Below are positions 1 to 64,000 of a stretch of DNA of 64,000 nucleotides, piece by piece (the stretch's first letter is position 1; each line of letters begins with the position of its first letter). Location of the stretch: the IMG/VR virus record IMGVR_UViG_3300032093_000121, positions 1-64,000 of that record; one strand, given 5' to 3'. The DNA comes from a virus. The notes under the pieces were generated by a model. The model worked only from the letters and a program-made list of their open reading frames with translations. It was not told the origin of the DNA and ran no database searches. The position numbers and the translations under genes are program-made.

Positions 1-114
1 GGACCACTCCCGGTGGCCGTCCCTCGACGGCCGTTGATGGGGTGGGGTGGGGGGAGGGACCCGATCGGGTGACCGAGTCCCTCGTGTCCTGCTCAGGCGG
101 CCTGAGTGCTGACC
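1..114. repeat. Terminal repeat, left copy
   Basis: Bases 1-114 recur at 63886-64000. The only difference I see is a run of six G here (49-54) against seven in the right copy (63934-63940). The repeat runs into the 3' end of the gene at 93-590 and may continue beyond the window. It means the contig is circular (assembler overlap) or has direct terminal repeats. The segment also holds a perfect hairpin (GGCCGTC at 15-21 with GACGGCC at 26-32). Confidence 0.95.
39..58 (+). other. G-quadruplex motif
   Basis: Four G-runs of 4, 4, 6 and 3 bases are separated by single bases, a textbook motif for a stable intramolecular G-quadruplex with one-base loops. It lies downstream of the gene at 93-590 (minus strand), inside the terminal repeat. 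The right-hand copy is at 63924-63944 with seven G in the third run. Confidence 0.75.
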
Positions 115-590
115 TCGGTGGTCTTGCCCTTGGCCTCCCATGCCTTGACCGCTGCATCATACTCAGCGTCGGTCGGCTCCCGGAGGGTGAGGTAGCCAAG
201 CTCAGCGAAGAAGGTCACGTCGCTGACGATCAGTCCCTCGGTCACCTTGCAGTGGAGGAGAGTCATCCCCTCCTTGTACAGGTGGAAGCGCTTGACACAG
301 TTGCCCTTGCCCGGATGACCCTTGATGGAGTCAATGACCCGGAGCATCTTGCGCTGAGGGCGAGCCACCACTGGCTCAGAGGACAGACCCTTGATGGCCT
401 TGCCATTGGTGTGAAGGGTGACCCCGAGGCCGGACTCGGCCTTGGCAGCGACGTTCTGACGGGCGACTTCAATCGGGGCCAGAGTGGCCGGAGCCTTGAC
501 GGCGGGAGCGGACTGGGTGACCGGAGCCTTGGCAGCGGGAGCCTTGGCAGCGCGGACAGTGGACTTGGCAGTGGAAGCGAGCTTGGTCAT
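93..590 (-). CDS. Hypothetical protein, paralogue of the 27570-28340 product
   Basis: 165 aa, ATG start with GGAG upstream. The N-terminal 55 residues are rich in Ala, Pro and Lys and look disordered. Residues about 80-155 align by eye with residues about 108-181 of the product at 27570-28340: both have an R-x-M-[LF]-R-x-I start, a YK/TDGMT-like core and an EPTDAEY/DPTDEEF motif before a final Trp. It lies between the small terminase gene and, across the contig join, DUF4326, so it is probably co-transcribed with packaging genes from the promoter at 639-667. Function unknown. Confidence 0.85.
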   Translation of the reverse strand: MTKLASTAKSTVRAAKAPAAKAPVTQSAPAVKAPATLAPIEVARQNVAAKAESGLGVTLHTNGKAIKGLSSEPVVARPQRKMLRVIDSIKGHPGKGNCVKRFHLYKEGMTLLHCKVTEGLIVSDVTFFAELGYLTLREPTDAEYDAAVKAWEAKGKTTEVSTQAA

Positions 591-638
591 TTGAGTTCTC
601 CGTTAAGCGGTGGGCGTCATTGCCTGTACCGTGATTTG

Positions 639-667
639 AGTATGCCATGTCCCAACGGGGAACGCAA
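639..667 (-). promoter_or_regulatory. Promoter, TTGC class, for 93-590
   Basis: On the minus strand TTGCGT (662-667) is followed by a 17-base spacer and CATACT (639-644). It belongs to the TTGC-type class also seen at 28.4, 35.6, 58.8 and 61.2 kb and lacks the TGAAC element of the other class. It sits about 50 bases upstream of the ATG at 590. Confidence 0.6.
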
Positions 668-815
668 GCACTATTTTTCAGTTGGACACATTATTTTTGG
701 GACTCCCTTCTGGCAGGCGATCGGGCGCGCGATTAGCACAGACCGTGATCGGTTGCAAGGACTTTCTGTCTGCTGAGACAGATTGATACTGACTGATGCA
801 GATCGGCAACACCAG

Positions 816-838
816 ATAGGACAGGGTTGCTGTCCTAT
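816..838. other. Perfect 9-bp inverted repeat
   Basis: ATAGGACAG and CTGTCCTAT flank a five-base loop. No T-run follows on either strand, so it is not a standard terminator. It could be a protein-binding site or an RNA hairpin in the transcript coming from the small terminase gene. Confidence 0.6.
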
Positions 839-1017
839 GTCTGAGATCTCCGTCGAGAGGCGTTCCGTCGCAGACGTGGTCACCTACCGACCCACCGACA
901 GACGGACGTCTCTGAGGGACGTGAGGCCGAGAGAGGGACGATCGAGGACGGATCGAGACCGACCGAGGACGGACGAGAGACCGGAGGACTCCGTCGGTTA
1001 CCGACCTGGAGCTCTGC

Positions 1018-1138
1018 CGAGAATGTCTAGATGACAGGTGAATCTTATCATGTGACGATCGCATCTTGTCAGGCAACCGAGCCCAAGAGAAGGAGCTGCC
1101 GAGGTCTCGGGAGAATGTCCAGATGACATATCAATCTT
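1018..1138. repeat. Direct repeat pair upstream of 93-590
   Basis: Two near-identical units of about 28 bases begin at 1018 and 1111, both with GAGAATGTC[TC]AGATGACA and ending AATCTT, 93 bases apart. Each contains TGTC...GACA, a short dyad. The second copy overlaps the 3' end of the small terminase gene. Candidate binding sites for a terminase or regulator. Confidence 0.55.
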
Positions 1139-1670
1139 GCCCTTCTACCTCTTGGGCTTCACCCTCAATCGTCTGTCCAGTGTAGCGAGCTTCCCAGTCG
1201 TCGATGCTTGTCACATCGGCCGGAGCGACCAGAACACCGCCGGAGACTTTGACGTCCACTTCTCGCTTGTCGCGATACCCCTCGTCGTGCTTCTTGAGTT
1301 CCAGCTCGATGAGTCGGATGGGATAGATCTTTTCCTCGCTGACGACGTTACCCTGTCGATCGTAGGTGGTCTTGGTCTGGCCTTCGAATACGAGAGTTTG
1401 ATGGTGCTCGATCAGGCGAGAGCGATAGGTCTCCTCGGCTTCAAGGCAGGCTTCGGCGAACTCCGGATCGAGTTCGAGATGAGCTCGTACAGTCTTTCCT
1501 GTAACTCCAGCAGCGGAAGCCGATGTTCCCATCCGACCATGCTTCGCGTATTCCTCCAGGAACCGTTGTTTCGCGGCTTCGTCGAATGTCCCACGCTGAG
1601 CGACGATCTTGACTCGCCATTCTCCGTCGGGGCCTTGATATTGGACGGGAGCGAATTTAGACGTGGTCAT
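1131..1670 (-). CDS. terS: Terminase small subunit
   Basis: 179 aa from the ATG at 1670, which has AGGAG upstream; the frame stays open further upstream but without a better start. An N-terminal helix-turn-helix-like region (about residues 20-65, with SASAAGVTGKTVRAHL) is followed by helices and an oligomerisation-type region, typical of small terminases that recognise phage DNA and hand it to the large subunit. On the circular map it lies upstream of the large terminase, separated by five small genes across the contig ends. Its own promoter is at 1726-1755. The assignment rests on the HTH pattern and on position. Confidence 0.7.
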   Translation of the reverse strand: MTTSKFAPVQYQGPDGEWRVKIVAQRGTFDEAAKQRFLEEYAKHGRMGTSASAAGVTGKTVRAHLELDPEFAEACLEAEETYRSRLIEHHQTLVFEGQTKTTYDRQGNVVSEEKIYPIRLIELELKKHDEGYRDKREVDVKVSGGVLVAPADVTSIDDWEARYTGQTIEGEAQEVEGQD

Positions 1671-1725
1671 GGGAGATTTTCTCCTGTTCGCGGGGGAGTA
1701 AGAAAACGACAGAAGCCGCAGTGTC

Positions 1726-1755
1726 ACTATAGCCCAGCGAGGAGGCACCTGACAA
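1726..1755 (-). promoter_or_regulatory. Promoter for small terminase
   Basis: TTGTCA (1750-1755) with an 18-base spacer and TATAGT (1726-1731) on the minus strand. The -35 resembles the TTGTCA class, but the spacer lacks TGAAC and is one base longer. It probably starts the packaging and structural transcription unit. Confidence 0.6.
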
Positions 1756-1760
1756 GTCAA

Positions 1761-2130
1761 GATTGAGTAGAGTCAACCAATGATCAGACTGACATCCAAA
1801 TTGATAAGCAATAACAACAGCTTATCTCTATTTATTTCACTTACTTAATTAATCAATAACTGACACTACTAACTTCTAGCCAGCTTACGCCACAGCCCTC
1901 CCTTCCTCTGGGCATACCCACGGTCCACCTGCGAATGTCATACTGTCCCACGCAAATTGCCCCATGCCGCCAGCCCTCCGAACTTGCGCCGCCTGTAGTG
2001 CCACCAACTGACAGGCGGAGGAAGTAACATTCACCGGAGAAACTCCAATGTTTACAAGGTCGTGTCAGAGCCATATACTGTCAGTCAGCCGCCTCCCTGG
2101 CTCCACTTACGTCGCAGAAAGGGCACTCGA
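1761..2130. other. Divergent noncoding region, AT-rich start
   Basis: About 370 bases between the leftward small terminase promoter and the only rightward gene. It begins AT-rich and contains a perfect 7-bp inverted repeat (GATAAGC and GCTTATC, about 1801-1824) followed by T-rich sequence. Its right part shares words with the noncoding region at 35645-35960, including GAGGAAGT, CCAATGTTT-CAA and CTCCACTTACTT-like motifs. The rightward promoter (2051-2079) lies inside. It is a candidate regulatory or replication-origin region. Confidence 0.5.
2051..2079 (+). promoter_or_regulatory. Rightward promoter for 2131-2736
   Basis: TTTACA (2051-2056), a 17-base spacer and TATACT (2074-2079). It is the best plus-strand promoter I see and decides the start: the ATG at 2131 is downstream of it, while an in-frame upstream start at 2062 would overlap the -10. 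Confidence 0.7.
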
Positions 2131-2736
2131 ATGTCAATCAAGTTAACTCGACCCATTGCAGCAGACGGAGTTCGTCTGTACTACCGAACAAAATACGATA
2201 TCCGCGAGGGCATGGTGGGAGGCCATTATCGAGGTCACATGTTTATTCCACCAAAGAACAACAGTGAGAAGGGATTGTTCAGACTGATGGACCCAGACAA
2301 CGTCATGACCTGCATTCGTTTATACCGATGGTTCCTGAAAGAATACGAGCGAGTCAAATTGAGAGCCGATGGCAACTGGTCGGGGTTGATACAGAAAGAC
2401 GATCTGATGAACCAGTGTTTCCAAGATTGGCCGAGTGTGGGGAAACACCGAGTCGGGCGTTTGCTAAGGCTGATCGTGCAGTACGAGACAAACTTCCAGC
2501 GCAATCGTACCGACAAGATGGCGACACAGATGTTCTGGCGATGGACTCATCCACTTGACATTGTGTATGGGTTGGAACACCTGATGCTGACTTGGCTTCC
2601 CAAAGTGGTAAAGGCAGACGACGGCTCATGTGAAACGATTGATGATCTGATGGAAGAGTTCGAGATCCTCAGAGACCAGACAAAGGAAGAGGACCATGCT
2701 CTTATTGAGATGATCCTCGAAAAGAACCTTAGATAA
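2131..2736 (+). CDS. Hypothetical protein, only rightward gene
   Basis: 201 aa from the ATG at 2131, about 50 bases after the promoter, with AGAAAGGG upstream. It is a basic, Trp/Tyr-rich globular-looking protein without signal peptide or membrane segment; the C-terminal 45 residues are acidic and helical. I do not recognise the family. Its lone opposite orientation, own promoter and position between the late promoter and the small-gene region suggest a separately timed product, such as an early regulator or takeover protein. It converges on the AAA+ gene with a hairpin between them. Confidence 0.8.
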   Translation: MSIKLTRPIAADGVRLYYRTKYDIREGMVGGHYRGHMFIPPKNNSEKGLFRLMDPDNVMTCIRLYRWFLKEYERVKLRADGNWSGLIQKDDLMNQCFQDWPSVGKHRVGRLLRLIVQYETNFQRNRTDKMATQMFWRWTHPLDIVYGLEHLMLTWLPKVVKADDGSCETIDDLMEEFEILRDQTKEEDHALIEMILEKNLR

Positions 2737-2754
2737 TTTTTGACGAACCGATTG

Positions 2755-2782
2755 CGCCCAGAGGTGAGACTGACGGCCTCCT
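2755..2782. terminator. Hairpin between convergent genes
   Basis: GCCCAGAG and CTCTGGGC form a perfect 8-bp stem between the end of the rightward gene at 2131-2736 and the end of the leftward AAA+ gene. Its central position suggests a bidirectional terminator, but there is no strong T-run on either side. Confidence 0.45.
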
Positions 2783-2798
2783 CTCTGGGCTTCTCGGA

Positions 2799-4214
2799 CT
2801 AGTTCAGATTGGAGCGCCTCTCGGAAGTCTGCTGTTGCTGAACCTCGGTGAGGAACTCCGCCTTCCACTCGTTCAGAGCGAACTCATGCTGCAAGGAGCG
2901 GTTCTCATCAAAGAGGTCATTGACCGCACGGAGAACGTCCTGCACTGTGACGCCGCGAGGTATTCCGTCGAGTTTGTCACGATTGAATGCAAGTCGTTTT
3001 GCTCGCATTGGAACGCTCGCCGCCATTGCTCCGGATACGATATGCTCGAGGGTGAAAGCCTTCGCCTTCATGTCCTTCAGTTTGCCCTCTTCGATACCGA
3101 TGGCGTGAGCCTCCAGGATGATCTTGTGAGGATCAGTGAACGACTCGAGCGCAGCGAACACGAGGTCCTCTATGGAGACCTTGTCGTCCTTCAGTATGCC
3201 GTGGAAGTTCTTCTGGAGGATCACTCGGAGAGCTTCCTTGTTCGGACGTTTGACGACGATTTTGAAGTCACAGCGGCCATCACGCAAGACGGCTTGATCG
3301 ATCACCTCCGGACGGTTCGTTGCCAAGAGGACGAACGCTCCAGACTCTTGCATCCCGTCCATTTCAGCGAGGAAGGTTGCCACTTGGCTTTCTTCCCACG
3401 GTGCGACACGACGCACTCTTCCGGTCCTATCGGGCAGAAGGACTTCGGCCTCGTCCATGAACACGAGCAGAGGGTGACCGTAATGATTGCGGTATTCGCG
3501 AGCATACGTGAAGATCGCTTTGATGCGCTCCTCTGTTTCGCCGACATACATCGACTGGAGCTCACTGCCAGAGATCGACAAGAACTCAGTTGTCGATCCG
3601 TACAGCCGCTTCATCTCGGAGGCAGCGGCCTTCGCGAACATTGTCTTGCCACATCCTGGAGGCCCAGAGAGGAGAGCGCCCTTCGGCATTTTCATGCCAT
3701 AGGCTTCATAGAGAGCCTTGTGCTTGATGGGAGCCTCGATCGCATCGCGAAGCAAGCCGAGCGCTGCATCGTTACCGACGATATCATCGAAAGACTGTTG
3801 AGGAGCCTCGCAGATATATTCCGCAACGGCTTTGCGAGCTTCCTTCAGTGATTCAGGCTTGTCATCGGATGCTTCGCGAAGGATGCTGTCACGAATACCA
3901 GCCTTATCACGAAGAGCACCGAGGATCATCTCTTCCATCATAATGAAAGGAATTTCACGCCCATTCATTGTCGCCATATTCTCGGTCCTTCCTGACCTTC
4001 TGCCACCACCGAAGGAACCGCGTCCTCCGAGACGAGCTGTTTCTGGATTGCAACTCGCGCAGTTGGGATCACCACAACCACGCAGTTGATATTGACGAGG
4101 CTCTTCAATACGAGGAGCTTCTTGTTCTTTCGGCCGCTCGATCTTGTTCGGCCCTCTGTAGTTCGGATCAAAGGGAGAGCCGAACTTCTTGTCCTTGTCA
4201 TTGCGTCTCGACAT
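2799..4214 (-). CDS. AAA+ ATPase of the proteasomal/FtsH/Cdc48-like type
   Basis: 471 aa. A low-complexity N-terminus carries Cys47-x4-Cys52-x2-Cys55, a possible zinc knuckle. The single AAA+ module has Walker A GPPGCGKT (184-191), Walker B VFMDEAE (about 251-257), sensor-1 ATNRP (298-302) and arginine-finger candidates R311/R314. The layout resembles the substrate-remodelling ATPases (FtsH, proteasome-activating nucleotidases, Cdc48) rather than clamp loaders. No protease domain is fused. It probably unfolds or remodels a protein complex; the target is unknown. The small gene at 4217-4447 lies just upstream and shares its promoter (4473-4501). Confidence 0.85.
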   Translation of the reverse strand: MSRRNDKDKKFGSPFDPNYRGPNKIERPKEQEAPRIEEPRQYQLRGCGDPNCASCNPETARLGGRGSFGGGRRSGRTENMATMNGREIPFIMMEEMILGALRDKAGIRDSILREASDDKPESLKEARKAVAEYICEAPQQSFDDIVGNDAALGLLRDAIEAPIKHKALYEAYGMKMPKGALLSGPPGCGKTMFAKAAASEMKRLYGSTTEFLSISGSELQSMYVGETEERIKAIFTYAREYRNHYGHPLLVFMDEAEVLLPDRTGRVRRVAPWEESQVATFLAEMDGMQESGAFVLLATNRPEVIDQAVLRDGRCDFKIVVKRPNKEALRVILQKNFHGILKDDKVSIEDLVFAALESFTDPHKIILEAHAIGIEEGKLKDMKAKAFTLEHIVSGAMAASVPMRAKRLAFNRDKLDGIPRGVTVQDVLRAVNDLFDENRSLQHEFALNEWKAEFLTEVQQQQTSERRSNLN

Positions 4215-4216
4215 CT

Positions 4217-4447
4217 TCAGCCCTCTACCTTGTGGAGTTCACCGTTTTCCTGGCGAACGTATTTCTGTCCTTTGCCAAGGCCGAGACCTCCGGGACGACC
4301 GAAGAGATCGTAGCTGGCCTGAGTCATGGTCGCCCATGGACCGCTCATCGTGGCAGCGTCATAGATGACCTCTCCCGGCTCATTTGTGAAAGGTTGGCCG
4401 AAATCGTCTTCTGACATCCGTTCGGCGCTGAGGTATCTGTCTGCCAT
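4217..4447 (-). CDS. Small hypothetical protein
   Basis: 76 aa, begins with MADRY like the small protein at 7785-8003 and has a Gly-rich segment near residues 50-60. No recognised domain. First gene behind the promoter at 4473-4501, with the AAA+ gene two bases downstream, so the two are probably co-expressed. Confidence 0.7.
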   Translation of the reverse strand: MADRYLSAERMSEDDFGQPFTNEPGEVIYDAATMSGPWATMTQASYDLFGRPGGLGLGKGQKYVRQENGELHKVEG

Positions 4448-4472
4448 GAGTAACTCCTATTGCTATGAACTC

Positions 4473-4501
4473 ACCATACCATCCAGGAGTTCAATTGACA
4501 A
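4473..4501 (-). promoter_or_regulatory. TTGTCA-TGAAC class promoter
   Basis: TTGTCA (4496-4501), then two bases and TGAAC, a 17-base spacer in all, and TATGGT (4473-4478). Drives 4217-4447 and the AAA+ gene. Confidence 0.75.
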
Positions 4502-4539
4502 GTGCTTTGTTTCTACCAGAGAACGTTTATACCGAGACG

Positions 4540-4678
4540 CTCAGACAGCCGCTCAGAGCCGCCACCTGCTAGGCTACCATTGCCCGGACCCATGCCTGAA
4601 CGCCTCTGAGGCCGCTCTGAGGGCTGGCGAATGGGCCATTGCACGGTCAACCTGCCTTGCGCTGCTCCAGCAGTTCCT
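4540..4678. repeat. GC-rich dispersed repeat element
   Basis: Noncoding, GC-rich stretch with words shared with other intergenic regions. The 18-mer CCTCTGAGGCCGCTCTGA at 4603-4620 recurs in reverse complement at 15073-15090. GCTAGGCTA-type words recur near 22.2 kb. Confidence 0.6.
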
Positions 4679-4894
4679 TCATCCTCTGAAGAGCTGAATG
4701 ATCGGCAAGATGACAGGTGACCAGCCCAAGAGAAGCAGCAGGATGAAGAGAGGAACGGAGAGAACCCTCTTTACCACGGCCAGTCCAGGATGCTGACGAT
4801 CCCATTCGGCGTAATACTCGTTCCACTGGCGAGTAGTCTTCACACCGTATGCGTCCATTTCCTGGAGGCGCTTCTTCTCTTGGGCCAGATCCAT
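4679..4894 (-). CDS. Small membrane protein
   Basis: 71 aa from the ATG at 4894, two bases after the stop of the DUF3846-like gene, with GAGGAGC upstream inside that gene. About 40 polar residues with a coiled character are followed by one strong hydrophobic segment (about residues 45-68). Probably a single-pass inner-membrane protein with a cytoplasmic N-terminus. A longer in-frame start (5140) would overlap the upstream gene by 240 bases and is unlikely. Confidence 0.7.
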   Translation of the reverse strand: MDLAQEKKRLQEMDAYGVKTTRQWNEYYAEWDRQHPGLAVVKRVLSVPLFILLLLLGWSPVILPIIQLFRG

Positions 4895-4896
4895 GG

Positions 4897-5247
4897 TCAA
4901 AGCTCCTCTTGGAACTTGACTGATTTGAAAAGGTCGATCACTGCGGAACGAGGAGCAGTCCACTCGTTGCCTTCGCCTGTGACTTCGATGTCGTTGACGA
5001 TGAGTCCCTTGCCAAGGAACCATCCCTGACCAGCGAACTGGAACCTGCCCTTCGGCTTGTCCCGCTTGACGAGAGCTTCCTCGTCCACGTAGACGACGTC
5101 GCCGTTGGCAAGACGAACAGCGGCCTCGATCATATCGCACTGGATATGTTCGTAGGCCGACTTGAGATCATCGGAGCCGAGCTCAACGATGGAGACCTTG
5201 CGCTCGGCAGGGTCGATGAGAATTGCGTGACGGACCCGCTTGTCCAT
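4897..5247 (-). CDS. DUF3846-like protein
   Basis: 116 aa. The pattern (an ILIDP start, an IGCD-like IQCDMIE stretch, a YVDEEAL core and a late GKGLIVND segment) matches the DUF3846 family found in phages and mobile elements. Function not established. Lies between the acidic small protein (5327-5482) and the membrane protein, tightly spaced. Confidence 0.7.
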   Translation of the reverse strand: MDKRVRHAILIDPAERKVSIVELGSDDLKSAYEHIQCDMIEAAVRLANGDVVYVDEEALVKRDKPKGRFQFAGQGWFLGKGLIVNDIEVTGEGNEWTAPRSAVIDLFKSVKFQEEL

Positions 5248-5326
5248 GATAACCTCCTCCCCCGTGAATGGAACTGGCCGACCTCGGGGGTGGAGGTCGG
5301 CCAGCGCTCAGAAGTCGACCAGGACC

Positions 5327-5482
5327 TTAGTCCTCGCCGCCCTCGTCGCCTTCGCCGTCGCCGGCATCGTCGCCCGAATCGTCGCCGCCATTGTCTTCGC
5401 CGGTGCCTTCGCCGCCGTTGTCGTCGACCTGCTGTTCGGTATCGTCGGGGCCAGTGCCGCCTTCGTTGTCCAAGTTGCTCAT
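5327..5482 (-). CDS. Very acidic low-complexity protein
   Basis: 51 aa from the ATG at 5482, which has AAGGAGG upstream. Composition is almost entirely Asp, Glu and Gly, so it should be disordered and strongly negative. Such phage proteins are sometimes DNA mimics, but composition alone cannot show this. An alternative upstream start at 5524 lacks a good ribosome site. Confidence 0.65.
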   Translation of the reverse strand: MSNLDNEGGTGPDDTEQQVDDNGGEGTGEDNGGDDSGDDAGDGEGDEGGED

Positions 5483-5528
5483 CTTGAGCCTCCTTCCGTT
5501 GTTGAGCTGTCTCATCAGTGACACTTGC

Positions 5529-6161
5529 TCAGGGTGCCAGACGATCGCTATGCGACCGTTTCGACCGGGAAACCTTCGTCGTCAGTTTCCACGCCGGGTT
5601 GACCGTCGACTTCCTGACGCATCCATTCACGGTACTTGTCCAGGAGATAGGTGCGACAGAAGGCGTGGAAGGATAGCCCTCGATACCGGCGAACGCCATG
5701 CCCATGTTCACGTGATGGATGGTGCAAGCCGGATCGGTCGGCATTGCTTCGAGGATCTTCCAGGCTTTCGGCCCGAGATAGTCCTTGATATCCTTGATGG
5801 CAGCGGCGTCGTTGGCTTTACGATCGGGACCGTTGTAGCGGATGTTGGTCTTCATCATTGCCTCCTTGGTTAATGACATCACTATGCCACGCCGATGTTC
5901 AAATGACAAGCCTATTGTTTCCTTTAGGAAAGTCAGACCGGCTCCCGTGATGAAGACCCTCTCTCCGTCGGAAACGATCAATCCCCGGCGGAGCAGCGTG
6001 TAAGGAGTGGTGGAGTGACCCGAGGTCGCAGGGACACCGTCGATGCAGAGGCGAACCCACCGATCGAATGTCCCGACCTTCCCATTGGCCAGAGCCATGA
6101 GAATGTGAGCCTGGAGGGCGTTCCAGGTATTGGGATTGACCATCGGCTCCTTGAGTTCCAT
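5529..6161 (-). CDS. Open frame: winged-helix-like N-terminal part reading into the next gene
   Basis: The start overlaps the stop of the methyltransferase-like gene (TGATG). The first 80-100 residues (AHILMAL, TPYTLLRRGLI, ITGAGLTFL) look like a small winged-helix or MarR-like fold. The frame then runs without a stop through a promoter (5881-5909) and into a gene with its own strong ribosome site at 5858. The real C-terminus probably lies near 5900; a small indel near there may have removed the stop. Treat residues past about 95 with suspicion. Confidence 0.5.
   Translation of the reverse strand: MELKEPMVNPNTWNALQAHILMALANGKVGTFDRWVRLCIDGVPATSGHSTTPYTLLRRGLIVSDGERVFITGAGLTFLKETIGLSFEHRRGIVMSLTKEAMMKTNIRYNGPDRKANDAAAIKDIKDYLGPKAWKILEAMPTDPACTIHHVNMGMAFAGIEGYPSTPSVAPISWTSTVNGCVRKSTVNPAWKLTTKVSRSKRSHSDRLAP
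5548..5858 (-). pseudogene. Small gene with apparent frameshift
   Basis: ATGATG at 5858 follows AAGGAGG and the promoter at 5881-5909. The frame starting there encodes a sensible helical protein up to about 5690. After that the sensible coding continues in the -1 frame (HAFCRTYLLDKYREWMRQ and an acidic tail, stop at 5548-5550), while the original frame turns into Ser/Thr-rich junk ending at 5529. One base seems to be missing near 5685-5695, through a sequencing error or a true mutation. No canonical slippery heptamer is present. If restored, the product is about 103 aa, function unknown. Confidence 0.6.
5881..5909 (-). promoter_or_regulatory. TTGTCA-TGAAC class promoter
   Basis: TTGTCA (5904-5909) followed by TT and TGAAC, 17-base spacer, CATAGT (5881-5886). 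It lies just upstream of the start at 5858 and inside the apparent read-through frame of 5529-6161. Confidence 0.7.
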
Positions 6162-6760
6162 CAGAATGTCCTCACCCCACCGACACGGAGAAGGCGACGA
6201 GCCCATCGGTCGATTGCCCAAGCAGACTGGATCTTCGCTGCCTTCCGGAACTTGATCATCAGATCGAAGTGCATCCGTGCGAGACCGTTGTTGCCATCGC
6301 AGTAGATGTCGTGCCAAGCGAGGTTCCACTTCTGGTCGCCGATGACAAAGTCGAACGCGTCCTGCACGTGGATCGTGACCCGAGGATTATCGCGGAATTG
6401 CCTACCGAAGTGAGAAGCGATTTCCGGATCCTTTTCGATGACATCAATGTGCTCGACATTGGAGTTCCCCAGCGCCATGCGGACGAAGCAGCCAAAGCCG
6501 AGACCAGTCTTCAGGATGCGACCCTCAGCCAGCCAGACAGCCTGGAGATGGCGAGACAGCTCGCTGTCGCTGTCGTCCATGATTGTGAAGCCGCCGAAGC
6601 CCTCGTCGCTGACGGTGTGGAACGAACCGCCCGAGTGAGCGTCGAACAGGAACGCGTCTCCGTTGTAGAGCATCGCATTCATGTGACCACTCTTGGACTT
6701 CCAAGGCAGAAGGTCGCGAGGCAGCTTCCCCGCATTCAGTAGAGAACCTGTGTCCATCAT
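6161..6760 (-). CDS. Spermidine-synthase/methyltransferase-like protein
   Basis: 199 aa. The central Rossmann part shows the motif I-like GRILKTGLGFGCF, the acidic motif II HIDVIEKDPE (ribose-binding type) and a later VQDAFDF, as in class I methyltransferases and especially the spermidine-synthase-like family. A catalytic assignment is not possible by eye, and it may bind SAM or decarboxylated SAM. Overlaps both neighbours by a few bases, so it is translationally coupled. Confidence 0.65.
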   Translation of the reverse strand: MMDTGSLLNAGKLPRDLLPWKSKSGHMNAMLYNGDAFLFDAHSGGSFHTVSDEGFGGFTIMDDSDSELSRHLQAVWLAEGRILKTGLGFGCFVRMALGNSNVEHIDVIEKDPEIASHFGRQFRDNPRVTIHVQDAFDFVIGDQKWNLAWHDIYCDGNNGLARMHFDLMIKFRKAAKIQSAWAIDRWARRLLRVGGVRTF

Positions 6761-7005
6761 GCAACCACCCTTGGTTCCCGTGTGAAGTTGTGCAACTTCT
6801 CCGGATTCTTTGGAGCTGGCTTCGGAGTGAAGTCAACCTCATTCTTTGTCTTCATGACCAAGACTGAGTGATCATGGTTGAGAGCCCACGACATATGACG
6901 AAAGAGCCAGCGACGGCTCTCCTGGTCTTCAAAGTCGATGGTGACAATCTTCGGTGGCTCGTCAAGAGCATGACGATCTCGAGTTTGAACTTTCACGGGT
7001 TTCAC
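6757..7005 (-). CDS. Small hypothetical protein
   Basis: 82 aa, GTG start overlapping the upstream stop (GTGA); its stop overlaps the methyltransferase-like start. Mixed alpha/beta composition, basic Pro/Lys-rich stretch near residues 58-70. No recognised domain. Confidence 0.65.
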   Translation of the reverse strand: MKPVKVQTRDRHALDEPPKIVTIDFEDQESRRWLFRHMSWALNHDHSVLVMKTKNEVDFTPKPAPKNPEKLHNFTREPRVVA

Positions 7006-7208
7006 GGCAGTCCCACCCTTTCGTAATCCATGTCCATGCGATGGTAATCGTAGTCCGTCGCATTGGGGTCTTCACGGAGGGCTCTGTTGCGAGCCTTCCA
7101 CTGCGCCATCTCCATGGAGTAGCGCAAACGGTTGAGGAGCCGACCGAGATCCTTCGGTTGGCCCTCACTGAGGTCCTCGTGGAACCTGATCTCGATTATC
7201 GTCCCCAT
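7002..7208 (-). CDS. Small hypothetical protein
   Basis: 68 aa. The start ATG overlaps the stop of the preceding gene (TAATG). Charged and helical, with an Asp/Tyr-rich C-terminal part. Part of a run of coupled small genes (8003 to 6161). Family unknown. Confidence 0.65.
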   Translation of the reverse strand: MGTIIEIRFHEDLSEGQPKDLGRLLNRLRYSMEMAQWKARNRALREDPNATDYDYHRMDMDYERVGLP

Positions 7209-7384
7209 TACTCGCCGATCTCCAAAGTGATGGTGAGGCTATGGGGAGGCTTCTCTCCCAAAACCGCCCGAGGAACATAGAGCGACATTTCCTTCAGGGA
7301 AGAGGTGTTGCTCTGGCTGCGATAACGAACAGAATGCTTCTTGTCTTCATCTTTGACAAAGACCTCCGTGATTTTCTTGCCCAT
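7208..7384 (-). CDS. Small hypothetical protein
   Basis: 58 aa from the ATG at 7384 to a TAA at 7208-7210 that overlaps the next start. It begins MGKKITEVFVKDEDK and ends LTITLEIGE; a beta-rich pattern. It fills exactly the gap between two coupled genes, which supports it as a real gene. Confidence 0.7.
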   Translation of the reverse strand: MGKKITEVFVKDEDKKHSVRYRSQSNTSSLKEMSLYVPRAVLGEKPPHSLTITLEIGE

Positions 7385-7385
7385 G

Positions 7386-7589
7386 CTACTCCCCTTCGAC
7401 GTAGTCTGAATATCCGTTATCGTGGATCAGGACTACGAACTGATCCCAATTCTCATGAACGACGAGGGCCTCATACGAGTCACCCTCACCAGTTGCAAGA
7501 ATCCACTGACCGTCGGCAAAACCGATACGCATATCGGATTGAGGATCACCGAGGCAGCCGAGCAGGATCTTTCTCTGGGCTTCTGTCAT
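7386..7589 (-). CDS. Small hypothetical protein
   Basis: 67 aa, ATG start overlapping the KTSC gene's stop. Mixed beta pattern (FADGQWILATGEGD, QFVVLIHDN). No family recognised. Confidence 0.65.
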   Translation of the reverse strand: MTEAQRKILLGCLGDPQSDMRIGFADGQWILATGEGDSYEALVVHENWDQFVVLIHDNGYSDYVEGE

Positions 7590-7795
7590 GACTGACGAGC
7601 CTCCTCGCGGAACTTACCACGGATGAACTCGTTGAAATAGCGACCGACAGAGCTCGCGTTGACGAATTCATTGATCGTGTCCAACGGAACATCGAAGAAT
7701 TCATACTTGCCACGATTGTGGAATTCCACAATCATCGAGCCGCGACCTGTTTCCTCGATGCTCTTGATCGAGGTGCTGTGAACTTCATGCTTCAT
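7586..7795 (-). CDS. KTSC domain protein
   Basis: 69 aa from the ATG at 7795. It matches the KTSC domain pattern: a TSIKSIEE start, a Tyr-Glu-Phe-Phe-Asp-Val-Pro core, and an end with A-S-S-V-G-x-Y-F-N-x-x-I-R-G. KTSC proteins are small and common in phages and bacteria; the molecular role is not known. Overlaps both neighbours. Confidence 0.8.
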   Translation of the reverse strand: MKHEVHSTSIKSIEETGRGSMIVEFHNRGKYEFFDVPLDTINEFVNASSVGRYFNEFIRGKFREEARQS

Positions 7796-8003
7796 CGGAC
7801 TTCTCCTTTTCCACTGAGTAACGACCGTCCTTGTCACGAACGATCCAATCGCCAGGAAGACCGAGTTCCTCGGTCCCATCATTGTGGATGAGCGCAATGC
7901 CACACTCATCACCGGACCAGTCCTCGATGTTCTCATGGAGCCACTCGATCATTTCTTCCGAGGGCATCTCATCGTGAGCGGGTATCCTGTAACGGTCAGC
8001 CAT
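7785..8003 (-). CDS. Small hypothetical protein
   Basis: 72 aa, strongly acidic, beginning MADRY like the product at 4217-4447. First gene behind the promoter at 8029-8057 and head of a coupled run of small genes down to about 6.2 kb. No domain recognised. Confidence 0.7.
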   Translation of the reverse strand: MADRYRIPAHDEMPSEEMIEWLHENIEDWSGDECGIALIHNDGTEELGLPGDWIVRDKDGRYSVEKEKSDEA

Positions 8004-8028
8004 TGTGAACCTCCTTGACTATACCCTC

Positions 8029-8057
8029 ATGATGGCACGGCAAAAGTCAAATGACAA
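8029..8057 (-). promoter_or_regulatory. TTGTCA-TGAAC class promoter
   Basis: TTGTCA (8052-8057), 17-base spacer, CATCAT (8029-8034). The TGAAC element is reduced to TGAC here. Drives the small-gene run from 8003. Confidence 0.65.
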
Positions 8058-8080
8058 GTGCAAATATTCAGCGTTTGAAA

Positions 8081-8284
8081 CTATCTTATGATGAGCCAGA
8101 TAACAAAGGCGATCACAGCCCAGAGGAGAAGACCTGGAATGATCGCGTTGCGAAGACCCTTCCAGAACTTGCCATCCACATGAGGACGATATCCCATTTG
8201 GAACTCCTTTATTATGATTGAAGGATCTAACGAAGGAGGAAGAACGACGAGAGCGATAACCATCGCAATTAGAATTTTATCCAT
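8081..8284 (-). CDS. Small membrane protein
   Basis: 67 aa with two hydrophobic segments (residues 4-16 and about 46-66). The start at 8284 overlaps the SLOG gene stop but has no clear ribosome site; an internal ATG at 8197 is preceded by AAAGGAG and would give a 38-aa single-span peptide. Either form is a small inner-membrane protein of unknown role. Confidence 0.6.
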   Translation of the reverse strand: MDKILIAMVIALVVLPPSLDPSIIIKEFQMGYRPHVDGKFWKGLRNAIIPGLLLWAVIAFVIWLIIR

Positions 8285-8672
8285 AGGAGATCACCGTGAG
8301 TTGGATGCCAGCTTTCTCTGATTGCTGGATCATGTTGAGAGTTCCTCTGCCGCCTGGAAAGGCGACCACATGCTCAACTTTCGTGAATTTGAGCATCCAT
8401 TGATTTCGAAGAATTCCCGCAGATTTTCCGAATCCTCCCCACTGAGCAGGAACAATAATCTCAGGTATCTTGTGAGCGATCGCCCATTCTCCGGCTAGAC
8501 GATCTGCACCATCTGCTCCTCCCTGCACTATGCAGGATATATGAAGATCATCTAGAGTACGAAACAGAAGATCTTTATCACGGAAATCTCTGCCTCCACA
8601 AACGAGAGTAACCTTCGGCTCTTCTCGTTTGTTCTGAAGATAGAAGCCCATTGCCATCTGTTCGCTATCCAC
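8277..8672 (-). CDS. SLOG-superfamily protein (DUF2493/YspA type)
   Basis: 131 aa, GTG start with GGGAGG seven bases upstream. It shows the SLOG nucleotide-binding pattern: CGGRDF near the N-terminus, GGADGAD in the middle and FPGGRGT with a following helix. Relatives bind NAD+, ADP-ribose or related nucleotides, and some act as sensors or hydrolases. Its immediate upstream neighbour is a NADAR-domain gene, so an NAD/ADP-ribose role is plausible for the pair. Confidence 0.8.
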   Translation of the reverse strand: MDSEQMAMGFYLQNKREEPKVTLVCGGRDFRDKDLLFRTLDDLHISCIVQGGADGADRLAGEWAIAHKIPEIIVPAQWGGFGKSAGILRNQWMLKFTKVEHVVAFPGGRGTLNMIQQSEKAGIQLTVISYG

Positions 8673-9084
8673 GAAGCGCCTCCCTGATCTTCATCAGCAG
8701 TTTGCCGAGGTTGTTCTGACCTTTGCCCTTGCACTGTCCCCAGAAGGTGTCGTTCCAGGTATTGATCTCCACTATCGGAATGTCGCCGGTCGCGAGTAAC
8801 TTCCCTCGCAACTCTGGCTCTTGGAACTTCTGCCACAGGAGATCTTCCATCACCTGGAGCTTGATGTCATCCCAATCATCGCGGAGATCGAACTGACGAC
8901 CGAGCCTCTTCACTTCTCCAGGACTGGTAGTTGTCTGTATCACTGAACGAATGAGAGGATCAGTCGTCTTCGCTGCGACATAGGCATGTTCGACAGTAGG
9001 ATATAGTTCTCCATCCAGCTTTACCATAGCCGGATGGAAGTTGGAGAGCCAGCGAAGCTCTCCAGTGAAAGGACCTATCGTCAT
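8665..9084 (-). CDS. NADAR (YbiA-like) domain protein
   Basis: 139 aa, full-length single NADAR domain: WLSNFHPA near residue 12, YPTVEHAY near 28, LGR and LRDDWD in the middle, NTWNDTFWG and a late NLGKLLM. NADAR proteins process ADP-ribose-linked N-glycosides, and some remove ADP-ribose from guanine in DNA. In a phage this could reverse or blunt an ADP-ribosylation or NAD-based defence. Coupled by overlap to both the exonuclease and the SLOG gene. Confidence 0.88.
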   Translation of the reverse strand: MTIGPFTGELRWLSNFHPAMVKLDGELYPTVEHAYVAAKTTDPLIRSVIQTTTSPGEVKRLGRQFDLRDDWDDIKLQVMEDLLWQKFQEPELRGKLLATGDIPIVEINTWNDTFWGQCKGKGQNNLGKLLMKIREALRG

Positions 9085-9614
9085 CTCATCGCTCTCAGCA
9101 TATGGAAAAGAGTCTCGGTCTGTTGCTGAGCATCTCGTTCAGCGTTGTGGCTCACCTTTTCGTCAGCGACCTCTGGCATTTCACGGCCGAGGAGATCTCT
9201 GTGGACCCAGCGAACTGTCCTGAAATCGAGCTCTTGCTTGTAGGACCATCCAGGTTTCTTGCCGATAGCCTGATAGTGCTGCTCCAGGATCACCATGTCA
9301 AAGGAAGGAGAATTTCCCCAGACGTTCTTGACGTCAGCCTCAGCCAAGCGAAGGTCGAGCTTGTTGAGAGATCTTGCTAGTGACATCCGATTCTTGCCGT
9401 CTGTCGGATCGTAAGTCTGCTTTCTCCACCAATCAACAGTGTCTTGCTGAGGAGCAAAGCCTGTCTTGAAAACAACGTCGAGAAGATCAACATTGATCTG
9501 ATGGCTGCTGATGATTTCCAGCTTTTCGAAATCGAAGATACAAACTCCAATTTCAAACAGCGGAGCACGAACTCCCAGACCGAGAGTTTCAATATCAATC
9601 ATTGCATGGTTCAT
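9081..9614 (-). CDS. DnaQ-like 3'-5' exonuclease (Rv2179c type)
   Basis: 177 aa from the ATG at 9614, whose start overlaps the clamp loader's stop (ATGA). DEDD-fold motifs are visible: D-I-E-T near the N-terminus, a middle NSPSFDM and a C-terminal HNAERDA. The DWW pattern after residue 50 matches the Rv2179c-like 3'-5' exo(ribo)nuclease group. Likely a proofreading or RNA/DNA trimming nuclease linked to replication. Confidence 0.8.
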   Translation of the reverse strand: MNHAMIDIETLGLGVRAPLFEIGVCIFDFEKLEIISSHQINVDLLDVVFKTGFAPQQDTVDWWRKQTYDPTDGKNRMSLARSLNKLDLRLAEADVKNVWGNSPSFDMVILEQHYQAIGKKPGWSYKQELDFRTVRWVHRDLLGREMPEVADEKVSHNAERDAQQQTETLFHMLRAMR

Positions 9615-10531
9615 TGCGATCTCCACTTGACCAGCGTGGCAATCCGCATCACGATATCCGTGATATAGTTCTGTTCGATCGCTGGCTTCTCGAACGCGGA
9701 GAGGACGAGCAGCGCCCACCGATTTGTCGGTGCGCGAAGCAGGAATGTCGTGAAATATGCTCGGACGACTTGACGAATTGCTTCCGGTGATTCGTCTTTC
9801 ATCAGCGTGAGAAGGTTCATGGCAGACTTGGCGTCGAACTGTTGATCGCTCAACAGCTTGGCAAGGTCATACCCTCCTGGAAGCCCCTGATCAACGCTCA
9901 GAAGCCCCTCAAGCTCGTCCTCGGACAAGGTGTCAGCTTGCTGGAGGCGTAGCAGCGCCGCCCTTGGAGAACCCTCCACAGAGCCTGCAATTCGGCTGAT
10001 AGACTCGTCGTCAACAGCGATAGCTTCAATATCGCGAATTTCCATAAGAAGCTCAGCGATAGAGTTCGGCGACACAGGCTTCAGCTTGTACTCCATTGAC
10101 CGAGTACGAATGGTCTTCGGCACCTTACTGATCTCAGTCGTGCAGAAAAACCAATAATTGTTCTTTGGAGGAGACTCAGTAGCCTTCAGCAAAGCATCCC
10201 AAGCATTCTTGCTGAGACGTTGGCATTCGTCAACGATGAATGCTCGTGATCCACCCATCATGGGCGAAAGATGTTGTCGCTCAACGAGCAGACGCATCTC
10301 ATCCACGCCAGAGTTTGAGGCAGCGTCGAACTCCTCAATATCGAAGCCACTCGCACCTAGCATGTCAGCGCAGATCCTGGCGAGAGTAGTCTTGCCAGTT
10401 CCACTCGGACCTTCAAAGAGAAAGGTTGAATGCTTCCGCTCCTCAATGATCTTTGTCAGACCTTTGGTGATGTGGGACTGACCAAGAACTTTGTCCAGAG
10501 TCTTCGGTCTGTAAGTTTCAGTGATATTCAT
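9611..10531 (-). CDS. DNA polymerase clamp loader ATPase
   Basis: 306 aa. AAA+ clamp loader subunit of the RFC-small/DnaX type: Walker A GPSGTGKT (41-48), Walker B FIVDECQ (about 98-104), sensor-1 CTTE, and an Arg-containing RTRSMEY segment in place of SRC, followed by a helical lid and collar. It should load a sliding clamp for the phage polymerase. I see no obvious clamp gene, so the host beta clamp may be used. Ends overlapping the exonuclease gene. Confidence 0.85.
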   Translation of the reverse strand: MNITETYRPKTLDKVLGQSHITKGLTKIIEERKHSTFLFEGPSGTGKTTLARICADMLGASGFDIEEFDAASNSGVDEMRLLVERQHLSPMMGGSRAFIVDECQRLSKNAWDALLKATESPPKNNYWFFCTTEISKVPKTIRTRSMEYKLKPVSPNSIAELLMEIRDIEAIAVDDESISRIAGSVEGSPRAALLRLQQADTLSEDELEGLLSVDQGLPGGYDLAKLLSDQQFDAKSAMNLLTLMKDESPEAIRQVVRAYFTTFLLRAPTNRWALLVLSAFEKPAIEQNYITDIVMRIATLVKWRSQ

Positions 10532-10788
10532 GCTGCGACCCTTTCCTTATTCTTGATGAAGTGGTAAACATCACCACGACGAATCTTCCCACGGTATTGG
10601 AACTTCTTCCGTGAAGGCCAGAAATCGAGCTTGAAGCCAGCCACCATTCGGGACCAGTGGAACTCGGTATGCTTCGTCCAACCGCCGTCATCTGTTTCAA
10701 TGGCCTGAGCCATAAACAATCGACGATCATTGTCGAACTTCTGCTTCGAATGTTCCTTCATAGCATCATAAATTTCATCGCGGCTCAA
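10528..10788 (-). CDS. Small hypothetical protein, TTG start
   Basis: 86 aa. The TTG at 10788 overlaps the upstream stop (TTGA) and is eight bases after GAGGAG. Basic, with many aromatic residues. Sits between the clamp loader and the PF-tailed protein, so probably a replication accessory. No family recognised. Confidence 0.65.
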   Translation of the reverse strand: MSRDEIYDAMKEHSKQKFDNDRRLFMAQAIETDDGGWTKHTEFHWSRMVAGFKLDFWPSRKKFQYRGKIRRGDVYHFIKNKERVAA

Positions 10789-11084
10789 AACGGAAACTCC
10801 TCTTGTTTTGGTTGCTGAGTTACTTTCTTCACTTCAGCTTTGGTTGCACCACCAGTCCAGAATCCAGGACCGATTTCTCCTCTGGGCTCCAGGAGCATCA
10901 CCAAGGTATGACGCTTGGGATTGCTAGGAACATAAGAAACGTTGACAACGAAAGGGGCTCCCTTCACTATGACAGTTGTCCCAATGAGCAAATCCTCCGC
11001 CAGACCGTGGCCTGACAGAGTGCCCAAGACGGCGGGTTCGCCTCTCGCAGGATAACCGATGATGACAGGATCACCTATTTTCAT
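10785..11084 (-). CDS. Hypothetical protein with PF tail
   Basis: 99 aa. Predominantly beta pattern with GTTVIVKGAPFVV and HTLVMLLEP strands. The C-terminus QEEFPF resembles the acidic-Pro-Phe tip of single-strand-binding proteins. Neighbours are the clamp loader and a downstream small gene, so a replication role is plausible. Promoter at 11115-11143. Confidence 0.65.
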   Translation of the reverse strand: MKIGDPVIIGYPARGEPAVLGTLSGHGLAEDLLIGTTVIVKGAPFVVNVSYVPSNPKRHTLVMLLEPRGEIGPGFWTGGATKAEVKKVTQQPKQEEFPF

Positions 11085-11114
11085 TGTTCACCAGCCCTCT
11101 TCATTGACCATCAT

Positions 11115-11143
11115 ATGATAGCCTGCCAATGTTCAAATGACAA
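11115..11143 (-). promoter_or_regulatory. TTGTCA-TGAAC class promoter
   Basis: TTGTCA (11138-11143), TGAAC in the spacer, 17 bases to TATCAT (11115-11120). Drives the group from 11084 through the clamp loader, exonuclease, NADAR and SLOG genes. Confidence 0.75.
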
Positions 11144-11145
11144 GC

Positions 11146-11361
11146 CTAACCTTTCATTTTCACGGTCACGACACCATATTTCCTCGGCATCCAAGAGCCA
11201 TTCTCTTTGCCGAAAGCCCATCCAGCGTCCATATCATAAGCGACACAGTTCGGGATATGAACATCATCGACAAAGACTTTGTCAACCATCTTCACAGCCT
11301 CTTTGTCGTAGCTTGGAGAGATGGGGTGAATCGAGAGTTTTCTCGGAGCTATCATGCCCAT
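11146..11361 (-). CDS. Small hypothetical protein
   Basis: 71 aa from the ATG at 11361, which has AGAGGAAG upstream; a GTG at 11385 would overlap the upstream gene by 34 bases. Mixed fold with a VFVDDVHIPNC segment. Its stop abuts the promoter at 11115-11143. Family unknown. Confidence 0.65.
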   Translation of the reverse strand: MGMIAPRKLSIHPISPSYDKEAVKMVDKVFVDDVHIPNCVAYDMDAGWAFGKENGSWMPRKYGVVTVKMKG

Positions 11362-11888
11362 GAAGGTCTTCCTCTGTTTGTCCACTTAGGAGCGTGAGTG
11401 TCGTTAGGCCACCGAGCCAGCAGATATTGACGATATGCCTCGGTGACAGGATCAATCCAGCTGAAGTCAATTCCAAGACTTGCGTTACGAGCAGAGTTCT
11501 GGAACGGTAGAAGTTCTCCATCTGGTAGATTGCTGGCAAATTGAGTGATGAAGTCTGTGCGACATGCAGAAGCATGTTCTTTGCCGAAACGATGCTCGAA
11601 CTCAGAGGCGAGAGCTCTGGCATGTTGAACGGTCCAACTGAAATTTCCTCGTGTCTGTCTGACCCAGATGGACACAGGGTGATTCTTATGAGCGAATCCA
11701 TCGCAGACTTTTCCGGGGCCGATCTCATTTGTCATGCAGATCAATTTCGGAAGTCCTCTGCTTGGAGTTGAGAGCTTCACTGCGAGTGAAAGCATTTGGT
11801 TTGCTTCCATGAGGAGCTTACCAACTCGTTTGTCATCGAGAGCCTGAGCAGAGAGAACAGGATCATCGTCTGTGGCGAAAATATTCAT
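11352..11888 (-). CDS. Conserved phage protein (MNIFxxDxDP type)
   Basis: 178 aa. The N-terminus (MNIFATDDDPVLSAQALDDKR, then LLMEANQML) and the HPVSIWVRQ-x-NFSWTVQHA stretch match a family common in phages that keeps a conserved DP, DK and HP-W pattern. I do not know an established function for it. Downstream of the 19-aa micro-gene and overlapping the next gene. Confidence 0.7.
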   Translation of the reverse strand: MNIFATDDDPVLSAQALDDKRVGKLLMEANQMLSLAVKLSTPSRGLPKLICMTNEIGPGKVCDGFAHKNHPVSIWVRQTRGNFSWTVQHARALASEFEHRFGKEHASACRTDFITQFASNLPDGELLPFQNSARNASLGIDFSWIDPVTEAYRQYLLARWPNDTHAPKWTNRGRPSWA

Positions 11889-11889
11889 A

Positions 11890-11949
11890 TCAACCTGCCA
11901 AGAGTTTGAGGGCGATAGCGAACCCGATTACGAAGAGGAGAATTCCCAT
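11890..11949 (-). CDS. 19-aa hydrophobic microprotein
   Basis: The ATG at 11949 overlaps the upstream TAA (TAATG), and its TGA lies one base from the next ATG. The peptide is almost entirely hydrophobic (MGILLFVIGFAIALKLLAG), long enough for one membrane span. Tight coupling on both sides supports translation. It may modulate a membrane partner. Confidence 0.55.
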   Translation of the reverse strand: MGILLFVIGFAIALKLLAG

Positions 11950-12254
11950 TATGCCGCTTTTATCCTTCTGTCTTTGAACTCTGAGAATCTATTCAACCTG
12001 TCATAGATTTCAGGATATTCTGATTTAAGTTTGTCAGTCACAGATGAACACTCAAGGTGTCCACGATGACGAGACAGTTCACCATGCTCAATTCTATCAG
12101 GATAAGACTGACGCATCTTTTCTTGCCAGTATTGAGAATTGGAATTGATGAGTTCCACTTTGTCACCGTCTACGATGAGATAGTAGAAATCACAATCCCA
12201 ATCTTCTGAGCGGTTCATGAACCAATCTGTGAAATCAAATACGTGGACTGACAT
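11949..12254 (-). CDS. Small hypothetical protein
   Basis: 101 aa, acidic N-terminal half with many aromatics (DFTDWF, CDFYYLIVDGD), then charged helices. First gene after the promoter at 12279-12307. Family unknown. Confidence 0.65.
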   Translation of the reverse strand: MSVHVFDFTDWFMNRSEDWDCDFYYLIVDGDKVELINSNSQYWQEKMRQSYPDRIEHGELSRHRGHLECSSVTDKLKSEYPEIYDRLNRFSEFKDRRIKAA

Positions 12255-12278
12255 CGTGGCCTCCTTGACTGTTGAGAC

Positions 12279-12307
12279 AAGGTAGCACCATGAAGTTCAA
12301 ATGACAA
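12279..12307 (-). promoter_or_regulatory. TTGTCA-TGAAC class promoter
   Basis: TTGTCA (12302-12307), TT, TGAAC, 17-base spacer, TACCTT (12279-12284). It begins directly at the stop of the upstream gene. Confidence 0.75.
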
Positions 12308-12310
12308 GTG

Positions 12311-12619
12311 CTAATTTTCATTACGGCATAATCTCAGAAGGCTTGTTAAGACATCTACCTCTGTTACGAGACTTGTGTGTCTCCAGAATGTTAGAGTGAC
12401 GCCAGATAGGACATACCAATCCCACCGATACTCTTCATAGGAGATTGTTGACATCTCAAGTGAGATCAACTCATCTCCAATGATAGGAACTTCCCATGGA
12501 AGTTCAGAGGCAATGTATTCACGATAGAAGTTGCCAGCGAAACGAACGAACTTCCCATGATTCACCCCTCCAAGGAGATATCCTTCATTCATTTCCAACC
12601 CTTCGGTAAACTGAGCCAT
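12311..12619 (-). CDS. Small hypothetical protein
   Basis: 102 aa, Trp/Tyr-rich beta pattern. Overlaps the 3' end of the secreted-protein gene by 31 bases, so probably coupled. Family unknown. Confidence 0.6.
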   Translation of the reverse strand: MAQFTEGLEMNEGYLLGGVNHGKFVRFAGNFYREYIASELPWEVPIIGDELISLEMSTISYEEYRWDWYVLSGVTLTFWRHTSLVTEVDVLTSLLRLCRNEN

Positions 12620-12879
12620 TTCGTTTTAGGGACTGGAGCTTTCTCCTGGGCTTCGCCAGTCTCCTTGATTCGTCCGACAATTGAACCGTTCCTATCTCTG
12701 ACAATCAGATTGCCTGTGATAGTTCGTTCGGTGTAGAATTGAATCTTGCCAGTTGCATCACGAACTTCGAGACGGTTACTGGAGGTGAGCCCAGGAGAGA
12801 TTGTGAGTCTCTCCTCGGCAATCGCTTGATTAGAAAGGAATATCGTCGTCACCATCAGCAACGACAGGCGGGTCAACAT
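12589..12879 (-). CDS. Secreted small protein
   Basis: 96 aa with a clear N-terminal signal peptide (short basic start, hydrophobic LSLLMVTTIFLS, cleavage likely after AIA near residue 21). The mature part is beta-rich with two similar strands around GKIQFYTER and GNLIVRDRNG. It probably acts in the periplasm. It starts inside the 3' end of the GHKL ATPase gene. Confidence 0.65.
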   Translation of the reverse strand: MLTRLSLLMVTTIFLSNQAIAEERLTISPGLTSSNRLEVRDATGKIQFYTERTITGNLIVRDRNGSIVGRIKETGEAQEKAPVPKTKWLSLPKGWK

Positions 12880-14023
12880 CGTCAGGCTCCTTGGCCGGAG
12901 GTTCAGGGGTGAAGTCTACAGCTTCGACGTCCATCGGGGCTTTCTGGAAAAACTGTTCGCGAAGGGCAACGAAACTGTCAAAGCGATCGTCTTCTTCGGC
13001 CCATCCGAGCTTTGGAGCAAGATCATATGTATCAACTTCGCTGAGCACCTGATGAATGCGCTTCCATTCGGACTGTTTGAACGTGATAGTGACATCTGGG
13101 TCGGTAGGCTCCGGAACATAGTAGCGATCGTAGAATGTGGAGACTCGCGACATGATGTGACCGCCAGAATTCTTGCGGCGACGAATAACCTTGCGGAAAG
13201 TTTCGCTGGAGATCGCGTTGACATCGTCGAACTCGATCTTGGCTTCCCAGAACTTCTCCTCGTCCAGCTGAACGATCTGATCGACGAAGTCCTCGTCCGT
13301 GGACTCCATGATCAGCTGGCGAGCTTCCCAGGACGCGTACCACGAGTAGAGAGTACGGTCTTCAGTAAGACGCTGCTCGGCCGTGATGTTGTATGTGAAA
13401 GCTGACGGAACTGCCAGCTCGACGACACGCATACCACGATAGAAGAGATACTTGGAGCCGACGTTGTATGCTTCGCAGCGGTTGCCCTTGGAGCGAAGCT
13501 CGAGATCTTTCGGCAGGAAAATCGTGTCCCGCTCGTCGTAAGCCTTGATCACCGATGGTTCGTCGATGATGATCACCGTCTTGCCGCGATGGTCGTCGTT
13601 CAGGAACGACATACCGTGAGGATCTTCGTCATCAACGACGATTGTGTAACCGTTCTCATCGCGAGTGTTAGATTCGAGCTCGCGGAAAACCTGCCACGCT
13701 TCCCAATTCTTGCCGAGTTCGGTCGTGTAGGGCATTTCCTGGTACGACCACTTCGATAGCATTCCCTTTCGCTTCCGCATACGGATCATGTCGAACTTCT
13801 TGCCACGGAAGTCAGCTTCCTTGGTATAGAACTCGTGCTGGACGCCGTCGATCATGACAGTCATCCGGCAACCCATGCGAGCGATGACCGCAGTTGCGAT
13901 CTTCAGCCCTGTTCCGAAGAATCCGATAGGGCTGGTCGTGTTTGGCTTCGAGTTGAACCCGAAGGTGGTGAATGCGCGAAGGTCGATTAGACCGTCCGTC
14001 ACGAATGCGAGATGTTTGGTCAC
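12830..14023 (-). CDS. GHKL-type ATPase (RIIA-like) with SSB-like tail
   Basis: 397 aa, GTG start six bases after GGAGG. The N-terminal region contains IGFFGTGLKIATAVIARMG (about residues 33-51), the G2-box type motif of GHKL (gyrase/Hsp90/MutL) ATPases, as in T4 RIIA-like phage proteins. The C-terminal 30 residues are acidic and Pro-rich and end in DDDIPF, the canonical tip of bacterial SSB. That suggests docking to proteins that bind SSB tails. Exact role unknown; membrane-exclusion or DNA-metabolism functions are known for relatives. Upstream promoter at 14055-14083. Confidence 0.75.
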   Translation of the reverse strand: MTKHLAFVTDGLIDLRAFTTFGFNSKPNTTSPIGFFGTGLKIATAVIARMGCRMTVMIDGVQHEFYTKEADFRGKKFDMIRMRKRKGMLSKWSYQEMPYTTELGKNWEAWQVFRELESNTRDENGYTIVVDDEDPHGMSFLNDDHRGKTVIIIDEPSVIKAYDERDTIFLPKDLELRSKGNRCEAYNVGSKYLFYRGMRVVELAVPSAFTYNITAEQRLTEDRTLYSWYASWEARQLIMESTDEDFVDQIVQLDEEKFWEAKIEFDDVNAISSETFRKVIRRRKNSGGHIMSRVSTFYDRYYVPEPTDPDVTITFKQSEWKRIHQVLSEVDTYDLAPKLGWAEEDDRFDSFVALREQFFQKAPMDVEAVDFTPEPPAKEPDDVDPPVVADGDDDIPF

Positions 14024-14054
14024 TCATGGCCTCCATGTTTTATGGTACGAGTGC

Positions 14055-14083
14055 ATCATGCCATGCCGAAGTTCAATTGACAA
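14055..14083 (-). promoter_or_regulatory. TTGTCA-TGAAC class promoter
   Basis: TTGTCA (14078-14083), AT, TGAAC, 17-base spacer, CATGAT (14055-14060). Located just after the ligase stop; drives the GHKL ATPase. Confidence 0.75.
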
Positions 14084-14093
14084 GTGCCAACTT

Positions 14094-15035
14094 TCACAGG
14101 TCGAACAAATTGCCCTGAACAGCTTCCTTCTCCTTGGGCTTGACAGGAGACAAATCGTCAGCGTCCCGAAGCCCAAGGAAGACAGGGAACCTCGGGGCTT
14201 CTTTGGCACCAGACGGGAAGTGCTTGAACTTGGCCAGCTTGCCGAGATACTCGATCTGATTGTCCCAGATCTCTTTACGGAGTGCCATGTCGAACCCTGT
14301 TCCTATCCGAACCTTGTATTTCACTCCATTGTCGTAGACGCCTTCGCAGAGCAGAGCTCCGAGCGTGTCCATCGGGACAAGACCATCTTTATGCGAAGAG
14401 CGCTCTGCATAACCGTTCGCATCGACACCGAGTTCGTTCGCATTGTGCATGAGTTCAGCGAAGCCGACGATGCGAGCTTCGGCATCAGCGAACTGTTTCA
14501 ATTTGATGAGCTCTCCACCTGTCGGGCTTGCTCTTCCTTGCTTGTAGTATCCACGAGGATTTCTGAGGATAACTCCTTCATGCCCTTCAGCGAGGAGATT
14601 AGCTTCATACTCCAGGATTTCTTCCATCGTACGAAGTAGCTTGGTCGGTACGATGGTGCAGAATGATGGCAGTTTGAGACCGTGTATGAAGTCGAGTCTC
14701 TCTTCGAAATTGCCCTCGTGCTGCCAATTGTCAAACACGTGAAGAGTCACGTCGTCTGGCTTCGCATAGGACATGACCGAGGAATTCGTCCGTCGGTAAG
14801 CGTCCTCAGCTGTCGGATCGCCAGCGATGATTTCTCCATCTTGCCCATTCATGATCGGGCCAGCTTCAGCGAATATCTTCTGAACCCACTCGGACCGAAC
14901 GAGCTTTTGCGACCTCGTGAAAGCCTGCTCGTCCTCGCCGTAAACGCGAATTCCGTCCAGTTTCGGCTGACCATACATTGGGAGCATGGCTTGAATCTTC
15001 TCGGCAACGAACTGCCCTGCGAGCATGACCTTCAT
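14094..15035 (-). CDS. ATP-dependent DNA ligase
   Basis: 313 aa from the ATG at 15035. Nucleotidyltransferase motifs: I KLDG (active-site Lys25), III DGEI, IV EGVILR, V LIKLK, then an OB-fold domain. The size matches small T7-like phage ligases. The last seven residues, QGNLFDL, resemble a sliding-clamp-binding motif, so it may be tethered to the clamp during Okazaki fragment sealing. Confidence 0.92.
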   Translation of the reverse strand: MKVMLAGQFVAEKIQAMLPMYGQPKLDGIRVYGEDEQAFTRSQKLVRSEWVQKIFAEAGPIMNGQDGEIIAGDPTAEDAYRRTNSSVMSYAKPDDVTLHVFDNWQHEGNFEERLDFIHGLKLPSFCTIVPTKLLRTMEEILEYEANLLAEGHEGVILRNPRGYYKQGRASPTGGELIKLKQFADAEARIVGFAELMHNANELGVDANGYAERSSHKDGLVPMDTLGALLCEGVYDNGVKYKVRIGTGFDMALRKEIWDNQIEYLGKLAKFKHFPSGAKEAPRFPVFLGLRDADDLSPVKPKEKEAVQGNLFDL

Positions 15036-15054
15036 GCGGCACCGCCAGCGGCCA

Positions 15055-15170
15055 AAGGCCAATCTTTGCCATTCAGAGCGGCCTCAGAGGGGCTCTGAGC
15101 GCCCGCTTTGCCCCTTGCCGCCACCATAGGCCAGCACCACGCCAGCCGCGCCCTACGGCCATCTGACAGT
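15055..15170. repeat. GC-rich dispersed repeat element
   Basis: Noncoding GC-rich stretch upstream of the ligase gene. Contains TCAGAGCGGCCTCAGAGG (15073-15090), the reverse complement of the 18-mer at 4603-4620. Confidence 0.6.
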
Positions 15171-15171
15171 C

Positions 15172-15363
15172 TCATTTTGGTTCCTTTCTCATCACAGCTC
15201 GTACGATAATTATCAGCAATCCTACCGATGGCCCAAGGAGAAGGGCGATCAGATAGTGACCAAGGCTGGTCTGCTTCTTTGCTTTCCGATCATGATACAT
15301 CAGACCCTCGGCGAGTAGGATTCCTACTATAAGATATACGATGAGCGCCCATCTCCATTCCAT
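15172..15363 (-). CDS. Small membrane protein
   Basis: 63 aa with two hydrophobic segments (about residues 5-21 and 36-58) around a basic linker. The start overlaps the primase-helicase stop (TAATG). Unknown role. Confidence 0.7.
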   Translation of the reverse strand: MEWRWALIVYLIVGILLAEGLMYHDRKAKKQTSLGHYLIALLLGPSVGLLIIIVRAVMRKEPK

Positions 15364-17753
15364 TAGAACGGCTCCTTCAGTATTTCATCGCTCTGGTCAT
15401 TTTCATCAGTCTCCCAATGAACTTTACCATGGAGCTTTTCCCACGCTTCTCTGCACTTCTTTAATGACCCAAAGTCATAGAAATACATGCGCTTCTTCTT
15501 TTGGAATGTTCTTCCTGCCTGTTCGTCATAGACATCAGCAGTGACCCGTTTCTGGGTTCGTTCGATGTGAGGACATACCCTCGACAGAAACCTGCCAAGA
15601 GCGGTCTCGTTACCACGACGGTTGAACTTCCACTTCTCAGCGTATGCAGTGAAGTCACTGATCATAGAGTCGCATGGAGCATCTTTTGTCCATTCGCTGT
15701 CAGTATCAAGCAGACGACCATTCTGCAACTTGCGGAACCACCACTCTTCGTCAATGCTGAGAGATAGCAGCTTCTGTTCTTGAAGTGCATCGGTCTGTGG
15801 AACATCGCGAACCTGAAAGCCATCAAGATCAATATTCTGCAAATGAAACAGCAAAGCCTCGAGACCACCGTTCTCGATCTGCTTCATCATCTCGCCGAAG
15901 TACTTCTTGTTCTGTTTGGCACCCTCCAGAACTTCTAGAACGAAGTAACGTCGCTCGTCGCCTGAGGCGCGAATAATGTGAGGATCGTTCGCAGCCATGA
16001 TCAGGTGAACATAGTTCGGATACGTCTCAACGTCGACGCCCTTTTGTTCGATAGGAATGCTATCTTCCGTAACCAGCATCTTGAGGACGGACTCATGACG
16101 CTTGTCACCTGCAAAGAATGCTTCATCAGCGAACAGGCAGATAACGTCACGAAGGTGAGCATTGAAGTTACCGACAAGATGCGAGGGATTGGCAACGTGT
16201 AAAAAGTGACGACCGAACAACTTACCGAAGATCTTCGCTACGATCGATTTACCGACGCCTTTACCGCCTCGCATCACGATTGCGACTTCACCAGGACTTG
16301 CAGGATTCTGAACTGCTCGTGCCATCCACTTCATGAAATAATCGAAGTACTCGTCGTTTCCTCCGCAGACATTGTCATGAAGATGCTTCAGATAAAGAGA
16401 GCAATCTCCAGGCCTCGGCTCTACAGCGAAACCTCTCCACAGATTATAGACTCCTGGACGATCTCCCTGAGGCATGAAACGCATGTAGTCGAACTGACGA
16501 CGACGAGGATGGGACAACCAGTATTTCCCCAGAGGGATACGGATCGCCTTGCCTTCTTTGTCTTGACCGACCTCGACCATCATGTGCGAATATCTATTCC
16601 GAAGGTCTTCAAACGACGAGATCGTGAGACGCGACCGGTTCATGATTTCATCTTCGACTTCTTCGATCACACGGCATTTGCCACCGATATTCCCGATAAT
16701 TGCATGTCGCTCGTTCATGACGCGCAGGTTCGGATCGTCGACGTGTTCCTTTGCCCTTGTCATCTGCCTGATGGCATAGCGCTCAGAGTTCTTTGATTCA
16801 CGAACACTGTCTGCAATTCCCCACTCAGGGTCTGTTATGATAGCGTAGACAACCTCATCAGGAACTCCGCAGCGGAACAACTGGCAGATGCAATCGAACA
16901 GCCATGCAGACCGACTGTTGTCGCCCTCTTTCGGTTGATCAGGGTGTCTCCCTTGGGCAATGATCACCTTCACTCTGTCAGGGACATTCCACTCGTCGAG
17001 CTCACTTAGATCTGTAATTCGCTGGACATTCCCAGGAACATTGATCGTGTATCCAGCAGTGTCTTTTCCACCTTGATTGCCGATACCGCCTTCAATCTGG
17101 ACTGCCTGAGCTTTCTTAAACTCACTGAGGTCATACGAATTCTTGTTGAACTCGAATTGGACTGCCAACTCTTCAGTACGACCAGCTTTCTTCTTCTTTG
17201 CATCTGGAATGTTCACTGTTCCAGGAAGTCGCATAATGCGATCGACGTTGTGACAATGGTCACCACCGAATACCTGCTCCAGCCTCTTGTTATAGAGTTC
17301 GAAGTCCTCGGCTTTCTTGACGTCGCCATCAATGTTCACAGACTGGTTGAGTTTCCAGAAGCCTTGATATCCACCACCACTGAAGATGATGACAGTCGGC
17401 TTGGGGATACCCTTCGGAATGTTGTCAGTCAGAAGCCCAAGAGCGCGATCACGTTCAGCTTTGATATCTTCACCTGCTTGAGGATCAATATCAATGTGAA
17501 GCCAGTCAGCGGACTTGATGTCTTCTTTAAGAGCTTTACTGTTGAGATCTCGGCTGACAGAGTTCACATGGAAATAGATATTTCTCTGTCCGTTGTATTT
17601 CTCAAGCCACTCGAAAAGCTCTGTTTCCTGATTGGCGTGAAATGTCGTGGTATTGATGGCTTTCTTGTCGGTCTGAATAGCAGTCAGGACCCAAGGTCCG
17701 TTCTTGTTCCATTTCTGCAAGAAGTCAATCGAGGCTCTGCTGTTTCCCTTCAT
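15363..17753 (-). CDS. Primase-helicase (AEP primase plus SF3-like helicase)
   Basis: 796 aa. The N-terminal archaeo-eukaryotic primase has HIDID (86-90), FSGGGYQ (124-130) and DRIMRLPGT (171-179). The C-terminal helicase has Walker A GGKGVGKS (496-503) and a Walker B-like CLFADEA (about 539-545), as in phage/plasmid P4-type primases. It makes primers and unwinds DNA at the fork, and could also initiate replication. The C-terminus ends in KEPF, one of four PF-type tails in this genome. Confidence 0.9.
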   Translation of the reverse strand: MKGNSRASIDFLQKWNKNGPWVLTAIQTDKKAINTTTFHANQETELFEWLEKYNGQRNIYFHVNSVSRDLNSKALKEDIKSADWLHIDIDPQAGEDIKAERDRALGLLTDNIPKGIPKPTVIIFSGGGYQGFWKLNQSVNIDGDVKKAEDFELYNKRLEQVFGGDHCHNVDRIMRLPGTVNIPDAKKKKAGRTEELAVQFEFNKNSYDLSEFKKAQAVQIEGGIGNQGGKDTAGYTINVPGNVQRITDLSELDEWNVPDRVKVIIAQGRHPDQPKEGDNSRSAWLFDCICQLFRCGVPDEVVYAIITDPEWGIADSVRESKNSERYAIRQMTRAKEHVDDPNLRVMNERHAIIGNIGGKCRVIEEVEDEIMNRSRLTISSFEDLRNRYSHMMVEVGQDKEGKAIRIPLGKYWLSHPRRRQFDYMRFMPQGDRPGVYNLWRGFAVEPRPGDCSLYLKHLHDNVCGGNDEYFDYFMKWMARAVQNPASPGEVAIVMRGGKGVGKSIVAKIFGKLFGRHFLHVANPSHLVGNFNAHLRDVICLFADEAFFAGDKRHESVLKMLVTEDSIPIEQKGVDVETYPNYVHLIMAANDPHIIRASGDERRYFVLEVLEGAKQNKKYFGEMMKQIENGGLEALLFHLQNIDLDGFQVRDVPQTDALQEQKLLSLSIDEEWWFRKLQNGRLLDTDSEWTKDAPCDSMISDFTAYAEKWKFNRRGNETALGRFLSRVCPHIERTQKRVTADVYDEQAGRTFQKKKRMYFYDFGSLKKCREAWEKLHGKVHWETDENDQSDEILKEPF

Positions 17754-18094
17754 ACTCGAGACTCCCAGAACTTGACGAGATCAGAGCAAGAAACCTTGCC
17801 AGTCTCCATCTGGTTGAACCAGAAGCGAGTGATGCCGATTTCCTCGGCGCATTCCTCCTGAGTTCTACCAGCACGTCGACGCAGGATAAGACAAATCTCA
17901 TCCTGAGTCAACTCGCCGAGTTCCGGGAGCGTGATACCAGACCGAATATCTTCATCATCGCGCTCCAACCGACCGTAGCAGTTGCGCGTCATGCCGAACC
18001 TCTTGGCGATCACTTCCTGGGACTCGCCGGAACGCCGACGGGAAATCAGGAGAGTTTCGCCGACGGTCAGCCCCTTGTGATCGAACGTAGCCAC
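17750..18094 (-). CDS. Double helix-turn-helix regulator
   Basis: 114 aa from a GTG at 18094 (GAAAGG upstream), inside the end of the nuclease gene. Two successive HTH-like units: residues about 8-48 (ESQEVIAKRFGMTRNCYGRLE) and about 62-105 (TQEECAEEIGITRFWFNQME), both XRE-like. A probable DNA-binding regulator, the only obvious one in the window. Ends overlapping the primase start. Confidence 0.7.
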   Translation of the reverse strand: MATFDHKGLTVGETLLISRRRSGESQEVIAKRFGMTRNCYGRLERDDEDIRSGITLPELGELTQDEICLILRRRAGRTQEECAEEIGITRFWFNQMETGKVSCSDLVKFWESRV

Positions 18095-18483
18095 GACAGA
18101 AGCCTTTCGTGATCCAAGCCCGCTGGGAAGTGCAGCAGAGCTTCTTTCCGCATTTCGAGGCGAGTCATATTGCCGAAACGGTCCTTCGCGGTTTCCCCGC
18201 TGAAGAAGAACCATTCCCGCGCCACCTGAGCGCAGACCAGAGTCGTTCCCCCTCTCATCCAACGACGAGCCAACCATATCCCCTGCTCCTTGGTGAGGGG
18301 ATGAGGAAAGCGCACCGGGTTCTTGTCGGCGTTGACCGGCCAAACTTTGAGCCACTTGCACTCTATCCATCCCCCTATGAAATTCACGTCTGGTGTACCA
18401 GCGCGCATATGATTTTCGATTGGAACCGCGTCAAGGGGTTTCATCGCCTTGACGAGATTCTGACGCATCCCAGACTCACTCAT
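18067..18483 (-). CDS. VRR-NUC/PD-(D/E)XK-type nuclease
   Basis: 138 aa. The core GTPDVNFIGGWIECKW matches the PD-(D/E)XK nuclease motif (Asp then Glu-x-Lys), with a preceding helix and the C-terminal strand-helix pattern of small phage VRR-NUC-like enzymes. Probably cuts DNA structures during replication or recombination. Starts just downstream of the promoter at 18493-18521. Confidence 0.75.
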   Translation of the reverse strand: MSESGMRQNLVKAMKPLDAVPIENHMRAGTPDVNFIGGWIECKWLKVWPVNADKNPVRFPHPLTKEQGIWLARRWMRGGTTLVCAQVAREWFFFSGETAKDRFGNMTRLEMRKEALLHFPAGLDHERLLSWLRSITRG

Positions 18484-18492
18484 TATGTGCTC

Positions 18493-18521
18493 ACCTTAGC
18501 ATCCGGCCGTTCATTTGACAA
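18493..18521 (-). promoter_or_regulatory. TTGTCA-TGAAC class promoter
   Basis: TTGTCA (18516-18521), AA, TGAAC, 17-base spacer, TAAGGT (18493-18498). Drives the nuclease, regulator, primase and possibly the ligase. Confidence 0.75.
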
Positions 18522-18531
18522 GTGCCGAGTT

Positions 18532-18993
18532 TCAATTCGCAGCGTAACTTACGACCTCGAGGCCAGCCTGCTTCATCATCTCGAGCCCAAGGAGGCAGGA
18601 GGATTTCCAGCGCTCCTCGTCCCAGCCGCCAGCCGACTTCTGGAAGTAGACGACGCGCTTGATCCCGGCGTTGATGATGACGCCAGCGCACCGTTCGCAG
18701 GAAGGACCGTGTCCAGGAGGCCACGAGTATAGCGTCGCACCGCGAAGATCGTCGTGAGCGTTGAGGATCGCATTGACCTCGCCGTGAACGACTCGCCGGT
18801 ACTTCTCCTCGCGGTTGTTCCAGATTTCGAGGGACTGGTCTGTTCCTCTTGGGAAATCGTTGCAGCCTTGGGAGACGAGGCGACCGTCCTTTACGACGAC
18901 TGCCCCGCACTTCGTCGAGGGATCAGGAGAGTCCAGAGAGGCCACTCGGGCCATCTCCAGAAACTGACGATCAGCTTTCTCGATAACGTCCAT
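18532..18993 (-). CDS. dCMP deaminase
   Basis: 153 aa from the ATG at 18993, which overlaps the upstream TAA. Zinc-dependent deaminase motifs HGEVNA and PSCERCA are intact. It makes dUMP from dCMP. With the ThyA-family enzyme at 23414-24475 it would feed either dTMP or hydroxymethyl-dUMP synthesis. Confidence 0.92.
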   Translation of the reverse strand: MDVIEKADRQFLEMARVASLDSPDPSTKCGAVVVKDGRLVSQGCNDFPRGTDQSLEIWNNREEKYRRVVHGEVNAILNAHDDLRGATLYSWPPGHGPSCERCAGVIINAGIKRVVYFQKSAGGWDEERWKSSCLLGLEMMKQAGLEVVSYAAN

Positions 18994-19715
18994 TAGACGA
19001 TCCCCTCGTCCCGCTGGTGGAGCATCATCGCGAGATTGGCGACGTCGACCGGATCGCCCTTCTGCACGTGATTGCGGAGCATGTGAGACAGCTCTGCCTG
19101 AGAGCAGGCTTCCTTGTCTTCCCAGCCGCCGCGACCCTCGGCCCGCTTCTGCGCCAGCTTGTCCTTCATGGCCTCGGCGAATGCGTCGACCGCATCGTTG
19201 TCCGAGTGAGGAAGGATCGGCAGTTGCAGAACACGGTCCAGCTTCGGAGGCGAGTAGTTCGGCCCCTTCACGACGCGACCGGCGCTGCTCGTCACCGGCT
19301 TGCCGTTCTCGTCCAGCTTGCTCATGTTCGAGCGATGGACTTCGCGCAGACCGAGGTTCTTGTACTCGGAGAGCCCAAGAGTGATGTAGGTCCCGTCGAC
19401 GACGTAGCTGAGATCCACCAGCGCGTCGAAGCACTCGACGATATCGCGATTGATCATGCCCTCCGAGAGCTCGGCCAGTTCTTCCTGGATAAGCTGAAGA
19501 CGGATAAGGACGAGCGCCCCGGCCTCGTCTCCCTGCTCGCGAGCAGCCTGAGCATTCTGCTTCAGACGCTCACCGAGTTCGGCAGCGGCGACATGGTAGC
19601 TGGCGAGAGCTCCGGTCGCGTAGCTGGCGTAGACAGGGACTTCTGGCTTCGTCCCGATGAATGCGCCGAAGACAGCCTGGAACTGTCGAACGAGCGTGAT
19701 GCCAAGATCTTTCAT
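18993..19715 (-). CDS. MazG-like NTP pyrophosphohydrolase
   Basis: 240 aa. The helical core has QEELAELSEG and ECFDALVDLSYVVDG, the E-x-x-E ... E-x-x-D metal-binding pattern of all-alpha NTP pyrophosphatases, followed by SNMSKLDENGKPV and a KGPNYSPP motif typical of the phage branch. It hydrolyses (d)NTPs to monophosphates. In base-modifying phages such enzymes can remove the unwanted normal dNTP. Coupled to dCMP deaminase. Confidence 0.8.
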   Translation of the reverse strand: MKDLGITLVRQFQAVFGAFIGTKPEVPVYASYATGALASYHVAAAELGERLKQNAQAAREQGDEAGALVLIRLQLIQEELAELSEGMINRDIVECFDALVDLSYVVDGTYITLGLSEYKNLGLREVHRSNMSKLDENGKPVTSSAGRVVKGPNYSPPKLDRVLQLPILPHSDNDAVDAFAEAMKDKLAQKRAEGRGGWEDKEACSQAELSHMLRNHVQKGDPVDVANLAMMLHQRDEGIV

Positions 19716-19730
19716 ATCATTTCTCCTTTT

Positions 19731-19946
19731 CTACGATTGTTTCTCGAAGCGGTCGTTGAATTCTTCCACAGGGCGGACCCAGATCAGGCCGTCCTGCAGA
19801 CTGCGATAGACCACGACATCTCGCATATCTACGTCTGCCCCGTTGTCATCGAGGAAGTCGATCCAGTCTTTGGCCTGCATCTTCGCCTCGTGGAGACGCT
19901 CGTACAGACCACCAGATTTCTTATGCACCCAGACTTCAGGTTCCAT
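19731..19946 (-). CDS. DUF1653-like small protein
   Basis: 71 aa. The ending VVVYRSLQDGLIWVRPVEEF-x-DRFE matches the DUF1653 pattern. Function unknown. The polymerase stop lies directly before its start. Confidence 0.6.
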   Translation of the reverse strand: MEPEVWVHKKSGGLYERLHEAKMQAKDWIDFLDDNGADVDMRDVVVYRSLQDGLIWVRPVEEFNDRFEKQS

Positions 19947-22016
19947 TTAATGGATATCTCCCCAATTAGGGCCGACTTCAGTGTCGACCTTGAACGGGAC
20001 CATTGGCGACGCGACCTCCAGGATAGAGGTCCTCATGATATCGCCAGCGGCCACTGCCTCTGCGACGGAGCCGAAGCTGCCGTCGATTTCGTCGTGGACC
20101 TGAAGCTGGATATAGTACCCAGCCCGATCCAGATCGATAACTGCCTTCTTGGTCTGGTCGGCAGACGATCCCTGAATGACTCGGTTCAGCGCCTTATGTG
20201 TCCAGTCGTACGAGCCATCCGGACGCTGAGTGAAGTGCAGGCGGCGACCCATGATGGTTCGCACGAAACCGACACTCTCGGCCCTCTTGCTCGCTTTCTG
20301 GGCAATGCCACGGACATATGGAACTTCGGTATCGAAGTTGTCCAGGATCGCCTGACCTTCCAGACCGGCGACTTCACGAATGATGCCGTCACCTGCCGCT
20401 GCTCGAGCCGACCATGCCTCGTGGCGGTTCTCAAAATACTGAGTTTCCTTCTTGGAACCGTAGCCTCGGTGGAGAGCCCAGCGAGTGGGAAGACCGATGT
20501 CTTCGCAGAGCTTGGCACCGCCTTCACCGTAGCAGAGGCCGAGGAAGATCTGCTTGGAGTAGCCGCGATTGACCTTGTACGACTTCTTGTCGTTCTCGAA
20601 CCAGTCCTCGACCTGAGCGTCGCCGTGGATCAGCCGGGTCATCATATCGTGGTTGTCAGTGTCCGGATTGTCACGGTAGCGACGAGCGGCTTCCTCGGCT
20701 TTCGGCAAACCCATCACCGCAGCGAAGTGAGTCGTCCAGCGTGGCTCCTGCTGACTGTAGTCGTTGACGCCCCAGATCGCTCCCTCCTCAGGGATGAAAA
20801 TCTTTCGCCACTCCAGGATGATCTGCGGGTCGTCCGGTTGAACGCGATCTGGAGAATACTGCTGCTGAAGGTTCGGGTCGGTCGCTGACAGACGTCCGTA
20901 GCGAACTCCCTTCTGCTCGCCGCCTTCGTCCTCTCGTGCGATCTGGTGGAAAGTGCAGTGAATTCGCCCATTGGTCGCATACCGATGAATGGAGGCCGCG
21001 AAGGTCGTGCGGATCTTGTTCACCTTGCGAGCGTTGGATATCGCTTTCGCAACCGGATGCTTCAGACCTTCCAGCATTTCTGCGTCGATCTGCGGAGCGC
21101 CAGTGCTCGTCTTTCCGAGCTTCACTCCCAGCGACTCAAGGGCCGGTGCGAGAGCTCCAGCCTTCCAGACATCGCCGACAGCGACATTGACCCCGGTTTG
21201 ATCGCGAACGAAACGAAGAGCCTCGATCTCCTCGTTCAGCGCTCTCTCCTCGATCTCCCGCAATTTCTCAAAGTCGATCCGGACACCTCGCTGTCGCATC
21301 TTGACCAGCACCGGGAGAAGGGCTGTCTCCAGATCGAACACCTGCCACAGATCGTCTTTGTCGATGACCTCGCGCTGCTTCTCGTAGATGAGCAGGGGAG
21401 CGTCCACGTCGTTCTCTGCGTACTCGCCAACGTAGCGAGCGGGAAGCCTCCACATTCCGGCACCGGGGTCCAGCCCCATGGAGCGGGCAGCTTCGAAGAG
21501 AACGTCAGTCTCCTTACCCTTGACTCCCCACCGCTCGCCGATGTTCTTCAGGCTATACGAATGGTGAAGTTCGTAGATCAGCGGATCGGCGATTTGAATG
21601 TCACGGAACTTAACGTCCTGATGAAACTCGATACCGTCCGTGGCAGCGTAGTCGATATCATACGACAAGTTCGCGCCAACGATTTCGCCATCGAAGTTCT
21701 TCAGCTGCTCACGGAGATACCCGAGGACTGCCTCCACTGGCAGATTGTCCCCGCCCTCGTGGCGAATGGGAAGATAGTGTTTCGGCCCTCCCTCGATCTT
21801 GAAGCCCCATCCAGTGGTGTAGCCTCCTCTCCTTGGGCCAGGTCCGAGATCACGGAGCTGACTGTCCTTGGTTTCGCAGTCAAGTGCAACCCGCTTCGCT
21901 CCAGCCCAAGAAGGGAGGGAGCTCATCTCGGGTGCGCGCCAGGAACTGTCAGGCATCAAGAAACTCATCTGGACTGCGCCTCCTAGATTGGGGTTATGCT
22001 TTTTCTTGGTTGCCAT
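19947..22016 (-). CDS. polA: DNA polymerase, family A
   Basis: 689-aa class protein from the ATG at 22016. The N-terminal 3'-5' exonuclease (ALDCETKD, NLSYDID, YAENDVDAP) is intact, so it proofreads. The polymerase part shows motif A (NDYSQQEPR), motif B (KVNRGYSKQIFLGLCYGEGG) and motif C (QVHDEID). No 5'-nuclease domain. This is the replicative enzyme of the phage. It overlaps the small gene at 21994-22173 by 23 bases. Confidence 0.95.
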   Translation of the reverse strand: MATKKKHNPNLGGAVQMSFLMPDSSWRAPEMSSLPSWAGAKRVALDCETKDSQLRDLGPGPRRGGYTTGWGFKIEGGPKHYLPIRHEGGDNLPVEAVLGYLREQLKNFDGEIVGANLSYDIDYAATDGIEFHQDVKFRDIQIADPLIYELHHSYSLKNIGERWGVKGKETDVLFEAARSMGLDPGAGMWRLPARYVGEYAENDVDAPLLIYEKQREVIDKDDLWQVFDLETALLPVLVKMRQRGVRIDFEKLREIEERALNEEIEALRFVRDQTGVNVAVGDVWKAGALAPALESLGVKLGKTSTGAPQIDAEMLEGLKHPVAKAISNARKVNKIRTTFAASIHRYATNGRIHCTFHQIAREDEGGEQKGVRYGRLSATDPNLQQQYSPDRVQPDDPQIILEWRKIFIPEEGAIWGVNDYSQQEPRWTTHFAAVMGLPKAEEAARRYRDNPDTDNHDMMTRLIHGDAQVEDWFENDKKSYKVNRGYSKQIFLGLCYGEGGAKLCEDIGLPTRWALHRGYGSKKETQYFENRHEAWSARAAAGDGIIREVAGLEGQAILDNFDTEVPYVRGIAQKASKRAESVGFVRTIMGRRLHFTQRPDGSYDWTHKALNRVIQGSSADQTKKAVIDLDRAGYYIQLQVHDEIDGSFGSVAEAVAAGDIMRTSILEVASPMVPFKVDTEVGPNWGDIH

Positions 22017-22173
22017 TCTTTTCCTCGTACCTTCTCCACGCCAGAGCGGCATTCATTAGAGCTTCAGCCTCGGTGGCCCCGGTTCCGTGATGACCCGGAC
22101 CCTGCTTGATGTCGCAGCGCCACGAATGACCCTGTATCGGAGAGGCTTGCGGATAGATAACGATTGTAACCAC
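21994..22173 (-). CDS. Small hypothetical protein, GTG start
   Basis: 59 aa from a GTG at 22173 with AAAGGGG seven bases upstream, ending in TAA within the start of polA. It has a beta start (VVTIVIYPQ), then GHSWRCDIKQGPGHHGTG and a helix. The reading frame exactly bridges the repeat element and polA, which supports it. Family unknown. Confidence 0.6.
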   Translation of the reverse strand: MVTIVIYPQASPIQGHSWRCDIKQGPGHHGTGATEAEALMNAALAWRRYEEKNGNQEKA

Positions 22174-22194
22174 GAATGAACCCCTTTATTGCGA

Positions 22195-22335
22195 CTGTCA
22201 GACGGCGCTGGCCTTTGGTTGCCGTGCTAGGCTAGGCCAGCGCCGCGCTCGGAGGGCCTCTGAGGGCCTCGCCGTGCTAGGGTGGCATATACCCTAAGCC
22301 GTTGCGCCCCGCCCGCCAGCGGCCTTCTGAGCGGT
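22195..22335. repeat. GC-rich dispersed repeat element
   Basis: GC-rich stretch with CCTCTGAGGGCCTC and GTGCTAGG words. GCCAGCGGCCTTCTGAG (22315-22331) is identical to 38230-38246. The element runs into the 3' end of the DUF3310 gene and encodes its Ala/Gly-rich tail. Confidence 0.6.
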
Positions 22336-22824
22336 CTGGAGCAGGTCGTTTAACCGCCCCATCGTGGCCGCTCGTTCAGACTCTGACTCATCGTACTGGA
22401 AGAGGTTCAAGATGCCCCAGAGAGCCATCTCGTCTTCCCGCTCAATGTTGTTGGCGGCGATGAAACGATGTGTCGCAGCGCAGCCATCACGGAGGAAGAA
22501 ATCGTGGTTGAAGAAGTTCTTGCACCCACTTGCGATATACTTCTCGACATAGTGGATCGCCTTCTGAACGTCCTCAGCCCCGTTCTTCTTGCGCCACCGG
22601 ATGATGTATTTCGTCGCACACCCGATGACATAGGGAATGTCATGATCGATGACCCAGTCCCAATGCTGATAGGGAGAGCGATAGTGCTCTCCCCCGACTT
22701 GACGGTCGTTGACTTGCTCTGTGTTGAATTGCTCCATGCGGTTCCCTCTGTCACAAGTTGGATCGCGGCAGTCGTCGTACTCGTAGCGTTCCCTGCCGCA
22801 AGGACAGCCCCGGTCGTGGCTCAT
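22294..22824 (-). CDS. DUF3310 protein
   Basis: 176 aa from the ATG at 22824, which overlaps the HD-domain gene stop (ATGA); an internal ATG at 22737 is an alternative (147 aa). The N-terminus has four Cys in a CPCGRERYEYDDCRDPTC pattern (possible zinc site). Then comes the DUF3310 core with VGGEHY, HWD and ATKYIIRWRKK. DUF3310 proteins are common in phages near nucleotide genes. The C-terminal AQKAAGG tail comes from the repeat element. Confidence 0.8.
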   Translation of the reverse strand: MSHDRGCPCGRERYEYDDCRDPTCDRGNRMEQFNTEQVNDRQVGGEHYRSPYQHWDWVIDHDIPYVIGCATKYIIRWRKKNGAEDVQKAIHYVEKYIASGCKNFFNHDFFLRDGCAATHRFIAANNIEREDEMALWGILNLFQYDESESERAATMGRLNDLLQTAQKAAGGRGATA

Positions 22825-23414
22825 GCCAGCAACCTCTGAATGATGTGGCCTGTCCGCTCCGGACGAAGGTCGACCTCGTCCAGCCGCTTCCGGAGAGCCT
22901 CCGCTTCCTTGGGCAGAGGCCGGGTCACCCAAGCCTCCTCGAGAGCCAAGATGCATTCCTCAGCGAACCGATTGCCGAGGAACAACTGCTCCTTGCTCCA
23001 GAGCCAGAGTTCCAGATGATCGCAGGCTTTCAGCTTGCGGTGATCGTCCTCCGACAGGTCGCTCTCATTCGGCAGCCCGAGGGAGTGGCTGATGAGAGTT
23101 TCCATGCCAGCGATGCCTTCCCGGAGCCCAGGAATGTGACGCAGCGGAGGAGCGGGAATGTCGCCGACGACCCGCTCGGGAACGTCGTGTGCCAGACAGG
23201 CGAGAGCCAGCCGGGGGAAGTCCTCCGGCCAGAGATAGTGCATCAGCATGGCGACGCCCCACGAGTGAGCAGCGTTGCTGTAGGAGCCGAGATGAACGAC
23301 GCCGTGGCACCGCTCGACCTTCCCGCCAGCCCTGCTCTCGATCACGTTGCGAGCGGTCCTGGCGACCTCGGAGATCGTGGCCGGTTCGTCCCGGCAGTCA
23401 TCATAGTGACCCAT
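22821..23414 (-). CDS. HD-domain 5'-nucleotidase (YfbR-like)
   Basis: 197 aa from the ATG at 23414. HD motifs: an early Cys-His region, HSWGVAM, CLAHDVPERVVGDIP and a later acidic residue, in the order found in YfbR-like dNMP phosphohydrolases. It would dephosphorylate a deoxynucleoside monophosphate. In hmU phages a dTMP phosphatase has this role. Coupled by overlap to the ThyA-family gene, which supports a nucleotide-pool function. Confidence 0.75.
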   Translation of the reverse strand: MGHYDDCRDEPATISEVARTARNVIESRAGGKVERCHGVVHLGSYSNAAHSWGVAMLMHYLWPEDFPRLALACLAHDVPERVVGDIPAPPLRHIPGLREGIAGMETLISHSLGLPNESDLSEDDHRKLKACDHLELWLWSKEQLFLGNRFAEECILALEEAWVTRPLPKEAEALRKRLDEVDLRPERTGHIIQRLLA

Positions 23415-24475
23415 CAGCTTGCACTCCGCTTGCGACGCTCGAGCCACTCGGTCGCGGCCAGCTTCCAGTCGCTGGCTTCGCACGACTCCAAATGACGGAG
23501 AGCGTCGGTGAAACGGTTCTTGTTGTCACGGTCCTTGTAGGAGAACCATGCGTTCCACATGGGGCTGACGACCTTGCGGAAGAAGCGATCCTGGAACCCT
23601 GGGATCGGTCCGCTTTCCATGAACATCAGCAGATCGCCGATCCACGCTTCGATGGGACCGTTAACCATCGGGAACGGCTGAACGACTGGCTGGTTCTTGC
23701 GACCGTACTGATACGGATCGATCTCGAACTTGCCGAACTCGCCGCGCTCGATCAAGCTCTTATGCTTGTCGAAGACATTGACGTAGGCGTGCCAGTCATT
23801 GCTGACTTGCCAGTAGCGACCGACCGGAACACCGATCCACCCTGCCATGAATTCCTGGAGCATGGACATGTGAACTGCGTTCGCGCCGTATGCACCCCAG
23901 ATGATATCATTGGAGCGATTGAGGACGGTCATGTTGAGGCGACCGTCGGTGCCGATCTTGAAGTAGATCTGCGTATTGCAGGGAACGTCCTTGCCGACGC
24001 GACCGAGATCGGACTCGGCATCCCACATTTGGAGGACGCAGCGTCGCTCCTTGGGATTCTTCTTCAACATTTCGGCGATCTGCTGAAGCTGGTTGAACGG
24101 GACATATTCGGGGCTGTCCTCGTCTGGGCCGATGTCAGTCACGAAATGGTTGATCCAGCGATAGCCGTAGGCTCCGTGGAAGGTTTCGCCATCGTCGCTG
24201 AACTGACTGATGTTCGCGCTGAACTGCGAAATCCAGCCGACGTCGTTCCGTCCAGCCAGCATCCACAGACCTTCCATGAAGTGGAAGAATGGGTTGGCGT
24301 CCCGATCAGCCCAGAAGAGAACCCGTTCGGTCGGTTTCTCGTAGAGCGTGGTGACAGGGGTCTTCGCAACCAGAACATCGCCAGCGCGACTCTCGTTGCG
24401 AACCCCGTCGCTTGCCAGAGTGGCCATCCCCTTGTAGAGAGCCTCCTGGACGTTTCGTACTTCTAGGACTTTCAA
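23414..24475 (-). CDS. ThyA-family enzyme, probable dUMP hydroxymethylase
   Basis: 353 aa from a TTG at 24475, preceded by AGGAGG five bases upstream; the frame before it lacks a good start. Family residues are present: catalytic Cys166 in VPCNTQI, NRSND (187-190), Asn199 (uracil-type selector) and HAY near 229-231. By eye, E. coli TS Trp80 aligns with Ser90 and Trp83 with Ser93, without gaps from Glu68. Loss of this Trp is associated with hydroxymethylation instead of methylation. Retained Asn199 points to dUMP rather than dCMP. Alternative: an unusual thymidylate synthase. Confidence 0.75.
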   Translation of the reverse strand: MKVLEVRNVQEALYKGMATLASDGVRNESRAGDVLVAKTPVTTLYEKPTERVLFWADRDANPFFHFMEGLWMLAGRNDVGWISQFSANISQFSDDGETFHGAYGYRWINHFVTDIGPDEDSPEYVPFNQLQQIAEMLKKNPKERRCVLQMWDAESDLGRVGKDVPCNTQIYFKIGTDGRLNMTVLNRSNDIIWGAYGANAVHMSMLQEFMAGWIGVPVGRYWQVSNDWHAYVNVFDKHKSLIERGEFGKFEIDPYQYGRKNQPVVQPFPMVNGPIEAWIGDLLMFMESGPIPGFQDRFFRKVVSPMWNAWFSYKDRDNKNRFTDALRHLESCEASDWKLAATEWLERRKRSAS

Positions 24476-24476
24476 C

Positions 24477-24683
24477 TCAGCCTCCTGTGATCTCTTTAAT
24501 GATGAGATCGGCGGGACCGTCGACCTCGGCGATTTTCGCAGCGATCTCAGCAGGTGTGAGATCGATGAACTTCCCGGCGATGACTGCCGCCGTGAGAAGA
24601 TTGACGAATGTGAGGCGAGGATCACCGGAGGCGTTGTTCGCCATCGTGAGAACTGCCGCTATCGTGTGAGTGGGATTCAACAT
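24477..24683 (-). CDS. Small hypothetical protein
   Basis: 68 aa from the ATG at 24683, overlapping the upstream stop (TGATG). Ala-rich helical protein; the second half (LTPAEIAAKIAEVDG) is like a small three-helix fold. Unknown. Confidence 0.65.
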   Translation of the reverse strand: MLNPTHTIAAVLTMANNASGDPRLTFVNLLTAAVIAGKFIDLTPAEIAAKIAEVDGPADLIIKEITGG

Positions 24684-24889
24684 CAGTTCAGGTTCCTCAG
24701 AGGTATGAAGCCAGTGGACCAGAACCATTTCTCGTCACTGACTTCTTCGAACGAGTAGAAGAGCTGGCCGAAGATGTTCTTCCGGTCCAGGACTGTCAGC
24801 CGCATTCCCTGATGGAGCGCCTCGAACTTATCTCCGTAGGCGTTCCACCAATCGTCATGCTGACAGATGCACTTCTCGCCGCGCTCCAT
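24683..24889 (-). CDS. Small hypothetical protein
   Basis: 68 aa with a CICQHDDWW start and aromatic-rich beta pattern, ending FIPLRNLN. Directly after the glycosyltransferase gene (one base apart). Family unknown. Confidence 0.65.
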   Translation of the reverse strand: MERGEKCICQHDDWWNAYGDKFEALHQGMRLTVLDRKNIFGQLFYSFEEVSDEKWFWSTGFIPLRNLN

Positions 24890-24890
24890 G

Positions 24891-25670
24891 TCAGGCTCCT
24901 GCCGATGCCCGAGCCTTCTTCCAGAAGACTGTCACTTCGGTGCGGTTGCCGAACTCGCCGCCAGTCTTGTTTTCCTTCTGGCGAATGTTCACGAAGCCGG
25001 GGTGGAGCTCGGCCAGCCGGTGAGCCGAGACCGCTTGGGTCTCCAGGGTGCGATAGTCGGACGATCCGCCTGGAGCGTTGGTCCCGCCCTGATTGTAGCA
25101 GAACTCGGACAGCAGATGGTTGTCGAAGCCCAACCGGAGAAGCTGGAGGTTCACGTCGAAGTCGTTCATCGGATTCATGCGATCGTGGATCACACGCTCG
25201 TCGAGGAACATGCTGCGACGGTAGATGATGCAGCCGTTGAGACGCGTATTCGCGTTGCCCTCGGGCTCGAGCCGATTGTTGCCCTGACGCATGGAGACGC
25301 CGACACCGTAGAGGTTGCTGTTCTTGGCGAACAGACCCTCGATGGCCTCGACCATGTCGTCCCAGTCGTCATCTTCCATCTTGCGGAGCTGAGGCTCGAA
25401 CGGATCGCTGCGACGGAAGAACACGAAGTCGTCGTCGCAGAGCATCACGAGTTCATCGGTGGCGTCCTTGGCCATCTGCTCCAGCTTGCGACCGAGCAGG
25501 TCGTTCAGCGTGGTCACCGACTTGATGGTCAGGCTTGGATTGGCGGCTTGGTAGTCGCCCTTCTGCTCGACTGCGACATAGACCGTCGTGTTCGCGAGGT
25601 ACTTCTCGGGAATGTTCGACGGGGTGACCATCGTCTTGGGACGAGAGCGGGACGGGATCAGAATCTGCAT
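24891..25670 (-). CDS. Glycosyltransferase of the TET-associated (TAGT) type
   Basis: 259 aa from the ATG at 25670, which has GGAGG upstream. GT-A-like fold: ILIPSRSRP start, a DDD metal motif in LVMLCDDDFVFF (about residues 77-88), VGVSMRQ, an NGCIIYRR stretch, and DFDVNLQLLRLG with a Gly-rich QGGTNAPGG loop. The order fits phage glycosyltransferases linked to modified DNA bases. A UDP-hexose epimerase is the upstream neighbour. It could glycosylate hmU in DNA; modifying the cell surface is the alternative. Confidence 0.7.
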   Translation of the reverse strand: MQILIPSRSRPKTMVTPSNIPEKYLANTTVYVAVEQKGDYQAANPSLTIKSVTTLNDLLGRKLEQMAKDATDELVMLCDDDFVFFRRSDPFEPQLRKMEDDDWDDMVEAIEGLFAKNSNLYGVGVSMRQGNNRLEPEGNANTRLNGCIIYRRSMFLDERVIHDRMNPMNDFDVNLQLLRLGFDNHLLSEFCYNQGGTNAPGGSSDYRTLETQAVSAHRLAELHPGFVNIRQKENKTGGEFGNRTEVTVFWKKARASAGA

Positions 25671-25693
25671 ATTAACCTCCAATGGATAGGCTC

Positions 25694-25722
25694 AGTATAG
25701 CCTCTTACTGTTCAGATGACAA
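25694..25722 (-). promoter_or_regulatory. TTGTCA-TGAAC class promoter
   Basis: TTGTCA (25717-25722), TC, TGAAC, 17-base spacer, TATACT (25694-25699), the best -10 of the class. It overlaps the last codons of the epimerase gene and drives the glycosyltransferase and the genes through the HD nucleotidase. Confidence 0.75.
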
Positions 25723-26655
25723 GCGCAGTGTTTCAGCTTCCCACGCGTCCCGGCACATTTGATCCATGGTGCGACGCGCCTCCCAGCCGGTCGCAGCCTT
25801 GATCGCCCCGGAGTTCGACACGCTGTATTCCAGATCGCCGGTTCGCTTGAGATCGACCATCGTCTTGGGAATGTCGCGGTTGATCACCTTCTCCATATAC
25901 TCGACGATCGTGCCGATCTTGTATCCCTTGCCACTGCCGACATTGAAGACATGATGACCGGTGAGGCCTTCCAGACGGAAGTGGACTTCGGCCAGATCGG
26001 AGACGTGAATGAAGTCTCGGACGTTCTCGCCGTTGTTGAAGATCGGCAGAGAGCGGACCCGGCCAGCCGCCGCTCCGGTGAGCATCGACATGAAGGTATT
26101 GGAGCGATACTGCGGAAGCAGAAGATGCGCCGCGATCGGATTGAAGTAGCGAAGAGTGATCGCTGTCTTCCCTCTCTGGGCAAAGTCGGCGACCATTTCC
26201 TCAGCCATCATCTTGCTCCGGCCGTATGCCGAAGTCGGCTTCACCGGAGAATTCTCCGACACAGGGAAGCGGCTCTCACCGTAGACTGCGGCCGAGGATG
26301 AAAAGACCAGTCGGTCCATTCCGCTGTCCAGCATCGCCTGAAGAACGGTCACGGTTCCGTTCACGTTCCTCTCGTAATACTGGAGAGGGATCTCCTCCGA
26401 CTCGCTGGCGTCTTTCAGTCCGGCAGCATGAATGGTGAGGTCCGGACGGAACTTCCGCATGGAGTCCGTGAGAAGGGCGCGATCGAGAATGTCGCCCTTG
26501 ACGATCCAAGCCCCTCGGGAGCCCAGGAAGGAGACAAGTCCTGGTCCGGAGTTCGACAGATCGTCGAAGATCATGACCTTGTGTCCCTGGACGAGCGCTT
26601 GCAGTGCGATATGGGAGCCGATGTATCCGGCTCCCCCGGTGATGAGTATCCGCAT
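25705..26655 (-). CDS. galE: UDP-glucose/hexose 4-epimerase-like protein
   Basis: 316 aa. The NAD-binding GGAGYIGSH (about residues 7-15), SSSAAVYG and the SAYGRSK catalytic Tyr-x3-Lys are all intact, as in the GalE branch of extended short-chain dehydrogenases. It would interconvert UDP-glucose and UDP-galactose (or related sugars) and could supply the neighbouring glycosyltransferase. Confidence 0.88.
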   Translation of the reverse strand: MRILITGGAGYIGSHIALQALVQGHKVMIFDDLSNSGPGLVSFLGSRGAWIVKGDILDRALLTDSMRKFRPDLTIHAAGLKDASESEEIPLQYYERNVNGTVTVLQAMLDSGMDRLVFSSSAAVYGESRFPVSENSPVKPTSAYGRSKMMAEEMVADFAQRGKTAITLRYFNPIAAHLLLPQYRSNTFMSMLTGAAAGRVRSLPIFNNGENVRDFIHVSDLAEVHFRLEGLTGHHVFNVGSGKGYKIGTIVEYMEKVINRDIPKTMVDLKRTGDLEYSVSNSGAIKAATGWEARRTMDQMCRDAWEAETLRLSSEQ

Positions 26656-26661
26656 GGTGTT

Positions 26662-27570
26662 CTACCTCGGTTTGTATCTGGAGCGGGGACGACCCTGCCC
26701 GAGCCTGACTCGCTCGTACTTGTCGAACTCGCAGAGTTGGAATTGGATGTCCGTCGGGTAGAGATGACCATATTCCGACGGCCAGTATTCTCCCTGGATT
26801 TCGGTGAGCTTGAGGATCACCTCCAGAGCTTGGGACGGACGGAGAGTGTTGTGCTCCGGCCAGTCGTGTCCACACAGTCGAGCGGCTCCCTTGAGGCCTC
26901 CAGGGCCGATCGGAGTCCACTTGCTGTAGTCGGCGGGGAACATGACGTCGTAGTCGCCCTGCTTCACCTTCGTCGTGTCCCAGAAGTCCGTCATCATGGT
27001 GTCAAGGAGGATCTCCTTGGTCATGAAGCCGGTGCCTCCAAAGCCGCCGATCACGGACATTGCACGAGCGACTTTCTCCCAGCTCCTTGTCATTTGAACG
27101 ACTTGAAGCAACTCAGGAACCGCTGCGTGAAGATCCTTCATGAAATAGTTGACGACGACATCCTGCTTCGGGGCACTGATGCCCTGATTGGTGACGACGT
27201 AGGCTCCGGTGAAGACCCTCTGCCCAGAGGCGAGGCGACGTCTCGCAGTGTCTGCGATCTCCTCGAAGTCGAAGGTGTCGTAGTCCTGCCAGCCGACGGC
27301 ATCGGCGAACTCGTATGTCCCGAAGTAACGGAACAGAGCGCAGTTCATCAGGATCGAGCGACGATCGTCATCGCGGTGTTCCGCATAGAAGTTCTCGCGG
27401 AGCATGGTCGTGGTCCAGTCGTAGTGACGACGGACGTTGGTGAACTTGAAATCCTGGAGGATTTGATCGCTCGTCCAGGGACGAGGCAGGCCCGCCTCCT
27501 TACGGAGACGGACCTGCTCGCGCTCTGCCATAAAGGCGAAGAACGCGCCGGTGTTGACCGGCGCTTCCAT
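26662..27570 (-). CDS. 5-hmdU kinase helical domain / thymine pyrophosphorylase-like protein
   Basis: 302 aa. The start (a FMAEREQVRLRKEAG-type segment, PWTSDQIL, FTNVRRHYDWTT) fits the helical, DNA-glycosylase-like family that includes the helical domain of 5-hmdU DNA kinases and the alpha-glutamyl/putrescinyl-thymine pyrophosphorylases. No P-loop is present, so it would be the standalone type. Relatives act on hydroxymethylated thymine in phage DNA. It sits between the epimerase and a histone-like gene. Assignment by pattern memory only. Confidence 0.65.
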   Translation of the reverse strand: MEAPVNTGAFFAFMAEREQVRLRKEAGLPRPWTSDQILQDFKFTNVRRHYDWTTTMLRENFYAEHRDDDRRSILMNCALFRYFGTYEFADAVGWQDYDTFDFEEIADTARRRLASGQRVFTGAYVVTNQGISAPKQDVVVNYFMKDLHAAVPELLQVVQMTRSWEKVARAMSVIGGFGGTGFMTKEILLDTMMTDFWDTTKVKQGDYDVMFPADYSKWTPIGPGGLKGAARLCGHDWPEHNTLRPSQALEVILKLTEIQGEYWPSEYGHLYPTDIQFQLCEFDKYERVRLGQGRPRSRYKPR

Positions 27571-28340
27571 TACGCGGTCTTCGCAGCGGCGGCGTCGGCC
27601 TTGGCCTTGTCGTCGGCGGCCTTCTTGTCGGCCTTGGCCTTGTCAGCCGCAGCCTTGGCTTCGGCCTTCTCGGCATCCTTCTTGGCCTTGGCGTCGGCCT
27701 TGGCCTTGGCGTCGGCTTCCTTCTTGGCCTTGGCCTCTTCGGCCTTCTTGGCGCGCTCTTCTTCGCGCTTCTTCTTGGCCGCGTTGGGGTTCTCGAGGCC
27801 GTTGCGCTGATACCACGCGTCGACACCGGCCTGGAATTCTTCGTCGGTCGGGTCGTGCAGCTTGACGAAGCCGTTCTCGGCGTACCAGTAGATGTCGAGC
27901 GGCGTCATGTTCGCGCCCTCGATGGTCTCGAGAACGGTCATGCCGTCAGTGTAGTTGTTCCAGCGTTCCTTGACGCGATCGGGTTCCTTGATCTTTTCGA
28001 TCTTGCGGAACATGCCGCGAGTCGGCCGCTTGACGGTGGCCGGTTCGGCGCCCTTGACGTGACGGGGCTCCTTCGGCTCCTTGGGAGCAGCAGGCTTCTT
28101 GCCCGCCTTGGTGTCGGTCGAATTGGCCAGATCGGCCTCGGCAGTGCCGGCGAACTTCTGCAGGGCCTTCCAGGTCGCGTCCTTGGCCTGAGCGTGGTCC
28201 TTGAAGTTCTTGATGCGAGCGACGCCGAGGTTTTCGGCAACGAGGTTGCGAAGCTGAAGCAGGTCGGCTTCGCTCATGTTGTTCACCGACTCCTGCGTGT
28301 AGGCAGTCGAGTTGAACTGGACAGTTTCGGTATCAGCCAT
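27570..28340 (-). CDS. DNA-binding-like protein with histone H1-like tail
   Basis: 256 aa. Residues about 108-181 form the domain shared with the product at 93-590. Residues about 188-256 are almost only Ala, Lys, Asp and Glu in AKAKADAK-type repeats, like the tails of bacterial histone H1-like proteins, so nucleic-acid binding is likely. It has its own promoter (28401-28429) and its stop overlaps the next start. Role unknown; it may coat or organise DNA. Confidence 0.75.
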   Translation of the reverse strand: MADTETVQFNSTAYTQESVNNMSEADLLQLRNLVAENLGVARIKNFKDHAQAKDATWKALQKFAGTAEADLANSTDTKAGKKPAAPKEPKEPRHVKGAEPATVKRPTRGMFRKIEKIKEPDRVKERWNNYTDGMTVLETIEGANMTPLDIYWYAENGFVKLHDPTDEEFQAGVDAWYQRNGLENPNAAKKKREEERAKKAEEAKAKKEADAKAKADAKAKKDAEKAEAKAAADKAKADKKAADDKAKADAAAAKTA

Positions 28341-28400
28341 TTGATCGGTCTCCTTTTCTGAGGTCTGAGAGGACTGGTGTTGCTCCTCACTGGCTCAATA

Positions 28401-28429
28401 ACAATGGCACATCGCCACGCTCAGAGCAA
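28401..28429 (-). promoter_or_regulatory. Promoter, TTGC class
   Basis: TTGCTC (28424-28429), 17-base spacer, CATTGT (28401-28406), about 60 bases before the ATG at 28340. Lacks the TGAAC element. Confidence 0.55.
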
Positions 28430-28455
28430 CACCAAACATTCTGCCGCCGACGATC

Positions 28456-30312
28456 CTAGTCGGCGCAGTCCCCGGTACGAGCTCCCGTAACGGGATCGAA
28501 CGAGCAGGCTTCACCCTCGACGACAGCCTGGAGTTCCACTCGCTGGATCTCTTCGGCGTTCACCTTGGGTTCGTCCTTCTCGTCGTTCGACTTGACGACC
28601 TCGTCGTAGTTCCCATTGGGCCGATAAGTCGTGCAGCCCTTGGCTCCACCCTCGTAGGCCATGAGATACAGGTTCTTGAAGTCGTTGTAGGGAAGGTTCG
28701 TCGGCACGTTGCAGGTCTTGCTGACGGCAGAGTCTGTGTGACGCTGAGCCATCGTGAGAACTGCGACATGCTCCTCGGCGGTGACGTCTACCATGCGGCG
28801 ACCGTGAACACCGAGCTTGTTGACGCCGAAGTCAGGGACATCGACGATGATTGGTCCTTCAGGCATGATGATCCGGCGCTGCTGGCTGTAGCCGAAGATT
28901 GGCTCGATGCCAGAGGACACGTTGTCAGCGCAGAACGAGATCGTGCCGGTGGGAGCGATCGATGTCAGATGCGAGTTGCGGATGCCCTGCCGCTGAATCA
29001 GCTCCTGGACATCTTCGTCGAGCGACTGGATGAACTTGGACTGACCGTACTTCTCGGCGTCGAACAGAGCGAACGAACCCTTGGCAGCGGCGAGATTGGA
29101 ACTCGCGATATAGCAGTGACGAGTGATGAAAGCGAGGATCTTCCCCTCGATCTCCACGAACCCCGGCGAGCCGTAAGGATGACCCATTGCCTCGATAGCG
29201 TTGGCGAGACCGGTCACGCCGAGACCCATCCTTCGCTTCGATTGGGCTTCCTGGCGCTGCTGAGGAAGAGGATAGCGAGCGCGATCGACGATGTTGTCCA
29301 TCGCACGAACAACTTGCGGAATGTCCTCTTCCAGGAGATCGTAGTCGAACTCCCAGGAGTCACCGTTTTTGACGAGATATTGCGGCAGGTTGAACGAGCC
29401 CAAGAGGCAGGCTCCGTAGGGAGGCAGAGGCTGCTCGCCGCAGGGATTGGTCGCAGCGATCGTCTCGCAGTACCAGAGATTGTTCATCTTGTTGATCGTG
29501 TCGATGAACAGCACTCCGGGCTCCGCCCAGTCGTACGTCCCGCGCATGATCATTTCCCAGAGCGCCTGAGCGTCGACCTCGCGGTAGACTTCACCACCGA
29601 ACCGGAGCGGGAACGGCTTCCCGCTGGCGAGGCACTCCATGAACTCGTCCGTAATGGCGACGCTCATGTTGAAGCCGGACAGAGGACGAAGATCGTAGCG
29701 GTGGTGCTTCTTGATGAACTCCGCCAGATCGGGGTCCACCTGCTTCGAGCGAATGAACAGCTCGATATCCGGATGGTCCACCCGCATGACCATCATCTGC
29801 GCCCCGCGACGATTGCCAGCCGACGAGGTCGCTTTGCAGTAGTCGTTGAAGATAGGGGCGAAGGCCAGAGGACCGTCTGTGGTGGACTGGACACCACGGA
29901 TGAGATCACCGCGAGGGCGAAGGGTGCTGAAGTCGTAGCCGACACCGCCGCCCTGACGCATGGTGATCGCAGCCAGCTTGCCCATATCCGCGATACTGAC
30001 AGGAGGGAACTGGCCGGGAAGGAGGGCCTTGATTTCCTCGTCGGTTGGACCGTCGGTGAAACTGTCGTGGAAAGCTGGCATCACGAAGCAGTTGTAGGGA
30101 GTCACGTTCTTGAGACTTCCCATCGCCGACTGGACACGCCCAGGAGGCATGAAGCGCATCGTCAGAAGGATCTGCCGGAACGCCATATAGTGATCGTGAT
30201 CGTCTTGGAGGGAAGCAGCGATGCGGTTCATCGCCTCACGAAAGTTCTCCCCCTTGCCGCGATACTTCTCCGCGTGAGTAGCATCGCATTCAGGAACGCT
30301 TGGTCCAATCAT
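28456..30312 (-). CDS. nrdJ: Ribonucleotide reductase, class II (adenosylcobalamin-dependent)
   Basis: 618 aa, ATG start with AGGAG upstream. RNR signatures: FMPPGR, YNCFV, RQGGGVGYDFSTLRPRGD, the radical-site ATNPCGEQ, PTGTISF and the C-terminal GCTTYRPNG. The C-terminus ends with the SFDPVTGARTGDC Cys pair region. It reduces ribonucleotides and needs B12, without a second subunit. It supplies dNTPs for phage replication. Confidence 0.95.
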   Translation of the reverse strand: MIGPSVPECDATHAEKYRGKGENFREAMNRIAASLQDDHDHYMAFRQILLTMRFMPPGRVQSAMGSLKNVTPYNCFVMPAFHDSFTDGPTDEEIKALLPGQFPPVSIADMGKLAAITMRQGGGVGYDFSTLRPRGDLIRGVQSTTDGPLAFAPIFNDYCKATSSAGNRRGAQMMVMRVDHPDIELFIRSKQVDPDLAEFIKKHHRYDLRPLSGFNMSVAITDEFMECLASGKPFPLRFGGEVYREVDAQALWEMIMRGTYDWAEPGVLFIDTINKMNNLWYCETIAATNPCGEQPLPPYGACLLGSFNLPQYLVKNGDSWEFDYDLLEEDIPQVVRAMDNIVDRARYPLPQQRQEAQSKRRMGLGVTGLANAIEAMGHPYGSPGFVEIEGKILAFITRHCYIASSNLAAAKGSFALFDAEKYGQSKFIQSLDEDVQELIQRQGIRNSHLTSIAPTGTISFCADNVSSGIEPIFGYSQQRRIIMPEGPIIVDVPDFGVNKLGVHGRRMVDVTAEEHVAVLTMAQRHTDSAVSKTCNVPTNLPYNDFKNLYLMAYEGGAKGCTTYRPNGNYDEVVKSNDEKDEPKVNAEEIQRVELQAVVEGEACSFDPVTGARTGDCAD

Positions 30313-30394
30313 CGAGTTCTCCTAACTTCTCCTGGGCCTTCGCCAGATGATATTGTGCCTCTTCAATCCACGACTTTCGTACCGTCCGCTTCAC
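30290..30394 (-). CDS. Possible small ORF before ribonucleotide reductase
   Basis: 34 aa from a GTG at 30394 to a stop 22 bases inside nrdJ; the C-terminal part (a WIEEAQYHLAKAQEKLGEL-type helix) reads like a real protein. No clear ribosome site, and the true start may be elsewhere. Confidence 0.35.
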   Translation of the reverse strand: MKRTVRKSWIEEAQYHLAKAQEKLGELDDWTKRS

Positions 30395-30421
30395 GATGGA
30401 AGTGACGATCAGAAAGCCTGC

Positions 30422-30451
30422 TCGGCATATGTGAACATGCGCCGAGTCTAG
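30422..30451. other. Hairpin upstream of nrdJ
   Basis: GCTCGGCATATGTGAACATGCGCCGAGT: CTCGGC and GCCGAG pair with a further CAT/ATG inside, giving about nine pairs with a bulge. It lies between the stop at 30460 and nrdJ. It may be a weak terminator or an mRNA control hairpin. Too short for a cobalamin riboswitch. Confidence 0.45.
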
Positions 30452-30459
30452 TATCTTCG

Positions 30460-30780
30460 CTATCCCAGGACGATCAGTCGATGACCGCTCGTCAGTTCTC
30501 TCATCATAATTGGTTCGCTCCTCAGGAGCGGAACCGTGTCGACCTCTGGAGCTACGATCAGTATCCATCCTGCCTCCAGGAGTTTGTCCTCCGGGATCAG
30601 CTGCCTGATCTGTTCCGGATAATTACCACGAGGCCAGCCGGAGATACCCGGTTGACCGTGACCTGATGTCGCTTCGTTCAGGATGGCGACGACAGCAGCG
30701 GCCATCTGCTTTGCCATGTCATCACCGGCCTTGACATAGGCCTCCTGAAGCTGCTCCGTGAGCTGAGCGATCGGGTTCAC
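30460..30780 (-). CDS. Hypothetical protein
   Basis: 106 aa from a GTG at 30780 that overlaps the helicase stop (GTGA). Helical N-terminal half (QLTEQLQEAYVKAGDDMAKQM), Pro/Gly loop, then a beta part. No family recognised. Translational coupling to the RecD-like helicase suggests a replication-linked role. Confidence 0.65.
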   Translation of the reverse strand: MNPIAQLTEQLQEAYVKAGDDMAKQMAAAVVAILNEATSGHGQPGISGWPRGNYPEQIRQLIPEDKLLEAGWILIVAPEVDTVPLLRSEPIMMRELTSGHRLIVLG

Positions 30781-32003
30781 ATTCGCACCACGGTCAGGCG
30801 CTCGGCCGCTCTCGTTATTCCCGTGTAGAGCCATCTCCAGCGATCCTTTCTGAATGAGAAGGACTCGTCGAACAGTAGGATGCTGTTCCACTGCGAGCCC
30901 TGAGACTTGTGAACTGTGAGAGCGTATCCGTAGTCAAACTCTTGCGCTTCCTTGCGCTCGAACCACGGAAGGTCATCGCCCTTGCCGAGGAAGTAGTGCT
31001 CGTGAGCGAGAACGCTCTGAGCGAAGTTTCCTTCCTCTGGGTAGATGTCCATGACGACCTTGTTGTCCATAACGCCGCCGACGCTGGAGACATTGAAGAT
31101 GGCTCCGTTCAGGAGGCCAGCGTCGTGGTCATTGCGAAGGCAGACCAGTCGGTCACCGATGACTGGATAGGGATCGTCAATTCCCTTGAGAGTGCGGACC
31201 CGACGATTGGTGGCGAACCGAGTCTTGTTGCGACCGACCAGAATTTGATCAAAGGCGAGTGCCTCTTGGGGATCGATCTTTTCACCTGCGATGACGCGGC
31301 AATTGTCACCGAACTCGCCCAAGGAGAGAGGCTGCTCGTTCCGGACTTGGGTCGCCATCCGGATAATCGGGGAGTCCTCAGCCTGACGGTGGATCTCGTC
31401 CAACATGACATCTGGCTTGACGTTCTCGGTGAAGTACCCGGCTCCACCGACAGGAGGCAGCTGAGCAGGATCGCCCAAGACAAGGACTTTGACACCGAAC
31501 GAAAGTAAGTCTGCTCCCATTCGTGCGTCAACCATAGAGCACTCATCAATGATGACGAGTTTGGCTTGTCGAACATCACTGTCAGGATTGAGAACAAAGA
31601 AGGGCTGTTTCAAGCTCTCCCTCTCTTGCTCAATCATTTTCCTGAGATCTTTCACACGAGGGCTTTTCTCAGGATCCTCTTTCTCATCAATTAGCTCATT
31701 GATAAGAGTTTGTAATTGTCTTTCCATGTCTACCAGAGAGGCTTTACCCTTTTCCCGTGAATGATAGATCAAGGAATGAATTGTTGTTGCTCCAGGACAT
31801 CCTTTTGATTGAAGGACATAGGCCGCTTTCCCAGTGAAGGCCGCGAACAAGACTGTTCCATTTACGCCTTCTGCAAGGTGTTTCGCAAGAGTTGTTTTCC
31901 CTGTTCCGGCGTATCCAAACAGATGAAAAACCTGTTCGTCGCCGTTGAGGAGCCAGTCCCGGACCTGTGATAGTGCATCATTCTGTTGAGGCGACCAACG
32001 CAT
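30777..32003 (-). CDS. RecD/Dda-like SF1 helicase
   Basis: 408 aa from the ATG at 32003. Motifs: I GYAGTGKT (30-37), II VIIDECSM, III GDPAQLPPVGG, V/VI TVHKSQGS and YTGITRA. A 5'-3' DNA helicase of the RecD2/Dda type, probably acting in replication restart or recombination. The ribosome site is weak, and a strong 13-bp hairpin (32027-32064) lies just upstream, so its translation or transcription may be limited. Confidence 0.92.
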   Translation of the reverse strand: MRWSPQQNDALSQVRDWLLNGDEQVFHLFGYAGTGKTTLAKHLAEGVNGTVLFAAFTGKAAYVLQSKGCPGATTIHSLIYHSREKGKASLVDMERQLQTLINELIDEKEDPEKSPRVKDLRKMIEQERESLKQPFFVLNPDSDVRQAKLVIIDECSMVDARMGADLLSFGVKVLVLGDPAQLPPVGGAGYFTENVKPDVMLDEIHRQAEDSPIIRMATQVRNEQPLSLGEFGDNCRVIAGEKIDPQEALAFDQILVGRNKTRFATNRRVRTLKGIDDPYPVIGDRLVCLRNDHDAGLLNGAIFNVSSVGGVMDNKVVMDIYPEEGNFAQSVLAHEHYFLGKGDDLPWFERKEAQEFDYGYALTVHKSQGSQWNSILLFDESFSFRKDRWRWLYTGITRAAERLTVVRM

Positions 32004-32026
32004 GGATATTCTTTCTATGAGAAGGT

Positions 32027-32064
32027 GCGACCGGAGAGTAGGGAGGAGGAAACTCTCCGGTCGC
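32027..32064. terminator. Perfect 13-bp inverted repeat
   Basis: GCGACCGGAGAGT (32027-32039) pairs perfectly with ACTCTCCGGTCGC (32052-32064); the loop is 12 bases. It lies between the SSB-like gene and the helicase. There is no T-run after it on the minus strand, so it is either a factor-assisted terminator, a processing site or an mRNA-stabilising hairpin that sets a high SSB-to-helicase ratio. Confidence 0.6.
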
Positions 32065-32085
32065 AGGCTTCGTTCCGGGAGGAGG

Positions 32086-32937
32086 TTAGAACGGAGCCTT
32101 TTCGGGATCGTTGCCGCCAGCCGAGCCGCCACCACCTTCGGCAGTCGCAGACTGCTGTTGGTTGAAGTCAGCACGAGCGACACCCGAGAGTACCATGTCG
32201 CGGAAGTTCATCGCTTCCTGGAGGAGGTTTCCCTCAACCGAAGGATCGATCAGAGACTTGGCCCAAGTTTCCTTCAACGGACTGATGTTGAAGTTGAAGA
32301 AGGAGCCAGCCTCATTCTTCTGCTTGATGGTGCGGAGCCGAGCACGATTCGCGAACATCGGAGGCTTGCCCTTGATGAGATACATCGAGGTCAGCCAGTC
32401 GCGATACGGCTTGATCTTCGTGGAGCTGAAGGAAATCACCGCGAACGATTCGACCTCGGTTCCTTCCTCGTTCAGGATCAGCCCGTAGACGTAGTAGGTC
32501 TCAATGACCTCGTTGTCGCCGTGCTTGAACGAAATTCGCTTCCCATCAGTTCCCTTCGGCGGAATACGAGTTCCACCATTGTTCTTGATGAGATCCTTCA
32601 CCAGCTCGCCGTTCGGGTCATGCAGAGTGACAAAGCCACCACCCTTGATGCGAGGAACCCATTCGACCCACGCTTCCTCCTTATGAACAGGAAGGAAGAT
32701 GACCTGCTCCGTCAGTTCGCCGGTCACGGTGTTGAGCATGAGTCCTGGCTTCGCGCCCTCAATCGCACCTTCCTCGACTTCCGGCGAGTTTGACTGAAGG
32801 AGGTTGATGAACGGAATGGAAAGGTCAGTGCCTTTCGTATCCTCGAAGCCGACTCCGGCCATTTCACCGTAATTGAAGTTTCCGACAGAAACTGCCGTTC
32901 CCTTTTCTTCGGCCTTTGCTACGTCTTTTCCAGCCAT
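32086..32937 (-). CDS. Probable ssDNA-binding protein with PF tail
   Basis: 283 aa. Beta-rich body, with a Gln/Gly-rich flexible linker (QQQSATAEGGGGSAGG) at the end and a final NDPEKAPF. This body-linker-acidic-tip layout is that of phage ssDNA-binding proteins. It sits between helicases and a coiled-coil protein and has its own ribosome site (AAAGGA). A TTGACC-type -35 lies upstream, but the -10 is unclear. Assignment is by layout, not by a recognised fold. Confidence 0.55.
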   Translation of the reverse strand: MAGKDVAKAEEKGTAVSVGNFNYGEMAGVGFEDTKGTDLSIPFINLLQSNSPEVEEGAIEGAKPGLMLNTVTGELTEQVIFLPVHKEEAWVEWVPRIKGGGFVTLHDPNGELVKDLIKNNGGTRIPPKGTDGKRISFKHGDNEVIETYYVYGLILNEEGTEVESFAVISFSSTKIKPYRDWLTSMYLIKGKPPMFANRARLRTIKQKNEAGSFFNFNISPLKETWAKSLIDPSVEGNLLQEAMNFRDMVLSGVARADFNQQQSATAEGGGGSAGGNDPEKAPF

Positions 32938-33017
32938 GACTGGTATCCTTTCGTTGTTGAACGTTGATGCCTCTACTTTAAGACAGCTGACCCGAGGCTC
33001 CGGTCAACCGAATTAGG

Positions 33018-33140
33018 ATTGGAGGTTCAGGACACATCCTGCGTTTAGCTCAGCGGCAGAACGGGCGAGACGTTCACTTGGGCGAATCCACTTGTTCCGA
33101 GCATTTCGTCCTCTGGGCCTTTCGATCCAGATCCTCCAAT
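33018..33140 (+). ncRNA. Structured RNA candidate with tRNA-like D-arm
   Basis: A 123-base stretch closed by a perfect 8-bp stem (ATTGGAGG 33018-33025, CCTCCAAT 33133-33140). Inside: CAGGA/TCCTG (28-41), CGTT/AACG around TTAGCTCAGCGGCAGA (42-63, tRNA D-arm-like), GGGCGAAT/ATTTCGTCC (80-111), and CTGG/CCAG (last two digits or offset from 33000). Several pairs are G-U on the plus strand but would be A-C on the minus strand, which favours a plus-strand RNA, opposite to the genes. It is not a complete tRNA: no anticodon arm or T-arm fits. Confidence 0.4.
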
Positions 33141-33143
33141 GTG

Positions 33144-33713
33144 TTAATTCGCTCCTTTGATTTTCGAGAAGCGCTGACGGAATACGCCGAAGAGATCCAG
33201 CGGAAGATCGGAGCCTTCGCCAAGCTGTTCACGAACAAAGGCGTCCAGCGTCTGCCAATGAACGTTTTCTTCCTTCTTGACGTTGAGCGGAGTCTTGGAC
33301 TGTCCGAGTTGCTTTTCGAACTCTTTCGCCCATTCTTCTTGGTCACGACCAAATTCAATAATGAAGCGCCGCTTGATGAGCGCACCATGACCGTTTTCGT
33401 TGAGCCACCCGAAAGCGAGAGGTTTCTTGTCGCTCGTGATGCTGGCTCGGATCTTCTCAGAGATCGTGATGGTACGACCATCGGGCAGATTGAGCTTGCC
33501 CTCGATACCATCCATCAGCTTGGGAATTTCGTGCTCGGTGATTCGCTGGAGGTTCTTCTTGGCCTCATCCAGCAGGAGCTCGAGTCGCTCCACTTCGGCC
33601 TGAGCGGCCTCTTGTTCGTCGGCAAGAGCGACGAGTGCTCCCATAAGATTTCCACCAGGAGCGATGGTAGATTGCTCTTTGAAAGCTGAATAGTCCGGAA
33701 TATCTTCGCTCAT
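33144..33713 (-). CDS. Coiled-coil phage protein
   Basis: 189 aa from the ATG at 33713. A long helix (about residues 25-60, ADEQEAAQAEVERLELLLDEAKK pattern split over heptads) precedes a compact beta region with DGRTITISEKIRAS and FGWLNENGHG. Conserved-looking phage gene near recombination and replication genes; function not known to me. Driven by the promoter at 33771-33799. Confidence 0.65.
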   Translation of the reverse strand: MSEDIPDYSAFKEQSTIAPGGNLMGALVALADEQEAAQAEVERLELLLDEAKKNLQRITEHEIPKLMDGIEGKLNLPDGRTITISEKIRASITSDKKPLAFGWLNENGHGALIKRRFIIEFGRDQEEWAKEFEKQLGQSKTPLNVKKEENVHWQTLDAFVREQLGEGSDLPLDLFGVFRQRFSKIKGAN

Positions 33714-33770
33714 GTCATGTCCTTTGTTATCCGTCACCGAGGGCCAGCACCGCGCCACCCCTCAGCCTAT

Positions 33771-33799
33771 GTCATAGCACCGCCCCGTTCATCTGACAA
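33771..33799 (-). promoter_or_regulatory. TTGTCA-TGAAC class promoter
   Basis: TTGTCA (33794-33799), GA, TGAAC, 17-base spacer, TATGAC (33771-33776). Starts the replication group from the coiled-coil protein leftward. Confidence 0.7.
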
Positions 33800-33800
33800 G

Positions 33801-34139
33801 TTAAAACATTCGTACAGATATTTCAGCGTAGTCACCTTGACGACCAGACCACTGAAGGAGCTTGAGTTTTCCTCCGTTGTAATGCCCAGCGACAGCAGTG
33901 GCCATTCCAATGAGAGCAGGATTTCCAATCAGTAGCAAATAATCTTCATCACTGTAAGTCTTCAATTTATCATGAAGATCTCCAATGATGTTTTCGGGAT
34001 TGAATGGGTGTGCGCTAGGACTCAAGAGATACTGAATTTGACCGAACTTCTCAGCTTTCTCAAGAGTACGGAATCTGGGAACCAAGTCCCCAGATCCTTC
34101 GTCGAAGCGCATTTGTTTCTGGACGACGAATACAGTCAT
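33801..34139 (-). CDS. Hypothetical protein
   Basis: 112 aa from the ATG at 34139, which has AAGGAG upstream and overlaps the helicase stop (ATGA). An alpha/beta pattern with DYLLLIGNPALIGMATAVAGH suggests a small nucleotide- or protein-binding fold. Not recognised. Its stop abuts the promoter of the next gene. Confidence 0.65.
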   Translation of the reverse strand: MTVFVVQKQMRFDEGSGDLVPRFRTLEKAEKFGQIQYLLSPSAHPFNPENIIGDLHDKLKTYSDEDYLLLIGNPALIGMATAVAGHYNGGKLKLLQWSGRQGDYAEISVRMF

Positions 34140-35608
34140 ATCCACTCCTTCAGCTCATCACCGAGGATAGTGCTGGCGATGTCTCGTTTGTTGCGAAGGT
34201 TGTCCACGATGCGTTCGTCAACCGTTCCGGGGCAGACGATGTCAATGTAGAGAACCGGATTATCGTCCATGCCTGCTCGGTGAGCACGATCCTCGGACTG
34301 AAGGCGATCGATCAGACGGAAACTGTTGGAATAGTAGACCATTGTTTTGGCCTGATGCAGAGTGAGGCCAGGACCTCCCTTTTGGGCTGTGCCGACGAAC
34401 CACTGAACATCTCCAGCTTGGAACGCCAGCTTGTTCCGTTCAGCCTGATCATCGTCAACAGAGCCGTCGTAGCGAACAGCTTTCTTTCCAAGAAGATCCA
34501 TGATCTGGTCAACGTCATGACGAAAACGAGCCCATACAATTCCTGGATGGAAAGTCTCATCACGAATCTCTTCCATTGCTTCGAGGCGAGGGTTCTGATT
34601 GCCCAAGATGCGAACAGGCTCATCGTCACCAGTCGGAACGTAGTTGCAGAGAATCTGTTGCATACGAAGAAGGCGCACGATCGGGAGCTCACCATCCAGA
34701 ACTTCGCCATCATCAAATTTGTAGAGAAACTCGTCTTTCAACTCGTTGTAGATTGCTCTCTGCGTGGAAGTCATTTCCACATATTTCTTGGAATACAGTT
34801 TCGGAGGAAGATCCAGAACATCGTCTTTCAAGACACGATCCGTGATCTCTTTCAGCCATTCTTCAAGAAGATCCATATTCTTGTAGCCGAGAAGTTTGTC
34901 GAAGCCAGGATCATACCCGAGCTCACGTTTACACTGCTCAGCAGTAAACCACTCACCAAAGAATTGACGGAACTCAACTGCTCCACCGATACCCTTACGT
35001 TTCCAGAAGTTTTCATCAAGAAACTTGACTTGTGAATATACGTCGAAGGGTCCAACTGCGATTGGAGTTCCTGTGAGGATTCTTCGGTGACTCGCGTAAC
35101 GCCCAGAGGCGATGATCGACTTCGTACGCTTCGCTCCTGGAGACTTGATGTTGTGAGCTTCATCAAGAATATAGAGTGCTTTACGCCGACGAAGGAATTT
35201 CCAGACTGTGTCCTTGCCCTTCTGAGTCATGAAAGCATTGTAAGAGATGAGCATGACCGCGAGGCCCTTGTGCTTCATCAACATTTCCATTGCTCGAATG
35301 TTATCTTTGGTGTCTTTCTTTGCCGTTAGAAAGACTTGCACCATCGTGTCAAGAGCGACTTCAGCTGGCATGTGTTTCGGGATTTCATCAGTGTTCCAGT
35401 TTCGCTCAACTCCGGGAGGAGCGACGACGAGCAGACCATCTATCTCACCGTTGAGATATAGGAATGACGCTGTGTCGATGACTGGTTTTGTCTTTGCCGT
35501 TCCCTGCTCCCAGAACAGACCCCACGACGTCGAGCGAACGTGTTTCTCAAGGTGTTCTTTCTGATGGTTGAAGGGGTCAATGACGTGAGGGTATTGTGAC
35601 AGATCCAT
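34136..35608 (-). CDS. SNF2-family SF2 helicase/translocase
   Basis: 490 aa from the ATG at 35608 (AGGAG upstream). Motif I is an EQGTAKTK variant (34-41), with motif Ia VVAPPGV, motif II LDEAH, motif III TGTPI, and later VGTAQKGGPGLTLHQA and QSEDRAHRAG (motifs V and VI). Phage SNF2-like proteins act in replication or recombination. The degenerate GTAKTK form of the P-loop (no GKT) is common in this phage group. First gene behind the promoter at 35633-35661. Confidence 0.88.
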   Translation of the reverse strand: MDLSQYPHVIDPFNHQKEHLEKHVRSTSWGLFWEQGTAKTKPVIDTASFLYLNGEIDGLLVVAPPGVERNWNTDEIPKHMPAEVALDTMVQVFLTAKKDTKDNIRAMEMLMKHKGLAVMLISYNAFMTQKGKDTVWKFLRRRKALYILDEAHNIKSPGAKRTKSIIASGRYASHRRILTGTPIAVGPFDVYSQVKFLDENFWKRKGIGGAVEFRQFFGEWFTAEQCKRELGYDPGFDKLLGYKNMDLLEEWLKEITDRVLKDDVLDLPPKLYSKKYVEMTSTQRAIYNELKDEFLYKFDDGEVLDGELPIVRLLRMQQILCNYVPTGDDEPVRILGNQNPRLEAMEEIRDETFHPGIVWARFRHDVDQIMDLLGKKAVRYDGSVDDDQAERNKLAFQAGDVQWFVGTAQKGGPGLTLHQAKTMVYYSNSFRLIDRLQSEDRAHRAGMDDNPVLYIDIVCPGTVDERIVDNLRNKRDIASTILGDELKEWI

Positions 35609-35632
35609 ATGGTTTCTCCTTTTCTGAGTATC

Positions 35633-35661
35633 ATCATAGCCCAAGGAGGGCTCTCTTGCAA
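35633..35661 (-). promoter_or_regulatory. Promoter, TTGC class
   Basis: TTGCAA (35656-35661), 17-base spacer, TATGAT (35633-35638), directly upstream of the SNF2-like gene. Confidence 0.65.
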
Positions 35662-35960
35662 TCTCGGTGTTTCAACCTCCTGACTCCACCTGCCTTTACT
35701 TAACTTCGGGTGAAAGAAATAAGTGGAGGCAGAGGAAGTCCAATGTTTGCAACAGCTTAACCCCTTCTGACTCTACTTACTCTACTTACTTTACTAAATA
35801 ATAAGTGGAGCCTCAGAGGCCGCTCCGACCACCGTGGGCCATTTACCCCACGGTTGCCAGCTAGGGGGAGGCAGTAAAGCAAGTAAAGTCAGCCATTACA
35901 TTTGCCAATGCTTCCAAGCACTTAGCGAGTTTCCTCTGACTCCACCTGCCTCCACTTACT
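35645..35960. other. Repeat-rich noncoding region, candidate origin
   Basis: 316 bases without a gene. Direct repeats of CTGACTCCACCTGCCTxxACTTA begin near 35680 and 35936, with a related CTGACTCTACTTACTCTACTTAC-like copy near 35767. Two hairpins: CTGCCTTTACTTA (35690-35702) with TAAGTGGAGGCAG (35720-35732), and ACCGTGGG with CCCACGGT near 35834-35857. Words are shared with 1761-2130. It divides late lysis genes from replication genes. Iterons and position suit an origin, but this is inference. Confidence 0.5.
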
Positions 35961-36194
35961 TCACTTCGGACAGCCCCACGCTAATCGCGCGGCGTTGTTC
36001 TGTTTTGCCTGAAGGATCGAGTCATCAGGCCACGAAGACTTCCAGTATATCGGTTTCCAAGCATCACAGACAGCGAGCTGATTAGCCTCGCCAGTCTCAA
36101 TCTTTCCGATACCCGTCATCGTCGTGCAGCTTGCCAGCATCAGCGTCACGAGCAACAGCGTCACGCGCTGCAAGAGCTTTCTTGACCCGACCAT
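35961..36194 (-). CDS. Outer-membrane spanin lipoprotein (Rz1-like)
   Basis: 77 aa from the ATG at 36194 (GGAGG seven bases upstream). Basic start, hydrophobic stretch and lipobox LASC, so it is lipidated and sent to the outer membrane. It begins inside the i-spanin gene in another frame, the classical nested Rz/Rz1 layout. Together they fuse inner and outer membranes at lysis. Confidence 0.75.
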   Translation of the reverse strand: MVGSRKLLQRVTLLLVTLMLASCTTMTGIGKIETGEANQLAVCDAWKPIYWKSSWPDDSILQAKQNNAARLAWGCPK

Positions 36195-36321
36195 TGAGTT
36201 CCTCCATCTGTTCCTGGATAGCTCTCGCTCCTCCAGCATCCAATAGCTTATTCCGTTCAACATAGTCGAACAGAGATTGAGCCATCTTTAGAAGTGCTAA
36301 AAGAAGCGAGAGCCAAGACAC
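36097..36321 (-). CDS. Inner-membrane spanin-like protein (Rz-like)
   Basis: 74 aa from a GTG at 36321 preceded by AGGAGGTGATC, an almost perfect anti-16S match. N-terminal hydrophobic segment (SWLSLLLALLKM), then a charged helical, coiled-coil-like domain. Short for an Rz protein, but its overlap with the lipoprotein and its place after holin and amidase support the role. Confidence 0.65.
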   Translation of the reverse strand: MSWLSLLLALLKMAQSLFDYVERNKLLDAGGARAIQEQMEELNGRVKKALAARDAVARDADAGKLHDDDGYRKD

Positions 36322-36333
36322 AGGATCACCTCC

Positions 36334-36579
36334 TCACTTGACAGGTGGTTGCTGTTTCGCCAGACCAGAGAACCCGTCACGAACGATGTTGACCAGCGTC
36401 TTGAGAACTCCAAGAGCCGCAACGGCCAAAGAAGTCCATTCAGGCGAGATCCACGAACCTGAGCATTCAAGGTTTCCGGTAGGGAGAGCAGAGCACCCCG
36501 TAGCGATCAAGAACGCAGTGAAGGCTGCGAGCAGCGCAATCACAACGTTCAAGATATTGTGAAACAAATTGGAATTCAT
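36334..36579 (-). CDS. Probable holin
   Basis: 81 aa from the ATG at 36579 (AAGGAG upstream). Two hydrophobic segments (about residues 7-28 and 49-66) with a short polar linker. Located between the endolysin and the spanin pair, as holins are. It should form membrane lesions that release or activate the endolysin. Confidence 0.65.
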   Translation of the reverse strand: MNSNLFHNILNVVIALLAAFTAFLIATGCSALPTGNLECSGSWISPEWTSLAVAALGVLKTLVNIVRDGFSGLAKQQPPVK

Positions 36580-36625
36580 ATCTACTCCTTTTCTCCTCAT
36601 ACCTACCTGCCGGATAGGCTCGGTC

Positions 36626-37348
36626 TCAGACGATCGCTCCGAGTGGATCTTTGCGAACGTCGAAGGACGGACACGCCTTGTTGGCGTATTGATTGTGACC
36701 AGTGATTTTCTTCACCTTGAATTTCTTCGCCAGGAAGCGATTCAGCCATAGCATCGAACTTCTCTGGGCTTCCGTGCGAGTGTCCTCGGCTCGCTTGCCA
36801 TCAGCGCTGATGCCACCGAAATAACTCACGCCGATTGTGCCAGTGTTGTGATCCTGAACGTGGGCACCGACCTGACCGATGGGACGCCCAAGAGAGATGC
36901 GACCATCAGGATGAATGAGGTAGTGATAGCCAACGTCCGAGAAACCGCGAGCCTTGTGCCACGAGCGAACGTCTTCGACGGTGTAGTCTTTACCAGCCGG
37001 AGTCGCCGTGCAGTGATTGATGATCTCGTCGATTGGACGCTTTGTGTCGAGTAGCTTCAGAGACGAGAGATTCGGAGGCGGAAGACCTTCTGACGAAGTG
37101 AAAACCAGCTCAGGAGCTGGATTCTGCATCGGTGTCTTGTCAGGCTCTGGCTTTTTCGATTTCGGAGGAGTGATTGCCTCAAGCAGAACTTTCTTTGTCT
37201 GAGGTCCAGCTTTGCCATCAACGACAAGACCGTACTTTTCCTGAAATGCTTCGACAGCTTTCTTTGTGATCTTACCAGCCTTGCCGTCGATCACTCCAGG
37301 ATTGAAGCCGAGCTTTTTCAGTGCCTCTTGGATTTGAAGAATGTTCAT
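36626..37348 (-). CDS. Endolysin: N-acetylmuramoyl-L-alanine amidase
   Basis: 240 aa from the ATG at 37348. N-terminal peptidoglycan-binding domain (LKKLGFNPGVIDGKAG ... GLVVDGKAG, residues 5-60), Pro-rich linker, then an amidase_2/T7-lysozyme-like domain: INHCTATP (zinc His), GYHYLIHPDG, HNTGTIGVSY and a final KACPSFDV (Cys/zinc site). Cleaves the peptide cross-bridge stem at lysis. Confidence 0.92.
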   Translation of the reverse strand: MNILQIQEALKKLGFNPGVIDGKAGKITKKAVEAFQEKYGLVVDGKAGPQTKKVLLEAITPPKSKKPEPDKTPMQNPAPELVFTSSEGLPPPNLSSLKLLDTKRPIDEIINHCTATPAGKDYTVEDVRSWHKARGFSDVGYHYLIHPDGRISLGRPIGQVGAHVQDHNTGTIGVSYFGGISADGKRAEDTRTEAQRSSMLWLNRFLAKKFKVKKITGHNQYANKACPSFDVRKDPLGAIV

Positions 37349-37815
37349 CACTGCTCTCCTTTCTTCACCACATTCGGTGTCACATCGAGAGATGGAATAG
37401 AATCAGGGTTGATCACGAAGTTGAAGACTGCTGGACGAAGTGGGATGAATCCGAACAGCCAAACTCGACGACTGTATGTGATAGAGATCGGAGGTCCCTG
37501 CTCAAGACATGGGAAAGCCCAGTCGAGTATCACATACTGCGATAGATCTCCTGGAAGCTGTCTGTAAGTAGCGATACCTCTCTCACTGCAAACCAGCGAA
37601 TCGTCCTTTGCAAGAAGACGGTATTCGGCCCACCAGTCAGCTTCGACAGTTCCAAATGGGGTCTCTCGTACAGAGGACATCACCCATTGATTGTTTGAAT
37701 CTTTGACGATCGTCATCGTCTTCTGATTTATGAAAAAGTTTGTTGAAAATATAAGCCAGGAAACAATGGCGATCTTCAACACCAAAAGAGTGGTGAAAAT
37801 GATTCGAAGTTTCAT
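37348..37815 (-). CDS. Membrane-anchored hypothetical protein
   Basis: 155 aa from the ATG at 37815, overlapping the upstream stop (TGATG). A hydrophobic N-terminal segment (LRIIFTTLLVLKIAIVSWLIF) acts as signal anchor, with a mainly beta outer domain ending VTPNVVKKGEQ. Located in the lysis group; may be a lysis regulator or exclusion protein. Unknown. Confidence 0.65.
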   Translation of the reverse strand: MKLRIIFTTLLVLKIAIVSWLIFSTNFFINQKTMTIVKDSNNQWVMSSVRETPFGTVEADWWAEYRLLAKDDSLVCSERGIATYRQLPGDLSQYVILDWAFPCLEQGPPISITYSRRVWLFGFIPLRPAVFNFVINPDSIPSLDVTPNVVKKGEQ

Positions 37816-38051
37816 CACGGGGCACCTCCAACGATGACCTTCCTGAAGGTCCAAATAATTCCAAGAAGAGTGGTCACCACTGTTCCCAGAGTTGCGATCC
37901 CCCATTTCAATCTGTTGGCCTCTTCTCTGGCCCGCTCTTTTTCCCGCTCGTTCATTTCCTTCCGGAGCGCTTCGATTTCCTCATGCTGTTCCTCGAGTTT
38001 CTTCTCAAGGGCAGCTATTCTCCAATCCGAAAGGTCATTCTGAGTTGTCAT
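37815..38051 (-). CDS. Coiled-coil membrane protein (XhlA-like)
   Basis: 78 aa. Residues 8-48 are a charged coiled coil (LEKKLEEQHEEIEALRKEMN), followed by one membrane segment (about 53-72). The layout resembles XhlA-type holin partners. It heads the lysis group. Confidence 0.65.
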   Translation of the reverse strand: MTTQNDLSDWRIAALEKKLEEQHEEIEALRKEMNEREKERAREEANRLKWGIATLGTVVTTLLGIIWTFRKVIVGGAP

Positions 38052-38109
38052 CGAGCGCTCCCTCTATTCAGCAACTGGATGTTTATGTTGAGCTAGTCTC
38101 CAGTTTGGT

Positions 38110-38260
38110 TGCACGAGGGCAACGCTAAGGCCAGCCAGTTTATTGCGCCCTTCAGAGCCGCCATCAGAGCCGCTCTGAACCCCTTGGCTGGCATTGGTGG
38201 CACAACATACAGGCCAGCCCTTGCCGCTTGCCAGCGGCCTTCTGAGGCGTCCTGTTTTAT
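38110..38260. repeat. GC-rich dispersed repeat element
   Basis: Noncoding 226-base gap (38052-38278) containing repeated GCCGC-CAGAGCC words and GCCAGCGGCCTTCTGAG (38230-38246), identical to 22315-22331. Confidence 0.6.
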
Positions 38261-38278
38261 GTTCCACCAACCCCATTC

Positions 38279-38497
38279 TTAAGCCTCCGGTAACTCAGGA
38301 CGAGCAGCGAGTTGCTCTTGGAGATTACGAACTGCACCGCGCTCCAGTTCGAGTTCCTGCATCACCTGTTGAAGCTGAGCCTGAACTCCAGCTTTCTCGC
38401 CAGCCATCGCAGCGCACCGTTCAGAGAGCTGCGAAACCTGCTGACGAAGTTCAGCCATGAAGGCTTCAACCTCGACAGGAATTGTGAAAGTTGCCAT
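38279..38497 (-). CDS. Small coiled-coil protein
   Basis: 72 aa, nearly all helical heptads (LRQQVSQLSERCAAM, QLQQVMQELELERG). Between the tail-protein block and the lysis genes. Could be a tail-fibre or lysis accessory. Unknown. Confidence 0.65.
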   Translation of the reverse strand: MATFTIPVEVEAFMAELRQQVSQLSERCAAMAGEKAGVQAQLQQVMQELELERGAVRNLQEQLAARPELPEA

Positions 38498-38543
38498 GAT
38501 CGTATCTCCGTGATATCTATGATTATTTGGTGATCATACTTCC

Positions 38544-38583
38544 AAAAAGCCGTTCTAGCAATCGAAATTACTTTACGGCTTTT
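38544..38583 (-). terminator. Rho-independent terminator
   Basis: On the minus strand AAAAGCCG (38583-38576) and CGGCTTTT (38552-38545) form an 8-bp stem around a long loop, and five T follow. It directly follows the stop of 38568-38843 and overlaps its end, so it should end or weaken the tail transcript. Confidence 0.55.
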
Positions 38584-38843
38584 GTGGAAGCAGGTTCTTC
38601 TTGGGCTTCTCCGGCAGCGGCTTTTTCGTCCGCTTTTCTCTTGGCGACGGCTTCAGCAGCGGCCTTGTTTTCAGCGGCAATTTCAGTGAGGAGACGAGCT
38701 TTGACTGAACCACTTTTCGTCTCCTGTGTTCCATCAGAAAGATTCACAAGCACTGTTCCAGCTTCCTCGTCCCATTCAACGACCCCGTCAAGAGGATATC
38801 CGTTGATTGTGACTCGGTAATTGTCAGGATTTTTCTTTGCCAT
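38568..38843 (-). CDS. Small hypothetical protein with Ala/Lys tail
   Basis: 91 aa from the ATG at 38843 (AAGGAG eight bases upstream). A short beta domain (YRVTINGYPLDGVVEWDEEAG) is followed by an Ala/Lys/Glu-rich helix and tail. Placed right after the tail fibre gene; may be a tail accessory or chaperone. Confidence 0.65.
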   Translation of the reverse strand: MAKKNPDNYRVTINGYPLDGVVEWDEEAGTVLVNLSDGTQETKSGSVKARLLTEIAAENKAAAEAVAKRKADEKAAAGEAQEEPASTKAVK

Positions 38844-38855
38844 ATTCATATCTCC

Positions 38856-40355
38856 TTATAGAGCTCCGTAGGCTGCAAGATACCAAGCTGCTCCATCATA
38901 AACAGCCTCAGCCCATGTATTTGTCGCCATAGCTTTTCCAGCGAATGTGATATTGAAAGCCCCGCCGCCAGTTCTCGTGAGGCGCTTCTTCATTCCAGTG
39001 AGAGCACCAGATGTTCCAAGCGTACAGGCTCTCGCAGCAGTAAGAGTTCCTGTGTGACGAGTTTCAAAAGGATCCGCAGGGTTGATAGTGAAAGCTGCAT
39101 CAGTCGCAATTGCCTGATAGCCTTCAGTCATTGTCACTCGGCCAGTTGTGGCATTGATTGTGAAAGCTGTGATGAACGAACTTCCGTTCGGCGAGACTTT
39201 GATGGTGAAATTGTCATCAGCCAGAAGCCCAAAGAGAGCGCGAGTGGAGAAGTTCGTTTGGAACGTGAAGGACGCATCGTCACCAGCAGCTTGTTTGTTT
39301 AGAGTCGCTCCGACACTCGCTGTTTTACGATTCAGCAGAAGATTTCCGCTTACGGACAAACCATTATTCGCATCAGCAGAAGCGCCACCGACACCGACGT
39401 TTCCATCAGCATTTCGGATATTCAAACCGGTGAAGAATGAAGATCCATTCGGTGATACTTTGATTGTGAAATGATCGTCAGCGAGAAGTCCAAACAATGC
39501 TCGAGTGCTGAAAGCAGTTTGAAATGTGAACGAAGCATCATTGCCAGCGGCATTCTTATTGAGAGTGGTGTTTACGCTTGTTCCAGCGTTATTCACAAGA
39601 ACAGATGGCGTATTCAACGAGAGGCGATTTGTCGCATCCGGAGTTGCACCACCGAGACCGAGATACAATAGAGTCGCAGTTGTAGCTGTCCCTGCGAGAG
39701 TCGTCGTTCCAACCAAATTGATTGTCGTATTGATAGAACTGAAATTCACAGTTGGTGAATTGATCGTCGTGGTTCCGAGTGAACCAGCTACAGCGGAACC
39801 GATATTGATCGTCGTTGTAGAAGTGGAAACACCACCAGTTCCGATGTTCACGGTCTTTGAAGTAGCAGTAAGCGTCGCTCCGCTACCTACGTTGATAGTC
39901 GAAGCAGCGGTGCTTGTCCCAAGAGAGGCACTGGCAGCAGAGACAACAAAAGTTCCTGAGAAAGTCTTTGCACCAGAAGCTGTCTGAGTTGTGGAGAGAG
40001 TCATCCCTCCAGCGCCAGTGATGATATCAGTCCAGGAAGTTCCATTCCATGCTACGAGAACATCTTCATCCTGAATGTAGCAGAGCCAGCCTTCCACTTG
40101 GGAATAGAATTTCCAAGCTGCATCAACCCAAGCTGCGATCTTGTTGGCTTGACCAGTCCAAGCTCCAGTCGCTCCGGCAGCGACAATATATCTGTCACCT
40201 TGATTGGGAGTTGCTGGAGGAGTTGTCAAGTTCCTATCAAGAACAGTCAGTTGAACAAGAATGTCAAGATCACGAAACGAGGCGTTCACAGGAACGTGTT
40301 TCTGGGCCTGATTCGACCCGATCATTGGAAGTCCGAGGACTGGAGTGTTTGCCAT
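38856..40355 (-). CDS. Tail fibre/appendage protein, DUF2793
   Basis: 499 aa. The N-terminal about 110 residues match DUF2793 (NQAQKHVPVNASFRDLDILV and a WLCYIQDEDV core), found in tails of rhizobial phages. The body is Thr/Ser/Gly-rich beta repeats. An internal duplication of about 50 residues (around 270-320 and 350-400) shares FSTRALFGLLADD-FTIKVSPNGSSF. Probably a trimeric host-contact fibre; the duplication may drift with host range. Confidence 0.8.
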   Translation of the reverse strand: MANTPVLGLPMIGSNQAQKHVPVNASFRDLDILVQLTVLDRNLTTPPATPNQGDRYIVAAGATGAWTGQANKIAAWVDAAWKFYSQVEGWLCYIQDEDVLVAWNGTSWTDIITGAGGMTLSTTQTASGAKTFSGTFVVSAASASLGTSTAASTINVGSGATLTATSKTVNIGTGGVSTSTTTINIGSAVAGSLGTTTINSPTVNFSSINTTINLVGTTTLAGTATTATLLYLGLGGATPDATNRLSLNTPSVLVNNAGTSVNTTLNKNAAGNDASFTFQTAFSTRALFGLLADDHFTIKVSPNGSSFFTGLNIRNADGNVGVGGASADANNGLSVSGNLLLNRKTASVGATLNKQAAGDDASFTFQTNFSTRALFGLLADDNFTIKVSPNGSSFITAFTINATTGRVTMTEGYQAIATDAAFTINPADPFETRHTGTLTAARACTLGTSGALTGMKKRLTRTGGGAFNITFAGKAMATNTWAEAVYDGAAWYLAAYGAL

Positions 40356-40368
40356 TGCTATCCCTTCC

Positions 40369-43300
40369 TCACGGTGCGACCGCGTCGACTATGAGCGTTT
40401 CATCGGCAGCATGGCCTCTTCCGATAGAAGAGCTCAGCTGATAAATTCTAACGTGAACCGACGTCTGAAGACTCCCGAAATCGGTAACCTGATCGGCCGC
40501 CGAGTAAGTATAATCCGTAGACGTCAATCCTGCAAGTGATCTTACAACCGAAGCTCCATTGAGGATTTCAAGGTCGTATTTCTCATATTCTTCATTCAAC
40601 GGAGGCTCAACTGTGCTGTCCCAATCGTCTCCACCGAAACGTGTACGACGAGCCCATGAGATTTGAATCCTCCCATCTGGGTTTGTCTCGACGGCTTGCA
40701 ATGAAGTTGGAGCATAGGGCATGAGCCCGACTGCCCTAAATGTCAGAGTCTGATCTTGATAGGTGTCTTCTGAAGGATCATCAGCAGAAGGACCATACCG
40801 ATAAGTCAGAGTAAACGTCTTCTGGGAATTTGTAATTCCGAGAGGAACAAGAATACTCGTCTGCAAGAAAACAACTCTTGCATCGATGGAGATCGTTGCC
40901 ATATCAGCTTCAGTTCCGAGCTGACCTCTAATGAGACCGTTAAGATCATAGGTTGTCCCGCTGACAAGAGTCGCGTTGACGAACTGAATGATCTCCCAGA
41001 GACCGTTATCATTCTTGACAGCTATGGCGTTCAATCCACTGTAGATCGCATCCTCAGTGTTGCTCGTTGGCTGAAATATGGGGTTGCTGATGTTGACACG
41101 AAGAGTTTGTCCATAATTGATGACCCATGGAGAAGCTGGCTCAAGAGCAGTCATAGTTCTGGCAAAGACAGAACGATTTTCAATCTGGTTGATCAGAGTC
41201 AATCCAGAAGTCACAGGATCTTTGATATAGATATCAACACTCGGCGGGAAGGGATCCTGATAGGCTACTACTCGAGGAGCCCAAGGAGAACTTTCGGAAC
41301 CAGTGAGAAGAGGAATATCCAGGAACTCGACAATGGACTTTCCATAGACGTTCGGTGCAGTTGAGATTGGGGGACGTCCAGAGAACGCCATGCCACCATA
41401 GATCGAAGGTTCGTGAGTTGAGAATTCAATCTTACGATTAAGACCATCCTCGACACCATTGATTCTTGTCGAGAAGAATCTGCTACCAATCGTGAAAGTC
41501 AAACCGTCTCCTGGCTCGAATTTCATTTTAGAAATTGGGAACAGGAACTCACCAACTTCACGAGCAGCCCAACTTTCTTGAACAATTTGATCAGCAAGAG
41601 ATCGTGCATATTTCTGATCCAAGACAACAGGGAATTGGACTCTAGCGACGTTCTGACTTTCTCCAACAATCTTTGTTCCAGACACAGAGGCTGACTGGTA
41701 CGAATTCTCTGGATCCATAAAGTCGACTCTTGCAGCAGCAATGAGCTCAGTCTCTTGCTGGCGAGTTATTGAGAAACCTCCTGGGTTGCCTTTCTCAGTT
41801 ACAAGATCATTGATATCAATGTTGTTGAAAACTGTGTCGATGCGAAGAGAGAACTTCAATTTCCCACCGCTTTCATAACCATCGAACATGAAAGCAGAGA
41901 AAAGAGAAGTCAGCATTTCTCGCGGCGACATGATGTTGTCAACAACATATCCAGGAACGATTGTGTTCTGTCCAACGAGTTCGGAAACGTCGACATCATT
42001 CTCGAGCCCAACGAGGCTCATGAATTCAGTGACGAGGGCTCCAAGAGTTACCGAGCCAGCACGTCCATTCAGCCAATGACCGAGAGTCCAGTTTGCTCCA
42101 TCGCTCCAGACTTCGTTTAGATACGGGAATTGAGGATATGGGCGAGCGTCCCAAGTCCAGGCCCACATATCTTCATGAGCAACCATCGAACCGCCATTGT
42201 CACGCCAGTATTTGACGAAGACTTCGATGTAAGTTCTCTGGATGACATCGTCTCGTTGTCCAGTCGAATAATGCGGATACTCTGACTCAGATGACTTAGG
42301 ATCAACGAAAACGTTCGGTTGATTGGTTCCTTTATCGACAGCTGGACACCCGAATTCAGTGAAGATCACTCGTTTACTTCCGGGAGTCCATCCAGTTGGA
42401 GAACCGCTTTGAACTCCAGCCGGACGATTGAAGTGCTGATTGTTCCACCAATTGCGAATGTCTTTCTGACGGAAGACCCACGGTTTTCCATAAGCGCCAT
42501 CAGTGATAGCAGTGCGAATTTGGTTATCACGATTGGATTCATTCGCATAGAACCAATCGTAGTATTCGCCTCCTTCGATGTTCGAAGTCAGATAATTTCG
42601 ATCATAGATCTTTCTCGGCCCGTTCACACCGTCATAATCAGTGTGAAGAATTCCATCACGCCAATCAGAAAGAGGCATGTAGTTGTCGATACCGATGAAA
42701 TCAGCAGCTTGCCAAATAGGATCCATGTTGAAGTAGACATCATTCGTCCCATCTCCAGGACGATGAGAATGGTATTCACTCCAATCAGCAGCGTATCCAA
42801 CTTCTGTGGCAACACCACCGATTGCTTTCACATCATTAATGAGGCTGGCGTATTTCGTGACAGCAGGATAGTTTGAAGCAGAAGAGCGGATGCTCGTCAC
42901 TCCAACCATTTCGGTCCCGACACAGAAGTAATCAACTCCACCAGCCGCTTTGCAGAGCAGAGCGTAGTGGAGAATCATTCTGCGAATGCCCCAATCGGAC
43001 CCACCAGTCCAGTCAACCTGAGTTCCAGAGACGCTGAAGTTACCAGTAGTCGCGCTTCCAAAAAGACTGTCGACCTGAGTTGAAGCAGTTGCAGTCTTGT
43101 CAACCGTTCCAGCGAAACCAGGAGCTGGATGACAAGTGATACGTCCTCTCCACGGGAAAGCAGCCTGACCTACTCCAGCACCATTCGCAGAGTAAGGGTT
43201 CGGCTTTGTGTTTCCAGAAGGGATATCCATAAGAGTGAACGGGTAGAAGCAGACCTTATGACCTCGAGACTTCAACTCCTGGATAGCTTGAACAATAGAA

Positions 43301-44304
43301 TGATCTGATGGAGTTCCACCATAGATAGGACGACCCTGACTGTCCACTGAGACGAGAGTAGCTCCAGAACGAACTATGCCGTTCACTCTCCATGGAACTG
43401 AGTTGCTCTTGTTTGCCACTTCCACTCTGGGCTTGAACTGGCAGTTACCAGCACGAAGATCATCACCAAACCAACCGACAACGAGATTGACAGTTTCGAT
43501 ATTTGGAAGAGCACAGTTCATCTGATCAAGAGAGATTTCGATGTCAGTGACATTCTTCTTGTAGTGAGAATTCTCAGCCTGAGAGTTACCCTCACCATCA
43601 CTTTTCGTTGTGACTACATTAGAGTAGATGAACTCTCCAGAAGAAGGAATGAGAGAAATACCCTGAAGGATGTTCTCCATGACGTCAGGGTCATTGACTG
43701 CCACCTGATGATTGATTTCAGCAGTTACCTGAGGAATACGATTTCCAAAATCTGCAAGAGGAAGATCTTCAAAAACAAGATAAGCAGTTCCACGAAAAGC
43801 TGGAACTTTGTCTGCACCCTCAACTTGTTGAATCAAACTGTCAGGAGACTGAGTACTTGTTCCCTCGTACCAGCGCCAATTGAATTTAGAAATATCGACG
43901 AGAGATCCGTCAAACCAAACACGACCGAGTTCAGTGCAGGGACCTCCTTCACAGAAAGCAACTGCGAATGAAATCGAATAAGTGTAACTCGTGACTGTCT
44001 GTCCGCCGCCTCCACCTTTGCCGCCACCGACTTCTTCTTCGGTCTTAGTTTCTTTGAAATGGGTCGCCCAGATTAACGTCCCACCAATTCTGCAACGTCC
44101 GTAGAGGCGTTTGATTGGAGACCCTTCTGTAGAGTTTGATACAGCGATTTCTTGAAGACGAGGACCCTCAGTGTTCTGGTGAGTTGCAAAGAGTCGATTG
44201 TCAATGAACGTACCGATAGCAGTCGCAGCGAGAGACGCAGCGAACAATCCCCAACCGGAAAGCCCAAGAGAAGCGACAGCAGAAGTCAGGATGAGAGTAG
44301 CCAT
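40369..44304 (-). CDS. GTA-like giant tail-tip protein (TIM-barrel)
   Basis: 1311 aa, the largest gene. An N-terminal hydrophobic stretch (LILTSAVASLGLSGWGLFAASLAA) and EGSPIKRLYGR are typical of GTA gp15-like proteins. The middle region (GGVDYFCVGTEMVG, DPIWQAADFIGIDNYMPLSDW, KRVIFTEFGCPAVDKG) fits the glycoside-hydrolase-like TIM barrel with acidic residues. The C-terminal third is tail-hub J-like. It should form the tip that binds and perhaps degrades the cell surface. Confidence 0.9.
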   Translation of the reverse strand: MATLILTSAVASLGLSGWGLFAASLAATAIGTFIDNRLFATHQNTEGPRLQEIAVSNSTEGSPIKRLYGRCRIGGTLIWATHFKETKTEEEVGGGKGGGGGQTVTSYTYSISFAVAFCEGGPCTELGRVWFDGSLVDISKFNWRWYEGTSTQSPDSLIQQVEGADKVPAFRGTAYLVFEDLPLADFGNRIPQVTAEINHQVAVNDPDVMENILQGISLIPSSGEFIYSNVVTTKSDGEGNSQAENSHYKKNVTDIEISLDQMNCALPNIETVNLVVGWFGDDLRAGNCQFKPRVEVANKSNSVPWRVNGIVRSGATLVSVDSQGRPIYGGTPSDHSIVQAIQELKSRGHKVCFYPFTLMDIPSGNTKPNPYSANGAGVGQAAFPWRGRITCHPAPGFAGTVDKTATASTQVDSLFGSATTGNFSVSGTQVDWTGGSDWGIRRMILHYALLCKAAGGVDYFCVGTEMVGVTSIRSSASNYPAVTKYASLINDVKAIGGVATEVGYAADWSEYHSHRPGDGTNDVYFNMDPIWQAADFIGIDNYMPLSDWRDGILHTDYDGVNGPRKIYDRNYLTSNIEGGEYYDWFYANESNRDNQIRTAITDGAYGKPWVFRQKDIRNWWNNQHFNRPAGVQSGSPTGWTPGSKRVIFTEFGCPAVDKGTNQPNVFVDPKSSESEYPHYSTGQRDDVIQRTYIEVFVKYWRDNGGSMVAHEDMWAWTWDARPYPQFPYLNEVWSDGANWTLGHWLNGRAGSVTLGALVTEFMSLVGLENDVDVSELVGQNTIVPGYVVDNIMSPREMLTSLFSAFMFDGYESGGKLKFSLRIDTVFNNIDINDLVTEKGNPGGFSITRQQETELIAAARVDFMDPENSYQSASVSGTKIVGESQNVARVQFPVVLDQKYARSLADQIVQESWAAREVGEFLFPISKMKFEPGDGLTFTIGSRFFSTRINGVEDGLNRKIEFSTHEPSIYGGMAFSGRPPISTAPNVYGKSIVEFLDIPLLTGSESSPWAPRVVAYQDPFPPSVDIYIKDPVTSGLTLINQIENRSVFARTMTALEPASPWVINYGQTLRVNISNPIFQPTSNTEDAIYSGLNAIAVKNDNGLWEIIQFVNATLVSGTTYDLNGLIRGQLGTEADMATISIDARVVFLQTSILVPLGITNSQKTFTLTYRYGPSADDPSEDTYQDQTLTFRAVGLMPYAPTSLQAVETNPDGRIQISWARRTRFGGDDWDSTVEPPLNEEYEKYDLEILNGASVVRSLAGLTSTDYTYSAADQVTDFGSLQTSVHVRIYQLSSSIGRGHAADETLIVDAVAP

Positions 44305-44765
44305 TAAACCTCATCCTCCGGGCAAGGGAAACGCAGGACAGCAGCGACTTTGCGAAGCCACTGATCTCCCAAGCTCACTTCGTAAACTTTCTGCTTGCTA
44401 TAAGCATGAACCATCGTATCAGTAGAGGTGATGATGCCACAGTGTTTTGCGGAAACACCTCTCTTCATACGAAAGACAAGTATATCGCTCGGCATCATTT
44501 CTTCAAAAGGAACTTCTTCCAAATGGCGGCGGCCGAACAAGAGAAGAGGATCTTTTTGATCCACTTCATACCAGTTCGGTTGATAAGGAGGCATATTCTC
44601 TGGGTCATTCTCAACACCAAAGAATTCGCGATAAACACCACGAACCATTCCAACACAGTCGCATCCTTCGCCCTTGATAGACGATTGATGACGATACGGA
44701 GTTCCGATCCATGTGCGAGCGATATCGATGATCTTCTGGCGGTTCTCAGGAAGAACACCAGTCAT
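44304..44765 (-). CDS. NlpC/P60 peptidase of the tail tip
   Basis: 153 aa from the ATG at 44765 (GGAGAGGA upstream); an earlier start at 44822 would overlap the DUF2163 gene. Catalytic pattern: GCDCVGM (Cys), AKHCGI (His). Corresponds to GTA gp14, which cuts peptidoglycan during DNA entry. Overlaps the giant tail gene by one base. Confidence 0.85.
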   Translation of the reverse strand: MTGVLPENRQKIIDIARTWIGTPYRHQSSIKGEGCDCVGMVRGVYREFFGVENDPENMPPYQPNWYEVDQKDPLLLFGRRHLEEVPFEEMMPSDILVFRMKRGVSAKHCGIITSTDTMVHAYSKQKVYEVSLGDQWLRKVAAVLRFPCPEDEV

Positions 44766-44796
44766 GCGATATTCCTCTCCGCAGCAGGAGATTTTC

Positions 44797-45696
44797 TTAG
44801 TTACCGAAGAGACTGCGTCCATCTTGGCTCGCCCCTCCCTTTGTTGGATATTTTGCTACGGCATCATTTCCAGGAATGAACTCATAGCCTTGAAAGTTCA
44901 GAATGTTATTGAACTTGGAAACACAGGTTTCACGATCTTTCTTGCATCCAGGATACATTGTGAAAGTGTCACCAGGAGAAATAGCGAAAGGAACAGCTGA
45001 CCAGAGTTCAATGGAATGAACTCCACTCGTATATTGAATGTGCTGTTTGATCTCGAACTGCAAACCGGAGCAAAGCCCAGAGGTGAACTGAACATGACCG
45101 AGCGTGAAGGTGTCACTGGAGCCTGAAATAGTGGTAGTTGAGAACGCTCGACTGTCCAAAACCGTGGCGACCGTGCCATTGTCCGCCAGCGCCGCCAAAT
45201 TGACCTTGCAGCGGTTATCCCCAAGCACCGCATCACAATATCGCTGATAAGTCCGTCCAGTCTTCTGCTGTGCCTTCTGAGTCAGCGAACGCAACTCAGC
45301 GCTGAACGAGGTTTCCATCCTCTTGACTTCGCCGATGGTCCCCTTAGCGATTTTGTATCGCATGTTTGCATTTGAGATATCATTCCAGTTGACCCACCAA
45401 AGTTCAATCTCAGCTGCATCATATCTTCCAGCAGAAAGATCAACCTCATTGATCGTATCTGCGCTCAGGGCGCTATCAACATTTAGATTGTCAACGCTCA
45501 AGCCTAGTGAGCTCTGGATTGCAGAAGCAGTGAAACCAGTTGAGGCTTTGTATGTGAGAGAACTGAAAGTGAGATCACGGTCATGCTCTGTGAATCCCTG
45601 GACTTGTCCATCACGACGCGTGACTTTCCAGCAGTAGCACATAGTCGTCGTGCCGCCGTCAAGATGAGCCTGCAAAGTTGAATGGAATTGTCTCAC
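44797..45696 (-). CDS. DUF2163 tail-tip protein (GTA gp13-like)
   Basis: 299 aa, GTG start overlapping the upstream TGA (GTGA). DUF2163 features: CYCWKVTRRDGQVQGFTEHDRDL start, a middle EIELWWVNW and a C-terminal DRETCVSKFNNILNFQGYEFIPG. A structural adaptor between distal tail and tip in GTA-like particles. Confidence 0.9.
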   Translation of the reverse strand: MRQFHSTLQAHLDGGTTTMCYCWKVTRRDGQVQGFTEHDRDLTFSSLTYKASTGFTASAIQSSLGLSVDNLNVDSALSADTINEVDLSAGRYDAAEIELWWVNWNDISNANMRYKIAKGTIGEVKRMETSFSAELRSLTQKAQQKTGRTYQRYCDAVLGDNRCKVNLAALADNGTVATVLDSRAFSTTTISGSSDTFTLGHVQFTSGLCSGLQFEIKQHIQYTSGVHSIELWSAVPFAISPGDTFTMYPGCKKDRETCVSKFNNILNFQGYEFIPGNDAVAKYPTKGGASQDGRSLFGN

Positions 45697-46325
45697 ACCC
45701 TGATCTCCAAAATATCAATCTGGGGAAGGCTCCCTGCTTCGAAGATTTCAACGCTGACATTCATGAAGTCAGTGTCAAAACGAACCGGAACATCGAATTC
45801 AAACCCCGCTGTAATCACGTGACCATTGGCCGGAGGTGTTACGAAGGTCACGATACCAGTTGTCGTGTCAACTGTAAAGTGGGTTGTGATAGTCTGTTGA
45901 ACACCGTTCTTGCCAATCAGCACGGTTCCGGCGACTGGCTTTTTGATTTCACGAGTCCAAGGATTCGAGCTGAGGCTATAGGTCTTGCTCAATTGAAACT
46001 GAGTTGCAACACCATTCCCAGTTCCAATCTGTTGATCGTTGAAGGCTGGCACCTTCTTGGGCTTTCCTGAACGATAATCGCTCCAGTCCCTCCAGCGAAA
46101 TCCATGAAGACGTCCACGACGGGCCTCAAAGAATTCGATAGTTTCATATAGTTTGTCAATACTGCGAATTCCCTGTGAAGCGTCATAACGACGACGAGAG
46201 TTCGCCCATATACTGTTTCGCTCTTCAAAACCAGATCGAAGAGTCACGATGTCAGTGATACGTTCAGGCCCACCGGAAGATCCAGCAGAGATATCAGTTG
46301 GGAACTGAATTTCGTGAAAAGCCAT
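45693..46325 (-). CDS. DUF2460 distal tail protein (GTA gp12-like)
   Basis: 210 aa. FHEIQFPTDISAGSSGGPE start, RRYDASQGIRSIDKLYETIEFFEARRGRLHGFRWRDWSDYRSG core: DUF2460. A distal tail (Dit-type) ring component. Coupled to tape measure and DUF2163. Confidence 0.9.
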   Translation of the reverse strand: MAFHEIQFPTDISAGSSGGPERITDIVTLRSGFEERNSIWANSRRRYDASQGIRSIDKLYETIEFFEARRGRLHGFRWRDWSDYRSGKPKKVPAFNDQQIGTGNGVATQFQLSKTYSLSSNPWTREIKKPVAGTVLIGKNGVQQTITTHFTVDTTTGIVTFVTPPANGHVITAGFEFDVPVRFDTDFMNVSVEIFEAGSLPQIDILEIRV

Positions 46326-49300
46326 TAAGAGTTCCTCCCTGCTCTGCTGATCATGCGAGCGGCTCTGGCAGACAGCTGACCTTCACTACGACGGAAGCCC
46401 TCGACATCAGGAGTTGAGACATTGAAGTTCACAGTGATATTCTGCTGACCGCCTCCAGGAGTTTGCCCTTTTGGAGTGACAGTGACATTCTCGCCGTCTT
46501 TACCACGGAAGGCGACAAGACGATTGTCAACACCAGGAAGGGGAGCAATCCCACTTTGAGAACCAACTTGGAAAGAGCCACCTGACACAAGCCCAGGAAG
46601 GGACGAGAACAGTGACTTGAAAAGATTCCCGAAGATGTTCCCTCCACCAGTTCCAGTCCCTCCAGTAAAACCGCCGAAGAGTTGCTGGAAAGCCTGAGAC
46701 ACAACGAGCTGAACGATCTGCTTGTTGATGCTCTTGATAAGACTTGAGAAGTCGGCTTCACCATCAACCACGAGATCAGCAATCGCAGATGCCATACCAT
46801 CAAAGGCATTCGTGATGATGTCTTCCATTTGCTTCGCGTAGTCACCAGTTTTCTCAAGAATACGCAGCAGACCTCTTTCAAGGCCGGAAGCCATGTCAGT
46901 CTGTGAACTCAAGAATTCAATTCTTGCTGCACGAGTTGCAGTGACAAATTGATCCTGAGAGATACGACCATCTGCAAGAAGACGCTTGATGGCTTCCAGA
47001 TTTGTCTTGTACTTCTCCATCGGGCCATTGATTTCTTCATAGATATCAGAGGCCGCTTTAAGGATTTGGTTCTCATTCAGAAGCTCCATGACGAGGCCAC
47101 GTTCAGCTTCCGTAAGACTACGCTTCATCTGCTCTTCAATCTGAAGAACCGCCTGGAGCTTTTCACGCTCGGCAGTATTCACTTTGAGGAGCTCATTCTG
47201 CAAAGTCAACTCACGAACAACTTCAGCGAAAGATTTCGCTTTCGAGTCAGCGCCACCTGCTCCAGTCCCAGCAGGATTGGCAGGATCACTCTTTGTGTCG
47301 AGATTTGCAAGTCGTTCTGCGGCAACTGCTCTTGCTCGCTCGAGGATTGCTCCCCATGCGTTTCCAATATAGTCGGTGCTGAGAGCCTTACCGAATTCAT
47401 CATTGAAGATCTGGCCAACCTGCTGAGCAGCACCAGTCACTTCGGGTTTGAATTCTTCGAGATTGACATCAAAGTTGTCGAACATCGTTGCGAAAGGATT
47501 CTCAAGGCCAACAGCAGTGAAAGCTCCTCCGAGCCACTCGAGGAAGTCTCCGATGCCCTTGACGAGTCCTTCCAGACCAGCCTCAACCACGGTGATCAGA
47601 CCAGTGATAGCAAGAGCTCCGAGATCTTTCAGAGCGGCTGGGAACAAGCCCCATGCTTTCATCACACTGTTGAACAGACCGACCCAAAGACCGATCTGGA
47701 AGTTGATGTAGCTCTTGACAACGTTCAAGATGATACCCATCACCTGTCCAACGAAGTCTTTCAGTTTGTTCCAGAGACCAGATACAAAATCAATTGCTGC
47801 TGAGAAACCGTCACTGATGAGAGTGATGACAGGAGCAATCGCCTCGCCGATCAACTGGAAGGTTGCGATACCAACATCACGAAGAGTGACGAAGCCGTCA
47901 TCTGCAACTCCAATCTTATCAGAGAAATAGACAAGAGCCGCGACTATTGCGACGATCGCAGCTATGACAGCTCCAATGGGATTGGCAACCATTATCGCCC
48001 ACAGACCCATCATCGCAGTTCTGACAATATTGATAAGACCAGCCAGCACTGGGAAAGTCGCACTCAATCTTGCGAATACACCTGATGAGGCAGCGATAGC
48101 GGCTGTAGATCTTGCCTGAGCTGCACTGAGAGCATTTGTCGCAGCAGTTTGAGCAGTCGTCGCAGCGGCAAGCTCAGCGCTCGTTCCAACAAGAAGTTGC
48201 TCAGTACGAGCAAGAGCGATATTGGTGCGAATGTTATTCGCGACAGCAGCATTGAGAGCAACGAAACGGCCAGTCAGAGCAGAACGAGCTCGACCATTCG
48301 TCACAACGATCGCACCCTCAGCAGCTTGCTGTTGAAGGAGAGTGATGTTCTGAGCGATCTGTGCCGCTCCAACTTGAAGTTCACGAACTTTGGCAGTCGC
48401 AGCGGCATTGGTCGCAGCGGCAGAAGCAAGAGCACTTGCAGCTTTGGCTTTCTCAATTCCCTCAGCAGTCAGCAAAGTTGCGTTCCCAGCAGCGACAGCA
48501 GCAGCAACTTCTCTGTTGTATTTGATCACCTGAATGAGAGCTGAGATATATCCAACAGCTTTGAAAGCAGCGAAAGCCGCACTTGCAGAAACAATACCAG
48601 CGACAAGAAACTCAAGAGAGTCAGCGATGGTGATGATTGCATTCGCCACGGAAGCACTTGCACCTGTCATATCGTCGAATTGATCAACGACACGAAGAGC
48701 CTGATTGCGAAGAACTTCAAAAGCCTGACCAATCGTAGGAACAGTTGTCCCGAAACGAACTGCCAGTTCTTCTCGAGCGTCAGCGAACGCTTTCACGATT
48801 TGGGCTGATGTGATCTTGCCATCAGATCCCAACTTCCTCAACTGCCCTCGTGTCACACCAAGAGAGTTTGCGATGATGTCAGCGACATAAGGAAGCTGTT
48901 CAAGAACAGAACGAAGTTCATCACCATTCAATCGACCAGAAGCCAAGCCCTGTGACAGCTGGATAAGAGCAGCATTTGCTTCACGAGTGCTTGCACCAGA
49001 AAGGATCGTTGCCTGATTGAGTGATTCAGTGAATTGGAGAACATCGCGCTGCGACAGTCCAAGCTCACGAGCAGCGAGCGCCATACGAGTATAAAGTTCA
49101 CTCGTCGTCTCGAAACTGCTACGAGTTCGGTTAGCGATATTGAAAAGTTCATTCTGGACAGCGTTGAGCTCTGCCGTGCTATTCGTCACAAGACGAAGAC
49201 GGTTTTCAAAGTTCGTCAGAGTATCCAGCATTTTGGTGAGACCAGCGACAGCGCCAGCGCCACCTAGAACAAAGAGTGAGTTCTGAAGCAAACGAAGACC

Positions 49301-49402
49301 GCGAACAGATCTGGTCGCGACGTCGCCAATCTCTTCCAATGAACGCTTGACAACTCGAGCGCCATTCTCTCTTACAATGATGTCAATGGTTTCAGTTGTC
49401 AT
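46325..49402 (-). CDS. Tape measure protein
   Basis: 1025 aa. The N-terminal 250 residues are the tape-measure domain (SGASTREANAALIQLSQGLASGRLNGDELRSV...). Hydrophobic Ala-rich helices and several membrane-like stretches follow in the middle (about 480-560), then a coiled region and a Gly-rich C-terminus. At about 0.15 nm per residue this predicts a tail near 150 nm (family rule of thumb). The gene follows the G/GT chaperones as expected. Confidence 0.93.
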   Translation of the reverse strand: MTTETIDIIVRENGARVVKRSLEEIGDVATRSVRGLRLLQNSLFVLGGAGAVAGLTKMLDTLTNFENRLRLVTNSTAELNAVQNELFNIANRTRSSFETTSELYTRMALAARELGLSQRDVLQFTESLNQATILSGASTREANAALIQLSQGLASGRLNGDELRSVLEQLPYVADIIANSLGVTRGQLRKLGSDGKITSAQIVKAFADAREELAVRFGTTVPTIGQAFEVLRNQALRVVDQFDDMTGASASVANAIITIADSLEFLVAGIVSASAAFAAFKAVGYISALIQVIKYNREVAAAVAAGNATLLTAEGIEKAKAASALASAAATNAAATAKVRELQVGAAQIAQNITLLQQQAAEGAIVVTNGRARSALTGRFVALNAAVANNIRTNIALARTEQLLVGTSAELAAATTAQTAATNALSAAQARSTAAIAASSGVFARLSATFPVLAGLINIVRTAMMGLWAIMVANPIGAVIAAIVAIVAALVYFSDKIGVADDGFVTLRDVGIATFQLIGEAIAPVITLISDGFSAAIDFVSGLWNKLKDFVGQVMGIILNVVKSYINFQIGLWVGLFNSVMKAWGLFPAALKDLGALAITGLITVVEAGLEGLVKGIGDFLEWLGGAFTAVGLENPFATMFDNFDVNLEEFKPEVTGAAQQVGQIFNDEFGKALSTDYIGNAWGAILERARAVAAERLANLDTKSDPANPAGTGAGGADSKAKSFAEVVRELTLQNELLKVNTAEREKLQAVLQIEEQMKRSLTEAERGLVMELLNENQILKAASDIYEEINGPMEKYKTNLEAIKRLLADGRISQDQFVTATRAARIEFLSSQTDMASGLERGLLRILEKTGDYAKQMEDIITNAFDGMASAIADLVVDGEADFSSLIKSINKQIVQLVVSQAFQQLFGGFTGGTGTGGGNIFGNLFKSLFSSLPGLVSGGSFQVGSQSGIAPLPGVDNRLVAFRGKDGENVTVTPKGQTPGGGQQNITVNFNVSTPDVEGFRRSEGQLSARAARMISRAGRNS

Positions 49403-49881
49403 TCTCCATCACCCACATTTCTTGAGAGGAGCCGAACTCCTGCGATCTCATTCCGGGCTTCCATCATAGCAATCTGAACCCAATCATTCGGCTGTTGTTT
49501 GGAAGAGCCAGAACGAAGACGATCAAGATACGGAATTGCATTGGTGATGAAGACAGCAGTCCCTGCCTGACCAGTTCCTCTCTTCGCACCGACTTTCAAA
49601 CGATTGATGACAGCGAAGCCAGCAGCGATTGTCGCTCTGGCGTTCGCTCGTTCACCGATCCCGAGCTTTTTGCCCGGAGAGTATGCTGGGATGACAGACC
49701 TCGTCGGGTTGCCCAAGGAGACACGCCAGTTCGAACGAGCATCACCTTCGTCAACAGGAGTTCCCTCGACCAGTCCAGTAAGAGCCTTCTTCGCAACACG
49801 CTTGGTCAACGCAACCGAGTTATTCTCGATGCGACTTCCGAGCTTACGAATGTTGCGGGAAAACTGGAGGAGGGTTGCCAC
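49399..49881 (-). CDS. HK97 gp10-like tail component
   Basis: 160 aa. Pattern of HK97 gp10-type minor tail proteins: N-terminal helix, GTPVDEGDARSNWRVS, and AIPYLDRLRSGSSKQ. Involved in head-tail joining or tail completion. Placed between the chaperones and the tape measure here, an unusual position compared with lambdoid order. Confidence 0.7.
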   Translation of the reverse strand: MATLLQFSRNIRKLGSRIENNSVALTKRVAKKALTGLVEGTPVDEGDARSNWRVSLGNPTRSVIPAYSPGKKLGIGERANARATIAAGFAVINRLKVGAKRGTGQAGTAVFITNAIPYLDRLRSGSSKQQPNDWVQIAMMEARNEIAGVRLLSRNVGDGE

Positions 49882-49883
49882 GA

Positions 49884-50653
49884 CTATTTCTTTCTCCTGT
49901 GAAACTCAAGATACACTGCATCCATTTCTCGGATATGGTGGTGCATCTCTTCAGTTTGGTCTTCGTCTAGATGATGAGCCTCGCAGTAATCGTGAATCAC
50001 CTTCCATGGTATTGGACCCATAGCCATCCCTATTTGCCTACTGTCGGAAAGCTCCACAAACCCGAGATAGTAGAGCTCTAGACCAGTGAGAAGATCAGGG
50101 GCGTTTTGTATTTTCTCAGGGAAGGGAAGACCCTCCCTGAGACATTGTTCCATGATCTTCTTTTCGACAGCGCCCTGCTCCAGGAAATAGAGCAGGACTT
50201 CGGCTAGTTTTTTCCGTCAGCCTCCATCTCTTCTTTGCGGAACAGGGCGACGCCTTCCGCCGCCGACTGAAGATCAACAAAGAGAGCAGGCAGAGCGCGG
50301 AACGTCGCAATGATGTTCTCGGGCGTAACAGGGAGAGGAGCACCAGTCTTCGCGTGGATGCCATTCTTCCACTTGGTGGTTCCGTCCTTCTCTTCGCCGT
50401 CAGCGATCTGCCAGTTCAGAATGACAGTCTTGGCATAGATATCGTAGAGCAGAGCACGAGAACGATCTTCCGGCATTGTCCCAGCCTGGATCGCCCGACG
50501 GAACGGTTTCGTCTTCGCTTCAGCGTAAGACAGATACTTCTTGTTCGAACCACCGGCACGAGCGATCTGCACACGGAAATCACCGTAATCGATCCAAATG
50601 CCACCAGTTTCGAGATTGGTATCTGTCTCAAACTGTTCATACATGCTGCTCAT
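49884..50653 (-). CDS. Tail assembly chaperone GT fusion (-1 frameshift)
   Basis: Product of ribosomal slippage from the chaperone at 50204-50653 into the -1 frame at A-AAA-AAC (50207-50213). The extension reads through LAEVLLYFLEQGAVEKK and then continues as the frame whose internal ATG at 50153 would give 89 aa, ending at 49884. It follows the lambda G/GT scheme just upstream of tail proteins. The T part would recruit the tape measure. Confidence 0.85.
50204..50653 (-). CDS. Tail assembly chaperone G
   Basis: 149 aa, zero-frame product that stops at TAG (50204-50206), three codons after the slip site begins. Helical and acidic, with IWIDYGDFRVQIARAGG at the start and a helical end. It chaperones tape measure during tail assembly; most ribosomes should make this form, a few the GT fusion. 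Confidence 0.85.
   Translation of the reverse strand: MSSMYEQFETDTNLETGGIWIDYGDFRVQIARAGGSNKKYLSYAEAKTKPFRRAIQAGTMPEDRSRALLYDIYAKTVILNWQIADGEEKDGTTKWKNGIHAKTGAPLPVTPENIIATFRALPALFVDLQSAAEGVALFRKEEMEADGKN
50207..50213 (-). promoter_or_regulatory. Programmed -1 frameshift site
   Basis: On the minus strand the heptamer A-AAA-AAC is in the correct X-XXY-YYZ phase directly before the TAG stop, and the -1 frame is open across the gap into the 49884 frame. Confidence 0.85.
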
Positions 50654-50689
50654 ATTGATACTCCTTTTCTGAGGGTTTAACGGCTGACC

Positions 50690-52222
50690 TTAGTCAGCCG
50701 CCGTAGGAAGATAATAGAAGAAGGTGAAGAGCAGGGTGTGATCGAACCCTGTCGCAATATCTTCACCAGTGGCGGCGTCCATATTGAGAGGAAGCGTGAT
50801 CGGCTGATCCTGTTCAATATTCAGACGTCCATCACCAAGAGCAATCAAAGGAATGTCAATGACGATACCCTGATTGTTCTTGACGATCGCCATGTCCAAG
50901 GTCACGTCCGAATTGTTTCGAACAGCTTGGATCGCAGCGACGTTTGCGAAATAGGCGGTGATGTTGCCGCTGACTGTGAAAGTACCTGCGGTCACATCGA
51001 ACGCACCGAGGACCGAAACGGCCTTGTTCGGTGAGACGTTGTTGTTGATGCTGATCGTCGCTTCCGTGATGAAAGCGAACAGCGAGCTCGGAGCTTCGTT
51101 TGCAATATCAAGAACGGACATCTTGATGCGAGAGAAGTCACTCGAGGTATTGAAGGTCTTGGCCGGAAGAGGAGTCTTCACCGAAGTCTGGAGAGGACCC
51201 TGAGCGCCTGTCCGCTGTTGATTGTTGATCGCCATGAAGGAGAAGTCAACGTTCACGAGATCAGCGGTCGGAATATTCAGCGTGAACTCATTCGGCACAG
51301 CGCCGCTGAGATATTCAGACTGAATCTGTGACGGCTGAGCATCATCAGGAGCGCCGAGCGTCCGTTCCAGAGTGTAGGAGCGACGCTTGATCAGCGAGCC
51401 AGTTTCATTCCGGAGAACGTCACCGAAGAAAAGCTGAACAGTGCTGGTCGTGTTCGCTTCAGTGATCATCGGAAGTACCGATTTATCAAGAACGAGAGCA
51501 TTCGCCGAGATCGAACGAATTCGCTTGAAGCCATTGTTCGCAGCATTGGTGAACTGAGTTCCACCGCTGTCACCACCGACGAAGATCCACTGACCAACGA
51601 CAAGGCCGAGAGTAGTGAAGTTCAGAGTGGTAGACGTGATAGTCGCGAAGTCACCAGTGACGTTGACGTCAAGATCACCAACAGTTGCCTGATGACCGAC
51701 GCACTGAATGAATGCTCCAGCCGGAGGTGCTTCAGTCACAAGAAGACCAGTGGCAACTTCAACGCTGACGTTTGCAGTGATGGCGGTCACCACGTTGAGA
51801 GCGTTGTTTGCAGAGTTGGTGAAACCGAAACCCTTGATGATCGATCCAACGAGGAAGCCAGCCGTAGAAGCCACTTCGTATTCGTCAGGGTTTGCAAGAT
51901 CGATATCAACCGCCGTAACGACTTCGTAGCCTTTCTGACGGATATCAGCAAACATGAGACCCTGAAAGAGATCGATCATGTTGTGGAAAGTCAGATCATG
52001 GTTGAAACCACCAGAGGCGTCGAGATCGACAACAGATCCCTTCTTTCGCTGGCGAGACGGGTTGATCGGGTTCGATGCTTTCGTGGTGAGCTCACCGCCG
52101 AAATCATTGTAGCTATTTGGTTCGAGGCGACGCCAAACAGGGGAGCTGAGAACGCCGAGCGACGATTCTTCGGCATAGGCCAGTCCCGTGATGTTGGAGT
52201 CGATCTTATTGACCTGTGCCAT
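50690..52222 (-). CDS. Major tail tube protein
   Basis: 510 aa. The N-terminal half fits phage tail tube proteins (KIDSNITGLAYAEE, SNPINPSRQRKKGSVVDLDASGGFNHDLT, then YTLERTLG). An inserted beta domain lies around 110-250. Position (between tail terminator and chaperones) agrees. Likely the most abundant tail protein. Confidence 0.8.
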   Translation of the reverse strand: MAQVNKIDSNITGLAYAEESSLGVLSSPVWRRLEPNSYNDFGGELTTKASNPINPSRQRKKGSVVDLDASGGFNHDLTFHNMIDLFQGLMFADIRQKGYEVVTAVDIDLANPDEYEVASTAGFLVGSIIKGFGFTNSANNALNVVTAITANVSVEVATGLLVTEAPPAGAFIQCVGHQATVGDLDVNVTGDFATITSTTLNFTTLGLVVGQWIFVGGDSGGTQFTNAANNGFKRIRSISANALVLDKSVLPMITEANTTSTVQLFFGDVLRNETGSLIKRRSYTLERTLGAPDDAQPSQIQSEYLSGAVPNEFTLNIPTADLVNVDFSFMAINNQQRTGAQGPLQTSVKTPLPAKTFNTSSDFSRIKMSVLDIANEAPSSLFAFITEATISINNNVSPNKAVSVLGAFDVTAGTFTVSGNITAYFANVAAIQAVRNNSDVTLDMAIVKNNQGIVIDIPLIALGDGRLNIEQDQPITLPLNMDAATGEDIATGFDHTLLFTFFYYLPTAAD

Positions 52223-52233
52223 ATCTGGCCTCC

Positions 52234-52650
52234 TTATTTGATCTCATCGTAGACGAACTCTACGACAACGTTCAGTTGAAAGAACTCTCCGTCACGACCG
52301 ACCTCGTTCAACCTCACGTTACGGAACCACACTCCCCCTGGAGTTGCGATACCTTCGAAGGCGTCGGACACCACCTTAGCCAAATCGTAAGCCTCTTGCA
52401 AGCCTTTTCCACTTGGCGTAAACAACTGAACAGTAATAAATCCTGTTCTGTTGAATGTGCGTTGATTGTTGCCTCCGAAGGCTCTTTGGCCACCAGAAGC
52501 ATGATTGATGAAAACATTCGCCCACGGATCATCTTCCCTGGGCCTCTGTTTGCGAACATCTTGGTAGGATACTGGATATCCAGTAAGATCCCACTTCGCC
52601 TTGAACTTGTCGAGCATCTCATCTTTGGCTTGTTTATATGTGAGGCTCAT
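52234..52650 (-). CDS. Tail terminator protein
   Basis: 138 aa. Pattern of gpU-like/DUF4128 terminators: a helical start, the SYQDVRKQRPREDDPWANVFINH segment, ITVQLFTPSGKGLQEAYDLAKVVSDAF and a final beta strand. Caps the tail tube. Neighbours are head-completion and tube genes. Confidence 0.75.
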   Translation of the reverse strand: MSLTYKQAKDEMLDKFKAKWDLTGYPVSYQDVRKQRPREDDPWANVFINHASGGQRAFGGNNQRTFNRTGFITVQLFTPSGKGLQEAYDLAKVVSDAFEGIATPGGVWFRNVRLNEVGRDGEFFQLNVVVEFVYDEIK

Positions 52651-53039
52651 CGACGAACTCCCACAAAAGCCAAAAGAGTGACATCACCAGGACGAAGAAC
52701 CTGCATCCCGATGATACCCCATCTTTCAGTTCGATCAACGACTTTGGTGTATTCTCGGAGGTCAACCTCTCCTTGGGCAACGATGATGATTTCCTCACTG
52801 AAAGTGACGAGATCTTTCCATTCAGTTCCTTCACCGAGTGCTGTCAAACCAAATTGGCGAACTGTATTGGGAGGAACGAAAACACCTTTGAGGTCGATCG
52901 TAGTTTCACCAGCGACAGGGCCATTCCAAGGACGATCAGAATCTGCCGGAGTCTCATTCAATTTGACGAACGAAATCGACCGACCATTCTTGTTGATCAG
53001 TCGAAGAGCAGTCGCTGCGAGACGATTATAGTCAACCAC
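52647..53039 (-). CDS. Head-tail joining protein
   Basis: 130 aa. Small beta-rich protein in the head-closure position; patterns such as TIDLKGVFVPPNTV and EIIIVAQGEVDLREYTKVVDRTERWGI fit phage stopper/neck proteins. Overlaps the neighbours on both sides. Confidence 0.65.
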   Translation of the reverse strand: MVDYNRLAATALRLINKNGRSISFVKLNETPADSDRPWNGPVAGETTIDLKGVFVPPNTVRQFGLTALGEGTEWKDLVTFSEEIIIVAQGEVDLREYTKVVDRTERWGIIGMQVLRPGDVTLLAFVGVRR

Positions 53040-53919
53040 GAATAACGCCTCCTTGCCCTGAGCCCAAGAGAAGAGAGGTAAGGATTCGGTCAGCAGCAGG
53101 ATAAACCGGAATTTTCACTGAAGAAGAGAATTTGTAGGATTCAGTGATAGGACCGACAACCTCTGTCTTAGAGGTGACGTTCACAACAGTCGAGTCGGGA
53201 TCAGCCATCAAAGGCAATGATACTGAACGAACAGCGTACTCCGCGACAGCTTGTTTCAGCTTGTCTGGGATGCCGAGGATCTCGTTGCCCTGTTGATCAT
53301 AGGCATAGGCTCTCGGCCAGCACAGAGGCTGAAGGCCACCATCAGACCCGCCGCTAAATCCTGTAACTGTGACGTTTGTGGCCGGACCCTGGAGGACCGT
53401 CAGAGCGCCGCTGGAGCCTTGCGCCTTGGCGGTTAGGGTAAGCACCGCCCCTGCCAGCGTTGCCCCACCGTGGCGGCTCTGAGGCGTTCCGAGGCCATAG
53501 GCAACGCCAGCGCCAGCCGCCCCATTTATGGCCGCTCCGAGGTTCGCAGCAGTCAGCGCTCCTGAAGCACCACGAAGGACTTCATAGGCAGCTCCACTCA
53601 GAGACGTGACGAATTTGTAAGTGTCGTCACCAAGAACCAGAGTTTCGTTGGCACCGGGAATTCCCGTAAAGTTCAGACTCGCAGTGGCATAAGTTTCATC
53701 AAAGACCACTGATGGAAGACCTTTGAAACGAGGACCGAACCTCTTGTCAATATAGTCTGTCGCAGCGATAACAGCACCTTCTTTTGCAGAAGATGAAGAT
53801 GCTGTCCAGCCGTTCTCATCAGCTCTGTTACGAGCAGAGAGATAGGCTGTCACATACGAGACTGGGACATAGGAATTCGCCCCACGGACCCCGACTCCAG
53901 TTTCGATGATGACAGCCAT
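53032..53919 (-). CDS. Head-tail adaptor with inserted beta domain (DnaT-like type)
   Basis: 295 aa. The N-terminus (GANSYVPVSYVTAYLSARNRADENGW) and C-terminus (an AYDQQGNEILGIPDKLKQAVAEYAVR segment) match phage adaptors often called DnaT-like. A Gly/Ala-rich insert (about residues 90-185) interrupts it. The DNA for the insert (about 53380-53540) is much more GC-rich than its surroundings and includes words of the dispersed repeat family, so the insert may be an acquired module. Confidence 0.7.
   Translation of the reverse strand: MAVIIETGVGVRGANSYVPVSYVTAYLSARNRADENGWTASSSSAKEGAVIAATDYIDKRFGPRFKGLPSVVFDETYATASLNFTGIPGANETLVLGDDTYKFVTSLSGAAYEVLRGASGALTAANLGAAINGAAGAGVAYGLGTPQSRHGGATLAGAVLTLTAKAQGSSGALTVLQGPATNVTVTGFSGGSDGGLQPLCWPRAYAYDQQGNEILGIPDKLKQAVAEYAVRSVSLPLMADPDSTVVNVTSKTEVVGPITESYKFSSSVKIPVYPAADRILTSLLLGSGQGGVIRG
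53385..53540. repeat. GC-rich repeat-like segment inside the adaptor gene
   Basis: GGCGGCTCTGAGGCGTTCCGAGGCC-like words (about 53471-53495) and GCCGCCCCATTTATGGCCGCTCCGAGG (about 53518-53542) resemble the intergenic GC-rich elements. It stays in frame. Confidence 0.45.
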
Positions 53920-53954
53920 GTATCCCTCTCAAGCCATATGGCCTTCTTTGCTGA

Positions 53955-56063
53955 TTACGGAGCGACGTAGCCCTGAGCGTTGACACGGACAGTACCAGCC
54001 ACAGAAAGGTTGACGTTCAGGGCAGTCGCAGCCGTCGTGACAAGTTCTGTCGGGAACTCGAAAGTCACCGGAACGTTCACTGGAAGTGTCAAACGCCAGC
54101 GTTCAGTCGCACCGTCAAGAATGATCAGCTCTGTGGTAGCCGCTCCAGTGTTGATTGCCTGAAGAGCAGTGATGTGGTTCTTGAGACCAGCAGCAGCAGC
54201 GGCCTTGATAGCGACAGCGGTCGTCGTCGTGAGGGCAGCTGATCCATTCCACCCTGCTTCAGGAAGAGCATACGGCTTCATGATCGCTGCGCCGATCATT
54301 GTCATCAGCTGGGCAACAAGATCGCCAGTTGCTGACATAGCAGCGATGTTGGCGTTCGAAGCTCGGCCACCGACAGCGACAGGGTTCGGCATGGCAGCAT
54401 CAACAGCAACAGTTCCACTGACACCAGTAGAAGTCATTGTGACAGCTGGAGTTCCCTGAATACGGACAGGAGCAGCACCAGCTTCATCACCGTTCGGACG
54501 CTGAAGGAATTCAACACGCTCACGAGCGAAATTGAAAATACGAATGAACGAGATGCGAAGATCAGTTCGTTTGATGATCGCGCCACCACCATTCGTCGGA
54601 CCGAAGTTTGCTGGAGCGACAGTCGTTCCAATCGGTTCGAGTTCGAGCGAAGTGGTAACGATATTGCGAACTCGCCAAGCTCCATCAATACCGAGCGAAA
54701 CGCCAGTGCCATCGACGGCTGCACCGTGAACGTTCACATAGTCGCCAATCAGGAGACCAGACCATGCCGCGCTGCCGACGAGAGTCAGAATTCCAGAAGC
54801 GACAGTCGCAGTGGAAATGGCCTGAGCAATTGCGCCCAGAGCGGAGTTGAGGTTGTTACCCTGAACTCGAGAAACGAAGCCACCGTAGGATGTCGCTGTG
54901 ACAGCAGAACCCCAGATCACAGTGAAAGTGGTCGCATCGACAATAGAAGCAACAGCAGTCGCAGCAGTGAGGTTTGCAAAGTTCGTTTGGTCACGAACAC
55001 CATAAGCAGTGATTACATCACCAGTCGTGAAGCCATGAGGAACATCAGTCACAACTGTAGCAGTGGTCGTACCACTTTTCGTGACGCTGACGATCCGTGC
55101 ATTCGGGACAGTGAGACCCTTGTTGTTCGTAGCACGAACTCGCAACTTGTATTTCTTCTCAGGATCAGGAATAACCTGAGTACGGGTGACACGAGCGTTC
55201 GCAGCAGCAAGAGTGTCGACAGGAGCGTCAGACCACTGAATACGATCGGCCATCATCGCCAGACGATATTCATCAGTTGGCTGGAAGGCATAGGTGTTCG
55301 CAGCGTTGATTGCTTGAATAGAAGCAGTCGTTAGAAGAGTTACAGAATGGTTTCCGCCAACTGTACCACCACCGACATGATTGTCACCACCCTTTGATTT
55401 CACATAGAAGCTGGCCTGAGCAGCATTCGCTTGCTCGAAGATCATGCTCGTTCCGTTCGGAGCATAGCCCATTGCCGAACGAAGATATACGAAACCAGAG
55501 GTGAGAGGACCAGCAGTGACAGAAGGAATCGTTCCACCAGGACCAGCAGTCGCCGTGAACTGATTCGCTGTCGGGATCGTTGCGACAACCAGAGAAGGAT
55601 AATTGAAACGACTGTCGCTCACTCCGAAGATGCCAATTCGCATCCCAGGTTTCAAACCATGAGGATTCGTTGTGTTGACAGTCAGCGTCGTAGTCGCTTG
55701 GGAAATTGACGAGATCGCAAGATCTGTGAAAGCTGTCAAAGGAGCCTCAGTCGACACAAGTTCGAAAGAGAATTCCTGGCCAAGAGTTCGCTGCGACATG
55801 TGAAGTCCAGCAGCGAGATCAAACGACATATCGAAAGCAGATACTGTCTCAACTTGCGACACAGAGCCAGCGGAGAGCGGATCTTTCGAAATGACGAGGT
55901 ACGACGCTCCGAGAGAGTTACCATCAAGAGCGATGATATCGCCGGAAGCCTCGGTCTCAGTCCAGATCGCTCCTGGGGTGAAATCTTCAAACGCTTCACG
56001 GAACTTTCCATAGACATTGAAAGATTTGACCGGAAGCGGATTGGTATCAGTGATGACTGTCAT
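53955..56063 (-). CDS. Virion structural protein (beta-rich)
   Basis: 702 aa, Thr/Ala/Gly-rich with repeated strand patterns (TNPHGLKPGMRIGI and DVPHGFTTGDVITAYG are a matching pair). Looks like a head-decoration or adhesion protein. Located between capsid-region and connector genes. Family not recognised; the internal repeat suggests Ig-like or similar beta domains. Confidence 0.65.
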   Translation of the reverse strand: MTVITDTNPLPVKSFNVYGKFREAFEDFTPGAIWTETEASGDIIALDGNSLGASYLVISKDPLSAGSVSQVETVSAFDMSFDLAAGLHMSQRTLGQEFSFELVSTEAPLTAFTDLAISSISQATTTLTVNTTNPHGLKPGMRIGIFGVSDSRFNYPSLVVATIPTANQFTATAGPGGTIPSVTAGPLTSGFVYLRSAMGYAPNGTSMIFEQANAAQASFYVKSKGGDNHVGGGTVGGNHSVTLLTTASIQAINAANTYAFQPTDEYRLAMMADRIQWSDAPVDTLAAANARVTRTQVIPDPEKKYKLRVRATNNKGLTVPNARIVSVTKSGTTTATVVTDVPHGFTTGDVITAYGVRDQTNFANLTAATAVASIVDATTFTVIWGSAVTATSYGGFVSRVQGNNLNSALGAIAQAISTATVASGILTLVGSAAWSGLLIGDYVNVHGAAVDGTGVSLGIDGAWRVRNIVTTSLELEPIGTTVAPANFGPTNGGGAIIKRTDLRISFIRIFNFARERVEFLQRPNGDEAGAAPVRIQGTPAVTMTSTGVSGTVAVDAAMPNPVAVGGRASNANIAAMSATGDLVAQLMTMIGAAIMKPYALPEAGWNGSAALTTTTAVAIKAAAAAGLKNHITALQAINTGAATTELIILDGATERWRLTLPVNVPVTFEFPTELVTTAATALNVNLSVAGTVRVNAQGYVAP

Positions 56064-56266
56064 GGCGCCCTCATATAGAGTTTTTGCGACGACAGCAGAT
56101 CATCAAGATAAGCATCTTGGAATTTGATGCGCTCGTAGACAACGCCGTCGATGATTTTCTGAGAAAGCTCGCGAACGACTCTTTTCTCACGATTAGCATA
56201 GAGCGCAGCTTGAAGACGCGCTCTTACCCGAGGATCAGGATCATTCAATCGTGCGTAACGGGCCAT
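56060..56266 (-). CDS. Small hypothetical protein
   Basis: 68 aa from the ATG at 56266. Basic helical (RLNDPDPRVRARLQAALYANRE). Between the capsid group and the large structural protein; may be an assembly factor. Confidence 0.6.
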   Translation of the reverse strand: MARYARLNDPDPRVRARLQAALYANREKRVVRELSQKIIDGVVYERIKFQDAYLDDLLSSQKLYMRAP

Positions 56267-56286
56267 CACCCTGATCCTCGGTTAAG

Positions 56287-57003
56287 TTACTTCATAAGAG
56301 GGCGATTCGGCCGATTCACGCCGCGAGTGGTCTTACGAGCCATCGCTGCATCAAGAGGAGAACGACCTTCCAGTTCGCTGGGCTTGAGACCCTTCAAGAC
56401 GGACTGACGAATACCCATACGTTCTGCACGAGCACGAGTCTGCGCTTCAATGTAAGCACGAGTCGCATCAGCATCCGAAGTGTTCGGGTACTCTGCTTTG
56501 ATCCGCAACTTCACATAAGCAGAAGCAGTCTTGAGAGCAGCAGCCTGCTCCTTCAGTTCGTCCTGCTTTGTGGAATTGCGAGAAAGCTCTTCCTTGAGGC
56601 TGGCCTCGATATCTTCGAGGTCTTCCTTGTCCTGACCGTTCAGCCAAGCCAGGAATTCAGCAGCATTGAACTTCGTGGGAACAGAGACAGGCTCAGATTC
56701 AGGTTCAGGTTGAAGATCAACTTCTTCCTTGCCATCGTCACCCTCAGTCTCACCCTCGTTGAGCTCAGGATCGCTGAGATCCTGTTCCTGCTCCTGATCG
56801 GTGTCATCTTCATCGTCGACACCCTTTTCGGCCTTCTCACGATTGAAGTCCGGTGCCGCGTTGACGATATCTTGACGAGTGATCTTTTCGCCCAAGAGAG
56901 CAGAAACACTCTCAACCTTCGGAGCGCCATCAGCAGTCCACTGATCATCGTCCAGCGGATCGAGCTGAGCCAGCACTGCCTTGATCTTGTCGTTGTCAGC
57001 CAT
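56287..57003 (-). CDS. Hypothetical protein with acidic middle
   Basis: 238 aa. N-terminal AQLDPLDDDQWTADGAP and SALLGEKITRQDIV (a small three-helix domain resembling phage packaging or connector-linked segments), a long acidic disordered stretch (70-115), then basic helices. Possibly head-assembly related. No firm family. Confidence 0.65.
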   Translation of the reverse strand: MADNDKIKAVLAQLDPLDDDQWTADGAPKVESVSALLGEKITRQDIVNAAPDFNREKAEKGVDDEDDTDQEQEQDLSDPELNEGETEGDDGKEEVDLQPEPESEPVSVPTKFNAAEFLAWLNGQDKEDLEDIEASLKEELSRNSTKQDELKEQAAALKTASAYVKLRIKAEYPNTSDADATRAYIEAQTRARAERMGIRQSVLKGLKPSELEGRSPLDAAMARKTTRGVNRPNRPLMK

Positions 57004-57014
57004 GCTGGTTCTCC

Positions 57015-57536
57015 TTAGTCATCGCCGAGAATGACGTAGACCAGAGTGATCTCGCCGTTCGCAGTGAGGTTGACGGTCTGGGAGTCACCGATGTCAGCGG
57101 CGTCAATCAGAACGTTGAGGTTGACCTCGAGGGATCCGTCAGTGTTGTCGAAGATCGCCTGAGTCGCATTCGCTGCACGAGTGCGAGGAGAGACTTCTGC
57201 AACAGCGACAGTGGTCGCAGTCGAGGGGATGATGTCCACTTCGTTGCCTGTCAAGCTGACATCAGCAGTCGGGTTCGTACCGACAGAGAAGTCACCGTTC
57301 CAGGTATCGATGAGGTTTGCGTCTGCACCAGAACCTGCAAGAGAGATGTAGGCGAGAGCGCCGAGGAACAGAATGTTACCTTCGGGGAAGTCACCGACAA
57401 CGACAGTGCCGAAACCAGCAGCAGTCGTGACGGAAGTTACAGGAACAGTCTGATTTCGAATCACGACTGTCTGCTTGATGATCTCCTGTGCCTGTGCAGC
57501 ACCCCGAGACATCGAGCGGGGAAGACCCTTACCCAT
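57015..57536 (-). CDS. Head decoration-like structural protein
   Basis: 173 aa, nearly all beta. The VVVGDFPEGNILFLGALAYISL stretch and a C-terminal ITLVYVILGDD are typical of capsid-associated beta proteins. It directly follows the major capsid gene, the usual place of decoration or head-stabilising proteins. Confidence 0.6.
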   Translation of the reverse strand: MGKGLPRSMSRGAAQAQEIIKQTVVIRNQTVPVTSVTTAAGFGTVVVGDFPEGNILFLGALAYISLAGSGADANLIDTWNGDFSVGTNPTADVSLTGNEVDIIPSTATTVAVAEVSPRTRAANATQAIFDNTDGSLEVNLNVLIDAADIGDSQTVNLTANGEITLVYVILGDD

Positions 57537-57605
57537 GATGTTGCTCCTTTCGTGAGCTTTGAGGGAGGATCGGGTAGAGCCTCCCTCAGTTTCGGGATGC
57601 GAGGC

Positions 57606-58664
57606 TTACGCTTCGCGAGTCACGAGGCGAGCAAACTTGATCTGCTTGCGTTCGCTGTAGACGCGGTTCCAAGAAGCCGCTTCGTCCAGGTCAGCGCCAG
57701 CCGTACCAGTGTTCGCAGGACCACCGTTCGGAGGAGTGCCGATGAAGGCGTGACCGACCGGATGGACAGCCCATTCGACGCGAGAGTACAGGACTTCCTG
57801 ACCGCCACCGTTGCCGCCACCAGCCTTGCGTTCGACTTCCGTCGGAACCTTGGGAGTGCCGACACCGAGACGAGTGGAGCCACCACCGAAGAGCCACGTG
57901 TCGTAGACGTTGCCGACACGAGGAACGTTATCATCGACGATGACTTCGCGACCCAGGAACGTCGGAATGTTGACGCGACCCTCAGAGTCAGGAATGAAGT
58001 CGATGAGGTTGTTCTTCTGCATCCGGTTGTAGACGACCGAGTGGGCGACGACAGCGGTGAGATCTTCCATCGAGTCGCCCATCGTGAGCGAAGCATCAAG
58101 GAAGGCCTCAGCAGAGAAGTTGGTCACACCATCGACGAACGCGCTGCCGGAGATGTTGTTCACATAGTCACCAGCATCGTTGGCGACGTTGTCAGCGATG
58201 ACACCGTTCCAGGTTGCGATGAAAGCGGCCTGAAGACGACGAGTCCAGTAGAAAGCGACGCGGTCAGCGATTGCTTCCATGGGATCCTTGCCAGCAAGCG
58301 AAGCAGCAAGGTCAGAGCTCGACCAGGAATTGTTGCGGCTCAGACGAACTGCGATTTCCTGGGCCGACTGGATCTTCAGCGGGTTCGGAGGACGAGCGAC
58401 GCCGCCAGGAAGCGAAGCATCGGCATCTGCGAACGGCACCGAGGTATCCGTGGAGACGCGCTCAGCATCATTGTCCAGATCGCGGAACGACGGGACGTTG
58501 AAGGTGAGACCACCACCAGTCAGGAGGTTGTCCATCGCAGCGTCACGGACCGCGAGGCCCGACTGGATGATACGAGCCTTCTGCTCGGTGAGTTGCTGGA
58601 CGTAGGGAGTGAAAATCTGGGGGACGACGACGTCTGCCACCCGAGTCATGGGTCCGGTTGCCAT
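57606..58664 (-). CDS. Major capsid protein
   Basis: 352 aa. Pattern of a non-cleaved HK97-fold-type coat protein: VADVVVPQIFTPYVQQLTEQKARIIQSG start, FNVPSFRDLDNDAE, DPMEAIADRVAFYWTRRLQ, and AHPVGHAFIGTPP near the end. Behind scaffold and portal genes, with its own promoter (58770-58798). Confidence 0.88.
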   Translation of the reverse strand: MATGPMTRVADVVVPQIFTPYVQQLTEQKARIIQSGLAVRDAAMDNLLTGGGLTFNVPSFRDLDNDAERVSTDTSVPFADADASLPGGVARPPNPLKIQSAQEIAVRLSRNNSWSSSDLAASLAGKDPMEAIADRVAFYWTRRLQAAFIATWNGVIADNVANDAGDYVNNISGSAFVDGVTNFSAEAFLDASLTMGDSMEDLTAVVAHSVVYNRMQKNNLIDFIPDSEGRVNIPTFLGREVIVDDNVPRVGNVYDTWLFGGGSTRLGVGTPKVPTEVERKAGGGNGGGQEVLYSRVEWAVHPVGHAFIGTPPNGGPANTGTAGADLDEAASWNRVYSERKQIKFARLVTREA

Positions 58665-58765
58665 TGAATTCTCCTTTCACATGGCTGGTTCAGGGAAAAT
58701 CCGACAGCAGAACCCACGTTCATGGTCGGTGATGTGAAGCCCCTGCTCCACTGGGATTTGAACAC

Positions 58766-58798
58766 TTGCACCATACGCTAAATCGGAGCATGGTGCAA
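58766..58798 (-). promoter_or_regulatory. Promoter within inverted repeat, capsid gene
   Basis: TTGCAC (58793-58798), 17-base spacer, TATGGT (58770-58775). The perfect 9-bp repeats TTGCACCAT (58766-58774) and ATGGTGCAA (58790-58798) place -35 and -10 in opposite arms, so a bound repressor would block the promoter fully. It allows extra capsid transcription. Confidence 0.65.
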
Positions 58799-58812
58799 GC
58801 GATATTTTTACC

Positions 58813-59658
58813 TTACTTTTTGGGAGACGGCTTCTGTCCGCCAACCGTCGTGCCAGCAGCTTTCGCGAGCTTGGACACGAAATCGTGACCCTTCTCAGTC
58901 AGCAGCTTGCCTTGTTCAGTCAACGACCAGTGCTCAGCCGAGAACGGGTTGTTCCCGGAATAGCCAGTCCCACCATTTCCGCCGCCAGCGCCACCGCCGA
59001 CACTCTCCGGCCACCAATGGGGACGGAGCTTCTGCATTTCCTTGGTCCATTCCTTGACACTGAGCCCAGGAGTGAGACCGTCAATTCCGGCCTTCGTGAC
59101 GAGCTTGCCATCGGCGTCTTTTTCAAGCATCACCGAAGCAGCCATCTCCATGTCGGGGATAGCAGTGACATGAACCTTGGATTCAGTCGCAGCAGCGCGA
59201 ACAGCATCGTTGCGATCACGAGCTTCCAACTGGCCTTTGAGAGCGTCACGCTCTTTCTCGGCGTTGGTCTTCTCGCCTGTGAGAGTTTCAATCTGGCGCT
59301 GAAGAGGACCGGTCTTCTGGGACAGACGCCCTTCGACCATTTCGTTCAGCTTCGCTTCATCGAGCTTTCCGCCAGCAGCAGCCTCGAGCTCCTTGATCCG
59401 ATCCAGTTGGGAGAGGACCTCATCGGCCTTCAGCTCGCCCCACGGTTTCAGTGCCTCACGCGCCTTGGCGTGATCTTCACGTTCCTTGCGGAGCGCTTCC
59501 TGCACCGTCGAGACATCCTTCTGGGTCTTCATGCCGGTAACACCTGACAAGATCACCTTGCCGTCCGAGCCGACTGTGAAGAGTTCGTTGAACACGGCGT
59601 CACTGCGAAATGCTTCAGGCAGTGCGTCGCGATTATCGTATTGGAGTTCGATTGCCAT
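58813..59658 (-). CDS. Scaffold protein
   Basis: 281 aa. Acidic helical N-terminus, a long coiled coil (about 70-155: EALRKEREDHAKAREAL ... ETLTGEKTNAEKERDAL) and a Gly-rich hinge followed by a small C-terminal domain. Typical capsid scaffolding layout in the usual place between portal and capsid. Confidence 0.8.
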   Translation of the reverse strand: MAIELQYDNRDALPEAFRSDAVFNELFTVGSDGKVILSGVTGMKTQKDVSTVQEALRKEREDHAKAREALKPWGELKADEVLSQLDRIKELEAAAGGKLDEAKLNEMVEGRLSQKTGPLQRQIETLTGEKTNAEKERDALKGQLEARDRNDAVRAAATESKVHVTAIPDMEMAASVMLEKDADGKLVTKAGIDGLTPGLSVKEWTKEMQKLRPHWWPESVGGGAGGGNGGTGYSGNNPFSAEHWSLTEQGKLLTEKGHDFVSKLAKAAGTTVGGQKPSPKK

Positions 59659-61161
59659 CTATTTGGTTTCCTTCTTTGTCGGGTCACCCGACTTTTTATC
59701 CGAGGGACCATTCCCTGGATCTTGTTGTGGAGCTCGGTCTCCGCTCTCGCTACGCTTGAACGGACCTTTCTCCTCTTCCTTGGCTCGCTTCTCTTCTTCT
59801 TCGAAGGTGAGCTTGGTCAGGCCACGATCAACAGCAACCTGATGAAGCGAGCGGGCTGAAATCGGGTAACCCAGATTCCGCGCCGTTTGCATTTCGACCA
59901 TATTCTGGCCAGTGAGAGAGTGATCACCGAACTCGAGGTTAGGTTCAACCTGAACTTCTTCAGGATTGGCTCCAACCCATTCAGCACAGACACGCAAAAT
60001 CTGCTGAAGACCAGCCGCCCCTGTCAGAGCAATCTGGTTCAAGTCAGCAGTACGAGCAGCGATACGAATATTCAAGCTCGTGCCTGACTCGCGCTCGCGT
60101 GACACAGTGTCGAGTGACTGAGCGCCCATCGAACCAGCAATTTTGCGATCATTTTCGAGAGATTCACGTTGCTCGGACAGACCATCGCTCTCAACACCGA
60201 TATATTTCGCATCGCCACCCATCGGGACTTCAATGCGAGAGCCAGCTCCAGTGCGAATTGTCTCGCTCTCATCTTGGGCACCACCGACAATGACCAAAGT
60301 GTCCTGTCCCTGCATGAAAAGGTTCTGCCGATAGTCAGCCTCACCACGATAAATCGTCATGCAGAGGTTGCCGAGGTCCATCAACGGAGGTTCATCGGTA
60401 TCAGAAACCAGATCAGAGGCATTGATGATGACAAAAGGAATCTTGCTGAGAGTTTTTCCACGAATACTCGCGGCTGTCAACTTGTTCTCTTCAAAAGCTG
60501 GCGACTTTTCTTCAAAGACGCCGAATTTATATGCACCCTGAGGCTCATTCTCGTCAACAGTGCCAAGAATGAGCACACGATACTTCTCTTTGATCTGCCA
60601 TCCGAACGAAAGATTGGAACGCTCGTACTCGCTCTCATCAAGAACGACGAAATTCAGAACCTGAGGAACCAGACCATTGACAGTTCCGTCATCCCAATTG
60701 ATTAATCGCTCAGCTGAATAGGAGGCGATATATGGGAGAGGGTCAGAGGTCTTCGTTGCAATGTCAGCGAGGAGACCTATACGACCAGTCAGGAGCTGTT
60801 CCTGATTGATCCGGCGAAGAAGCTGAGGCATTGTCTCGCCCTTGGACGAGCGGATATTCTCGAGTTCCTTCGGCAACTTGATCTTCGGTGGCTGCGAGTG
60901 CATCATACCGATAGCAGTCTGCACCGCCTCACGAACAAAGTTCGGGAAACGAGCTCTCTTCAGGTAGGCTTCATAAGCGAGCCATCCCGGCTGAGTGCTT
61001 TGCTGCATCCCATCGGCGATCTGACCAGAAGTCGCAGGAAGATAAATGGTCCGCTTGCTCTTGACCTGCCGCTCTCCTTGATACGCATCGCGCATCTGCA
61101 CCCAATTATCCCATTGGATGGAATACTCCGGATGTTTTGAGGAAAGGTCAGTAGTGCTCAT
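59659..61161 (-). CDS. Portal protein (DUF4055)
   Basis: 500 aa. DUF4055 portal pattern: HPEYSIQWDNWVQMRDAYQGE start, a middle RINQEQLLTGRIGLLADI and a long helical C-terminus rich in Lys/Glu/Pro. Forms the dodecameric portal for DNA packaging. Promoter at 61198-61226. Confidence 0.9.
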   Translation of the reverse strand: MSTTDLSSKHPEYSIQWDNWVQMRDAYQGERQVKSKRTIYLPATSGQIADGMQQSTQPGWLAYEAYLKRARFPNFVREAVQTAIGMMHSQPPKIKLPKELENIRSSKGETMPQLLRRINQEQLLTGRIGLLADIATKTSDPLPYIASYSAERLINWDDGTVNGLVPQVLNFVVLDESEYERSNLSFGWQIKEKYRVLILGTVDENEPQGAYKFGVFEEKSPAFEENKLTAASIRGKTLSKIPFVIINASDLVSDTDEPPLMDLGNLCMTIYRGEADYRQNLFMQGQDTLVIVGGAQDESETIRTGAGSRIEVPMGGDAKYIGVESDGLSEQRESLENDRKIAGSMGAQSLDTVSRERESGTSLNIRIAARTADLNQIALTGAAGLQQILRVCAEWVGANPEEVQVEPNLEFGDHSLTGQNMVEMQTARNLGYPISARSLHQVAVDRGLTKLTFEEEEKRAKEEEKGPFKRSESGDRAPQQDPGNGPSDKKSGDPTKKETK

Positions 61162-61197
61162 ACCATGATTCCGAACCCTGAGGGATTATGAAAAACG

Positions 61198-61226
61198 ACA
61201 ATACAGTACCGACGGAACTTTGGCAA
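61198..61226 (-). promoter_or_regulatory. Promoter, TTGC class, portal
   Basis: TTGCCA (61221-61226), 17-base spacer, TATTGT (61198-61203), about 35 bases before the portal ATG. Confidence 0.65.
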
Positions 61227-61247
61227 GGGTAAAGTTTCGTCGACACG

Positions 61248-62756
61248 TTAATAGTGACCAGTCGTCGACCCACTGCTCGTCATCATGCCAGAAAAGCGAA
61301 CACGATACCGAGTTTCGTCAGCAGTGTGATCTTCAGTCTCTGTGTTGACATCATCCGGATCATCCTCATCTCTGGGCAGCACTGGCACTGTCCTGATCCA
61401 GTTGTCACAGGTATCGAAGATGAACAATCCTGGTCGTTCACGAGGCCCAAGAGGAGAGGGAGACGCGTTCTTGAGCATCCGGCGCATTTGGTCCCAGCCA
61501 GTTACTCGAGAGCCAGCTCGTTTGTCGGCGGGAACCCATTTCACTCCCTTGTAGACGACACCATCATCCATGCGGACACGGTTGATCATATCGGTCGCGA
61601 TGCAGTTGCCATTTTCAGCACTGAAGATCTGGCTGTCGGCCACTCCGGGTTTCACTCTGCACCAAGTCGGGTTCGTTGGATCTCGCCAGCCCCATTTGAC
61701 CTCTCGTTCCACGATACCGCGAGCAATATCTGTCGCGAGGATGCGGAGCCCTTCATTGGGCTTCCCTGTCCAACCATACCACTCGGCCACTCGGAACAGA
61801 TCTCCACGGACAGTCGAGCGGAAGCGACCATCCGGAAGGCGAACGTCCTCGCCGTTGCTGACTGCCCACCATCCAACTGAGAATGGTTTGGATGAGCCCC
61901 AATCGAAGGATCTGTCGATCCTCCAATTTGGTGGAATAGCGAACGGCTTGACGATATTGTAGTCTGCATCCCAGACATCGTCGAACATGCCGCCGCTGAC
62001 GATGTCCCACGAACCTTCGAGCCATGCCTTCTTCTCAGCTTGGTTACGAGCGGAAGCAGCCAGCTTGCTGATGTAATCAGGATCGCTCTCGAGCAGGATC
62101 TTGTTCTCGTCCAACCGACTGAAGATCGAGAGGCGAGCTGGCTGGAGCCGACCCTCCTCGTCAACGAGGTCCTTGCGGACCTTCATATTCAATCGGTCAG
62201 GCAGGAAGCGGGCCTTCACCCAATTGTGTCCAGGGCCATACGGGTTCGTCGTCGCCCGAACCATACGAGGCATCCCAGGAGTGGAAGAACGGCAGCACGA
62301 GAACATTCGCTTGAAGCCCTCGTCAGTAGCCCAATTGCAGAGCTCTTCCCAGCCGATCCAGGGATACTCGTGACCGTGATAGTTCCAGTAGTCGTCAGCC
62401 TTCTTGAACTGACGGAGCAGAAGCTGTTCTCCAGTCGGCCAAGTCCACACATGCTCCGAGTGATTGAACTTCGCCTGAGGCCAGATCTGCGGGAACCATT
62501 TCTTCGTCTTCGTGATAACGTCCGTCAGCTGCTTGTATGTCTGCCGGAACAGAATGCCCTTCCAAGCCGAGCCAAATCCTCGCCCTGTGAACATGCCAAA
62601 CGACATGAGCAGACAGTCCGTCTTGCCGCCGCCTCGGGTTCCCTGATACAAAACCTCAAAGATAGGATGAGAGGCGAGGAAGGCTTCCTGACTCCCAGCC
62701 TGTGGTCGCCAAATGACATTTGTCGGATACGGGAGTGTCTGTGCGTGAATGCTCAT
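61248..62756 (-). CDS. terL: Terminase large subunit
   Basis: 502 aa. ATPase with Walker A GTRGGGKT (39-46), Walker B-like YPWIGWEELCNW and a coupling motif ATTNPYGPGHNW, then a RuvC/RNaseH-like nuclease with RSFDWGSSKPF (Asp) and a later DTCDNWIRTVP. Translocates and cuts DNA at the portal. Confidence 0.95.
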   Translation of the reverse strand: MSIHAQTLPYPTNVIWRPQAGSQEAFLASHPIFEVLYQGTRGGGKTDCLLMSFGMFTGRGFGSAWKGILFRQTYKQLTDVITKTKKWFPQIWPQAKFNHSEHVWTWPTGEQLLLRQFKKADDYWNYHGHEYPWIGWEELCNWATDEGFKRMFSCCRSSTPGMPRMVRATTNPYGPGHNWVKARFLPDRLNMKVRKDLVDEEGRLQPARLSIFSRLDENKILLESDPDYISKLAASARNQAEKKAWLEGSWDIVSGGMFDDVWDADYNIVKPFAIPPNWRIDRSFDWGSSKPFSVGWWAVSNGEDVRLPDGRFRSTVRGDLFRVAEWYGWTGKPNEGLRILATDIARGIVEREVKWGWRDPTNPTWCRVKPGVADSQIFSAENGNCIATDMINRVRMDDGVVYKGVKWVPADKRAGSRVTGWDQMRRMLKNASPSPLGPRERPGLFIFDTCDNWIRTVPVLPRDEDDPDDVNTETEDHTADETRYRVRFSGMMTSSGSTTGHY

Positions 62757-63148
62757 TCGTCTTTCCTAAATCCGAAGTACATGTGACGACGAGTTCTCAT
62801 GAACCTCGCGTACGATACTTGTTTCTTGTTCGAAGAATCCAGAACTCGTCCAGCTTCAACGACGATCGCGTGGTATCCTCCACGATTGTTCACACTTGGA
62901 ACAGAGGCGATGAAAGGCTGCTTCACCGGAATAGGACGTCTCGTACGAAGACGACTGTAGACCCTCATGTCAAACTCGTATCCGAGATCGTACAGAAGCT
63001 GAGCGACGTCCATGCCATACTTCCCGTTCGGCTTGAACCCTCTCTGCTTCGCAACCTTCAATACTCGCGAGTATGGTATCCTCGTGACCATCGCAACCGA
63101 GGCGATAGAGCAGTCGTTTGTGAATCTCATCTTTACGAGGCGAGTCAT
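62753..63148 (-). CDS. C39-like cysteine peptidase
   Basis: 131 aa from the ATG at 63148 (TGATG overlap with the upstream stop). NDCSIASVAMVT (catalytic Cys13), a middle GYEFDMR, then GGYHAIVVEAGRVLD (His and Asp): the papain-like C39 pattern, without a signal peptide. It could process a virion protein or act on a host protein; its place next to terL hints at a head-maturation role. Overlaps terL. Confidence 0.7.
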   Translation of the reverse strand: MTRLVKMRFTNDCSIASVAMVTRIPYSRVLKVAKQRGFKPNGKYGMDVAQLLYDLGYEFDMRVYSRLRTRRPIPVKQPFIASVPSVNNRGGYHAIVVEAGRVLDSSNKKQVSYARFMRTRRHMYFGFRKDE

Positions 63149-63375
63149 CACACCTCGCGTCCAAGAATATGGTCTCGGGCTTTCTCAATCAACCAGAGGG
63201 AGTCTTTCCGCTCCATCCGAGAGGAGCGAAGAATGAAGTTCCCTTCGGCATCTTCAAACACGATCAGCACCGAGGTTGGAGCCTCTCGAGCAACGAGTCC
63301 GAGGGCTTCCTGAACCGTCATTCTTTCATGACCACCAAGTTCAACCAACTCTGCTTCTGTCTGTCTTTGCCCCAT
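63148..63375 (-). CDS. Small hypothetical protein
   Basis: 75 aa from the ATG at 63375 (GAGGG upstream). Alpha/beta (SVLIVFEDAEGNFILRSSRM), like small nucleotide or ubiquitin-like folds. Unknown. Confidence 0.6.
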   Translation of the reverse strand: MGQRQTEAELVELGGHERMTVQEALGLVAREAPTSVLIVFEDAEGNFILRSSRMERKDSLWLIEKARDHILGREV

Positions 63376-63411
63376 AATCAAACCCTCTCGTTTGACTATG
63401 GATGATTTCAC

Positions 63412-63555
63412 AGATCAGACGTTCTTGCAAGCACGAATATTCGGCTGTCCGAGCCCAAGAGAGGAGGAAGGATCCCTCCGAGGAAACTCCGGAAAGGACC
63501 GACCGCGCGCCTCTGGTTCTCAAAAAGGCTGGTAGCTCATCTTCTCATCTCATTT
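63412..63555. other. Short noncoding gap
   Basis: 144 bases between DUF4326 and the small gene at 63148-63375. Contains TTGCAA (about 63433) with only a weak -10, and a GCCCAAGAGAGG word of the over-represented motif. No gene seen. Confidence 0.5.
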
Positions 63556-63837
63556 TTAGCTATTCGCAATCCTAAGGAGCGTGTCCGCATGGCAACGGGA
63601 GGGGGAGCACCAGCAAACGAGATCTTTGCCTCTCAACTCTCGCTGGGCATCTCTGATCATCGCAGGGTCGGACATGATCATCTGCTCATGGAGCGCGATC
63701 ACTTCGTCGCGTGAACCATCACGACCAATCTCGAACAAGTTTCCCCACTTACTCGGCCTTCCCACGTAGACACTGTTCGGTGGGAACTTGCCGACTTGCT
63801 TTGCGTTGAGTACGCGAGGAGGATTCTCATTCTGCAT
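63556..63837 (-). CDS. DUF4326 protein
   Basis: 93 aa. YVGRPSKWGNLFEIG, LRGKDLVCWCSPSRCHADTLL: the DUF4326 pattern with conserved Cys-x-Cys and CH residues. Common in phages; function unknown. On the circular map it follows the 93-590 gene. Confidence 0.85.
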   Translation of the reverse strand: MQNENPPRVLNAKQVGKFPPNSVYVGRPSKWGNLFEIGRDGSRDEVIALHEQMIMSDPAMIRDAQRELRGKDLVCWCSPSRCHADTLLRIANS

Positions 63838-63885
63838 TTTGCGAAGCCCTATCGTTCTTTATTGCTGTCCAGGTTGATGGGCACG

Positions 63886-64000
63886 GGACCACTCCCGGTG
63901 GCCGTCCCTCGACGGCCGTTGATGGGGTGGGGTGGGGGGGAGGGACCCGATCGGGTGACCGAGTCCCTCGTGTCCTGCTCAGGCGGCCTGAGTGCTGACC
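63886..64000. repeat. Terminal repeat, right copy
   Basis: Repeats 1-114 with one extra G (seven-G run at 63934-63940). The window ends inside the repeat. Confidence 0.95.

What the first reader, a model, noticed from the sequence alone, without database searches (positions are those of the whole stretch)
18532..27570. Probable DNA base hypermodification pathway (hydroxymethyluracil type)
In about 9 kb lie dCMP deaminase, a MazG-like NTP pyrophosphohydrolase, a YfbR-like HD nucleotidase, a ThyA-family enzyme with altered active site, a TAGT-like glycosyltransferase, a UDP-hexose 4-epimerase and a protein like the 5-hmdU kinase helical/thymine pyrophosphorylase family. In hmU phages the first group makes hmdUTP and removes dTTP, and the second group decorates the base after replication. 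I see no separate DNA kinase with a P-loop, so the route may differ from known ones.
Basis: partly seen in the sequence, partly recalled or inferred. Interest (0 to 1): 0.9.

Follow-up and report, generated by a model that had tools for sequence, protein, structure and literature searches.

The report
Phage cassette for sugar-coated hydroxymethyluracil DNA
An uncultured phage carries a gene set that should put 5-hydroxymethyluracil into its DNA instead of some or all thymine and then attach a sugar to it, and a survey of relatives shows that one puzzling protein of the set is shared by quite different decorating enzymes (kinases and several kinds of sugar transferase), so it is probably a common helper that presents the modified base.

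Summary
Observation confirmed: every gene named is present, on the minus strand, around a family A DNA polymerase. The ThyA relative has the active site of SPO1 dUMP hydroxymethylase and M6-type enzymes (uracil-specific Asn kept, Trp80 missing), not that of ThyA or T4 dCMP hydroxymethylase. The 26662 product is a clear HMUDK_hel protein (PF18723, alias aGPT-Pplase1). The genome lacks the 5-hmdU DNA kinase and the amino-acid:DNA transferase of M6-type pathways; in that slot lie GalE and a GT-A glycosyltransferase (TAGT).

Best reading: dUMP becomes hmdUMP, is incorporated by the phage polymerase, and hmU in DNA is then hexosylated (UDP-galactose plausible from GalE): a phage analogue of base J.

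The new point comes from 80 related IMG/VR loci. HMUDK_hel accompanies a kinase (10), a glycosyltransferase of one of three types (66), both (1) or neither (3). It changes partner at least 14 times on its tree while keeping its invariant residues; the window's clade lies among GT-B users. HMUDK_hel is therefore probably a shared base-presenting subunit, not a kinase-specific domain. A TAGT-like gene near this family was already noted in pelagiphages (PMC9599517). No chemistry is shown; the sugar and HMUDK_hel's role are inferred.

The parts
18532..18990 (-). dCMP deaminase (dCMP to dUMP, precursor supply)
   Evidence: PF00383 7e-17, phrog_174 1e-35
18993..19715 (-). PRA-PH/MazG-like nucleotide pyrophosphohydrolase; possible dNTP-pool cleaner (substrate unknown)
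   Evidence: PF01503 1.8e-6, phrog_671 7e-28
19947..22052 (-). family A DNA polymerase; would incorporate hmdUTP
   Evidence: PF00476 4e-39, phrog_17 4e-98; near this cassette in 49 of 51 fully flanked related loci
22294..22824 (-). DUF3310 protein (the DUF3310 part only, no kinase part); start 22824 or 22737
   Evidence: PF11753 3e-6, phrog_5839 1.5e-28
22821..23414 (-). HD-domain nucleotidase, YfbR-like; probable dNMP phosphatase
   Evidence: phrog_6047 5e-38, phrog_318 1e-11, PF12917 1.8e-5, sub-threshold; same place in M6 (gp59) and PaMx11
23414..24475 (-). dUMP 5-hydroxymethylase of the ThyA family (TTG start, GGAGG upstream)
   Evidence: phrog_5131 4e-127; active-site comparison with ThyA, T4 gp42, SPO1 gp29 and M6; start; about 50% identity to M6-family enzymes
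24683..24889 (-). 68-aa ORF, no family found
24891..25670 (-). TAGT-type GT-A glycosyltransferase, DDD motif; predicted to hexosylate hmU in DNA
   Evidence: phrog_842 1e-27; PF20691 6e-6, 0.8 bits under cut-off; AlphaFold2 pLDDT 90.8; PDB matches to UDP-sugar transferases at probability 1.00; D82-D84 invariant in 30 homologues
25705..26655 (-). UDP-glucose 4-epimerase (GalE); predicted to supply UDP-galactose
   Evidence: TIGR01179 4e-78, over equivalog cut-off; conserved beside HMUDK_hel in L002, L003, L004 and L013
26662..27570 (-). HMUDK_hel protein (alias aGPT-Pplase1); predicted hydroxymethylpyrimidine-DNA presenting partner of the transferase
   Evidence: PF18723 1e-33; AlphaFold2 pLDDT 94.7; fold matches SP10 5-hmdU DNA kinase and PhiW-14 homologues; partner survey

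Best explanation
The cassette builds a glycosylated hydroxymethyluracil DNA. Step 1 (inferred from families): dCMP deaminase makes dUMP. Step 2 (inferred from active site and kinship): the ThyA-family enzyme makes 5-hydroxymethyl-dUMP, which kinases of the host bring to hmdUTP, while the HD and MazG-like enzymes trim competing nucleotides. Step 3 (inferred): the family A polymerase puts hmdU into DNA. Step 4 (inferred): after replication the TAGT glycosyltransferase moves a hexose from a UDP-sugar, probably UDP-galactose made by GalE, onto the hydroxymethyl group. HMUDK_hel binds and presents hmU in DNA to the transferase, as it is expected to do for the DNA kinase to which it is fused in SP10-type phages; it is a reusable subunit that different lineages have paired with a kinase, a GT-A or a GT-B enzyme. 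Shown here: the genes, their families, the absence of kinase and amino-acid transferase, the partner swaps and the conserved residues. Not shown: any chemistry, the sugar, the extent of T replacement, or physical contact of HMUDK_hel with TAGT.
For: Families and order. Hydroxymethylase site shared with SPO1 gp29 and M6 gp58. No PF18748 or PF18724 in the genome and all Walker A ORFs accounted for. TAGT is a GT-A enzyme with invariant DDD. In 80 IMG/VR loci HMUDK_hel accompanies a kinase (10), a glycosyltransferase (66), both (1) or neither (3); among 51 fully flanked loci the exclusion has Fisher p 2e-6, after dereplication to 22 loci p 4e-4, and the transferase lies between HMUDK_hel and the hydroxymethylase in 41 of 42 loci. 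At least 14 partner changes on the HMUDK_hel tree; the window's clade lies next to GT-B-using relatives with 63-64% identical HMUDK_hel. Invariant residues are kept across all partner types. Kinase-HMUDK_hel fusion in SBSphiC. Complete cultured genomes: SPO1 and T4 lack HMUDK_hel; M6, PaMx11, TM26, AG3 and SBSphiC have it with a kinase; LuckyBarnes and Morrigan have it with TAGT and no kinase. The fold resembles amino-acid:DNA transferases (probability 0.99, E 0.03; top PDB match 8z2n, weak).
Against: No nucleoside analysis exists. TAGT can work without HMUDK_hel: ctUhy936 has TAGT and a hydroxymethylase but no HMUDK_hel, and T6-type phages use TAGT on hmC (PMC13390438). Two complete HMUDK_hel phages (nACB2, kac65v151) show neither a PF18748 kinase nor TAGT. 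L051 has a TAGT and a P-loop protein. The fold link to DNA-binding base-flipping enzymes is weak in the PDB (E 0.5). My kinase and GT profiles were built by iteration and could miss or over-collect; the 80 loci are the ones most like the window out of at least 583, so the proportions are biased. GalE could serve another pathway.
Confidence: 0.6

Rival explanations
1. HMUDK_hel is itself a catalyst (a transferase or lyase of the amino-acid:DNA transferase superfamily) and performs a further step on glycosylated or bare hmU, rather than only presenting the base.
For: Many invariant polar residues (R16, N44, R47, D50, D189, E280, K283, Y284, R286); fold kinship with amino-acid:DNA transferases.
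Against: It is found with chemically unrelated partners (kinase, GT-A, GT-B), where one common extra reaction is hard to imagine. In the HHalign match the invariant Lys150 of the amino-acid transferases is not conserved in HMUDK_hel; this alignment is short and uncertain.
Confidence: 0.2
2. The phage replaces thymine by plain hmU (as SPO1 does) and TAGT and GalE act elsewhere, for example on a surface polysaccharide or protein.
For: hmU without decoration is known in SPO1, and GalE is usually an envelope-sugar gene.
Against: TAGT and GalE are tightly packed between HMUDK_hel and the hydroxymethylase in all close relatives that cover the region; transferases occupy the same slot in 41 of 42 loci; SPO1 itself has neither HMUDK_hel nor TAGT.
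Confidence: 0.12
3. The ThyA relative makes thymidylate or 5-hydroxymethylcytosine, so the base is T or glycosylated hmC.
For: It belongs to the ThyA family; TAGT enzymes known to me from TET and T6 phages act on hmC; Morrigan pairs HMUDK_hel and TAGT with a T4-like dCMP-hydroxymethylase-type enzyme.
Against: The window enzyme keeps the uracil-type Asn177, has PCN at the active Cys like SPO1 gp29, lacks the segment with Trp80, and is about 50% identical to the M6-family enzymes. A dCMP deaminase lies in the same operon.
Confidence: 0.1
4. An M6-like amino-acid hypermodification proceeds with a host or unrecognised kinase and transferase.
For: HMUDK_hel family members are best known from such pathways; the contig is 64,061 bases and may not be complete.
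Against: No amino-acid:DNA transferase, and no radical SAM, PLP or FAD partner matched by the survey profiles in the window; no unexplained Walker A ORF; relatives with glycosyltransferases also lack PF18748 on 50-95 kb contigs.
Confidence: 0.05

Closest known systems
Pseudomonas phage M6 / PaMx11 / Stenotrophomonas phage Bhz59 thymidine hypermodification cassette (Mesyanzhinovviridae)
   Same: Hydroxymethylase (about 50% identical), HMUDK_hel, HD protein, family A polymerase and dCMP deaminase in the same order
   Different: The window has no P-loop 5-hmdU DNA kinase, amino-acid:DNA transferase or radical SAM/PLP/FAD enzymes; GalE and TAGT occupy that place
Brevibacterium phage LuckyBarnes (and Microbacterium phage Morrigan) cassettes
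   Same: Hydroxymethylase-family enzyme, TAGT and HMUDK_hel, with no kinase
   Different: LuckyBarnes has two TAGTs and no GalE nearby; Morrigan's ThyA relative looks like a dCMP hydroxymethylase; protein identity with the window is only about 25%; function never tested
HTVC023P-type pelagiphages (PMC9599517)
   Different: That paper read it as an extension of M6-like hypermodification; the missing kinase and the swapping of partners were not discussed in the passages I read; no GalE mentioned
Kinetoplastid base J (beta-D-glucosyl-hydroxymethyluracil)
   Same: The predicted end product is a hexose on 5-hydroxymethyluracil
   Different: Base J starts by oxidation of T in DNA by JBP dioxygenases (established knowledge); no Tet_JBP domain is found in the window genome, and hmU would here be made as a nucleotide
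SP10/SBSphiC 5-hmdU DNA kinase (fused)
   Same: Its C-terminal half is the HMUDK_hel fold
   Different: The window protein lacks the kinase half

Membership tests
HMUDK_hel (PF18723, alias aGPT-Pplase1) | Profile match over curated cut-off and family fold | tested here: met
   117.4 bits against 25; structural match to SP10, PhiW-14 and phiRSL1 members, E down to 2e-12
5-hmdU DNA kinase (as an enzyme) | P-loop kinase domain (PF18748), fused or adjacent | tested here: not met
   No match in the genome; own kinase profile gives only replication and helicase ATPases at E of 0.01 or worse
M6-type amino-acid thymidine hypermodification | dUMP 5-hydroxymethylase | tested here: met
   Active-site pattern and kinship; activity itself not testable with these tools
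M6-type amino-acid thymidine hypermodification | Amino-acid:DNA transferase (PF18724) and radical SAM/PLP or FAD tailoring enzymes | tested here: not met
   PF18724 absent from the genome; no hits of the survey profiles in the window
TAGT glycosyltransferase (PF20691) | Profile match over curated cut-off | tested here: inconclusive
   26.7 bits against 27.5; homologue LuckyBarnes_40 scores 55.3; phrog_842 1e-27
TAGT glycosyltransferase (PF20691) | GT-A fold with DxD-type metal motif | tested here: met
   GT-A matches at probability 1.00; D82-D84 invariant in 30 sequences
TAGT glycosyltransferase (PF20691) | Transfers a sugar to hydroxymethylpyrimidine in DNA | not testable with these tools
   Needs an enzyme assay
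GalE (TIGR01179) | Over the equivalog cut-off | tested here: met
   262.6 bits against 262.3; GxxGxxG and YxxxK seen directly in the sequence
Base J pathway | TET/JBP dioxygenase making hmU in DNA | tested here: not met
   PF12851 absent
Z-genome (2-aminoadenine) system | PurZ (adenylosuccinate synthetase family) with an HD dATPase and MazZ | tested here: not met
   PF00709 absent, although HD, MazG-like and PolA genes are present
7-deazaguanine DNA modification | QueC-type biosynthesis genes | tested here: not met
   PF06508 absent

The most novel reading that the evidence does not exclude
HMUDK_hel is not a kinase domain or pyrophosphorylase but a general hydroxymethylpyrimidine-in-DNA recognition and presentation subunit (a DNA-glycosylase-like fold that no longer cuts) that phages pair interchangeably with a DNA kinase, GT-A (TAGT) or GT-B sugar transferases; it may set which residues are decorated, and the window is a case in which the kinase and amino-acid route is replaced by GalE plus TAGT to give galactosyl-oxymethyluracil DNA, a phage analogue of base J.
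Probability: 0.45. Interest if true: 0.8.

Novelty: new variant of a known kind. Interest (0 to 1): 0.66.

Why it matters
The role of the HMUDK_hel/aGPT-Pplase1 protein has stayed unclear in the literature I could read, where it carries two conflicting names. Finding it with kinases, TAGT enzymes and GT-B enzymes, always beside a hydroxymethylase, predicts one testable common role: recognition of the hydroxymethyl base in DNA. It also predicts a large, almost wholly uncultured set of phages with glycosylated hmU, including GT-B enzymes with no match in the cultured-phage collection. If right, the subunit could explain why only part of T is decorated in M6-type phages and would give a modular tool for placing chosen groups on hmU in DNA.

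Tried and rejected
Z-genome reading (HD + MazG + PolA): no PurZ. 7-deazaguanine: no QueC. TET/JBP route: none. A hidden P-loop kinase: none. DNA-level relatives among deposited phages: none. GT-B enzyme of the sister clade in deposited phages: none. Sequence search of PDB for HMUDK_hel and TAGT: nothing of use. Natural fusion of HMUDK_hel with a glycosyltransferase: none found; the 587-aa L023 ORF is only an upstream in-frame extension overlapping the preceding gene. Papers on the M6 and PaMx11 biochemistry (Lee 2018, Lee 2022, Wen 2024, Iyer 2013) are not held, so statements about them rest on other papers or my own knowledge. A scan of bacterial genomes gave only 12 loci in metagenome-assembled bins, which I did not analyse further. 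L051 (TAGT plus P-loop protein) and L027 (radical SAM plus a 327-aa ORF without a Pfam match) remain unclassified exceptions.
Full report
What is there. The window is almost the whole of a 64,061-base virus record. All genes in the finding are real and lie on the minus strand in one compact run: dCMP deaminase, MazG-like/PRA-PH, family A DNA polymerase, DUF3310 protein, HD nucleotidase, ThyA-family enzyme, a 68-aa ORF, TAGT-type glycosyltransferase, GalE, HMUDK_hel. The ThyA-family gene starts at a TTG at 24475 behind GGAGG, in line with its homologues.

The hydroxymethylase. Aligned with E. coli ThyA, T4 gp42 (dCMP hydroxymethylase), SPO1 gp29 (dUMP hydroxymethylase) and M6 gp58, the window enzyme keeps the catalytic Cys146, Arg166-Ser167, Asp169, His207 and Tyr209, keeps Asn177 as ThyA and SPO1 do (T4 gp42 does not), has Asn after the catalytic Cys as SPO1 and M6 do, and lacks the segment with Trp80 as they do (residue roles are established knowledge of the family). 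Its best deposited relatives are M6-family enzymes at about 50% identity. It is therefore most likely a dUMP 5-hydroxymethylase.

What is missing. M6-type cassettes carry, beside the hydroxymethylase, a kinase, rSAM, a PLP enzyme, aGPT-Pplase1 and aGPT-Pplase2 (PMC9476957). Pfam calls the last two HMUDK_hel and amino-acid:DNA transferase; I confirmed the set in Bhz59, PaMx11 and M6. The window has neither the kinase (PF18748) nor the amino-acid transferase (PF18724), and each ORF with a proper Walker A motif is a replication, helicase or packaging ATPase. GalE and TAGT fill that place.

The glycosyltransferase. It falls just under Pfam's TAGT cut-off but matches phrog_842 strongly; the AlphaFold2 model (pLDDT 90.8) is a GT-A fold whose best matches are UDP-sugar transferases at probability 1.00, and the DDD motif is invariant in 30 homologues. 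GalE passes the equivalog cut-off and sits beside HMUDK_hel in all four close relatives, which makes UDP-galactose a reasonable but untested donor.

The shared subunit. A search with HMUDK_hel profiles returned the best 80 of at least 583 IMG/VR relatives with 10 kb flanks. With profiles built from known members: 10 have the kinase, 66 a glycosyltransferase (TAGT, a GT-B of the GT4 kind, or a third weakly GT-like type), one both (L051), three neither (L002 is cut off; L027 and L079 unclassified). In 51 loci with enough flank there are 8 with a kinase and 42 with a transferase, one with both (Fisher p 2e-6); after dereplication to 22 loci p is 4e-4; the transferase lies between HMUDK_hel and the hydroxymethylase in 41 of 42 loci. 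Pfam supports the GT-B, radical SAM and kinase assignments, some of them weakly. PF18748 was absent from whole contigs of all 50-95 kb glycosyltransferase-type records tested and found in three of the four kinase-type ones.

Partner swapping. On the HMUDK_hel tree (72 proteins) the partner type needs at least 14 changes where 3 would do; shuffled labels average 31. The window's four-member clade lies within a supported set with GT-B users L016 and L019, whose HMUDK_hel is 63-64% identical and which carry a GT-B in the same slot. The invariant residues (R16, F42, N44, R47, D50, F181, D189, G221, G223, G227, C279, E280, K283, Y284, R286) hold in proteins of all partner types. Long branches (L005, L099, L103) make the deep part of the tree unsure.

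Cultured genomes as a check. SPO1 (plain hmU) and T4 (hmC) lack HMUDK_hel; M6, PaMx11, TM26, AG3 and SBSphiC have it with PF18748 (fused in SBSphiC); LuckyBarnes and Morrigan have it with TAGT and no kinase; nACB2 and kac65v151 have it with neither; ctUhy936 has TAGT without it. So HMUDK_hel follows decoration of the hydroxymethyl group rather than its mere presence, though it is not needed by every TAGT. Morrigan's hydroxymethylase is T4-like, which hints that HMUDK_hel may serve hmC as well.

Fold of HMUDK_hel. The model is very confident (pLDDT 94.7). Within viral predictions it matches the helical half of the SP10 5-hmdU DNA kinase and PhiW-14, and beyond the family an amino-acid:DNA transferase (probability 0.99, E 0.03). 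In the PDB the first match, weak, is the PaMx11 gp46 glycinyltransferase 8z2n, then the queuine salvage enzyme DUF2419, which from my own knowledge is related to HhH DNA glycosylases. HHalign joins HMUDK_hel and amino-acid:DNA transferases over a short HhH-like stretch (E 1.4e-4, probability 53%); the invariant Lys150 of the transferases has no conserved counterpart there. Inference: a base-flipping scaffold that may have lost catalysis.

What is known already. Glycosylated thymine derivatives exist in SP-15 DNA (PMC5977210) and are suspected in YerA41 (PMC9023294). 5-HMUDK phosphorylates hmU but not hmC in DNA (PMC6457204). TS with aG/PT-PPlase1, a 5'-deoxynucleotidase and a TAGT-like gene was reported in pelagiphages as a possible widening of the M6 system (PMC9599517). 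TAGT is assigned to di-glucosylation of hmC in T6-like phages (PMC13390438). I found no paper that states the kinase/transferase swap or glycosylated hmU from such a cassette, but key papers of the field are not in the library.

Verdict. Steps shown: genes, families, absences, synteny, swaps, conservation. Steps inferred: all enzyme activities, the sugar, the role of HMUDK_hel, the degree of T replacement.

Noticed in passing
window 8277-9084 (-): A NADAR-domain protein (PF08719, 8665-9084) overlaps a YspA/cpYpsA SLOG protein (PF10686, 8277-8672): an NAD/ADP-ribose-linked pair that could be counter-defence or NAD metabolism.
   Followed up: no
window 11352-11888 (-): Pyrimidine-dimer DNA glycosylase of the T4 endonuclease V kind (PF03013 2e-5; phrog_624).
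   Followed up: no
window 57606-58664 (-): Major head protein is about 60% identical to that of NP1/PaMx25-type Pseudomonas phages, while the hydroxymethylase is nearest to M6-family phages: a mosaic genome.
   Followed up: partly
L016 10954-13936, L042 7682-9654, L055 10887-12853: In sister loci the slot between HMUDK_hel and the hydroxymethylase also holds FkbM-type methyltransferases and SPASM radical SAM proteins beside the glycosyltransferase, suggesting still more elaborate, methylated or rearranged sugar adducts.
   Followed up: partly
L099 (Microbacterium phage Morrigan) 4277-7869: HMUDK_hel and TAGT occur with a T4-like, dCMP-hydroxymethylase-type enzyme, so HMUDK_hel may serve hmC as well as hmU.
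   Followed up: partly
window 27570-28340 (-): A Lys/Ala-rich 256-aa protein directly upstream of HMUDK_hel with no family hit; a similar gene lies upstream of HMUDK_hel in L023.
   Followed up: no
L101 (Nodularia phage kac65v151) and L009 (Acinetobacter phage nACB2): HMUDK_hel without a PF18748 kinase or TAGT in the whole genome; in kac65v151 it stands away from any recognised modification gene.
   Followed up: no
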